DNA of 37,838 bases, taken from contig JALZWO010000077.1 in NCBI GenBank assembly GCA_023300375.1, positions 1 through 37,838 of the forward strand. Reading direction: 5' to 3'. Source of the stretch: Granulosicoccus sp. (lineage in GTDB: Bacteria; Pseudomonadota; Gammaproteobacteria; Granulosicoccales; Granulosicoccaceae). The number at the start of each line of letters is the position of its first letter. Position 1 is the first letter of the stretch. Positions 1 to 37,838 of the stretch are shown in pieces. Under the pieces are notes generated by a model. That model was given only the letters and a program-made list of their open reading frames with translations. It had not been told where the DNA came from and did no database searches. A program made the translations under genes and the position numbers.

Positions 1-176
1 TCGATTGCACTGAAACTGCCCGTAGCCTTTGTTTTTCCTAGCAGATCACGTTCGAGCAAAAAGGCGGGTACAGACTCTGCCAACGCTTCTTCTGGAATAG
101 AGGGTTTCAAGGCACAGCCGCTCAGTAAGCCGAGAGCCAAAAAAATAATCGTTCGTCTTGCGATGGAATAGATCAT
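1..176 (-). CDS. Putative outer-membrane lipoprotein, 3' end outside window
   Basis: This partial minus-strand gene starts with ATG at 176 and runs off the left edge, leaving about 58 residues. The N-terminus has Arg-Arg followed by a hydrophobic stretch (TIIFLALGLL) and a lipobox LSGC, so it should be a lipoprotein cleaved by signal peptidase II and anchored through Cys21. The segment after the lipobox (PAFLLERDLLGKTKATG) resembles the start of DUF3833-type lipoproteins. That family call is from memory of the pattern and is weak. The gene diverges from the DUF455 gene at 216, with only 39 bp between the starts, so the two promoters must overlap the coding starts or lie within that gap. Function unknown. 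Confidence 0.6.
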   Translation of the reverse strand, partial: MIYSIARRTIIFLALGLLSGCALKPSIPEEALAESVPAFLLERDLLGKTKATGSFSAI

Positions 177-215
177 GATAACTTTACGTAACAACACAGT
201 GATAAGTTTACCCAC

Positions 216-1106
216 ATGAGTCTGGCCAATTCCGTTCTAACCACCGACATCTACTTAGCGTGTGAGCAGGCCTTGCTGTGTGCCGACCCGCAGACCAAGG
301 CGACACAGTGTGGTGAGCTGTACGCTTTCTGGATGAACGCTAGCGAGCATGAGCGTAATGCCGCTATGATTGACAGTGGTGCATCGGTAGTACGCACACT
401 ATCGAAGCCAGGCAGGCCCGAAGCACCAGAGTTGGTTGAGGCGAGGCACCTTGCAAAACGTGCACTGGGCAATCTTAACGGGCGCATTGCATTAATTCAC
501 TCACTGGCACACATCGAATTCAACGCGATCAATCTGGCCATCGATGCTGTTTACCGGTTTCGTGGCATGCCTGCAGAGTATGTTGAGGACTGGTTGAGAG
601 TCGCCTCGGAGGAAGGTGAGCACTTCATGCTGCTACACCACCGTCTAAAATCACTGGATTCCTGGTACGGGCAACTGCCAGCCCATGATGGTTTATGGGA
701 TATGGCAAGGAGTACAGACCACGACGTACTCGTGCGTATGGCTTTGGTGCCTCGCATTCTTGAGGCGCGTGGACTTGATGTTGCGCCGCCAATGATTGAT
801 AAACTCCGGCACTTAAAAGATGAGGTAACTGCCGATATTCTTTTGCGGATCTATACCGATGAGATCACTCATGTGGCTGTTGGAAATCGATGGTTTCGCT
901 TTGTGTGCGAGCAACGCAAGCTCGACGGTACTGTTGTATTTCAGGATCTACTCAAAGAGGGTGCAAACAGCGCCTACTTACGAAGTCCGTTCAATGATGA
1001 AGCGCGATTACAGGCAGGGTTCAACGAGGAAGAGTTGGATGTGATCAAACAGATGGAGCTTGAATACAAGCAGTGGCAGAAACTCAAAGCTGCTAGTGCC
1101 AGTTAA
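216..1106 (+). CDS. DUF455 family ferritin-like protein
   Basis: This 296-residue protein matches the DUF455 family of ferritin-like four-helix proteins. Metal-ligand-like residues occur in the order expected for a diiron helical bundle: HIEF with Glu101, EEGEHF with Glu135 and His136, Glu183 in the segment before RGLDVAP, and DEITH with Asp215, Glu216 and His219. Family members are often annotated as MiaE-like or rRNA-modification-associated, but the substrate is not established, and nothing here identifies it. The ATG at 216 is the first start after the divergent lipoprotein gene. The length is close to the usual 260-300 residues. There is no signal peptide, so the protein is cytoplasmic. 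Confidence 0.8.
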   Translation: MSLANSVLTTDIYLACEQALLCADPQTKATQCGELYAFWMNASEHERNAAMIDSGASVVRTLSKPGRPEAPELVEARHLAKRALGNLNGRIALIHSLAHIEFNAINLAIDAVYRFRGMPAEYVEDWLRVASEEGEHFMLLHHRLKSLDSWYGQLPAHDGLWDMARSTDHDVLVRMALVPRILEARGLDVAPPMIDKLRHLKDEVTADILLRIYTDEITHVAVGNRWFRFVCEQRKLDGTVVFQDLLKEGANSAYLRSPFNDEARLQAGFNEEELDVIKQMELEYKQWQKLKAASAS

Positions 1107-1153
1107 AATTCATTGAGCACAATGGAGCTTACTTAGGCAAATACAGTGGGGAT

Positions 1154-1222
1154 GTCATTTGCGCGAAGGCAGGCGGGTAGTTCCGCTCAGTACGTGGATC
1201 CCCACTTTCGTGGGGATAACGA
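1154..1222. repeat. Inverted pair of REP-like elements
   Basis: Two short elements lie head to head between the DUF455 gene and the lpxH stop codon. The right one is a perfect hairpin at 1198-1217 (ATCCCCAC, TTTC loop, GTGGGGAT). The left one at 1154-1178 (gtcatttgcgcgaaggcagg and following bases) is a degenerate copy of the GTCATTCCCGCG-AGGCGGG type. The same 8-bp stem with 4-nt loop architecture recurs at 30935-30954. The pair looks like a BIME-type repeat between convergent genes. No transposase is nearby. Confidence 0.55.
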
Positions 1223-1276
1223 TCAAACGTCAACACTAAAACATCGAATACTCAGTGTCAGACGGATACCACAGCT

Positions 1277-2080
1277 TTAAATTTCACGTTGCCCGTCAAA
1301 CTTGCAGAGCTCTAAACCGCTTTGATGATGAACAACATAAAAGGCGTGATCATTGTGCCAATCACCTACAACGAAGCGTCTCGTGTTGCACTCGATATCA
1401 GTGTGTGCAGCAGGCCGATGGGTATGTCCGTGAATAACCGTACTGCAGTTGTTAGCTATCATTCTGGAGGCAACGGTGGTTTCGGCTACATCCATTAGCT
1501 CGGTGGTTTTACTGGCGCTATGCTCCTGGCTTTGCTTGCGTAGGCCTTTGGCCGCCTCGGTTCGCTGTTCAATACTCTGAGACAGGAACCAGGATTGCCA
1601 TTTATGACTGCGCAATTGCTGGCGAAATTCCTGATAGTCAGCGTCATCGGTGCACAAGGAATCGCCGTGCATGAGTAGAACGGGTTCACCAGCAAGGTTG
1701 ATCAGGTACTCGTCGTTGCGCACAACCTGAGCACCCGTTGCCTGCGAGAATTGTGGGCCTAGTAAAAAATCACGATTGCCCAGCATCACTACGAGTGGGA
1801 TTCCGGCAATGCTGATGCCGAGCAGCTCGCTTATCACTTCGTGATAGAGCTCGAGACCAGCGTCATCACCTATCCAGTACTCGAACAGATCACCCAGGAT
1901 ATAAACCGCTTGCGCTTGCCTGATGTGCTTAAAAAACCTCAGCGCTAGATCGTACGCCGACCTTCTAGTTGGATCGAGATGAAGATCGGCAATGAAGTAA
2001 GCTGGCGCGTCGGGCGAGTAACTTTTCAAGTTACTCGCTGACAACGATTGATTCGATAGTGACAGCTTCAACAGGAACAT
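1277..2080 (-). CDS. lpxH: UDP-2,3-diacylglucosamine diphosphatase LpxH
   Basis: LpxH is a peripheral membrane calcineurin-like phosphoesterase that hydrolyses UDP-2,3-diacylglucosamine to lipid X in lipid A synthesis. The metallophosphoesterase motifs are all present: ADLH (Asp32, His34), GDLFEYWIGDD (63-73), GNRD (101-104), MHGDSLCTDD (137-146) and HGHTHRP (217-223). The start is uncertain. The only in-frame ATG is at 2080 and overlaps the end of ppiB by 50 nt, giving 267 residues. A TTG at 2029 sits one base after the ppiB stop codon and would give 250 residues, nearer the usual length of about 240 and the usual N-terminus just before the ADLH motif. Either way it is translationally coupled to ppiB. 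Confidence 0.93.
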   Translation of the reverse strand: MFLLKLSLSNQSLSASNLKSYSPDAPAYFIADLHLDPTRRSAYDLALRFFKHIRQAQAVYILGDLFEYWIGDDAGLELYHEVISELLGISIAGIPLVVMLGNRDFLLGPQFSQATGAQVVRNDEYLINLAGEPVLLMHGDSLCTDDADYQEFRQQLRSHKWQSWFLSQSIEQRTEAAKGLRKQSQEHSASKTTELMDVAETTVASRMIANNCSTVIHGHTHRPAAHTDIECNTRRFVVGDWHNDHAFYVVHHQSGLELCKFDGQREI

Positions 2081-2528
2081 CTTGATGATGTCCGGATGAA
2101 CCTGTACTCACTGCGGCTATGGCATTCACAGTGTCCATGCCGTCAACGGTTTTTCCGAATACGCAGTAGCCGAAACCCGCTTGTGATTCATCGCGGTAGT
2201 TCAAAAAATCGTTGTTAGTCAGATTAATAAAAAACTGAGAGCTGGCAGAGTGTGGATCGGGTGTTCTGGCCATAGCGACGGTACCCAGATCGTTGGTTAA
2301 GCCGTTTGCAGCTTCGTTCTGAATGTTCTCACGCGTGGTTTTTTGATCCATGTTAGCGTCAAAACCACCACCTTGAATCATGAAGTTAGGAATGACTCTG
2401 TGGAATATGGTGCCGTTGTAGTGGCCAGCGTCGGCGTATTGCTTAAAGTTGGCACAAGTGACAGGTGCCTTTTCAACGTCGAGTTCCAGAGAAAATACGC
2501 CTTTGTTGGTCGTGATTATTGCTTTCAT
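2031..2528 (-). CDS. ppiB: Cytoplasmic peptidyl-prolyl cis-trans isomerase B (cyclophilin)
   Basis: This 165-residue single-domain cyclophilin catalyses cis-trans isomerisation of prolyl peptide bonds. The signature FHRVIPNFMIQGGGF and the active-site block ASSQFFINL are present, and the length matches E. coli PpiB (164). There is no signal peptide, so it is cytoplasmic. I chose the ATG at 2528, which is preceded by GAGG 8 nt upstream. The open frame extends further upstream, but that part is not cyclophilin-like and overlaps the neighbouring gene. The gene lies 64 nt downstream of the periplasmic paralogue on the same strand and directly precedes lpxH; ppiB beside lpxH is also the E. coli arrangement. 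Confidence 0.95.
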   Translation of the reverse strand: MKAIITTNKGVFSLELDVEKAPVTCANFKQYADAGHYNGTIFHRVIPNFMIQGGGFDANMDQKTTRENIQNEAANGLTNDLGTVAMARTPDPHSASSQFFINLTNNDFLNYRDESQAGFGYCVFGKTVDGMDTVNAIAAVSTGSSGHHQDVPVEAVTIESIVVSE

Positions 2529-2592
2529 TATTTTAGCCTCAGCGCTATGGATTAAAATTGACGCTGACAAGTTTACCTTAGCGTTGTGCGGA

Positions 2593-3426
2593 CTAGTTTT
2601 GTTTAAACAACTCGATGAACGTAAATAGAGGATTAACTGAGGCTTCTTGGCTGGTTTTTGTGGCCGCAGTATCACTATACTTTTGAATAACATCGCTGGC
2701 AGGATTCGCCTTTGATGAATTGGGCTCGTCACCTGGATTGCTAGGCTTGGGAGGGTTGCTTGCAGGGCTATTCCCAGTGGTATTTTCGCCAGAGTTTTCT
2801 ACCGCTTGAGGAATTCGAACCACTTTGTTGATAACGATAGAGTTGGTGGGGACATCCCGACTAAATGGGCCCCCTGATGTGGTTCTGGTTGCGCTGATGG
2901 CATCTACCACTTCAAAGCCTTCGACCACCCGACCAAATACCGTGTAACCCCAGCCACGGCTGCTTGTGTCTGTATGATCAAGGTTGCTGTTGTTGGCACT
3001 GTTGATGAAAAATTGTGAAGTAGCCGAATGAGGGGCATTGGTGCGGGCCATAGCGATGGTGTAACGTGAATTACGTAGCCCGTTGTAGGCTTCATTACTG
3101 ACTGGCGGGCGGGTAGTTTTACGTTTGAAATCTGCTGTGAATCCCCCACCTTGAATCATGAACCCGTCAATAACTCGATGAAAAATCGTGCCGTTGTAAT
3201 AATTGTCGTCAACGTAGGCGAGAAAATTATCAACTGTTTGCGGCGCCCGAGCTGGTTCTAGCTCAACAACGATGTCACCTTCAGTGGTGCTGAGCAATAC
3301 TTGTGGGTATTCTTCGGCAGTGATCTGGTTGTTGCTTTGAGCGGTCGTATGGGAAGCTGTGAACAGAAGAGTTCCGAATAAGATGACCACACTCGCAGTG
3401 CTTGCGGCATTGCGTATTAGTGACAT
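2593..3426 (-). CDS. Periplasmic peptidyl-prolyl cis-trans isomerase (cyclophilin, PpiA-like) with C-terminal tail
   Basis: This is a 277-residue exported cyclophilin. The N-terminus from the ATG at 3426 is a Sec signal peptide with a hydrophobic core (SVVILFGTLLFTA) and probable cleavage after HTTA. The isomerase domain covers roughly residues 40-205, with FHRVIDGFMIQGGGF and SATSQFFINS. About 70 residues of Pro/Ser/Asn-rich low-complexity sequence follow (around 207-277), which are absent from the roughly 190-residue PpiA of E. coli. The tail may be a flexible linker or wall-facing extension; its role is unknown. An upstream in-frame start at 3459 would put 11 charged residues before the signal, so I prefer 3426. 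The gene diverges from cysS across a 148-bp intergenic region. Confidence 0.9.
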   Translation of the reverse strand: MSLIRNAASTASVVILFGTLLFTASHTTAQSNNQITAEEYPQVLLSTTEGDIVVELEPARAPQTVDNFLAYVDDNYYNGTIFHRVIDGFMIQGGGFTADFKRKTTRPPVSNEAYNGLRNSRYTIAMARTNAPHSATSQFFINSANNSNLDHTDTSSRGWGYTVFGRVVEGFEVVDAISATRTTSGGPFSRDVPTNSIVINKVVRIPQAVENSGENTTGNSPASNPPKPSNPGDEPNSSKANPASDVIQKYSDTAATKTSQEASVNPLFTFIELFKQN

Positions 3427-3574
3427 GATGTAATTTCCGAGTCTAGTTGTTGGCGGCACTACGTATTCTGCGTATGGTATCCGCTATTTGCTTAATTCTT
3501 ACGTTCGGTAACCATCCCGTAATCTGGTACGCTTAGCGGCTCTCTTTTTACCAGTCACATCAAGAAAGACTCCA

Positions 3575-4975
3575 ATGCTGCACCTACATAACACATTGAC
3601 TCGGACCAAAGAGCCTTTCGAAACCCTGAAAGACGGCCACGTGGGCCTTTATGTATGTGGTATCACTGTTTATGACGTGTGTCATGTGGGGCATGGCAGA
3701 GTGATGATTGTTTATGATGTGTTGTTCCGACACCTCCAATCAATGGGATTAGCTGTTAACTACGTTCGCAACATTACCGACGTGGACGACAAAATTATAA
3801 AGCGTGCTGCCGAGAATAATGTGTCTCCAGAAGCGCTTTCACAGCGTTTTATTGATGAAATGCACGCTGATGAACGGGCGCTAAATGTCTTGCCTCCTAC
3901 TCACGAGCCGCGAGCCACGCAGACCATAAAAGGTATGGTCAACATGATTACTCGCTTAATAGACTCCGAGCACGCTTACGCTGCGGATAACGGTGATGTG
4001 TTTTATTCCGTCTCCTCATTTGCCGAGTATGGAAAGCTCTCGGGTCGCAAGCTTGACGAGCTGCGCTCTGGTGAGCGTGTGGCGATAGACGAGCACAAGC
4101 GAGATCCCATGGATTTTGTTTTGTGGAAGTCGGCCAAACCTGGGGAGCCGAGCTGGGAGTCACCGTGGGGGCAAGGGCGTCCCGGATGGCATATTGAATG
4201 TTCGGCGATGTCTATGGAATTACTGGGCGAAGAATTTGATATCCATGGTGGCGGCATGGATTTGGAATTTCCTCATCACGAAAACGAAATAGCGCAGAGT
4301 GAGGCGCTGACTGGAGGTCGCTTTGCCAGATATTGGATGCACAATGGCTTGGTGAGAATTAAAGATGAAAAAATGTCCAAATCCCTCAACAATTTTCTGA
4401 CCATAAAAGAAGTGTTGAAAGATTACACGGGTGAAGAAGTAAGGACGTTTATCTTGGGCAGTCACTATCGCAGCCCACTGAATTACATGAGCGAATCACT
4501 AGATTCTGCAAGGGCGGTACTTCGACGTTTCTATACCGCGTTGCGCGACTATGCGATCGACACTGAAAGTGATTCAGCACCGTTATCTCAGGTATACGTT
4601 GATCGGTTTACTGCCGCCATGAACGATGATCTCAACACGCCCGAAGCCTTGGCGGTGATGCACGAGCTGGCCGGAGCGCTCAACAAAAGCACAGATTCGT
4701 TAGCAGGGCAGGAGCTGGCCAACACGTTACGACACCTAGGCAGGCATTTAGGGATTCTGGAGCAGGACGCAGATACGATTTTAAAGGCAGCAGGCAAAGG
4801 TGTAAGCTCTGAGTCGCAGCTGTCGAACGAGGCCATTGATGCACTGATAGAGGAGCGGCAAAGAGCCCGGGCTAACAAAGATTTCAAGCGAAGCGATGAA
4901 ATTCGTGATCAGCTGGTTGAATTAGGTATTGTTCTTGAAGACACCGGCGGCATAACAACTTGGCGTCGAAATTAA
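3575..4975 (+). CDS. cysS: Cysteinyl-tRNA synthetase
   Basis: This 466-residue class I aminoacyl-tRNA synthetase charges tRNA-Cys. The HIGH motif appears as HVGH (37-40), after CGITVYD with zinc ligand Cys28. The other zinc ligands are Cys209, His234 and Glu238 in IECS and [13 protein letters not shown]. The KMSKS loop is at 266-270. These positions match the E. coli enzyme (461 residues) almost exactly. The usual CGPTVYD reads CGITVYD here, a conservative change next to the zinc Cys. The ATG at 3575 begins the conserved N-terminus. The gene diverges from the periplasmic cyclophilin gene and lies 75 nt upstream of nusB. The cognate tRNA-Cys gene is at 13609. Confidence 0.98.
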
Positions 4976-5050
4976 GGCAGGAGTCGGTCAGTTCAACTTT
5001 GGCCATCCAACAGTCGAAAGTAAACCAACAGAACATAAAACACACAAAGC

Positions 5051-5710
5051 GTGAAAAAAATTCCCCAACCAGTTGAGCCGACCACTGATCTGCCAGTGAT
5101 CCCGGGCACCGAAAAGGCCCGTTCTCTGGGTGAGCTGATGCGTGAGGCGGAGTCAACTCTGCAGCAAAGTGAAATTGAAAGCGGTGTTCAAGCGGAAGGT
5201 GGTCCTGTTGGCGATACGGCTCAGAAGGCTGCGCCAGCGCGTCGATCTAAAAGGCCCAGTAGGGCCCAGTCGCGGCGTTTTGCGCGTGAACGCGCTCTAC
5301 AAGCCTTGTATCAGTGGGATGTCAGTTCAGAATCCAGTACGACTATTCGTCGAGAGTTTCTTGATAACCAGGATATGGGTCGCGTGGACGTCGAATATTT
5401 CCAATTGATTTTTGACGGTGTCAGTAAAAATCCACAGCCGATTGATGATTATCTGGAGGCGCACCTTGACCGTCCGATAGGCGAGTTGGATCCTATAGAG
5501 AGAGCGGTGTTGCGCATTGCAACGTTCGAATTATCATCGCAACCTGAATTGCCTGCCAGAGTGGCCATCAACGAAGGCATTGAAATCACCAAGCGATTTG
5601 GCGCTGACAACGGACACAGATACATCAATGGTGTGTTGGATAAGCTGGCGTTGGCGCTTCGGCCGCTAGAAATGGGCTCGCGTGGTGGTAACAAGGCAGG
5701 TAAGGGTTAG
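5051..5710 (+). CDS. nusB: Transcription antitermination factor NusB
   Basis: NusB forms part of the antitermination complex (with NusE/S10, NusA and NusG) that supports rRNA operon transcription. The conserved helical domain begins near residue 75 (RRFARERALQALYQWD) and runs to about residue 205, ending with INEGIEITKRFG, RYINGVLD and LA. E. coli NusB has 139 residues and this frame gives 219, because of a charged, Ala/Gln-rich N-terminal extension of about 74 residues. The open frame begins with GTG at 5051 and has no visible Shine-Dalgarno. An internal ATG at 5138 follows GGGTGAG closely and would give 190 residues. Six nt separate the stop codon from pgpA. thiL, which often lies between nusB and pgpA, is absent here. 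Confidence 0.93.
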   Translation: MKKIPQPVEPTTDLPVIPGTEKARSLGELMREAESTLQQSEIESGVQAEGGPVGDTAQKAAPARRSKRPSRAQSRRFARERALQALYQWDVSSESSTTIRREFLDNQDMGRVDVEYFQLIFDGVSKNPQPIDDYLEAHLDRPIGELDPIERAVLRIATFELSSQPELPARVAINEGIEITKRFGADNGHRYINGVLDKLALALRPLEMGSRGGNKAGKG

Positions 5711-5716
5711 CTCAGC

Positions 5717-6190
5717 ATGCAGCCTGTACCTGTCAAAGCATTGTTCGCCAGTGTGGCTAATTTCTTTGCACTAGGGTTTGGTTTAGGGCTTGCACCCAAA
5801 GCGCCAGGCACCTTCGGCACCTTGTTGGGATTGCCTCTTCTATTGGTAATGCCGGCCGAACTGGGCAGTTATTTGCTGGTTGTGCTTGTTTTTTTTGCGT
5901 TCGGCGTTTGGTGTTGCGATGTCTGTACGCGTTACCTAGGTGTGCACGACCACGGTGCGATTGTCTGGGATGAGGTTGTTGGGTATCTGATCACCATGGT
6001 CGCTTTGCCGATTAGCTGGTCTTGGATGTTGGCAGGTTTTGTTGTTTTCCGATTCTTCGACATTATCAAGCCATGGCCCATTTCCTGGTTAGATAAGCGC
6101 GTGCATGGCGGTCTGGGCATTATGATCGATGATGTACTGGCAGGAATTTTTGCCGCTATTACCTTGCAGCTTGTGTATCGCATCATTTAG
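5717..6190 (+). CDS. pgpA: Phosphatidylglycerophosphatase A
   Basis: PgpA dephosphorylates phosphatidylglycerophosphate to phosphatidylglycerol in the inner membrane. The 157-residue sequence shows the family blocks GLAPKAPGTFGTL, IVWDEVVGYL and FFDIIKPWPISWLDKRVHGGLGIMIDD, with acidic residues expected to coordinate Mg2+. There are about four hydrophobic membrane segments. It follows nusB by 6 nt and is likely co-transcribed with it. pgsA, encoding the enzyme that makes its substrate, is in the same window at 12561. It is convergent with the maf gene. Confidence 0.95.
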   Translation: MQPVPVKALFASVANFFALGFGLGLAPKAPGTFGTLLGLPLLLVMPAELGSYLLVVLVFFAFGVWCCDVCTRYLGVHDHGAIVWDEVVGYLITMVALPISWSWMLAGFVVFRFFDIIKPWPISWLDKRVHGGLGIMIDDVLAGIFAAITLQLVYRII

Positions 6191-6219
6191 GGTGATGGTA
6201 ACTCTGTAGACAAACACAG

Positions 6220-6837
6220 CTAGGGCAGTTGCATACCCAATTGGCGCAGGCCCTCGCACACCTTGATAAGCGGCAGGCCGATCAGTCCAGTGGGATCTTC
6301 GCTGCTGATGGAGTCGAACAGCGCGATACCTAGCGACTCCGCTTTGAAACTGCCAGCGCAATCTAATGGACGTTCAAGCTCTACATAGCGACTGATCGTT
6401 TGCTTGTTGAGCTTGCGTATCTGCACTTTGGTGACATCCAGTGCGACATACTCCTGACCGCTTCGCGCGTTAAGTATGTGCAGTGCAGTGTAGAAAAGCA
6501 CTTGTTGCCCACTGATGGCTTCAAGCTGTGCACAGGCTGCTTCAACGGTTCCCGGTTTGCCGAGCAGTTGATTGGCACCAAAAGCCATCTGATCAGAGGC
6601 AATAATCAGGTGCTCCAAGGCGTGGTCATGGGGCTTTTCGGGGGGATTTGCCTGCACGCTATCACGTACGGCCAGCGCTTTCTGCCAAGCTAATCGTTGG
6701 CAGAGTTGCGGAGCGTTTTCTGATGGAAAGGGGGTTTCGTCAATATTTGGACTCATTTTTGTGAATTTGATGCCTAGACGACACAACAATTTCGCTCGGT
6801 AGCGTGATTCAGACGCCAATACCACCACTTGCATCAA
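6220..6837 (-). CDS. yceF: Maf/YceF-type nucleoside triphosphate pyrophosphatase
   Basis: This is a Maf-family house-cleaning enzyme that hydrolyses non-canonical nucleotides; the YceF subfamily prefers 7-methyl-GTP. Visible motifs are LASESRYRAKLL at the N-terminus, NIDET, ASDQ (catalytic acid region) and the subfamily block CAGSFKAESLGIALF followed by EDPTGLIGLPLI. These place it with YceF rather than with the dTTP/UTP-type Maf. It has 205 residues against about 194 usually, and the extra residues lie around 60-75. Two adjacent start codons occur at 6837 and 6834. The gene diverges from yceD with a 29-bp gap, the arrangement seen in many gammaproteobacteria. Confidence 0.92.
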   Translation of the reverse strand: MMQVVVLASESRYRAKLLCRLGIKFTKMSPNIDETPFPSENAPQLCQRLAWQKALAVRDSVQANPPEKPHDHALEHLIIASDQMAFGANQLLGKPGTVEAACAQLEAISGQQVLFYTALHILNARSGQEYVALDVTKVQIRKLNKQTISRYVELERPLDCAGSFKAESLGIALFDSISSEDPTGLIGLPLIKVCEGLRQLGMQLP

Positions 6838-6866
6838 AGTGTTCCTTTCTTTATCATTGCTGGGTT

Positions 6867-7385
6867 ATGGTCAAGCCACTTCCCAAACGTTTCAATCCTG
6901 ATCTCCTTGCGCGCGACAATGCCTGTTTTGAAATCACGTTTGCGCAAAAAAATCTGAAGCGGTTGGAAGCGATCATTTTGACAGCTGAAAACGATGTGCG
7001 CTGCTCGGCCGTTTTTTCTCGGCTCAAGCGGCATGTGCATGTTAAAGGTAGTTTTCAAACTGTAGTGGAAATGCAGTGTCAAAGATGTTTGCAAGCCATG
7101 GATGTGAATATCGATGAACCCTATGCTTTGGTGTTTGTCGGCGATGAAGAAGCGGCTGAGGCATTACCGGAACAGTTCGACCCCATTGTCTTGGATGAGA
7201 ACGGGGATATGGGAGTGTATGATTTATTTGAAGATGAGATCATCATTCATGTTCCTGCCTTTCCGAAGCATGTAGACAGCGCGCTGTGTGGGGTGGAGAA
7301 AACTGAATTTGGTGAGTTGCCAAAAGCGGTGAGTGAAGGTAAGGCTAACCCGTTCGATGCGCTGAAGGACCTGCGTCTAGACTAG
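6867..7385 (+). CDS. yceD: YceD / DUF177 family protein, large-ribosomal-RNA accumulation protein
   Basis: This 172-residue protein matches E. coli YceD (173 residues), which is encoded just upstream of rpmF and is linked to 23S rRNA accumulation. The CQRC pair (Cys71, Cys74), the block EALPEQFDPIVLDENGD, the helical EDEIIIHVPAFPKH and the C-terminal FGELP plus NPFDALKDL are the family landmarks. I chose the ATG at 6867. The open frame reaches a GTG at 6804, but that part overlaps the maf gene and lacks family similarity. It is followed by a 268-bp spacer holding a tandem repeat, then rpmF. Confidence 0.92.
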   Translation: MVKPLPKRFNPDLLARDNACFEITFAQKNLKRLEAIILTAENDVRCSAVFSRLKRHVHVKGSFQTVVEMQCQRCLQAMDVNIDEPYALVFVGDEEAAEALPEQFDPIVLDENGDMGVYDLFEDEIIIHVPAFPKHVDSALCGVEKTEFGELPKAVSEGKANPFDALKDLRLD

Positions 7386-7432
7386 AGTTGTGGTTAGTAG
7401 TGTCTGATTAAGATCTTTAATAACGTATTATT

Positions 7433-7539
7433 AGCAAAAGTTATTGTTGATAAAGAATTTTGGCAGTAAAAATAAATTTCAGTAAAGATTCATTTTAGTA
7501 AAAAGTATTCTCAGTAAAAAGTATTCTCAGTAAAAAGTT
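7433..7539. repeat. 16-bp tandem repeat upstream of rpmF
   Basis: The sequence has an exact 16-bp period. The best copies are two consecutive agtaaaaagtattctc units at 7497-7512 and 7513-7528, followed by a partial unit at 7529-7539. Diverged units precede them at 7481-7496 (agtaaagattcatttt) and 7465-7480 (agtaaaaataaatttc), with weaker ones at 7449-7464 and 7433-7448. The block is very AT-rich with phased A-tracts, unlike its flanks, and sits about 115 bp before the rpmF start. It could be an UP-like or curved promoter element, or a simple slippage expansion. Confidence 0.75.
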
Positions 7540-7653
7540 AGGCACGTTGGCAGAGTTCGGCGTGGATAGAATGTCGGTAAGCCCTGGTTTGTACGCCGGT
7601 TAACTCTGGCAAACAACAGTAGATAAACTTTTAAGTAAACGGAAGAATCTCCA

Positions 7654-7854
7654 ATGGCAGTTCAAAAGAGCCGCAAAACCCCATCACGTCGAGGCATGCG
7701 TCGATCTCACGATGCACTCTCTAACCCTACGCTTTCAACAGATCCTACCACTGGTGAGTTGCACCGCAGGCATCACATTACGGCTGATGGCTTCTATCGT
7801 GGCAACCAAGTAGTAGAGGTCGCTGAAGATACTGAGGAAGGCGACGAAGACTAA
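7654..7854 (+). CDS. rpmF: 50S ribosomal protein L32
   Basis: This 66-residue protein begins [22 protein letters not shown], the standard bacterial L32 start, and contains the [17 protein letters not shown] block. It lacks the zinc-binding Cys pairs found in some L32 proteins, as in E. coli. It is about nine residues longer than the usual 56-57 because of an acidic tail (EDTEEGDED). The ATG is preceded by GGAAG at a suitable distance. It is the first gene of the rpmF-plsX-fabH cluster, a widely conserved link between ribosome and membrane lipid synthesis. plsX begins 11 nt after its stop codon. Confidence 0.97.
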
Positions 7855-7865
7855 GCTCTAATAGG

Positions 7866-9011
7866 GTGTCTACAAACAACCCGAAGTCGTCGGACCAACA
7901 GCAGCCTGAACCGCTAGCCGGTGAACCGGCGGCTCAGTCGGCAGAACAACTAGAGAAATCCAGATCTTCACTTGGCACGCCGGCGGGGTCAACCTCCGGG
8001 AAGGTCATTAAAGTGGCGATTGATGCCATGAGTGGTGACGGTGGTTCAATCATTGCCGTTGACGCTGCTCGTTCGGTGCTCAGCCGTCGCGATGATGTTC
8101 ACTTGTTTCTTGTAGGCGATCCGGAGCACATCAAATCGTGCATGGCTGGCGATCCCTTGCCAGAGGATCGCTACACCTTAGTGCCTGCCTCTGAGGTCGT
8201 CACCATGGACGACAGCGCTGCAGTGGCATTGAGGTCCAAGAAAAATTCTTCAATGCGTCTTGCCATTAATCTGGTTAAAAATGGTGAAGCTGATGCCTGT
8301 GTCAGTGCCGGTAATACGGGTGCTCTCATGGCGATCAGTAAATTTGTTCTGAAGACCGTCAAAGGTATCGACAGGCCAGCGATAGCGGCGATCATTCCGG
8401 CAATAGATGGGCACACGCACATGCTCGATTTAGGTGCAAACGTCGATAGCTCGGCGAGTAACCTGCATCAGTTTGCTCTCATGGGTTCCATTCTCGCGCA
8501 GGCAGTTGATGGTCTGGAAAGGCCGCGTGTAGGTTTGTTGAATATCGGTTCGGAAGACCTCAAAGGCAACGAACAGGTCAAGCGGGCTGCGCCACTGTTA
8601 GCCAGCAGCTCATTGAACTACATTGGGTTTGTGGAAGGCAACGAAATATACACAGACAAAGTGGATGTGGTGGTTTGTGATGGTTTCGTGGGCAACGTGT
8701 CCCTGAAAACCAGTGAAGGTGTTGCAAGAATGGTTTCCCACTATATTAAAGAGGAGTTTAAACGCTCGCTTTGGAACAAGATCGTGGGGTTAATCGCACG
8801 TCCCATATTGCAATCGTTTGGCAACAGGATTGACCCAAGGCGCTACAACGGGGCAAGCCTTCTCGGTTTGAAGGGTGTGGTCGTCAAAAGTCACGGTAGT
8901 GCGGATGCACAGGCATTTGCGAATGCCATCGATGTTGCTTTGCTGGAGATTGGTACCAATGTGCCGTCCATGATCGAAGCTCGGTTGGGTGAGGCCCTGA
9001 ACGCCGCCTAG
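7866..9011 (+). CDS. plsX: Phosphate acyltransferase PlsX
   Basis: PlsX converts acyl-ACP and phosphate to acyl-phosphate, the acyl donor for glycerol-3-phosphate acylation. Family blocks are [48 protein letters not shown] and [14 protein letters not shown]. The N-terminal signature usually written DAMGGDxGP reads DAMSGDGGS. The start is doubtful. The GTG at 7866 gives 381 residues with a Gln/Pro/Ala/Ser-rich extension of about 49 residues. An internal GTG at 8013 is preceded by GGGAAGG at good spacing and gives 332 residues, close to the usual 340 or so, beginning directly at the conserved AIDAM segment. fabH follows almost immediately. Confidence 0.94.
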
Positions 9012-9033
9012 CTTGGCGGCGCGAAACCTCAAC

Positions 9034-10005
9034 ATGGCATATTTTTCGCGCATCACAGGTACAGGCGGTTATCTACCAGAGAGAGTTCTGAGTAACGCTG
9101 AACTTGAAACCATGGTTAACACCACTGATGCTTGGATTCGTGAAAGAACTGGCATTAGCCAACGGCACATCGCTGCCGATGATGAGTTCACACTGGACCT
9201 AGCAGAAGCGGCTTCTAGGCGCGCCATCGAGGCCGCTGGTGTACGTACTGACGATATCGATCTCATCGTTGTTGCTACTACTACCGCCGATCAGGTTTTT
9301 CCGAGTACTGCCTGTTTGCTGCAGAGTAGGTTGGGAATACACGGTTGCCCAGCATTCGATATTCAGGCGGTTTGCACAGGCTTTGTTTACGCCTTGTCTG
9401 TGGCAGATCAATTCATGCGCTCGGGAATGGCATCCAAAGTACTGGTGGTGGGTGCGGAAACCTTTTCACGTATCATCGATTGGACTGACCGCAACACTTG
9501 CGTGCTATTTGGCGATGGTGCTGGTGCCGTCATTCTGGAGCGTGATTCAGAACCTGGCATTTTGTCCACGCACCTGCACGCAGATGGCGATTACGCCTCT
9601 TTGTTGCAAGTTCCCAAAGGTGTGTCTAATCAACTCAGTGCCGTGCAACAAGGTAGTGCGTTTGTTGAGATGGCTGGTAGCGAAGTGTTTCGTATGGCCG
9701 TCAAGACACTTGGCCGCATAGCCGACGAAACCTTGGCAGCTAACGATATGCGCAAAGACCAACTAGATTGGTTGATACCGCACCAAGCCAATCACAGAAT
9801 TATCGCGGCTACCGCTAAGAAACTCTCCATGCCGATGGAAAAAGTTGTGCAAACTGTTGCCACGCATGGCAATACCTCTGCAGCTTCTATCCCACTGGCG
9901 TTGGATGTTGCGGTACGTGATGGGCGCATCAAGCAAGGTGAGCATGTGTTGATGGAAGGCTTCGGTGGTGGATTTACTTGGGGTTCTGCCCTGATTAAGT
10001 GGTAG
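9034..10005 (+). CDS. fabH: 3-oxoacyl-ACP synthase III (KAS III)
   Basis: FabH condenses acetyl-CoA with malonyl-ACP to start fatty acid synthesis. The 323-residue protein has the full catalytic triad: Cys114 in QAVCTGF, His250 in IPHQANHRI and Asn280 in HGNTSAAS. The N-terminus [13 protein letters not shown] and the C-terminal [17 protein letters not shown] are typical. I chose the ATG at 9034. A TTG at 9013 is in frame but would add seven non-conserved residues. The gene begins 22 nt after the plsX stop codon. fabD, fabG and acpP, which often follow fabH, are not here; a response regulator gene follows instead. Confidence 0.97.
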
Positions 10006-10014
10006 TGTTTGCAC

Positions 10015-10662
10015 ATGCAAGCGCCTTGGCACCTAAGAGTCCTCATTGTCGACGATCACGAGTTGATTCGAACAGGCATGCGCCTACTTCTTGAAGACAA
10101 TCCACATGTTGTGATCGTTGAGGAGGCAGGCTCTGCGGAGCAGGCGTTAGAGATGGCCTCAAGCAGCGACTTCGAGATCATACTCATGGATATAAATCTA
10201 CCGGGTATGAGTGGCCTTGAAGCAGCCGGTAAGTTGCTCAGCGAGGCTCCTCTGAGTCGCATCATCATGATTACTGGCAATCTGGATATGGGGCCCGTAC
10301 GCACGTTGCTCAATGCAGGTGTGCGTGGGTACATAACAAAAGGTGGCAGTGCGGAAGAGGTAGACAAGGCGGTGAGTAGCGTCATGAATGGCGATCAATA
10401 TTTGTCACCTGATGTAGCTCAGAGGTTGGCTATAGAATCTCTCAAGGGCAATGTTGAAAACCCTTTTGATAAGTTAACAACGCGTGAAAGTGAGATTACA
10501 ATGATGCTTATTCAAGGGCAGCTTAACCGACAGATCTCAAGCACTTTGCATATCAGTGAAAAGACGGTAAGTACTCACAGAATCCGCGCTTTTGAAAAGC
10601 TTGGCATCAAGACCACCGCAGAGCTGGTCCGTTTGGCTAATCGTTTCGGTATCTGGAAATAA
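10015..10662 (+). CDS. uvrY: LuxR/NarL-type response regulator, GacA/UvrY-like
   Basis: This 215-residue response regulator has an N-terminal receiver domain (acidic pair Asp13-Asp14, phospho-acceptor Asp59 in LMDINLPGMSG, Lys109 in GYITKGG) and a C-terminal LuxR-type helix-turn-helix (about 150-212). Its position directly before uvrC, and that of uvrC before pgsA, is the classic gacA/uvrY context. GacA-type regulators respond to a GacS/BarA sensor kinase and activate small RNAs that titrate CsrA/RsmA. No sensor kinase or such sRNA is visible here. I chose the ATG at 10015 over the TTG two codons earlier. The gene starts 9 nt after fabH. Confidence 0.9.
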   Translation: MQAPWHLRVLIVDDHELIRTGMRLLLEDNPHVVIVEEAGSAEQALEMASSSDFEIILMDINLPGMSGLEAAGKLLSEAPLSRIIMITGNLDMGPVRTLLNAGVRGYITKGGSAEEVDKAVSSVMNGDQYLSPDVAQRLAIESLKGNVENPFDKLTTRESEITMMLIQGQLNRQISSTLHISEKTVSTHRIRAFEKLGIKTTAELVRLANRFGIWK

Positions 10663-10684
10663 TTCGAGCTTAACGTACCTGTCC

Positions 10685-12541
10685 ATGGTTGACGACGACA
10701 AGCAAGAATTTGATGCGAAGGCTTTCTTGCGAACGCTTACCACGCGTCCTGGTGTTTATCGCATGTATAACCAGAGCGATGACATCATTTACGTTGGCAA
10801 GGCGAGTAATCTTAAAAATCGATTGTCGAGTTATTTCCAGAAAACTGTAGATAGTCGCAAGACCCAGGCACTGGTGTCGCATATTGTGCAGATTCAAACT
10901 ACGGTCACTGCCAGTGCAGCAGAAGCGTTGTTGCTAGAGCAGAACCTTATCAAAGAACATCGGCCGCGATATAATGTGGTGCTGCGTGATGATAAAAGTT
11001 ATCCTTATGTGTATATTTCTACCAAGTCAAAGTATCCACGCTTGAGTTATCAGCGTGGTGCTCGAAAGGCGCCGGGGAAATATATAGGTCCTTATCCGAG
11101 TGCTGGGTCGGTAAAACGATCCTTGAAGCTTATGCAAAAATTGTTTCGTGTGCGCCAATGTGAGGATAGTTACTTCAATAATCGCTCACGACCATGCTTG
11201 CAGTATCAAATAAAGCGATGCACTGCACCGTGCGTTGATCGTATATCGGCAGAGGACTATCGGCGCGATGTTGATATGACCATACAAGTGCTCGAAGGCA
11301 AAAGCCAAGATGTTGTAGAGGGTTTAGCTAGGCGTATGGAAGAGGCTAGTGTAGCGTTAGATTTTGAATCAGCTGCCAAGTTGCGAGACCAGATTGGCAG
11401 CTTGAAGGCTGTGAATGATTTATCTAACAACATGCGAGAAGATGGCAATGTGGACTATGTGGCAGCTGTGACACAGGGTGGGCAAAGTTGTGTGCAGGTT
11501 TTCTTTATCAGAAACGGAATAAACCTTGGCAACAAGGCGTTTTATCCAACGACTCCCAAAGGCAGCACCAGTGCGGAAATTCTCAATGCCTTCGTAGCTC
11601 AATTTTATCTGGAGCATGATTTGCCGCGCGAAATTATTTGTAGTGAAGCTGTTGAAGATGTAGAGCTCTTTCAGGAAGTGTTCAGCGAACGTGCAGGGCA
11701 TCAGATAAACATCGTGCACAAGGTTCGTGCTGATCGTGCGCGGCTACAAATCATGGCGATGACCAATGCAGATATTGCTTTAGCAACGCGACTAGCCTCT
11801 AGGTCAGGCATGGCTGCGCGCCTAGAAGCGGTTCGTGAACTGGCGGAGCTCGACAATGCACCCAGTCGCATGGAGTGTTTTGATATCTCGCACACTATGG
11901 GTGAGGCCACTATTGCTTCTTGTGTTGTGTTCAACGCGGAGGGGGCTCTCAAAAGTGACTACCGGCGCTTTAACATTGAAAACATAACACCTGGGGATGA
12001 CTACGCTGCCATGCGCCAAGCGATAACACGTCGTTATACTCGGCTATTAAAAGAGCAGCGAGATATGCCCGACATTTTGTTTATTGACGGCGGCAAGGGG
12101 CAGATTTCGGTGGCATTGGAAGTCATGAGCGAGCTGCAGATAGATTCTGTGCAGGTGATTGGCGTGTCAAAAGGGCCCGACAGGCGTCCGGGTGATGAAA
12201 CCCTGATCCTTTGCAATGACGAGGATCACGGTGGCAGACAAGAGCGCCAACTGACCACTGATTCTCCCGCCTTGCAGTTAATCCAGCAAATACGCGACGA
12301 GGCTCATCGTTTTGCTATTGCGGGTCATCGAGCAAAACGTGCGAAACAACGCAAAACATCGGTGCTTGAGGAAATTAAAGGGCTAGGGCCTAAGCGCCGA
12401 AAGCTGCTTTTGACGCACTTCGGTGGGTTGCAGCGGTTGCAAAAAGCCGGGGTAGACGACATCTCAGCCGTGCCTGGCATCAGCCCCGAACTGGCGTCAA
12501 AAGTGTACGATGAATTGCATCCTCAGCGCAGCAACGGATAA
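10685..12541 (+). CDS. uvrC: Excinuclease ABC subunit C
   Basis: UvrC makes both incisions in nucleotide excision repair with UvrA and UvrB. The 618-residue protein shows, in order: the GIY-YIG nuclease domain (PGVYRMY at 22-28, IIYVGKASNLKNRL at 34-47); a Cys-containing segment (RQCEDSYF, CLQYQIKRCTAPC); the UvrB-binding UVR motif (DFESAAKLRDQI, around 224-235); the RNase H-like 5' nuclease domain (ECFDISHTMGE, LFIDGGKGQ); and C-terminal helix-hairpin-helix motifs (IKGLGPKRRKLLLTHFGG, VPGIS). The length matches E. coli UvrC (610). The ATG at 10685 lies 22 nt after the regulator gene. The longer open frame reaching back into that gene is not conserved. Confidence 0.98.
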   Translation: MVDDDKQEFDAKAFLRTLTTRPGVYRMYNQSDDIIYVGKASNLKNRLSSYFQKTVDSRKTQALVSHIVQIQTTVTASAAEALLLEQNLIKEHRPRYNVVLRDDKSYPYVYISTKSKYPRLSYQRGARKAPGKYIGPYPSAGSVKRSLKLMQKLFRVRQCEDSYFNNRSRPCLQYQIKRCTAPCVDRISAEDYRRDVDMTIQVLEGKSQDVVEGLARRMEEASVALDFESAAKLRDQIGSLKAVNDLSNNMREDGNVDYVAAVTQGGQSCVQVFFIRNGINLGNKAFYPTTPKGSTSAEILNAFVAQFYLEHDLPREIICSEAVEDVELFQEVFSERAGHQINIVHKVRADRARLQIMAMTNADIALATRLASRSGMAARLEAVRELAELDNAPSRMECFDISHTMGEATIASCVVFNAEGALKSDYRRFNIENITPGDDYAAMRQAITRRYTRLLKEQRDMPDILFIDGGKGQISVALEVMSELQIDSVQVIGVSKGPDRRPGDETLILCNDEDHGGRQERQLTTDSPALQLIQQIRDEAHRFAIAGHRAKRAKQRKTSVLEEIKGLGPKRRKLLLTHFGGLQRLQKAGVDDISAVPGISPELASKVYDELHPQRSNG

Positions 12542-12560
12542 TAGCGGACAAAACTAAGCG

Positions 12561-13136
12561 ATGAAGGACGGGTTAGAACCACAAGTGAAAGAAAATATAC
12601 CAACGTGGCTCACGCTGCTCAGGATTGGGTTGTTACCCGTCATTGTTGCAGTGTTCTACCTCGACTACAGCTGGGCACGTCCGCTAAGCTGTGTGATTTT
12701 CATCATTGCGGGTATCACCGACTGGCTTGACGGTTATTTAGCGCGACTGTGGGGCGTAGAGAGCCGATTTGGTGCATTCCTCGACCCAGTTGCCGACAAG
12801 CTCATGGTAGCCACTGTGCTTATCCTTATCGTTGAGTGGGATAACAGTCCTTGGCTCACTATTCCTGCCATCGTTATCATTGGTCGCGAGATCACGGTGA
12901 GTGCGTTACGCGAGTGGATGGCTGAGATGGGTCAGAGGGGTAAAGTAGCGGTTGGTTGGCTTGGCAAAGTAAAAACCACGGCCCAAATCGCTTCACTGGC
13001 TATGCTGTTGTACTTATACGATCTGTTTGGGATACCTATCTATCAAATAGGCATGGTGGGTTTGTATATTGCCGCAGCGCTGACTATCTGGTCAATGGTT
13101 GACTACATGCGTGCGGCCTTCAGTGATGAGTCCTGA
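12561..13136 (+). CDS. pgsA: CDP-diacylglycerol-glycerol-3-phosphate 3-phosphatidyltransferase
   Basis: PgsA makes phosphatidylglycerophosphate in the inner membrane, the substrate of the PgpA encoded at 5717. The CDP-alcohol phosphatidyltransferase signature is complete: Asp57-Gly58, Ala61-Arg62, Gly71, Asp75, Asp79 (DGYLAR, then G-AFL-D-PVA-D). The 191-residue protein has about five to six membrane segments and begins with IPTWLTLLRIGLLP after a 12-residue hydrophilic leader. It lies 19 nt after uvrC, as expected for an operon. The tRNA cluster follows 192 bp downstream, as in E. coli. Confidence 0.96.
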   Translation: MKDGLEPQVKENIPTWLTLLRIGLLPVIVAVFYLDYSWARPLSCVIFIIAGITDWLDGYLARLWGVESRFGAFLDPVADKLMVATVLILIVEWDNSPWLTIPAIVIIGREITVSALREWMAEMGQRGKVAVGWLGKVKTTAQIASLAMLLYLYDLFGIPIYQIGMVGLYIAAALTIWSMVDYMRAAFSDES

Positions 13137-13197
13137 GCGGTGATTAGTGAAAGTTGAGCGATTAGACGTTCGTTACTTGCGGTAGCAGTTAACAGTG

Positions 13198-13212
13198 AAC
13201 GCTAGCGTTTTT
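13198..13212 (+). terminator. Possible weak terminator after pgsA
   Basis: The sequence aacgctagcgttttt is a short perfect palindrome (AACG-CTAG-CGTT) that runs into five T residues, about 60 nt after the pgsA stop codon. The stem is very short, so intrinsic termination here is only a suggestion. Confidence 0.25.
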
Positions 13213-13287
13213 GGGCCCGATTGAAGTGACGTGAGCGATCAGACATAAGCCTGTGAAATTTATCGCAATAAACTTTCAACGCAACGC

Positions 13288-13316
13288 TTGACACGAAAGC
13301 AATTGCATTCCAAAAT
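13288..13316 (+). promoter_or_regulatory. Candidate sigma70 promoter for the tRNA cluster
   Basis: A consensus -35 TTGACA at 13288-13293 is followed by a 17-nt spacer and the -10-like CAAAAT at 13311-13316. Initiation would fall at about 13323, a few bases before the first tRNA-Gly at 13329. The -10 is imperfect (consensus A2 and T6 match; A4 and A5 also match), but position and spacing fit a stable-RNA promoter. Confidence 0.5.
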
Positions 13317-13328
13317 ACGCAGATCGGT

Positions 13329-13404
13329 GCGGGAATAGCTCAGTTGGTAGAGCGCGACCTTGCCAAGGTCGAGGTCGCCAGTTCGAACCTGGTTTCCCGC
13401 TCCA
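13329..13404 (+). tRNA. tRNA-Gly (GCC), first copy
   Basis: This 76-nt tRNA has an encoded CCA end. The acceptor stem GCGGGAA pairs with TTCCCGC. The anticodon loop CTTGCCAAG carries GCC, and the T arm is GTTCGAAC. It differs from the second copy at one base in the D loop (cagttgg here, cagctgg there). It is the first gene of a Gly-Gly-Cys-Leu cluster. Confidence 0.98.
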
Positions 13405-13482
13405 ATATTGGCATTATTATGCAGTTGTTGTTTAGGTAGTTTGTAGTGTGGTTAGAAAAACAATTAATTGATTCACTTCGGT

Positions 13483-13558
13483 GCGGGAATAGCTCAGCTG
13501 GTAGAGCGCGACCTTGCCAAGGTCGAGGTCGCCAGTTCGAACCTGGTTTCCCGCTCCA
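13483..13558 (+). tRNA. tRNA-Gly (GCC), second copy
   Basis: This is a near-identical duplicate of the tRNA at 13329, 76 nt with encoded CCA and anticodon GCC. The bases just before it (tcggt) are also shared, which suggests a local duplication that included a little of the 5' leader. Confidence 0.98.
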
Positions 13559-13608
13559 CCGTCATCAATTTAGCGTTACAAGTTTTAAGGCTCTACTTTT
13601 TAACACTT

Positions 13609-13682
13609 GGCTGAGTGGCAGAGTGGCCATGCACCGGATTGCAAATCCGTTTACCTCGGTTCGACTCCGGGCTCAGCCTCCA
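13609..13682 (+). tRNA. tRNA-Cys (GCA)
   Basis: This 74-nt tRNA has an encoded CCA end. The acceptor stem GGCTGAG pairs with CTCAGCC. The anticodon stem-loop GGATTGCAAATCC carries GCA, and the T loop is GTTCGAC. It is the same isoacceptor as E. coli cysT in the equivalent cluster. Confidence 0.98.
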
Positions 13683-13734
13683 TTTTGTACCTCATCTGAA
13701 AGTCAGTCTACAGACGTTCAAATTACAGACGCTC

Positions 13735-13752
13735 ACTCTACACGTGTAGAGT
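13735..13752. repeat. 18-bp perfect palindrome in the tRNA-Cys/tRNA-Leu spacer
   Basis: ACTCTACACGTGTAGAGT is a perfect palindrome in the 121-nt spacer between tRNA-Cys and tRNA-Leu. Its central ten bases TACACGTGTA are also the core of the palindrome at 37302-37319. In the precursor RNA it would form a hairpin and could help processing. As DNA it has the symmetry of a dimeric operator. Confidence 0.6.
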
Positions 13753-13803
13753 CGCCTCAGACTACTCGCTCTACACCTACAGAGTGGTTTAGTCCAAGCC
13801 CAT

Positions 13804-13890
13804 GCCCGGGTGGCGAAATTGGTAGACGCAAGGGACTTAAAATCCCTCGGTAGCAATACCGTGCCGGTTCAAGTCCGGCCCCGGGCACCA
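13804..13890 (+). tRNA. tRNA-Leu (TAA)
   Basis: This is an 87-nt class II tRNA with an encoded CCA end. The acceptor stem GCCCGGG pairs with CCCGGGC. The anticodon stem-loop GGGACTTAAAATCCC carries TAA. A long variable arm (CGGTAGCAATACCG) follows. It corresponds to leuZ of the E. coli glyW-cysT-leuZ cluster. Confidence 0.98.
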
Positions 13891-14474
13891 TTTAAAACAA
13901 ACACCTGCACATCCCCAAAGCTCTCGGCAACGGGTTGAATGTTCTGCTGCTTGGGGTGTATGAATAGCGGGCCCTAGGCTCTACCCAATTAACGGGGGAT
14001 GAGCATTCACCAGGCCCTGTCAACAATACCATCCCATCCACAATGGGCTCTAGCCAGGAGTCTAAAGTCTTGGCCAATGCTCTGAGTGGGCTCTGATGAA
14101 CGTGCTCGATGAGCGTTGAAAAACAAGCTCGGAAACTATGCCGAAGAGTCGGTAGCGTTTCATCACCGAAAGATGGTTTGTACGTTGCTTGTCATGAAAT
14201 AATTTTTTTGACGTCATTGTGTGATTAACCTACAGAAATTGATAGCTAGGTCCCGGTAATGCAGCTGATTGGCTAGTTACTTGCGACCTGATACATGTAT
14301 GTTCAAAAATCTTTTGGACTAATATCGTTTTCAGTTTTTTCTATGAAGCGTTTGTACTGTTAAACCGATGTTGCTAGGAAGGTGGCAGACCTCTCACTCA
14401 CAAGAACAGCTCACTTTTATGAATTCGAGCTGCAGCGTGCTGTGCTTTGAAGTTCTTAAAGAGTCGATACTAAA
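13891..14474. other. 584-bp stretch without a recognisable gene
   Basis: I found no supported coding region, RNA gene or mobile element between tRNA-Leu and the GGDEF/EAL gene. The left part has short open frames with no family resemblance. The right part (from about 14195) is AT-rich. One promoter-like pair is TTGACG at 14208-14213 with TACAGA at 14231-14236 (17-nt spacer), reading toward the GGDEF/EAL gene but about 240 bp from its start. No repeat of the tRNA-Leu 3' end was found, so there is no sign of an integrated element. Confidence 0.4.
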
Positions 14475-16760
14475 ATGGGTAGCGCTACGCAGGCACGGCG
14501 AAAAGCTATTAGGCACAGTCAGAATTCTCTTCTCTACGCGGGTGCAAAATTCTCCGCGGTGGGATCGTTCGCTGCCTCACTGGTTGTTGCCTATACCTTC
14601 GGATCTCTAACAGATCCAGCTTTAGCACTAATCTGGTTCGTCTTCATTTCGGCTTGCTATTTACTGCGTCTAATTGACTGCCGACAGTTTACGCTTGCAC
14701 CGACAGCGGCTGATGAAGCAGACAAGTGGGCTCTCCGATTCAATGTTGGAGCCCTAACCTCAGCTATAGCATGGGCAGCAACTATGTGGGTCGTTTTTCC
14801 ATTCGGAGATCTTCCGCACCAGCTTTTGCTCATCTTGACGTTGGGTGGAGTTGCCGGAGGCGCTTTGGCATCTCTTCCTTATGATCGAGGGCTGAATTTG
14901 ATCTTTCAACTCATCATCATGTTGTCGGTAGAAATTCGATTGCTGACTCTGGGTGATCCGTTTTCACTGGAAGTGGCCTTGTTTAGCTTGTTTGTGTTTG
15001 GATTTCTATTGAGCTGTGGAAAGCAGGTTAGTAAGAATTACTACGAGTTGATAAGGCTCAAGCAGGATATTCAAGACCGTAGTCGTTCTGTTTTGAACAC
15101 GACAGAACGCATGGCGCAAGTAGGTTACTGGGAATGGGATGGGAAATCTGGCTTTATTGAATTGTCCAATAACTTGGCAGAGATATGGGGGGAGTCAGAT
15201 CTATTGATGCCCATAAAGAGCTGTCTTCGCCGGCTTCACCATGAGGACAGGCAGATTGTTCGACAAAGTTTTAACTCTATGCGAGAACATGATGACATAG
15301 TCGTTGAATTCCGGATGCAACAGAATGGATCAAGAGAGCGCTATCGGAACATGCGCCAAGTGACCAAACAGATTGCTGGCTTGCAGAATGAGGTGCGACT
15401 CATAGGGACTGTTCAGGACGTTACTGATATCAGGACTGCGGAAGAGAAAATCTACTCGATGGCATACTACGATGGCCTTACTGGGTTGGCTAATCGGGCC
15501 TATTTTCATGACTATCTGAGTAAAACAATCGAGAAGGCTGCGAATCAAGGGCAGAGCTTTAGCATCATTTACATGGATCTGGATAACTTTAAAGGTGTTA
15601 ATGATAGCTTTGGGCACGAGTGCGGAGATGGCTACCTCCGGCAATTCTCAGATCATCTAAAACTACATGTAAGACGCAGTGACCTAGTTGCTCGTCTTGG
15701 TGGGGATGAGTTCTGCGTTCTAGTACGTGATATTGACGATATCGGTGATTCCATCGTAACAGCGAAACGATGTCTGGAATTCGGTGATAAAACCATTGAA
15801 GTGGGGAATCATCGAATACGTCCAACGTTAAGTGTCGGTATATCAACGTATCCGCAGGATGGAATGGTGCCTGACACCTTAGTCAGAAATGCTGACTTGG
15901 CGATGTATCATGTCAAGAATAATGGCAAGCAGAATTACTCATTATTCAACAAAGAGATGGTAGTGGAGTCTCAGGATCGTATGGATCTTGAAGCTGATTT
16001 GAAGCAAGCATTAAACAATGATGAATTTGAACTTTGGTATCAGCCTCAGATTGATCTACGGAGCAAGACAATAAGCGGTGTTGAGGCGCTGATTCGCTGG
16101 AGGCATCCGACACGCGGTATCGTTGCACCAGACCTATTCATATCGACAGCTGAGCGGGTCGGTATTATTAAGGAAATAGGTGAATGGGTTTTGCAGACGG
16201 GTTGTCAACAGTTGGCCGAATGGGCCGCGTCAGGTGTAAGCACGCAGTTGGCTGTCAACATTTCTGGCGATCATTTTACCGCACCAGGATTTTCTGAATT
16301 TGTAGCTGCCACTGTTCGTAATAATGGATTACTGCCTGAAGCCGTTGAGATAGAAATTACCGAAAGCCTGAGTCGGGATCCCGTAGCCCATGAAAGGATT
16401 TGTAAAGAGTTAAGAGAGATCGGTGTTCGTATTGCTATAGATGATTTCGGAACCGGCTACTCATCGTTGTCTTTGTTAGGCAAGTTGCCAGTAGATACAA
16501 TAAAGATCGATCGTTCTTTTATCATGGAGCTTCCTGATGACTTGTCATCAAGGCTGATGGTGAAAGCCATTACTGATCTATGCCTTGGGTTTGGCTATGA
16601 CATTGTGGCTGAAGGCGTTGAGACTGAAGAGCAGTCTCTGTTTTTGGAGGGTATAGGTGTCCCTTATGTGCAGGGCTATTACTTCAGTAAACCTCAAATG
16701 GCACACGAGATACAACTGATACTTGCGCAACTGAGGCCTGCAGTTTTTGCTTCCCGTTAG
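14475..16760 (+). CDS. Membrane bifunctional GGDEF/EAL protein with PAS domain
   Basis: This 761-residue cyclic-di-GMP protein has four parts. Five or six hydrophobic segments (about 25-180) form a MASE-like sensory region. A PAS domain (about 205-320) begins near MAQVGYWEWDG. The GGDEF domain (about 325-490) has an intact GGDEF at 409-413 and an RxxD inhibitory site (RRSD) five residues upstream. The EAL domain (about 505-755) has EAL at 537-539, plus EITES, DDFGTGYSSL, KIDRSF and AEGVET. Both active-site motifs look complete, so the protein could make and degrade cyclic-di-GMP, with product inhibition of the cyclase. It stands alone with its own upstream region. Signal and targets are unknown. 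Confidence 0.93.
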   Translation: MGSATQARRKAIRHSQNSLLYAGAKFSAVGSFAASLVVAYTFGSLTDPALALIWFVFISACYLLRLIDCRQFTLAPTAADEADKWALRFNVGALTSAIAWAATMWVVFPFGDLPHQLLLILTLGGVAGGALASLPYDRGLNLIFQLIIMLSVEIRLLTLGDPFSLEVALFSLFVFGFLLSCGKQVSKNYYELIRLKQDIQDRSRSVLNTTERMAQVGYWEWDGKSGFIELSNNLAEIWGESDLLMPIKSCLRRLHHEDRQIVRQSFNSMREHDDIVVEFRMQQNGSRERYRNMRQVTKQIAGLQNEVRLIGTVQDVTDIRTAEEKIYSMAYYDGLTGLANRAYFHDYLSKTIEKAANQGQSFSIIYMDLDNFKGVNDSFGHECGDGYLRQFSDHLKLHVRRSDLVARLGGDEFCVLVRDIDDIGDSIVTAKRCLEFGDKTIEVGNHRIRPTLSVGISTYPQDGMVPDTLVRNADLAMYHVKNNGKQNYSLFNKEMVVESQDRMDLEADLKQALNNDEFELWYQPQIDLRSKTISGVEALIRWRHPTRGIVAPDLFISTAERVGIIKEIGEWVLQTGCQQLAEWAASGVSTQLAVNISGDHFTAPGFSEFVAATVRNNGLLPEAVEIEITESLSRDPVAHERICKELREIGVRIAIDDFGTGYSSLSLLGKLPVDTIKIDRSFIMELPDDLSSRLMVKAITDLCLGFGYDIVAEGVETEEQSLFLEGIGVPYVQGYYFSKPQMAHEIQLILAQLRPAVFASR

Positions 16761-16821
16761 TTCATGTGTATATAACAATTGGTAACCAGCCATTTTTAAT
16801 CGTTGACACCTGTGCCTTAAA

Positions 16822-16850
16822 TTGACACGATAGGAAGCATATACTACAAC
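16822..16850 (+). promoter_or_regulatory. Candidate sigma70 promoter for the radical SAM gene
   Basis: A consensus -35 TTGACA at 16822-16827 is separated by 17 nt from TACAAC at 16845-16850 (four of six match TATAAT). Another TTGACA lies 19 nt upstream at 16803-16808. Initiation near 16857 would give a leader of about 43 nt before the ATG at 16900. Confidence 0.4.
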
Positions 16851-16899
16851 TTTAAATACATTGAAGAGCAGCGGATTCTGCCTTTCGGGAGAATTGAAG

Positions 16900-18384
16900 A
16901 TGGCTCGAGCTAGTGCAGATGCGCGTCAGGAATTCAGCGCAGATTTTGTTCGAAAATTTATCGACAAAGAAGCTTTTCGTCGACAGTCCAACAAAGTGCT
17001 ACACGGGCATCCATCACCCATGCACTGGAAACCACTAGAGTCCAGCACTGCGCAATTACTTGATGAGCGCGCAGGGTACGGCATGACTACGCGTCACGAG
17101 GTGAATTTGTATGTAGGCACGCCGTTTTGTATCAAGACCAAGCCGGCCCGATGTGGATTCTGTCTTTTTCCGAGTGAAGACTACGAAGGTAACAAGGGGG
17201 TTGAGGCATACTTGGGCTACTTGAAGCGTGAATTCGATATGTACAAGCCGTACTACTCTGACGATACCTTGTCAAGTATCTACTTTGGTGGAGGCACCCC
17301 AAACCTGTATCGCCCTGAGCACTATGGACGGCTGATGGAATACGTGGATGATCTTTATGGAGGCATTCCGAGTGATATTGAGATATCACTGGAAGGAATT
17401 CCGCAGTTGTTCAATGAAGACAAGATCAAAGCAATTAGTGAAGCTGGGATCAACCGCATTAGTATGGGTGTGCAGCAGCTCAATGATGAATTGATCAAGT
17501 ACAGTGGCCGTAGACAAACTCGCCAGCAGGTTTTCGATACCTTGGAGCTATGCCATAAGTATAATCTGGCTAATAGTCTTGATCTGATTTATGGATGGCC
17601 AGAGCAAACAATGGAGAACATGCTCGAGGATCTGCAAGTTGCCGTAGATGCTGGCGTGCACCACATTACACACTACGAGTTGAACGTTGCGGGTCGCAGC
17701 GATTTCGCAACGCCAAAGAACAGGTCCTTGTTACCATCGATCGAAACAAACATCGAAATGTACCGGGCAGCTAATGAATTTTTGACTAGTGCAGGGTTTG
17801 AACAGGTCACCGTATATGATTGGCGCAGAATACCTGAGGAAAAAGATGCTGCACGATTAAGCTCTTACGACTATGAGCATAATATGCACGATTTTGTACA
17901 TCAGGAAGCGGATAAGTCTGCAACAACGCTGCGTCAGGTTTGTGGTATTGGGTATGCAGCAGTAAATTTTCACCCTAATAGTCTCAACCCTGAGGACAGA
18001 AACTGGATCTATATGAACCAGACATCGCTAAAGGATTATTGTGATGACATTGATGCCGGTCGTTTCCCAGTGGGAAGAGGCTTTATGTACTCCCCGAAAG
18101 ATGTAAAGCTGGCGTGGTTGTTTCAATCCATGCAGACTATGAAAATTAATTTTGTGCAGTACATGAGCATCTTCAACGAAAACCTTCTGGACACTCATCG
18201 CCCGTTGTGGGATGAGCTAGATCAACGAGGCTGGTTGTCCATCAATGAGACCGAAATTTGTTTTGAAGCTGCCGGACAATACTACATTCCCATGCTGCAA
18301 TCGCTTATAGCCAGCAAACGTTTGGATGAGATCAGAGCGTCGCGCAAGCAAACTGTAAGCAATATCGCAGTCGTTGTAGAGTAG
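16900..18384 (+). CDS. HemN/HemW-like radical SAM protein with CX7CX2C cluster motif
   Basis: This 494-residue radical SAM enzyme resembles the coproporphyrinogen III dehydrogenase (HemN/HemW/HutW) group. YVGTPFC replaces the usual YxHIPFC, YFGGGTPN is the SAM-binding glycine motif, and RISMGVQ plus DLIYGWPEQT are the typical later strands. The cluster-binding cysteines are Cys77, Cys85 and Cys88, spaced CX7CX2C with a KTKPAR insertion instead of CX3CX2C. The His of the YxHxPFC motif is replaced by Gly. A true HemN is therefore unlikely, and the substrate is unknown. I chose the ATG at 16900 (GGAG 8 nt upstream) over the TTG at 16861. An alpha/beta hydrolase gene follows 123 bp downstream on the same strand. 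Confidence 0.8.
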   Translation: MARASADARQEFSADFVRKFIDKEAFRRQSNKVLHGHPSPMHWKPLESSTAQLLDERAGYGMTTRHEVNLYVGTPFCIKTKPARCGFCLFPSEDYEGNKGVEAYLGYLKREFDMYKPYYSDDTLSSIYFGGGTPNLYRPEHYGRLMEYVDDLYGGIPSDIEISLEGIPQLFNEDKIKAISEAGINRISMGVQQLNDELIKYSGRRQTRQQVFDTLELCHKYNLANSLDLIYGWPEQTMENMLEDLQVAVDAGVHHITHYELNVAGRSDFATPKNRSLLPSIETNIEMYRAANEFLTSAGFEQVTVYDWRRIPEEKDAARLSSYDYEHNMHDFVHQEADKSATTLRQVCGIGYAAVNFHPNSLNPEDRNWIYMNQTSLKDYCDDIDAGRFPVGRGFMYSPKDVKLAWLFQSMQTMKINFVQYMSIFNENLLDTHRPLWDELDQRGWLSINETEICFEAAGQYYIPMLQSLIASKRLDEIRASRKQTVSNIAVVVE

Positions 18385-18392
18385 ATTGCAGC

Positions 18393-18443
18393 TTGAATGA
18401 AGGCCGGTCTCGTATACAAAATCAAAAAGGCTGGCCTCATTGA
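18393..18443. repeat. Imperfect inverted repeat after the radical SAM gene
   Basis: The arms around 18396-18407 (aatgaaggccgg) and 18430-18442 (ggctggcctcatt) pair with one bulge and one mismatch, across a loop of about 22 nt. No T-run follows. It could be a weak transcript-end hairpin or attenuator between the radical SAM and hydrolase genes. Confidence 0.3.
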
Positions 18444-18507
18444 ACTATCAAGCCATTGATGGCGAATTATCGATGGCAGTGAATTATGTCTAAAACTGGA
18501 AAGTCGC

Positions 18508-19422
18508 ATGGGTGTTGTTGAACAACCATCTGTGCATCATATACACAATGGGCTCGGAACCCGGCTTGGCCTAACGCATTTTTCAGCTGGTAAACCGGTT
18601 AGCTCGCATGATTCTGACGACGGTACACTCGCTAACGACGATGTCAGCCCTGAGGTAGTGCTTTTAGTACACGGCACCTTTTCTAATCACCGGTCCTGTA
18701 GTGGCTTAGCGAGATATCTTGCGAAGGCAGGATGTGAGTGTTGGGTGCTGGATTTTCAGGGGCACGGTCACAGTAGCCGCCCGGTAAAGCATCCCACCTT
18801 TGAATCCATGTGTCTGGATGATACGGAAGCAGCCTTATTATTTCTTCGAGAAAGATACTCAACGCAGAAGATACACTTTGTCGGACATAGCGCAGGTGGT
18901 TTAGCCATATTGATGTACCTAGCTAGAAACCCACTGATGCAAGAATCGATCGGTCATGTCGTCACTCTGGCCAGTCAGGCGACACACGCGGGTGTATTGA
19001 AACGAAACCGATGGGCAATAAGACTTGCAAGTTTCGTAACTCGCCTAGTGGGTTTCGCTCCTGGCCGGTGGCTCGGTATCGGGCCTGAGCATGAATTTGG
19101 TAGAGTAATGTCACAGTGGTACCGTTGGAGTTTACAAGGTCGATGGCTGGGCACTGATGGTTTCGACTACGAGGCGGCCCTGTCACAACTTGACCTACCT
19201 CTATTGTGTCTTGCTGCTGAAGCGGATACTTTTATAGCACCCCAAGACGGATGTCGGCACGTGTTCGAGCTTTACGGAAGTAACGTAAAGGAGTTCCAAG
19301 CATGTGGGATTTCAACAGGATTTCTGGAGAGCTACACACACGCCCGTATAATCAGCTCCAGCAGCGCTGCTAAGGATATCTGGCCCAAGATTTATAACTG
19401 GTTGATGACGGGGCAGAATTAG
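18508..19422 (+). CDS. Alpha/beta hydrolase
   Basis: This 304-residue alpha/beta-fold hydrolase has oxyanion-side VHGTFSNHRS, strand/turn WVLDFQGHGHSS, nucleophile elbow GHSAGG with Ser128, candidate acid Asp in AEADTF, and candidate His in ESYTHARI. A helical cap (about 165-225) is Arg/Trp-rich. No signal peptide is seen, so it is probably cytoplasmic. It resembles the serine aminopeptidase / lysophospholipase-like group, but the substrate cannot be deduced. GGAAAG sits just upstream of the ATG. It lies 123 bp downstream of the radical SAM gene and could belong to the same pathway. It is convergent with the HAD-like gene. Confidence 0.85.
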   Translation: MGVVEQPSVHHIHNGLGTRLGLTHFSAGKPVSSHDSDDGTLANDDVSPEVVLLVHGTFSNHRSCSGLARYLAKAGCECWVLDFQGHGHSSRPVKHPTFESMCLDDTEAALLFLRERYSTQKIHFVGHSAGGLAILMYLARNPLMQESIGHVVTLASQATHAGVLKRNRWAIRLASFVTRLVGFAPGRWLGIGPEHEFGRVMSQWYRWSLQGRWLGTDGFDYEAALSQLDLPLLCLAAEADTFIAPQDGCRHVFELYGSNVKEFQACGISTGFLESYTHARIISSSSAAKDIWPKIYNWLMTGQN

Positions 19423-19426
19423 AAAA

Positions 19427-19452
19427 CCATACTGTAGCTATGACAGTTATGG
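19427..19452. repeat. Small hairpin in the convergent intergenic region
   Basis: The arms ccatactgt and acagttatgg pair with one bulge around a 7-nt loop, just after the alpha/beta hydrolase stop codon. It lies between convergent genes and might help end transcripts, but no T-run follows. Confidence 0.25.
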
Positions 19453-19550
19453 GAATTGATTCCACTATGATGAGTACCATCGACTTAGCTTTATAAAAAC
19501 CATAGCCGTCACACTTAACTAAGCTGCTTTGCTTACCCGTCAGCTCACCG

Positions 19551-19844
19551 CTATGTTGTCAACAGACATGAGCGCATGGCATCAGGCGTTGGAATAGCTA
19601 GTGGATTATCGTCAATCCAAACATCAGCTGTGAAGCATTCCTGCTTAGGCTTTTTGTTGCAGAAAACAATGTCGATACCCATTGCGTTTGCATCTTGATG
19701 AATATCTTTATTGTCTGCACTCTTCATTCTAGCCGTGACAAACGTAACGGTCGTGCTTGGGTTCATCTGCAATGCCTTTACCGCTTTGCGCCACGAAGCC
19801 CGATCCAGAGTGAAAGTATCGTCATAATCTAAAGCTATCTTCAT
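19551..19844 (-). CDS. Short HAD-like hydrolase domain protein
   Basis: This 97-residue protein has the HAD-superfamily hallmarks in compact form: DYDDT near the N-terminus (Asp6, Asp8 as nucleophile and acid), a Thr in TFVTARM (motif II), a Lys-rich middle, and WIDDNP (motif IV). There is no cap domain, so it is smaller than typical HAD phosphatases and resembles short phage or plasmid type HAD proteins. The ATG at 19844 begins MKIALDYDD; a GTG at 19862 is also in frame. It lies 58 bp downstream of the DUF1501 gene on the same strand and may share its transcript. Substrate unknown. Confidence 0.65.
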   Translation of the reverse strand: MKIALDYDDTFTLDRASWRKAVKALQMNPSTTVTFVTARMKSADNKDIHQDANAMGIDIVFCNKKPKQECFTADVWIDDNPLAIPTPDAMRSCLLTT

Positions 19845-19902
19845 TGCTTCGTTAAAACCCACGGGTGCAACGCACGTGGTGTCAGCTTTGACGTTAACAC
19901 GC

Positions 19903-21327
19903 TCAAACCTGATTCAAAAAATCTAGCCCTTCCCACCAGTCCTCACCAAAATTACTCAAGTCAGGAAACACCTGATTCAGATCAGTCTCGGTAACACCCA
20001 TCCACCTGGCCATCATGGCGCCATACTGATTGATAGATAGAGAAGGGATAATACGTCCTTTATCGCCACTGTCATCGTCCGCATCAACGGCGAAGCTGGG
20101 TAGCTCACCGAAGAGCTGTCCACCGTTTACAGCACCTCCCATGACCATGCAGTGACCACCCCAGCCATGATCTGATCCATCGCCGTTGATGGTGACTGTT
20201 CTGCCAAAATCTGATGCAGTGAATGTAGTAACTGAGTTTGAGGCGCCAATTTCGGCAAGTGTTGCTTGAAAGTCAGTGAGGCTTCGATCCAGATCGGCTA
20301 ATAATTCGGCAAGTCGTGGGGTTTGATTATCGTGTGTGTCCCAACCACCAGCACCAACAAAGAAAATCTGCCGTTTCATACCAAGGCTTCTATTGCCAGC
20401 GATTAAACGGGCGACCATTCTGAGCTGCTGAGCAAGACGGCTTTCTTCATCGTACGGTGCGTCGATATTGACAGTGTCTGCCAGTGTTGCAGCGAGTTGT
20501 CCTGAGCCAAATTTTGCTCCAGAGAACGAGCTTGCTGCTTGTTGCATAAGCGCATGATCACTGGACTGTCCTAATATCAAATCCAAAGCTTGCTCTCTGG
20601 CCCGATTACTCGACAAGCCGGTCTGATCATCTAGGTAGGTTAGCAAGCTAAGCCCGTTAACAGGATTCAAACTAAGGGGTTGTATTTGCTGACCAGGCAA
20701 CCAGTAGTTACTGCCGTTCACTGAAAAGCTGGGGGGGAGTGTGGCCGTGGGATTTGCCTGCTGAAGTAGATCGGCCATGCGTCCACCCCAACCACTGCCC
20801 ACCACTGAGGCGGGTGAGCTACTGAGTCCTTTAAGCCATTGCTCTTGCTGGTGATTATGTGCGAACAGATCATTGGGAATAGGTAAGTTGCCGCTAAGGT
20901 AGTTGTCGCGGGTGATGGGTTCAATCAAATTGCCTACATTAGCGACAACCGCCAGTTCGCCGGTTTCATACATGCCGTGTAATCCACCCAGTAAGGGGTG
21001 AAAACCGATGCCAGTATCAACTGCACCTGTTAATAATTCATCAGCAGGAATGACCAAGCCGCCTCGGCCAGCTGCATACTGCTCGTAACGTGCTGCATCG
21101 GTGGGTACAAACATCGAAAATGAATCGCTGCCACCATACAAAAATACACAGACCAAGGCTTTGTAGTCTTGTATGTCGCTGTAGTCTGCACTTTGCGCCA
21201 ATGCTGAACCAATAAGGCTCAATTTTCCATTCATGGCGCTAGCGCCAGAGCCTAGTAATGAGATAGCGGCAAATTGCTTAAGTAGCTCGCGGCGTTGTCG
21301 CCCGTTTTTGGATTGCAGGTTTGCCAT
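19903..21327 (-). CDS. DUF1501 family exported protein
   Basis: This 474-residue DUF1501 protein belongs to the alkaline-phosphatase/sulfatase-like fold. The N-terminus QRRELLKQFAAISLLGSGASA looks like a twin-arginine (Tat) signal, although the residue before RR is not the usual Ser/Thr. Later landmarks are YGGSDSFSMFVP, GFHPLLGGLHGMYETGELAVVANVG, GGWDTHDNQ, TASDFGRT and DHGWGGHCMVMGG. These give a set of Asp/His residues likely to bind metal. The family function is unproven. It starts one base after the DUF1800 stop codon, so translation is coupled. DUF1800-DUF1501 pairs are a recurrent arrangement in Gram-negative bacteria and are presumed to act together in the envelope. Confidence 0.9.
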   Translation of the reverse strand: MANLQSKNGRQRRELLKQFAAISLLGSGASAMNGKLSLIGSALAQSADYSDIQDYKALVCVFLYGGSDSFSMFVPTDAARYEQYAAGRGGLVIPADELLTGAVDTGIGFHPLLGGLHGMYETGELAVVANVGNLIEPITRDNYLSGNLPIPNDLFAHNHQQEQWLKGLSSSPASVVGSGWGGRMADLLQQANPTATLPPSFSVNGSNYWLPGQQIQPLSLNPVNGLSLLTYLDDQTGLSSNRAREQALDLILGQSSDHALMQQAASSFSGAKFGSGQLAATLADTVNIDAPYDEESRLAQQLRMVARLIAGNRSLGMKRQIFFVGAGGWDTHDNQTPRLAELLADLDRSLTDFQATLAEIGASNSVTTFTASDFGRTVTINGDGSDHGWGGHCMVMGGAVNGGQLFGELPSFAVDADDDSGDKGRIIPSLSINQYGAMMARWMGVTETDLNQVFPDLSNFGEDWWEGLDFLNQV

Positions 21328-21328
21328 G

Positions 21329-24300
21329 TCAGCGTTGTATCAGGTAATCAGGGGAGGCCATCAGCAAGGTCACTGCATCGCGTACTCGCTGGCTTATACC
21401 TTCCGTAGTATCGGGCAGATCGCTTAGATAGTTGAATAGCGTAGTACGAGTGCCAGCGCGCAAATTACCGCTGGTGAGCAAAAGATCTAAATGATCCAAG
21501 ATGGCATCAACATCATCACCAATACTGATTTCAAAAGTAAAATCCAGATGTGATGCACGCCTGCCACGACTATCAGGGTTGTTCAGATAAGAAAGCTGAA
21601 TCTGTTCTCCAATTCTGTTGCTGGTCGCAAGCTCATTACTCTCGGTAAATAATTCAAACTCGGGTGCTACCAGATTTTGATCTGCGATGGTACCTGCCGG
21701 GGAGAACGATGGTTGATAGAAATTAAAGACAGAAGGTGATTTCAACACAGCTTGGCCGGTCACAGAGTCAAGATTTTCCATAGCCGGTGATGGGGTATTA
21801 AACTCACCTCTGACGCTTAAGCTGCCTGGTTGCACACTAAAAGCACGCCACAAGTGGCTCATGCGAAGCACTGGCTCACGCAATTTGCCAAAGGCATTAT
21901 CTGTGTCAACAGGGGCAGTTCGGGCTTCGCTGTCTAGCAACAAAGCACGAATAACCGCCTGTAAGTTGCCTCTTACACCTGTGCCGTCGTTGTTGAACGC
22001 GCTTGCTACACGTTCCACATAAGCTGGGGTGGGGTTGCTGGTGACTAAACGTTTGATCAGCTGTTGTGCTACAAAAGGGCCGACGTTAGCGTGGTTAAAA
22101 ATGTTGTCCAGTGCGAAATCCAGATCTTGTCGGGCACTTTGCCCAGCGGGTGATGTTTGTCCGTTAAGTAGCGTCTTTGCATCAATGTCGTGGAAGCTTT
22201 CAAACGGACGCATCGGGTTAATGACATCGGCGTTTGTGAACGGTTTGCGATCCCATCTTCCCGCATCGGCGTAGTTCCAACCGGTAAATGCACGCGCAAA
22301 TGCCTCGATGTTGTCTTGAGTAAATGAGGAATTCCCAGTACTTGTGCCATCGATATTGAGCTCGTACAGCCCTATGGAAAACAATTGCAGCACCTCGCGT
22401 GCAAAGTTCTCATCAGCGCGTGTATTGGCTTCTACATCTGTTTTCGCATTTTGCAGCATGCTCAAGTACAAGCCCATGACGGGACTCAGTGTGACGCTTT
22501 CTAGCAGATCACGGTAGTTGCCAAAAGCCTTTTCACGCAGCATATCGTAGTAATTTGTTATGCCGTACTGTGCGTTACTCAGCGTGAATCCAGTGTCTGA
22601 AATAACAAACAATTGACTCAATGCAAATGCTACTCGCTGCCTGAGTTGATCCTCTCCTAAGACGACATCGCGCCACCAGACCTCATGGCGCGGGGCTCTG
22701 TTACTGCCATTTGAGAATTGCCGCACGTAGGGTAAGTGAGCAGGTCCTTGTAATGCGAATTGCTGATCAATCCAGTTTTCAATGCCCAGTGCCTGAACGT
22801 CAAGTATGGAATTGCGAGAGGGGCCGAAGCTGGCTTGTGAGAGAAGACGAGATGCTTCTACCGCCGTCACCGTGTTGTTCGAATCGACGACGGTGACGGC
22901 TATGGATGTAGTGTCGGATAGGTCTGTGGCGTCAATTACAGTGAGTGTTGCGCTGTAGGTTCCTGGGTTGGCATATACGTGTTGCACAGTGTCGTTAGAG
23001 GCCACAATAAGTTCAGGTGAATCATCGCCGAAATTCCATACAAAACTGACAATACCCACATCATCAGTCGACGCCGATGGATCAAACGACAGACTTAGAG
23101 GCGCCAAGCCTATTGCCTCTGCCCGAAAACCTGCAATCAAGAAGGAGGCGTTGGGTTCCCCTGTGCTGCTACCTTCAACAATGGTCATCGCTGTCTGCGA
23201 CCATTCTGAGGCGCTACCATCATTGCGTTTGGCACGCACATGCCAAGTGTGCAGGTTGCTGGCTGCCAGATCAATGGTGGCGACGTGTGTGCAAACATTC
23301 GCTTCGCAATAAACAGCTGGGTTAAGATCAGGCACGATGGCCAATGCGCCGTTGAATGCATCGTTGATATAAAAATCGTAGGCGTCCACATCATTTCGGC
23401 CTTGCCATTGAAAGCTGACGCTCTGACCATTGATGAGGGTTACATCACTGGTGGGCGCTACGGCAATCGGTGTGAGCGGTGGCTCAATGACTTCCTCAAC
23501 GATTGCAAAATCTGAATCTGCCCACTCGGTGGTGCCGATGGGATTGATCGCTCTAACTTGCCAACGATGCTCGACGTTTAATGGCAGGTCTAAGACCGTG
23601 CTGTATCGACAGTTTGCTTCATCACAGGTGCTGGCTAAAACAGTAATGGGCGTGATCGAGGCATCGTTGAGTGATCCATCAATGATAGCTAGCTCGAAAC
23701 TGGTTGCTCTTAACGCACGGCTCCATAAAAAAGTGACTGCAAGGCCCTCTTCAATGTCAGATCCATCGGCTGGAGCTAATAAGGCAAAGGCACCTGGGGG
23801 GGCGGTAATTTGTTCAATGGTGTCGAATACTGAACGTGACCAGAACGATGCGCCTAGAGAGTTTCGGCCCCGCACACGCCAAGCATGACCTTCCGCTATG
23901 GGTAAGTTCACCACTTGGGATACTGTGCAGGTGGTGTCATTACACACGGTGTCTGGTCTTAAACCCGTGACGAAAGGCGCTGTGTCTTTCAATACATTGT
24001 CGAAGAAATGAAATTCATAGGTGACCGCATGTTCATCACGTGTCCAGGAAAATTCATAGGTTCTCCCAGTCTCAAGCAAAACTTCAGGCTCGGGAGACAG
24101 AGCAACAGGTACGGGAGGGGGCTGTGTTGCCAGAATAATTATCTCAACGGCTCTACTGGCCCATTCGGACAGGCCAACAGCGTTACTGGCGCGAACTTGC
24201 CATTGGAAATTCACGCCGAGGTCGGAAGGGATATCAATAGCGAAAGAGCACTGGGTATCGCTGCAATTGGATTCAGGCACTGATGCTATGACAGATTGAT

Positions 24301-25789
24301 TGGTTTCCAGAGAATCATTGAAGAGCTCGAAGTCGTAACGTGTTGCGTTAGCCGCTGGCTGCCAGCTGAAGACCACGTTGCTGGTCGCCTCCAGCAGTGA
24401 GCTTGCCACAGGATTAATCAGCACGGGTGTGGGTGGAGCTTCCGTGACAAGAGCAACAGCGTTGAAGGTTGTGCGCGACCAGCCCAGATTACCTACACGG
24501 TTCTCAGCCCTTACGCGCCAGGCGTGGTTGGCAAACTCCACTAGGTTAACTTCAGCCTGAAACTCACAGATTTGACCCGTGCAGATGTCTTGTGGGCGAA
24601 GTCCGGTAACGTGAGGTAACTCGCCTCGATCTGGTGGGGCATTGTTGAAGAAGTGAAATGAGTAACTCGTTGCCAGTGGATCAAGCGCCCATCTAAAGGT
24701 AGCGGTAGCGCCGACGATCAAGTCTGTGCCGCTAGCAGGAAAGAGTGGCGTAGCTAGTGCCGGCCTGCTGATGGCCTCATCAACCACGTAAACACTGGAG
24801 GTGACCCACTCAGAAAATTCCAGCTCATTGACAGCGCGAACTCGCCACGCGTACGACGCACCGCCGGGAGTATCAAACGCGGTTTGGATGCTGCAACTGA
24901 CGCTATCGCAGGCAAGGGCTGGGATGAGAATGACACGACTTGAGCTTTGATCGAAGACGCCTGCAGCAGCCAGTGCGATGTTCGAGATTTCAAGTTCGTA
25001 GCCACTTGCGGCTGCACTAGTGGTCCATGAAAATTCTGTTTGTGCAGATGACACGATAGTGCTTTGTGCAAGCGGTAAATTGATGGTGGGCGTTTCAGGA
25101 ACAACCGGTACCTCAATGGTGCCTTGTGCGGAAATGAGCGCCGTGTGGTAATCGATTTGGCCTGCGACATCAACGAGCACGAGCGTGGCGTAATAGGTAC
25201 CGGATTCGGGAAGTGTGGCTTGGGTAGATAAATTATCTGCAATGTCTAGATCCAGAATAGCGCCAAAATTGTCCTGTACGAACCACAACTGCTTGAAAAT
25301 TGCACCTGGGATTTCTGAGGACGTGCCATCCAAACTGACGCTGAGGCCACCGGTTTGTTCTATTGAAATAGTCACTGTAGCCACTGGTGGAGTGGGTAAG
25401 GCCTCCCTTGTTGCTCTGTCGGTGCTTATGTTTGTCCTGTTGGCGCGTATGGGAAAATTGCTCAATCCATCGAGAGGTGGGCTACCTGGAGCTCCCCGCG
25501 AGGTCGCGTAAGAGAACCATCGAGCTGCTGCTGAAGAGCTGCGAGGAACGCCGTTGCCAGTGGCAAAGCGGTTACCTAATTCGTGCTGTGCCAAGACATC
25601 GCCTTGTGTCGCCTGCATAATAATGCTGTCGATGCCTAGAGACTGATAGGTTATCTCAGATGCTTCAGGATCGATCAGGCTGGTATTGGCCAAAGCTGGG
25701 CTGACATGCAGGTAGCCGATGAAAATGCACAGACATGAAAGCCATTTGAGCGGTGATAGTGGCGTGCTAGTCAAATTAAACGTGTACAA
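21329..25789 (-). CDS. Large DUF1800 protein with Sel1-like, Fn3-like and PKD domains
   Basis: This 1486-residue secreted protein has a Sec-like signal (hydrophobic 15-30, cleavage near ALA at 32-34) and a Sel1-like segment (about 65-100, AQHELGNRFATGNGVPRSSSAAARW). A PKD-like region follows (about 135-225), then six Fn3-like repeats (about 232-875), a PKD domain (about 885-968, VWNFGDDSP and HVYANPGTYSATLTV) and DUF1800 (about 977-1486: RLLSQASFGP, RQRVAFALSQLFVIS, NFAREVLQLFSIGLYELN, AFTGWNY, REPVLRMSHLWRAF). Each Fn3-like repeat carries a CX4C pair: 294/299, 403/408, 509/514, 616/621, 722/727, 828/833. The first start codon is TTG at 25789, with an in-frame TGA just upstream and no ATG nearby. 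DUF1501 follows by one base. Confidence 0.88.
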   Translation of the reverse strand: MYTFNLTSTPLSPLKWLSCLCIFIGYLHVSPALANTSLIDPEASEITYQSLGIDSIIMQATQGDVLAQHELGNRFATGNGVPRSSSAAARWFSYATSRGAPGSPPLDGLSNFPIRANRTNISTDRATREALPTPPVATVTISIEQTGGLSVSLDGTSSEIPGAIFKQLWFVQDNFGAILDLDIADNLSTQATLPESGTYYATLVLVDVAGQIDYHTALISAQGTIEVPVVPETPTINLPLAQSTIVSSAQTEFSWTTSAAASGYELEISNIALAAAGVFDQSSSRVILIPALACDSVSCSIQTAFDTPGGASYAWRVRAVNELEFSEWVTSSVYVVDEAISRPALATPLFPASGTDLIVGATATFRWALDPLATSYSFHFFNNAPPDRGELPHVTGLRPQDICTGQICEFQAEVNLVEFANHAWRVRAENRVGNLGWSRTTFNAVALVTEAPPTPVLINPVASSLLEATSNVVFSWQPAANATRYDFELFNDSLETNQSVIASVPESNCSDTQCSFAIDIPSDLGVNFQWQVRASNAVGLSEWASRAVEIIILATQPPPVPVALSPEPEVLLETGRTYEFSWTRDEHAVTYEFHFFDNVLKDTAPFVTGLRPDTVCNDTTCTVSQVVNLPIAEGHAWRVRGRNSLGASFWSRSVFDTIEQITAPPGAFALLAPADGSDIEEGLAVTFLWSRALRATSFELAIIDGSLNDASITPITVLASTCDEANCRYSTVLDLPLNVEHRWQVRAINPIGTTEWADSDFAIVEEVIEPPLTPIAVAPTSDVTLINGQSVSFQWQGRNDVDAYDFYINDAFNGALAIVPDLNPAVYCEANVCTHVATIDLAASNLHTWHVRAKRNDGSASEWSQTAMTIVEGSSTGEPNASFLIAGFRAEAIGLAPLSLSFDPSASTDDVGIVSFVWNFGDDSPELIVASNDTVQHVYANPGTYSATLTVIDATDLSDTTSIAVTVVDSNNTVTAVEASRLLSQASFGPSRNSILDVQALGIENWIDQQFALQGPAHLPYVRQFSNGSNRAPRHEVWWRDVVLGEDQLRQRVAFALSQLFVISDTGFTLSNAQYGITNYYDMLREKAFGNYRDLLESVTLSPVMGLYLSMLQNAKTDVEANTRADENFAREVLQLFSIGLYELNIDGTSTGNSSFTQDNIEAFARAFTGWNYADAGRWDRKPFTNADVINPMRPFESFHDIDAKTLLNGQTSPAGQSARQDLDFALDNIFNHANVGPFVAQQLIKRLVTSNPTPAYVERVASAFNNDGTGVRGNLQAVIRALLLDSEARTAPVDTDNAFGKLREPVLRMSHLWRAFSVQPGSLSVRGEFNTPSPAMENLDSVTGQAVLKSPSVFNFYQPSFSPAGTIADQNLVAPEFELFTESNELATSNRIGEQIQLSYLNNPDSRGRRASHLDFTFEISIGDDVDAILDHLDLLLTSGNLRAGTRTTLFNYLSDLPDTTEGISQRVRDAVTLLMASPDYLIQR

Positions 25790-25939
25790 AGCTTCTTTGT
25801 CTCAAATCAGTTGAGTGAAAGAGAGATATCGATTAGATCCTATGCATTAATATACTGGAGTTTGTTGTTTAGATATACAGGGAAAGGGATAGCTGAGTAC
25901 TGATAATCAATAAAGCCCCCGTGATACGAGTCGCATAAA

Positions 25940-26866
25940 CTACAACGGCGAAGGATGCGTCTCCCGCCAGTGTCTTGCAATATCGATACGCCGTGTGATC
26001 CATACCTTGTTATGTGAAGCCACATGATCAAGAAAACGCGCAATGGCTGTTGCTCGTCCGGGGCGACCCACAAGGCGAGAATGCAAACCTATGGACATCA
26101 TCTTGGGAGCACCTGCAACGCCTTCTGCATAGAGTGCGTCGAATGAGTCTCTTAAGTGATGCTCAAACTCACGACCAGTATTAAAACCTTGGCCATTGGA
26201 GAAGCGCATATCGTTTGCATCCATGGTGTAGGGCACCATCAGCTGCGCGCCACTAGGTGATTGTCGCCAATAAGGCAGATCGTCCGCATAGCTGTCTGCT
26301 GAATATTCAAAGTGTGCGTGTTCGGCCACAAGGTCTTGACTGTGTTCTGAGGTTCTACCTATATATGCCCCTGCAGGTAGGCTGCCTGTGACTTTTTCAT
26401 GTGTATGAATAGCTTGCTCTAGATGTGCACGTTCTTCTTCAATACTGAAATTTCTGTAGTCGATCCACTTTAGGCCGTGTGTGGCAATTTCCCACTTGGC
26501 TTCGTTCATGGCAGCTACCTGATCGGGCACACGGGCAAGTGCATTGGCTACACCGAATACGGTGACGGGAATGTTGCGCTCGGTAAACAGGCGGTGTAAG
26601 CGCCAGAACCCAGCTCTAGATCCGTATTCGTAAATAGACTCCATGTTCATGTGACGTTGGCCAGGCCAAGGCGCAGCACCAATAATTTCAGACAGGAACG
26701 CCTCTGATGCGGCATCACCATGCAACACATTATTCTCTGCACCCTCTTCAACGTTGAGTACGAATTGCAGGGCGATAACTGCTTTGTTTGGCCAAGCTGG
26801 ATTGGGCGGCGTTTGTCCGTAACCAATAAGGTCGCGAGGGTAGTCGTCAGTTTTGTCCATACTCAT
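25940..26866 (-). CDS. puuE: Cofactor-independent allantoinase PuuE
   Basis: PuuE hydrolyses allantoin to allantoate without metal, using a polysaccharide-deacetylase-like fold. The protein has 308 residues. Family landmarks include RDLIGYGQTPPNPAWPNKAVIALQFVLNVEEGAE, HGLKWIDY (with IATHG), SADSYADDLPYW, MVPYTMDANDMRF and IGLHSRLVGRPGR. The start is the ATG at 26866, just after the puuD stop codon; a GTG directly before it and an ATG two codons later are alternatives. It is the last gene of the minus-strand arm uraH-puuD-puuE. With uraD on the plus strand, the set converts urate to allantoate. Confidence 0.94.
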   Translation of the reverse strand: MSMDKTDDYPRDLIGYGQTPPNPAWPNKAVIALQFVLNVEEGAENNVLHGDAASEAFLSEIIGAAPWPGQRHMNMESIYEYGSRAGFWRLHRLFTERNIPVTVFGVANALARVPDQVAAMNEAKWEIATHGLKWIDYRNFSIEEERAHLEQAIHTHEKVTGSLPAGAYIGRTSEHSQDLVAEHAHFEYSADSYADDLPYWRQSPSGAQLMVPYTMDANDMRFSNGQGFNTGREFEHHLRDSFDALYAEGVAGAPKMMSIGLHSRLVGRPGRATAIARFLDHVASHNKVWITRRIDIARHWRETHPSPL

Positions 26867-26871
26867 CACGT

Positions 26872-28074
26872 TTATTCCGCTGTCGGGCCTGCTAAAAACC
26901 AGCGATCGATGGTATCTCTCTCTTCATCAGTGATGCCGGTCAGGTTGCCAATAGGCATGGCTTTTGTCACTACCGTTTGTTGATGAATGGTGGCCGCTTG
27001 TGCCAATACCTGCTCAGGTGTTTGCAGTACGATGCCTTTAGGAGGTGCGGAGAAGCCAGGGTGCGAAGGCACGTCTGCATGACAAGCTACGCAACGGGCT
27101 TCGACGATAGCGTGCGCCTCAGTTAGCGAAACTCGCTCTATGGTTTCATCACTGCTAATGATGCGCGGGCTAGGTGCTATGGCTGTGATAACACCTAGTA
27201 ATAATACAATTGCGGAACCAATGGGAATGAGTGAAGGCTTGCCAAAATGTGCTTTAACAAAGTGCACTCTAATGAGCGCGCCAGCCACTGACATGGCAAT
27301 GAGAATGAGCCAGTTGTATTCGTGTCCCCAAGTCATGGCGTAGTGGTTACTGATCATTACAAACAGCACTGGCAGTGTGAAGTAGGTGTTATGCACCGAA
27401 CGCTGCTTGGCGTGTACTCCATGTTTTGGATCGGGTTGTTCACCTTTTGATGTAGAGGCAACCATGGCACGCTGGCCTGGCATGATAATGAAGAATACAT
27501 TAGCAACCATGATGGTTCCAAGCATTCCCCCAAAGTGCATATAAGCACCGCGACCACTGAACAGCTGACACAGGCCCCAGGCGATAACGGTGAGTGCAAC
27601 CACCAGAATCACTGCCATCGTGTTTTCTTTTTGTCCAAATTTTGATTTGCACAAAGCGTCGTAGCCCAACCAGCCGCCGACCAATGTGAGCACTCCAAGG
27701 ATAATGGCTACAGGCTTAGACAACGCCATGACATTCGGGTCGATCAAATAAATTTCTGCCTGGTACCAATAAATGAGGGCCATGAGAAAGGCGCCGGTTA
27801 TTAGTGTGGTGTAAGCCTCCCATTTGAACCAATGCAGGTTCTGTGGCATGGCTGGCACGCCATTGGTGTACTTCTGCGCGTTATAAAACCCTCCGCCGTG
27901 TACGGCCCATAATTCTCCGCCTACACCTTGATCTCTGTCGGAAGCTTTGCTGGGTGCCTCAAGATGGTTGTCTAGCCAGACAAAGTAGAAGGAGGCTCCG
28001 ATCCATGCGATACCTGTGACCAGATGAACCCAGCGACCTAACAAATTTAGCCATTCAAGGATGTATCCTTCCAT
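26872..28074 (-). CDS. puuD: Membrane urate hydroxylase PuuD with C-terminal cytochrome c domain
   Basis: PuuD oxidises urate to 5-hydroxyisourate at the inner membrane and passes electrons through its own cytochrome c. The 400-residue protein has about eight to nine membrane segments in the DUF989-type domain (residues 1-300; WVHLVTGIAWIGASFYFVWLDN, GGGFYNAQKY, HWFKWEAYTTLITG, HNTYFTLPVLFVMISNHY). A periplasmic heme-c domain follows, with CVACH at 328-332 and a distal Met in TKAMPIGN. The start is the ATG at 28074 giving MEGYILEWLNLL, as in known family members; the upstream TTG at 28080 overlaps the uraH stop codon. It sits tightly between uraH and puuE. Confidence 0.95.
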   Translation of the reverse strand: MEGYILEWLNLLGRWVHLVTGIAWIGASFYFVWLDNHLEAPSKASDRDQGVGGELWAVHGGGFYNAQKYTNGVPAMPQNLHWFKWEAYTTLITGAFLMALIYWYQAEIYLIDPNVMALSKPVAIILGVLTLVGGWLGYDALCKSKFGQKENTMAVILVVALTVIAWGLCQLFSGRGAYMHFGGMLGTIMVANVFFIIMPGQRAMVASTSKGEQPDPKHGVHAKQRSVHNTYFTLPVLFVMISNHYAMTWGHEYNWLILIAMSVAGALIRVHFVKAHFGKPSLIPIGSAIVLLLGVITAIAPSPRIISSDETIERVSLTEAHAIVEARCVACHADVPSHPGFSAPPKGIVLQTPEQVLAQAATIHQQTVVTKAMPIGNLTGITDEERDTIDRWFLAGPTAE

Positions 28075-28076
28075 GA

Positions 28077-28445
28077 TCAACTACCGCGGTAAGTGGAATA
28101 AGCAAACGGTGAGATGAGCAATGGCACATGGTAGTGCTCATCGGCACTGGCAACGCCAAAACGTATCACCACAGTGTCAAGAAACAGCGGCGCATCGTTA
28201 GAATGCTGATGGTTTGAGGCGGCTGTTGATTTAAGGTAGCTGCCCACTGCGAACTGTATTTCATATTCTCCAGCGACAAAATCGCTACCTTCAAGCAGAG
28301 GTTTGTCACAACGGCCATCATCGTTTGTGACTGCTTGGCTGACAACGCTGCGTTGACCGTTCTCTATGCGCTCGACCACTAGCTTGATACCAGCTCCGGG
28401 TTTGCCGCGAGTAGTGTCAAGAATATGTGTGGATAAATGTCCCAT
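28077..28445 (-). CDS. uraH: 5-hydroxyisourate hydrolase (transthyretin-like)
   Basis: UraH hydrolyses 5-hydroxyisourate, the PuuD product, to OHCU. The 122-residue protein shows the family marks: HLSTHILDTTRGKPGAG at the N-terminus with the catalytic His, GR in the middle (DDGRCD), HYHVPLLISPFAYSTYRGS at the end, and the terminal YRGS tetrapeptide. I chose the ATG at 28445, where the conserved fold begins. The open frame reaches back to 28598, but those 51 codons are not family-like and include a REP-like stretch at 28507-28532. It is the first gene of the minus-strand purine arm and diverges from uraD across 273 bp. Confidence 0.94.
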   Translation of the reverse strand: MGHLSTHILDTTRGKPGAGIKLVVERIENGQRSVVSQAVTNDDGRCDKPLLEGSDFVAGEYEIQFAVGSYLKSTAASNHQHSNDAPLFLDTVVIRFGVASADEHYHVPLLISPFAYSTYRGS

Positions 28446-28718
28446 GTGAACTGAATTTCCGAGGTTGTCGAGCTGTGTGCAATAGATTGGCACTTTTTTA
28501 TCTGCAATCGTCGCTCCCGCGAAGGCGGCAAACCCTGTACGCACGTGGATGGATGCCTTCTTTAAATAGAGAGACGTTTTGAAGTAATTGACAATCAAGT
28601 GTGATGTTTTATACGACCTATATACACAAAATAGGCAAAAATATCTTGAGTATTACGGGCCAATGATAGAGAATCGCCGGTTATTAGACAGCGCTCATCA
28701 ACGCCACGGGTGCTATGA
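28446..28718. promoter_or_regulatory. Divergent control region between uraH and uraD
   Basis: This 273-bp region separates the two arms of the purine island and must hold both promoters. It includes a degenerate REP-like element (28507-28532, cgctcccgcgaaggcggc core) and an AT-rich segment around 28600-28655. Within that segment an imperfect dyad CCTAT-9 nt-ATAGG occurs at about 28616-28634. No regulator gene is adjacent. A promoter assignment from sequence alone would be a guess. Confidence 0.4.
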
Positions 28719-29288
28719 ATGGACAACGCAATGACAGAAGCTACCTCTTTAACTGATCGAGCGGCATTCATCACGCAATACGGCGGTATCTATGAGCATT
28801 CAGCGTGGATCGCTGAGCGAGCCTTCGACGAAGGTCATTTACCGGCGTTTTTGATTGAACCCGGTAGGTCTCACCTCAAAGAGCTGCGCTCAGCTGAAGA
28901 GGCCTCAGCCTTAGCTGCCACACTTGCAATAACTTTGTCTAAAAGCTCCGACACCGAGAAGCTGGCACTTATTTTGGCGCATCCGGACCTTGTGGGAAAT
29001 GCAGCCCTCGCGGGTAAACTCACTGATGAGTCAAATGCTGAACAATCCAGTGCTGGATTGGACAAATGCACCGCTGATGAACTTGCGCGATTCCAGAGCG
29101 CCAATGCTGAGTACAAAGAGCGATTTGGTTTTCCTTTCATCATGGCAGTGAGAGGGGCAGACCGGCAAAGTATCCTAAGCGCTTTTGAAAAACGATTGAC
29201 CAACGATAAGCAAGTAGAGTTTGATACTGCAATGGTTGAGATCAACAAAATTGCTTTGCTTCGTTTAGAGGCATTGATAAAAAGCTAG
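28719..29288 (+). CDS. uraD: OHCU decarboxylase
   Basis: UraD decarboxylates 2-oxo-4-hydroxy-4-carboxy-5-ureidoimidazoline to (S)-allantoin. The 189-residue protein carries the catalytic HPDLVGNAA with its His, SAGLDKCTADELARFQSAN, and YKERFGFPFIMAVRGADR. The length is near the 165-175 typical of the family plus a short N-terminal leader. The first ATG is 28719, with another at 28731; I kept the first. It heads the plus-strand arm and is followed by the permease fragment 120 bp downstream. Confidence 0.95.
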   Translation: MDNAMTEATSLTDRAAFITQYGGIYEHSAWIAERAFDEGHLPAFLIEPGRSHLKELRSAEEASALAATLAITLSKSSDTEKLALILAHPDLVGNAALAGKLTDESNAEQSSAGLDKCTADELARFQSANAEYKERFGFPFIMAVRGADRQSILSAFEKRLTNDKQVEFDTAMVEINKIALLRLEALIKS

Positions 29289-29408
29289 ACCATTTTTACC
29301 ACCACTGTTACCGCCACGACAGCACCGCACTGGCAACCTAGCCAGATCTAAGGAGTTTGGGCCCAGTCGGTAGAGGCCAATGAACAATCATAAAAGAGGA
29401 TAAAGGAA

Positions 29409-30077
29409 ATGGCTCGCAGTGAAGCAGGAATGATACCGGCACAAATGCGTGATCCAAACTACTTCCCCGGTATTATTAAGGGAACACCGCTCGGGATACA
29501 ACATGTTCTGGCCATGTTTGTCAGTAACGTAACACCCGCTATTATCGTGTCTGGCGCAGCTGGATTTGGTTTTGGTGACAGCTCCAGCATGATTTACATG
29601 ATTCAGATGTCAATGGTGTTTGCAGGTATTGCTACACTGTTGCAAACGATAACGATTGGCCCAATCGGCGCCAAACTACCTATCGTTCAAGGTACCAGTT
29701 TTGCGTTCATTCCCATTATGATCCCGATCGCTATCCAGTGCGGAATGCCGGCACTCATGGGCGGTATTATTGCAGGTGGTATTTTCCACTTTTTCTTGGG
29801 TACGTTTGTTGGCCGTATCCGTCATTGGCTTCCGCCATTGGTGACAGGCCTGATCGTTCTCATGATCGGTTTGTCGCTAGTGAAAGTCGGTATCCAGTAC
29901 GCAGCTGGAGGCGTGCCATTGATGGGTAATCCAGAATTTGGCACTTTTACCCATTGGGGATTAGCATTGGTGGTTATCTTCGTCACTCTAGGCCTGAAAT
30001 TTTTCACACGTGGCCTGTGGTCTTGTCTTTCCAAGCCGGCAAGTACGGTTTCCGGCACTGATGGTATCGTAAGATAG
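29409..30077 (+). pseudogene. Truncated NCS2 (uracil-xanthine/urate) permease, N-terminal half
   Basis: The 222-residue product is the first half of a nucleobase:cation symporter-2 protein, a family of about 450-490 residues. Conserved early features are present: GIQHVLAMFVSNVTPAIIV in TM1, PIVQGTSFAFIPIM in TM3 and five to six membrane segments. Similarity ends abruptly after FFTRGLWS (about residue 205). The last 17 residues (CLSKPASTVSGTDGIVR) are hydrophilic and not permease-like. The second half is lost, including the TM8 glutamate and the NAT signature of TM10. The stop codon overlaps the next start (TAGTG). A good AGAGGA ribosome site precedes the ATG, so it may still be translated. 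Transport activity is unlikely. Confidence 0.8.
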
Positions 30078-30919
30078 TGAGTAACGACAAACACAGTAGT
30101 AATCTCTATGTGCCGCAGGGCGGCTTACCTGGTCAGCATGAATTACTGACTGGGCGAGCCGTCACGACTGAAAGTTACGCAGTGATACCGCGTGGCGTGA
30201 TGACCGATATCGTGACCAGTTTTCTGCCACATTGGGAGAAAACAAGGTTATGGGTGTTGGCTCGTCCAATGTCGGGTTTCTCAACCACCTTTTCGCACTA
30301 TTTGATGGATGTTGGTGCTGGGGGTGGTAGTGATCAGCCTGAATCAGACGATGAGGCAGAGGGCGTGTTGTTCGTGGTAGAAGGCACGCTTAGCCTCAAT
30401 GTAGATGGCAAGCAGAACGCTTTAGTTAAAGGCGGCTATGCATGGCTTGCTCCGGGTGCTGTGTGGACGTTACACAATAATAGCAATGCGCCGGTGCGGT
30501 TTCACTGGTTAAGAAAGCGTTACCAAACGGTCCATGGCCTTGAGGTACCAAGCTCGTTTGTCACTCGCGAGGAGGACAATGAGTCTATTGCCATGCCTGA
30601 CACTGATGGTGCCTGGAGTACCACGCGCTTTGTTGAGCCCACTGACCTTCGTCACGACATGCACGTAAATATTGTTAGCTTTGAGCCCGGCGGCACAATC
30701 CCGTTTGCCGAAACCCACGTGATGGAGCATGGTTTGTATATGCTCGAAGGTAAAGCTGTGTATCGGCTAAACCAAGATTGGGTGGAAGTAGAAGCGGGGG
30801 ACTACCTGTGGTTAAGAGCATTTTGCCCACAAGCTTGCTACGCCGGAGGGCCTGGCCGTTTCCGGTATTTGTTGTATAAGGATGTGAACCGGCATATGGA
30901 TTTGCGCGGACGCATTTAG
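30077..30919 (+). CDS. allE: (S)-ureidoglycine aminohydrolase (bicupin)
   Basis: This 280-residue bicupin enzyme (YlbA/AllE, plant UGHY family) releases ammonia from (S)-ureidoglycine to give (S)-ureidoglycolate, after allantoate amidohydrolase. The N-terminal cupin (about 25-150, VLFVVEGTLSLNVDG and GGYAWLAPGAVWTLHN) lacks metal ligands. The C-terminal cupin has the Mn2+ motif ETHVMEHG (Glu212, His214, His218) with YMLEGKAVYRL, GDYLWLRAFCPQACYAG and a Gln. It begins with GTG at 30077, overlapping the permease fragment stop by one base, which implies coupled translation. No allC for the preceding step lies in this window. Confidence 0.92.
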   Translation: MSNDKHSSNLYVPQGGLPGQHELLTGRAVTTESYAVIPRGVMTDIVTSFLPHWEKTRLWVLARPMSGFSTTFSHYLMDVGAGGGSDQPESDDEAEGVLFVVEGTLSLNVDGKQNALVKGGYAWLAPGAVWTLHNNSNAPVRFHWLRKRYQTVHGLEVPSSFVTREEDNESIAMPDTDGAWSTTRFVEPTDLRHDMHVNIVSFEPGGTIPFAETHVMEHGLYMLEGKAVYRLNQDWVEVEAGDYLWLRAFCPQACYAGGPGRFRYLLYKDVNRHMDLRGRI

Positions 30920-30930
30920 GCGCTGGTCTT

Positions 30931-30958
30931 CTGGATTCCCGCCTCCGCGGGAATGATG
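30931..30958. repeat. REP-like hairpin element
   Basis: A perfect hairpin attcccgcctccgcgggaat spans 30935-30954 (8-bp stem, 4-nt loop), flanked by ctgg and gatg. This is the best-preserved copy of a repeat seen in degenerate form at 1154-1222, 28507-28532 and 36118-36162. It lies 12 nt after the allE stop codon and could stabilise or end that transcript. Confidence 0.7.
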
Positions 30959-31067
30959 TTTCCTGACATTTTCGCTTAAGTCAGTGCCATTTAGACATAA
31001 TTTACTAATAACGATCGCTTCTGTGTCATATCCTTAGCGCAAAGGATCACAAGGTACTAAAATCAAG

Positions 31068-34000
31068 ATGGGAAAGGTAGCACCTAGGCTAGGCGTGGAT
31101 ATCGGTGGCACTTTCACCGATGTGGTTCTCGAAATTGGTGAGAAGCAATTTTCCACCAAAGTGCTCACTACTTATTCAGCACCGGAGGACGCGATCATTC
31201 AAGGCTTGCGTCAGGTGTGCTCTGATGCCGCCATTGAGCCCAGCGCCATTGCGCAAATTATTCACGGTACCACGCTAGCAACCAATGCCTTGATCGAAAA
31301 GCGCGGTGCTAAAACCGCGTTCATCACAACGCAGGGTTTTCGTGACGTTATTGAAATGCGTACCGAAAGCCGCTTTGAACAGTACGACTTAAACCTTAAG
31401 CTGCCAGCACCTTTGCTACCGCGTAATCGCCGGTATGTGCTTGAGGAGCGTTTGGACGCCACTGGTGGTGTGTTAATTCCGCTCAAGCGTGCCGACATAG
31501 AGATGCTCGCTGACGAGCTGGCAAAAGCTAACTACGAGAGCATTGCGGTCGGCCTGCTGCATGCCTACGCCAATGATGTACATGAACGGATGATTCACGA
31601 TGTACTCAGCGAAAAGCTTAGCGACGTGATGGTGTCATTGTCATCTGAAGTTTCGCCTCAGATGCGCGAATACGAGCGGTTCAATACCACTATTGCCAAT
31701 GCTTACATTAAACCGTTGATGAAGTCGTATCTCGGTCGATTGAGGGCTCGCTTGGCAGCTGAGGGCGTGCAGTGTCCAGTATTTATGATGCATTCTGGCG
31801 GGGGCATTATGTCTCTGGAAAATGCAGCTGAATTTCCTGTGCGATTGGTGGAGTCGGGTCCAGCAGGCGGTGCTATTTTCGCCGCTGATATTGCCGCAAA
31901 ACACGGACTGGATAAAGTACTGAGTTTTGATATGGGTGGCACCACGGCAAAAATTTGTTTGATCAAAGATGAGACCCCAAAGACGGCGCGTGTCTTCGAA
32001 GTGGCAAGAACCTATCGTTTCAAGAAAGGCTCAGGTATGCCTATCTCCATCCCCGTTATAGACATGGTCGAAATTGGTGCGGGTGGAGGCTCATTGGCGC
32101 ATGTTGATTCATTAAATCAGATACGTGTTGGGCCAGAGAGTGCCGGATCAGAGCCCGGGCCTGCGTGTTACGGACGAGGCGGAAAACGCGCTGCGGTTAC
32201 TGATGCTGATTTGGTGCTAGGTAAGCTTGACCCCGATAACTTTGCTGGTGGTTCCATTAAACTCCATACGCAGAATGCAAGAGTGGCTCTTAAATCCGAA
32301 CTGGGTTCCAAGTTGAATATGAATGAGACTGAGGCGGCTTGGGGGCTTGCCGAGGTTGTTGATGAGAATATGGCAAACGCTGCCCGAGTTCATGCTGTTG
32401 AAAACGGCGAAGACTTGAGCGAATACACGATGATAGCCTTTGGTGGTGCAGCACCTCTTCATGCCGCCAGGTTGTGCGACAAGCTGGGTATTGCACGATG
32501 TCTTGTTCCAAAGGGTGCAGGCGTTGGTTCTGCTATTGGCTTTCTACGTGCACCGTTTAGCTTTGAAGAGAATCGCTCCGTATTTATGCGGCTGAGCGAG
32601 TTTGATGCAAACAGTGTTAAACAGCTGTTTACCGATATGGAGCAAGATGCTACAAAATTTGTGCGTCAATGTGATGCGCAGGCTGACATACAATCAGACT
32701 TTAAAGTGTACATGCGCTATTCGGGGCAAGGCTGGGAGATACCTGTGAACCTAAGCGCTGCGCAAGTTGCTAATCCGGATGCAAAAACGTATCTGTCGCT
32801 GTTTGAAAAAGAATACGAGAACCTGTTTGGGCGAACAGTTGACAGTATGGAGGTTGAGGTATCTGTCTGGTCTGTCAATGCTTATACACAAGTATCTAAG
32901 GCACGGCTAATCAATGCGCCTGTTGCATTAAAAGTGATCAGCGGTGATTCATCGCGTGATTTGTTTGATCCTGGCTTAGGCAAGAGTGTGTCAGCTAAAA
33001 CCATCGATCGGGATAGCTTGACCACGGGCGACACTGTGCAAGGCCCCTGCATTGTTACTGAAAATGAAACTGCGATTGTGGTTCACGCCAACCGTGAACT
33101 TGCCCAGCATGAGGATGGCACTCTCGACATCCGGGAAAAAACCGGTGTTGCGTTAGCGGTAAGCTCTGTTGAAGCTGGGCAGGTTGCTCATCAGGTTATG
33201 TGGAATCGGTTGATTTCGGTGGTAGAAGAGCAGGCGCAAGCACTAGTACGCACAGCATTCTCAACATCAGTTCGTGAAGCCGGTGATTTATCAGCTGGGG
33301 TTTATAACAGTGCTGGTGAGATTCTGGCACAGGCGGTTACTGGTACGCCGGGGCATGTCAATGCTATGGCCGATGCAGTGGGGCATTTTATTCGTCGTTT
33401 GGGGGCGGATAACATGCTTGAAGGTGATGTGTACCTCACCAATGACCCTTGGGAAGGCACAGGACATAAACATGACATTACTGTTGTTACACCCTCATTT
33501 TTTAATGACACCTTAATTGGTTTTTTTGCCTGCACAGCACACGTTACAGATATTGGTGGGCGTGGTTTTGGTGCTGATGCTAATGATGTTCATGAAGAGG
33601 GTTTAGCTATCCCGATCATGAAGTTTGCAGACGAAGGCGTAGTGGATTCAACACTTGTACATATTATCCGAGCGAATGTAAGAGAGCCAAACGAGCTGTT
33701 AGGTGATATCTATGCGTTGGCTTCGTGCAATGAGATTGGTCATCGCCGTTTGATAGAAATGCTCAAAGAATTTGGCTTAAGCGAGCTACACAGTATTTCC
33801 GACTTTATCCTGAGCAGCTCAAGAAAAGCCACGCTAAAGCGCATCAATGCACTTAAGCCGGGTAGCGCTTCAGGTGAGATGCGTATTGATGGTTACTCGC
33901 AGCCAGTTGATCTAAAAGTTAAGCTGACCATTAAAAAAGACGCCATTATTAGTGACTGGGAAGGCACTAGCGGACTGGATAAAAAAGGTATAAACGTACC

Positions 34001-34868
34001 TCTTGTGTATACCAAGGCGTATGCGTGCTACGCATTGAAGTGTGCCATCGCACCAGACATTCCCAACAATGCCGCCTCACTTGAACCGTTCAAGATAGTG
34101 GCACCGACAAACTCTATCGTTAACGCGGTATCACCAGCCCCCGTTGCTTTGCGTCATGTGATTGGGCATATGGTGCCCGACACGGTATACAACGCGCTTG
34201 AAAAACTACTACCCGGTGTTGTGCCTGCTGAAGGTGCAGGGTGCTTATGTAATTTTCAAATGTCACTACGACCACGCACTGACAAGCCGGCTCCCGACCA
34301 TGCTGTGCGGCGTGAAGTATTGACCTTTAACTCAGGTGGCTCTGGTGCCCGTCCAACGCTGGATGGTATGAGTGCAACGGCATTTCCATCAGGTGTGATG
34401 ACGATGCCAGTAGAGGCGACTGAACAAGTGGGGCCAGTCATTATCTGGCGTAAAGAGCTACGGGCTGATTCTGGAGGTGCTGGAGAGTTTCGCGGTGGCT
34501 TGGGTCAGTATATGGATGTGGGTGCGCGTGAAGGGCATGAATTTGATATCTCGGCTATGTTTGACCGCGTTGATCATCCGGCTCTTGGTCGCAACGGAGG
34601 CCAACCGGGTGGCGCAACAACCCTTGTGCGTAGCGATGGTGAAGCCATGCAGGGAAAAGGCAAACAGTTCATACCTCATGGTGTCAGAGTTGAGATGGCG
34701 TTTCCTGGCGGTGCGGGGTACGGCAAGCCATCTGATCGAGATATACAGGCAGTTAAGCGTGATATTGCTATGGGCTACATCACAGCTGAACATGCCACGG
34801 AACACTACAATCTCTGCGCAACAGAGGCGGCAGAGATCATTCAAAAATCAACACGAGGAGAGAGCTGA
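31068..34868 (+). CDS. Fused hydantoinase A/B (oxoprolinase-like) protein
   Basis: This 1266-residue protein joins a HyuA half (1 to about 690) and a HyuB half (about 709-1255) in one chain, as in ATP-dependent 5-oxoprolinase (about 1280). HyuA features: RLGVDIGGTFTDVVLE, HGTTLATNALIEKRGAKTAF, ESGPAGGA and SFDMGGTTAK (from about 286), typical of the ASKHA-type ATP-binding fold. HyuB features: WNRLISVVEEQAQALVRTAFSTSVREAGDLS, GHVNAMADAVGHF, YLTNDPWEGTGHKHDITVVTP, HVTDIGGRG and RGGLGQ. Substrates of such enzymes include 5-oxoproline, hydantoin and N-methylhydantoin. Its place after the purine genes suggests a cyclic ureide or hydantoin, but this is inference. The stop codon overlaps the next start (TGATG). 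Confidence 0.9.
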   Translation: MGKVAPRLGVDIGGTFTDVVLEIGEKQFSTKVLTTYSAPEDAIIQGLRQVCSDAAIEPSAIAQIIHGTTLATNALIEKRGAKTAFITTQGFRDVIEMRTESRFEQYDLNLKLPAPLLPRNRRYVLEERLDATGGVLIPLKRADIEMLADELAKANYESIAVGLLHAYANDVHERMIHDVLSEKLSDVMVSLSSEVSPQMREYERFNTTIANAYIKPLMKSYLGRLRARLAAEGVQCPVFMMHSGGGIMSLENAAEFPVRLVESGPAGGAIFAADIAAKHGLDKVLSFDMGGTTAKICLIKDETPKTARVFEVARTYRFKKGSGMPISIPVIDMVEIGAGGGSLAHVDSLNQIRVGPESAGSEPGPACYGRGGKRAAVTDADLVLGKLDPDNFAGGSIKLHTQNARVALKSELGSKLNMNETEAAWGLAEVVDENMANAARVHAVENGEDLSEYTMIAFGGAAPLHAARLCDKLGIARCLVPKGAGVGSAIGFLRAPFSFEENRSVFMRLSEFDANSVKQLFTDMEQDATKFVRQCDAQADIQSDFKVYMRYSGQGWEIPVNLSAAQVANPDAKTYLSLFEKEYENLFGRTVDSMEVEVSVWSVNAYTQVSKARLINAPVALKVISGDSSRDLFDPGLGKSVSAKTIDRDSLTTGDTVQGPCIVTENETAIVVHANRELAQHEDGTLDIREKTGVALAVSSVEAGQVAHQVMWNRLISVVEEQAQALVRTAFSTSVREAGDLSAGVYNSAGEILAQAVTGTPGHVNAMADAVGHFIRRLGADNMLEGDVYLTNDPWEGTGHKHDITVVTPSFFNDTLIGFFACTAHVTDIGGRGFGADANDVHEEGLAIPIMKFADEGVVDSTLVHIIRANVREPNELLGDIYALASCNEIGHRRLIEMLKEFGLSELHSISDFILSSSRKATLKRINALKPGSASGEMRIDGYSQPVDLKVKLTIKKDAIISDWEGTSGLDKKGINVPLVYTKAYACYALKCAIAPDIPNNAASLEPFKIVAPTNSIVNAVSPAPVALRHVIGHMVPDTVYNALEKLLPGVVPAEGAGCLCNFQMSLRPRTDKPAPDHAVRREVLTFNSGGSGARPTLDGMSATAFPSGVMTMPVEATEQVGPVIIWRKELRADSGGAGEFRGGLGQYMDVGAREGHEFDISAMFDRVDHPALGRNGGQPGGATTLVRSDGEAMQGKGKQFIPHGVRVEMAFPGGAGYGKPSDRDIQAVKRDIAMGYITAEHATEHYNLCATEAAEIIQKSTRGES

Positions 34869-36091
34869 TGGCTATCAGCGCAATGCAGGGTACCCCTGAA
34901 CAATCGTCTTACGACATTGTGATTATTGGTGGAGCCATTATGGGCTCCTCTACTGCATGGTTTTTAACCGAAAACAAAGACTTTAACGGTACCGTGCTTG
35001 TAATAGAAAAAGATCCTAATTATGAGTTCTGTTCCACAGCTCATACTAACTCATGTATGCGCCAACAGTTCAGTACTGAATTGAATGTTCGCGTATCCCA
35101 GTTTGCTGCTGACTTTGTTAAAAACATCCGCAGTTACATGGGCAATGATGAACGCGTTCCAGAGCTGTCTATTCGCTCTTTTGGATACATGTATCTAGCT
35201 GACAATGAAGGTTTTGCCAATGTACTCAGAGAGAGTCAGAAGGTACAACTCGAGGCAGGTGCTGCAACACAACTTATGAGCGCAGACCAGATCAAAAAAC
35301 AGTACCCATTTTACAACGTCGATGATGTTGTGCTGGGCTCTATCAATACAGTTGACGAGGGATACTGGGATGGTGCTGCCGTGTTTGAATGGTGGCGTAG
35401 GCAGGCGCGTGAGCGTGGTGTTGAATACATATCGAACGAAGTGGTTGCTATCACTAAGAGCACAAACGGTACAAAGGTAGAGAGTGTCACCCTAGCCTCG
35501 GGTGAAGTTATAAGCTGTGGCCAGCTCTTGAACGCTTCAGGCCCCCGTGCTGCACGCACAGCTAAGATGGCAGGCATTGAATTACCTGTTGAGCCACGTA
35601 AGCGCTTTTCATGGATATTCAAAGCTGAACATCCGCTTGATCAGGATCTGCCTCTAACTATTGATCCATCCGGTGTGCATTGTCGTGAGAATGGGGGAGG
35701 GACTTACCAATGTGGTGGCCATGCAGACGTTGATCCAGCCGTTGATTTTGAAGACTTTGCCATGGACCAATCACTATGGGAAAACCATGTCTGGCCTGTG
35801 CTGGCAACGCGCATTCCGCAATTCGAATCGATCAAGCTGACCAATGAATGGGGTGGCCACTACGCCATGAATACGTTTGATCACAATGCGATCATGGGGC
35901 CACACACTGAAGTAGAAAACTTCGTGTTTCTTAATGGCTTCTCAGGTCATGGCTTACAACAATCGCCGGCTATGGGGCGTGGCACCGCTGAGTATCTAAC
36001 CCATGGTGAATACAGGAGTTTGGACTTATCACCGTTCAATTTTGAGCGCATAGTCAATAAAGCCCCGATCATAGAAAAGGCGATTATTTAG
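34868..36091 (+). CDS. FAD-dependent oxidoreductase (DAO / FOXRED1-like)
   Basis: This 407-residue protein belongs to the D-amino-acid/sarcosine oxidase family. It has an FAD-binding Rossmann motif IVIIGGAIMGSSTAWFL (17-33, Gly21-Gly22 and Gly26), a ribose-binding acidic residue Glu47 in VLVIEKDP, and AHTNSCMRQQFST, where the family often has SSGGIRQQFS. The C-terminal FAD loop is FLNGFSGHGLQQSPAMGRGTAEYL. No signal peptide is visible. The start overlaps the hydantoinase stop by one base and is preceded by a strong GAGGAGAG ribosome site, so both proteins are made together. An amine or N-methyl amino acid from hydantoin opening is a plausible substrate; this is unproven. Confidence 0.88.
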   Translation: MAISAMQGTPEQSSYDIVIIGGAIMGSSTAWFLTENKDFNGTVLVIEKDPNYEFCSTAHTNSCMRQQFSTELNVRVSQFAADFVKNIRSYMGNDERVPELSIRSFGYMYLADNEGFANVLRESQKVQLEAGAATQLMSADQIKKQYPFYNVDDVVLGSINTVDEGYWDGAAVFEWWRRQARERGVEYISNEVVAITKSTNGTKVESVTLASGEVISCGQLLNASGPRAARTAKMAGIELPVEPRKRFSWIFKAEHPLDQDLPLTIDPSGVHCRENGGGTYQCGGHADVDPAVDFEDFAMDQSLWENHVWPVLATRIPQFESIKLTNEWGGHYAMNTFDHNAIMGPHTEVENFVFLNGFSGHGLQQSPAMGRGTAEYLTHGEYRSLDLSPFNFERIVNKAPIIEKAII

Positions 36092-36097
36092 TTTGTT

Positions 36098-36162
36098 ATT
36101 CCCACTAATCTAGAACGTCATTCCCCGAAACTTAGAATATTATTCCCGCGCAGGCGTGAACC
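36098..36162. repeat. Three ATTCCC units at 22-bp spacing, ending in a degenerate REP-like element
   Basis: ATTCCC occurs at 36098, 36120 and 36142, exactly 22 bp apart. The first two units also share TAGAA at the same offset. The third runs into attcccgcgcaggcgtgaac, a degenerate form of the hairpin at 30935. This lies just after the FAD oxidoreductase stop codon. Confidence 0.5.
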
Positions 36163-36249
36163 CAGCGTTTGTATAGCAAGTTTGCCAATGTGTCGTGGTT
36201 GACAAGCTAAAGTCAGAGTCATTTAACAAAGTTCTTTAAATACACCACT

Positions 36250-37089
36250 ATGAAAAAACTCGTACTAACTGGCGCACTAGGCCGACTCGGCTCCTACCTG
36301 CGAGAACCATTATCCAAGATGTGTGATGAGTTTGTATCCACAGATATCCTAGATGCACCTGCAAAGTTGCATGCTAATGAAACGTACGTCAAAGCAGACA
36401 TCACTAGCCTTGATGCTATGGTTGAGCTGTTAGAAGGTGCAGACATGGTTATCCATTTCGCAGCAATTGGCGATGAAGCACCGTTTGAGACATTGTTAGG
36501 TCCGAACTTTATTGGTGCCTACAATATCTGGGAATCGGCATTTCGCAATAAGGTACGACGCGTAGTTTATGCATCATCCATTCACGCAGTGGGCATGCAC
36601 AAGAAAACTGATTTTATCGGTATCGATGCTCCGCATAAGCCAGATACCTTTTACGGCCTAGCCAAATGCTTCGCTGAAGATCTAGCTAGCATGTACTGGG
36701 ACAAGCGCGGCGTAGAATCTGTGTGTATGCGTATTCTGTCTTGTGCACAAGTAACGAACCCGCGAGCAGTTGGTACATGGCTGTCTTATGACGATCTGAT
36801 TTCATTAGTACAACGTTCAATCGACACACCCATTACCGGCTTCTCCGTGGTCTATGGTGTATCAAACAATGACCGTGCTCCCGTGGACAATGCGAAAGCC
36901 CAACACCTGGGCTATCAGCCGAAAGACAATGCTGAGCAATTTGCACAAAGCATTTTTGCTGAAGCTGGAGCACTTGACCCGCTAGATGCAGGCAATGCGC
37001 ATCACGGAGGACCATTTGCCTCGGTTGAGCTTGGCCATAGTGGGGTTGCTGCGTTGAATTTGAATAGTGATGATGTGGCTAAGTCTTGA
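36250..37089 (+). CDS. NAD-dependent epimerase/dehydratase family SDR, uronate-dehydrogenase-like
   Basis: This 279-residue extended short-chain dehydrogenase has the nucleotide-binding TGALGRLG (Gly8, Gly11, Gly14), an acidic residue after the second strand (STDILD, favouring NAD), VIHFAAIGDEAPFE, the catalytic YGLAK (Tyr135, Lys139) and VYASSIHAVG with the Ser. The overall layout resembles uronate dehydrogenase (Udh), which oxidises galacturonate or glucuronate. The substrate is not proven, and in this context it may act on something else. It is separated from the FAD oxidoreductase gene by 158 bp of repeat-rich DNA and probably has its own promoter. Its 3' end abuts a GNAT gene remnant on the other strand. 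Confidence 0.82.
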   Translation: MKKLVLTGALGRLGSYLREPLSKMCDEFVSTDILDAPAKLHANETYVKADITSLDAMVELLEGADMVIHFAAIGDEAPFETLLGPNFIGAYNIWESAFRNKVRRVVYASSIHAVGMHKKTDFIGIDAPHKPDTFYGLAKCFAEDLASMYWDKRGVESVCMRILSCAQVTNPRAVGTWLSYDDLISLVQRSIDTPITGFSVVYGVSNNDRAPVDNAKAQHLGYQPKDNAEQFAQSIFAEAGALDPLDAGNAHHGGPFASVELGHSGVAALNLNSDDVAKS

Positions 37090-37092
37090 TAT

Positions 37093-37206
37093 CTAGCTCT
37101 CATCATTAGCGCAGCTAAATAAGCCGTCAAAATCACTTTCATAGATTGGTCTGATGGATATTTCTTTGCCTTTGAGCGTCGGTTGGATGCTAAAGCTGTG
37201 TGCCAT
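37093..37206 (-). pseudogene. Remnant of a GNAT acetyltransferase gene (N-terminus only)
   Basis: A 37-codon frame starts with ATG at 37206 and ends at TAG 37095-37093. It encodes MAHSFSIQPTLKGKEISIRP followed by IYESDFDGLFSCANDES. This matches the start of RimJ/RimL-like GNAT acetyltransferases, where a segment of the type LQPTLxGxxxxLRPLxxxDFDxLFxxASDP opens the fold. The rest of the gene (about 140 residues) is absent because the Udh-like gene begins immediately beyond. It is therefore a 5' stub left by a deletion or rearrangement at about 37090. Confidence 0.55.
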
Positions 37207-37301
37207 GTACTCGGCTCGATCATTGATGATTGTACCGCTTGATTCAAAGTGTCGTCACAGCGAGTTTTAAATAGGACTATCCGCCGGCTAGGGTTCTGAG
37301 C

Positions 37302-37319
37302 AGGATACACGTGTATCCT
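37302..37319. repeat. 18-bp perfect palindrome upstream of the GNAT stub
   Basis: AGGATACACGTGTATCCT is a perfect palindrome about 96 bp upstream of the GNAT stub start and 22 bp after the intact GNAT gene's stop codon. It shares the ten-base core TACACGTGTA with the palindrome at 13735-13752. It could be a dimeric operator or a transcript-end hairpin for the minus-strand GNAT gene. Confidence 0.55.
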
Positions 37320-37340
37320 CTGAACTAGTATTTGCGTGAA

Positions 37341-37802
37341 TCAAGTGGTAAATACACGCTGCATAAAGACACTATATGGATCATGGATGTAGTCAGCAAA
37401 TGGCTCGCAATCTACAAACCCATGTCTCGCATATAGCTTGCGAGCTGTTGCAAAAGCATCCGGCGTTCCAGTTTCAAGCAACAGGCGCTTTAGATTGCGT
37501 TGCTTCGCCACCGTAATGATGTGGTTCAATAGCAGTTGCGCAACACCTTTGCGCCGATGTGCTGTGGCAGTCTTCATTGATTTTATCTCCGCCGACTCTG
37601 CGTCGAGCATTTTAATGGCACCGCAGCCAAGCAGAGCACCATTGTCTCTTACAGTCCAGAAAGTGATCTCTGGTGCAGCAATAGCCTCTATATCGAGAGC
37701 GTGTACACTTTCTGGAGGAGAGTGCGTGCGCATATCTTGAAGATGCTCAAGTAGCAGTGCATGAATATCAGCGGTTCGCGGATCCTCTTCCTGTATTTCC
37801 AT
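37341..37802 (-). CDS. GNAT family N-acetyltransferase
   Basis: This 153-residue single-domain acetyltransferase moves an acetyl group from acetyl-CoA to an unidentified amine. The acetyl-CoA pyrophosphate loop is the segment TAHRRKGVAQLLLNHII (Q/R-x-x-G-x-G/A type). It is preceded by the beta strand EIKSMKTA and followed by LLLETG and ARKLYARHGF, the usual C-terminal motif. The N-terminal EIQEEDPRTADIHALLLEHLQDMRTHSPPESVHALD resembles YjgM/PhnO-like small GNATs. The ATG at 37802 is preceded by AAGG and GTGAG. It reads toward the GNAT stub at 37206, which belongs to a different subfamily. Confidence 0.88.
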   Translation of the reverse strand: MEIQEEDPRTADIHALLLEHLQDMRTHSPPESVHALDIEAIAAPEITFWTVRDNGALLGCGAIKMLDAESAEIKSMKTATAHRRKGVAQLLLNHIITVAKQRNLKRLLLETGTPDAFATARKLYARHGFVDCEPFADYIHDPYSVFMQRVFTT

Positions 37803-37838
37803 TGACTCACTGCCTTTTGTGTCAGTAAAAATGTCAGT

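Follow-up and report, generated by a model that had tools for sequence, protein, structure and literature searches.

What kind of protein keeps a HemN-like radical SAM core while its cluster cysteines are spaced CX7CX2C for CX3CX2C and the family's motif histidine is gone? The question is raised by a gene on a 37,838-nucleotide contig of Granulosicoccus sp. (GenBank assembly GCA_023300375.1, contig JALZWO010000077.1), referred to here, at its full length, as the window. The gene, its motif and its two neighbours are as follows.

14475-16760, + strand: GGDEF-EAL protein of 761 amino acids (RLGGDEF and EALIR motifs; hydrophobic N-terminal part by eye)
16900-18384, + strand: HemN-fold radical SAM protein of 494 amino acids (Pfam Radical_SAM; profile match to 1olt)
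17116-17118, + strand: codon of G73, which aligns with H58 of HemN (1olt), the motif His of that family
17128-17163, + strand: CX7CX2C motif, with codons for C77 (17128-17130), C85 (17152-17154) and C88 (17161-17163)
18508-19422, + strand: alpha/beta-hydrolase, the conserved partner (Pfam Abhydrolase_1, 79 bits; HGTFS, GHSAGG and YTHAR motifs)

Cluster motif and clade of the radical SAM protein

The radical SAM ORF begins with ATG and has no stop codon inside; starting instead from an in-frame TTG (16861) would lengthen the product by 13 amino acids. Pfam Radical_SAM matches the product at 78.2 bits against a gathering score of 29.5, which places it in the superfamily by domain score, and no second domain is found at E 1. 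A sequence-only reading of this DNA had described Cys 77, 85 and 88 as CX7CX2C, the motif His as replaced by Gly, and the motifs YVGTPFC, GGGTPN, RISMGVQ and YGWP as present; all of this is borne out, the cluster region reading YVGTPFC-IKTKPAR-C-GF-C. The six-residue KTKPAR insertion that it proposed has to be revised, since alignment to 19 HemN-type references gives a net insertion of four residues (CX3 to CX7).

The relatives compared here are 21 full-length members: the window protein, 16 from other Granulosicoccaceae, one each from genomes G579 and G1028 of one other gammaproteobacterial genus (the G1028 sequence being taken from after its stop), and two from Deinococcus plasmids. The partial gene of genome G780 (residues 154-494) is left out of the tree and motif counts and included in the neighbour counts. 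The 19 references come from plasmid records and Granulosicoccaceae genomes and consist of four HemN-annotated, six HemW or HemW-like, two HutW, three STM4012 and four other HemN-like proteins.

In the alignment the spacing is CX7CX2C in 21/21 relatives and CX3CX2C in 19/19 references. The place of the motif His is taken by Gly in 19 relatives and Ala in the other two; thus none of the 21 has either the His or the x3 of the HemN-like pattern YxHxP[FYW]C-x3-C-x2-C, whereas every reference has both. T80 and P82 of the cluster loop are invariant among the relatives, and the loop signature C-x2-T-x-P-x2-C-G-[FY]-C occurs in all 21 and in no reference. The same holds for LEGIPQLF, SGRxQ, DLI[YF]GWPxQT and H-x-[HF]-PSP (each 21/21 against 0/19), while GGGTPN is found in 21/21 relatives and 2/19 references.

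With the motif columns removed, IQ-TREE places the 21 relatives on one side of a branch with support of 100/100. The nearest named neighbours are the two HutW rows, at a weak 93/66; many reference branches are long, and joins of long branches are flagged in the tree, so the clade is claimed and a sister group is not. The sequence-only reading had called for a tree with HemN, HemW, HutW and ChuW; the first three, together with STM4012, are in this one, but ChuW is absent, as are NosN, C10P, Jaw5 and MenK.

Comparison of the window gene with six relatives gives pS of 0.82-0.94, which is saturated, while pN is only 0.14-0.41; the radical SAM protein is therefore under strong purifying selection. 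This selection and the CX7CX2C spacing in every full-length relative uphold the earlier view that the gene is not decayed, and the spacing is not a sequence error either. By its sequence the gene encodes an intact HemN-fold radical SAM enzyme of a distinct subfamily. The three cysteines, kept in 21/21, would be expected to bind a [4Fe-4S] cluster with SAM cleavage. The significance of the clade is that the 19 HemN-like references all keep the cluster motif and the His, whereas its members have changed both under strong selection.

One copy departs from the others: that of G1028 has an in-frame TAG in the conserved N-terminal stretch (L051:9422-9631), with an open hydrolase ORF downstream, and may be decaying or later-starting.

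Several further searches of the window gave little. An AlphaFold2 model from seven sequences had a mean pLDDT of 53, too low for judging the cluster geometry, and was left unused. Profiles of anti-phage families gave one very weak match for the radical SAM protein (17.6 bits) and none for its two neighbours. Promoter-like sites in 16700-19600 number 2, against 4.5 in shuffles, and terminator-like sites 3, against 2.1 (sd 1.6).

Distribution and gene neighbourhood

A pattern scan finds six close relatives, all on contigs titled as Granulosicoccus or Granulosicoccaceae MAGs. Among Granulosicoccaceae the gene is present in 18/48 genomes, and in 12 of the 28 good ones. Apart from the window's own genome, it is found in 0/368 genomes of a class sample (E 1e-40); a phylum sample yields 1/397, which is G579 at 45% identity. 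G579 is also the sole carrier among 200 genomes of its family (f108) and 399 of its order, and is joined by G1028 in a genus sample (2/53); these class, phylum, family, genus and order samples overlap. Another class of the phylum gave 0/385 at E 1e-45 in a search run without a positive control. The in-depth search covers Pseudomonadota genomes and plasmid and phage records; chromosomes of other phyla are covered by one pattern scan, which catches close relatives. In the samples searched, the gene is rare outside Granulosicoccaceae.

A search of 72,556 plasmid records gives 395 matches; two of them, both on Deinococcus plasmids, stand out with identities of 37% and 35% across 94% of the length. 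In the 30 records listed and 60 more taken at steps from 365, the other plasmid matches shown reach at most 32% identity, and their annotations include HemN, HemW, HutW and STM4012. Viral contigs gave 38 pattern matches with no relative among them. Phage records were considered as a source of relatives and rejected; 35 match, and the 10 matches listed all show 22-30% identity.

Two plasmid loci outside the clade have settings of their own. On a Bradyrhizobium plasmid (L058:3628-7599), a CX3CX2C HemN-like protein on a long branch is encoded next to a second radical SAM gene and a glycosyltransferase gene; on a Klebsiella plasmid (L065:983-2918), a HemN-like radical SAM gene on a very long branch overlaps a cytochrome P450 gene.

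In all 20 proteobacterial loci (18 Granulosicoccaceae, G579 and G1028), an alpha/beta-hydrolase gene lies directly 3' of the radical SAM gene in the same direction. The first candidate hydrolase start (ATG/GTG) overlaps the radical SAM stop by 4 bp in three of these loci and lies 6 bp past it in G579 and G1028, which suggests co-translation there. By strict patterns, the hydrolases carry GHSxGG in 19/20, HGTFS in 18/20 and [YF][ST]H[AS]R in 14/20; the PDB offers only weak best matches, at E 4e-5 or worse, among them monoacylglycerol lipases, esterases and epoxide hydrolases.

On the 5' side, a co-directional GGDEF-EAL gene is found in 16/18 Granulosicoccaceae loci, the motifs RLGGDEF and ExLxR recurring upstream in the family; in the two loci without it the radical SAM gene is at a contig end. 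It is beside the gene in neither of the two other proteobacterial loci. In Granulosicoccaceae, 140-1435 bp separate its stop from the point where the radical SAM match begins, a distance at which it may form a separate unit. Clustering of 13 loci (minimum 80 amino acids) gives no other family in more than six loci. The check proposed in the sequence-only reading, that CX7CX2C homologues would form their own clade with conserved neighbours, thus comes out in its favour.

The two Deinococcus plasmids, from KNUC1210 and QL22 (stretches L023:1-11798 and L024:1-11824), give the gene a different setting, in that it lies inside a PKS/NRPS cluster in both. The order is thioester reductase, class III aminotransferase, GNAT, radical SAM, KAS-III and ACP, with one extra hypothetical gene before GNAT in KNUC1210; the GNAT, KAS-III and ACP domains are Pfam-checked in KNUC1210 only. 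The radical SAM and KAS-III genes overlap by 4 bp in both plasmids, and the ACP gene is next. No hydrolase homologue is found in either stretch. Diguanylate cyclase genes occur in the QL22 stretch only, the nearer about 6 kb from the gene and not adjacent. As natural-product loci, these clusters offer a place to look for the product.

Relation to known families and a proposed reaction

The window protein reaches no curated NCBIfam cut-off among the 25 families shown of 27. It scores 171 bits for HutW/ChuW (TIGR04107; cut-off 400), 156.6 for STM4012 (NF006067; 380), 138.6 for HemW (TIGR00539; 205.4) and 131.3 for HemN (TIGR00538; 324.95). Five other members (four full, and G1028 after its stop) score likewise, the top score of both Deinococcus and both f108-genus members being STM4012. 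Pfam HemN_C is without a match in the window protein (E 1) and in two other members (E 0.1) and is under its cut-off in the two Deinococcus proteins; it is missing in one HutW reference too.

A profile of 15 members against the PDB finds HemN (1olt) first (E 1.7e-35; profile positions 64-461 aligned to 1olt 50-433), which supports the HemN fold, and NocN second (E 1.2e-17). HemN, the anaerobic coproporphyrinogen III dehydrogenase, is thus matched over nearly its full length: C77, C85 and C88 correspond to its C62, C66 and C69, Y71 to Y56, E165 to E145, Q192 to Q172, R204 to R184 and D228 to D209, and F68 and G111-T114 are matched in the window protein. Unlike HemN, the window protein has CX7CX2C for CX3CX2C, G73 for H58 and F90 for C71. 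The best NCBIfam score is for HutW/ChuW, a heme-degrading class C methyltransferase, but both HutW references have CX3CX2C, the His and a hutX neighbour, where the hydrolase and GGDEF-EAL genes stand here. STM4012 comes second, over profile positions 31-421 of 427; the clade is nevertheless separate from it, the three STM4012 references have CX3CX2C and the His, and the adjacent hydrolase has no NCBIfam match to the STM4013 family. With its altered loop and no motif His, the protein may present a surface near the cluster that differs from that of HemN, HemW and HutW.

NosN/NocN, C10P and Jaw5 are described, in the available parts of the sources, as HemN-type two-SAM enzymes of natural-product pathways (PMC12871812, PMC6050322). 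NocN resembles the window protein as a PDB match, over the radical SAM part only, and differs in its canonical CX3CX2C; likeness to C10P and Jaw5 rests on their descriptions, not their sequences. The menaquinone methyltransferases MqnK/MenK, as far as the source is available, have six signature motifs (PMC10320005); five of these occur in 0/21 relatives and NxFxxxxY in 2/21.

The cluster spacing itself has a precedent, in that PoyC and its relatives, which are B12-dependent methyltransferases of class B, are reported, in the accessible text, to have a Cx7Cx2C motif (PMC5682303, PMC11285071). Class B enzymes carry a B12-binding domain (PMC9692996, in part), and Pfam finds none in the window protein at E 1; PoyC is compared by its description. 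The sequence-only reading had held that a characterised family with CX7CX2C would count against novelty. Such a family exists loosely in the PoyC type, but PoyC is class B and the window protein lacks the B12 domain. In the PMC literature, which leaves most subscription papers outside its reach, no HemN-like protein with CX7CX2C was found, nor anything for Granulosicoccus with radical SAM or for coproporphyrinogen III oxidase, radical SAM and ketoacyl-ACP synthase III together. The subfamily is described nowhere in the searched literature; CX7CX2C is already in print for the PoyC type.

Several residues bear on how SAM would be bound. Y71, E165, R186, Q192, R204, D228 and GGGT are invariant in the 21 relatives. 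Since Y71 (19/19), D228 (18/19) and R186 (17/19) are also common among the references, including HemW, a heme chaperone, they are no proof of class C activity. According to the part of the source available, the methionine end of SAM-II in NocN is held by Tyr96, Arg153, Asp196 and Ser225, and a Tyr and an Asp help to hold SAM-II in NocN and HemN (PMC12871812). Aligned by eye, the four NocN positions are Y128, R186, D228 and T257. Position 128 is Tyr in 19 and Phe in 2 of the 21 relatives, against Tyr in 4/19 references; position 257 is Thr in 21/21 relatives, against Ser in 8/19 references. Y128 and T257 lean mildly towards a NocN-like SAM-II site.

A tentative reading, to which we give somewhat less than an even chance, is that the enzyme has the HemN fold, probably uses two SAM molecules in the manner of class C, and works on an acyl or polyketide-type substrate. 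The targets of class C enzymes are sp2 carbons, and most of these enzymes belong to natural-product pathways, as stated in the available text (PMC12871812, PMC6050322). In the proposed mechanism, a single [4Fe-4S] cluster would be held by C77, C85 and C88 in a loop extended by four residues. SAM-I would be bound at the unique iron of the cluster and, as the conserved residues suggest, be cleaved to a 5'-deoxyadenosyl radical. A second SAM may then be bound, with methylene-type radical transfer or hydrogen abstraction to follow. The substrate would most likely be an acyl or polyketide-type chain, bound as an ester or thioester. The substrate is the weakest step, more weakly inferred than the others and proposed from the hydrolase partner in proteobacteria and the KAS-III and ACP genes in Deinococcus; the two contexts involve different partners and may point to different substrates.

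A bolder possibility, which we consider doubtful, is a new radical reaction (methylene transfer or cyclopropanation, for example) tied to the enlarged, Thr/Pro-marked loop, the loss of the His and acyl or polyketide chains, with the hydrolase in proteobacteria or KAS-III/ACP in Deinococcus. A clade with fixed partner genes provides a natural test of the role of the His and the loop, and would point to an uncharted radical reaction. The furan fatty-acid methylase FufM was considered as an analogue and rejected; the available text presents it as a methylase that depends on SAM and is 26% identical to UfaM, and nowhere there calls it radical.

Alternative readings and other features of the window

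One alternative is a heme-pathway protein, that is, a divergent HemN, HemW or HutW/ChuW in which the loop change is cosmetic. The best NCBIfam matches (HutW, STM4012, HemW and HemN), the two HutW rows nearest in the tree, weakly placed as they are, and the lack of any HemN over the cut-off in the window genome all speak for it. We nonetheless regard it as quite unlikely, because all of those scores are far under their cut-offs, none of the 21 relatives keeps the motif His, and the HemW motif HNxxYW is in 0/21 of them against 6/6 HemW references. Moreover, HemF scores above its cut-off in the window genome, so that the heme step would be independent of the CX7CX2C protein when oxygen is present, and another gene of this genome is HemW-like and encodes HNxxYW; the adjacent genes encode GGDEF-EAL and alpha/beta-hydrolase proteins, and the gene is in only a minority of family genomes. 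As a separate observation, a third profile match (L054, 38.7 bits) is present in this genome besides the radical SAM gene and the HemW-like gene (L053).

An enzyme modifying RiPPs or other peptides, with the hydrolase as peptidase or esterase, would fit the additional match of the partner to Pfam Hydrolase_4 (serine aminopeptidase S33) and the class C relative NosN, which acts on a peptide according to the available part of its source (PMC12871812). The gaps flanking the window gene are short, however (139 and 123 bp), the 13 clustered loci have no recurrent small ORF of at least 80 amino acids beside the gene, and the Deinococcus neighbours are of PKS/NRPS type with no precursor peptide annotated, two hypothetical proteins lying upstream in KNUC1210; a peptide substrate is thus unlikely. 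The loss of the motif His and the GGDEF-EAL neighbour could also be taken to mean that, with the changed loop, the radical chemistry of the protein is modified or lost and that it is, for example, a SAM- or cluster-binding regulator acting with the upstream c-di-GMP enzyme. This seems very unlikely, given that the three cysteines, E165, Q192, R204, D228 and GGGT are invariant in the 21 relatives and that the GGDEF-EAL gene is missing next to the radical SAM gene in G579 and G1028, is not adjacent in Deinococcus, and in the family lies far enough off to be possibly a separate unit. The two-SAM enzyme remains the reading preferred here.

Elsewhere in the window, a xanthine/uracil permease ORF (29409-30077, + strand) covers Pfam model positions 6-183 of 389 only and runs into the next gene, for a cupin protein (30077-30919); it looks truncated. 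An OHCU decarboxylase gene (28719-29288) just before the permease ORF makes this probably a purine-breakdown gene group. On the minus strand, 19903-25789 encodes a DUF1501 protein paired with a 1486-amino-acid protein with PKD and DUF1800 domains.
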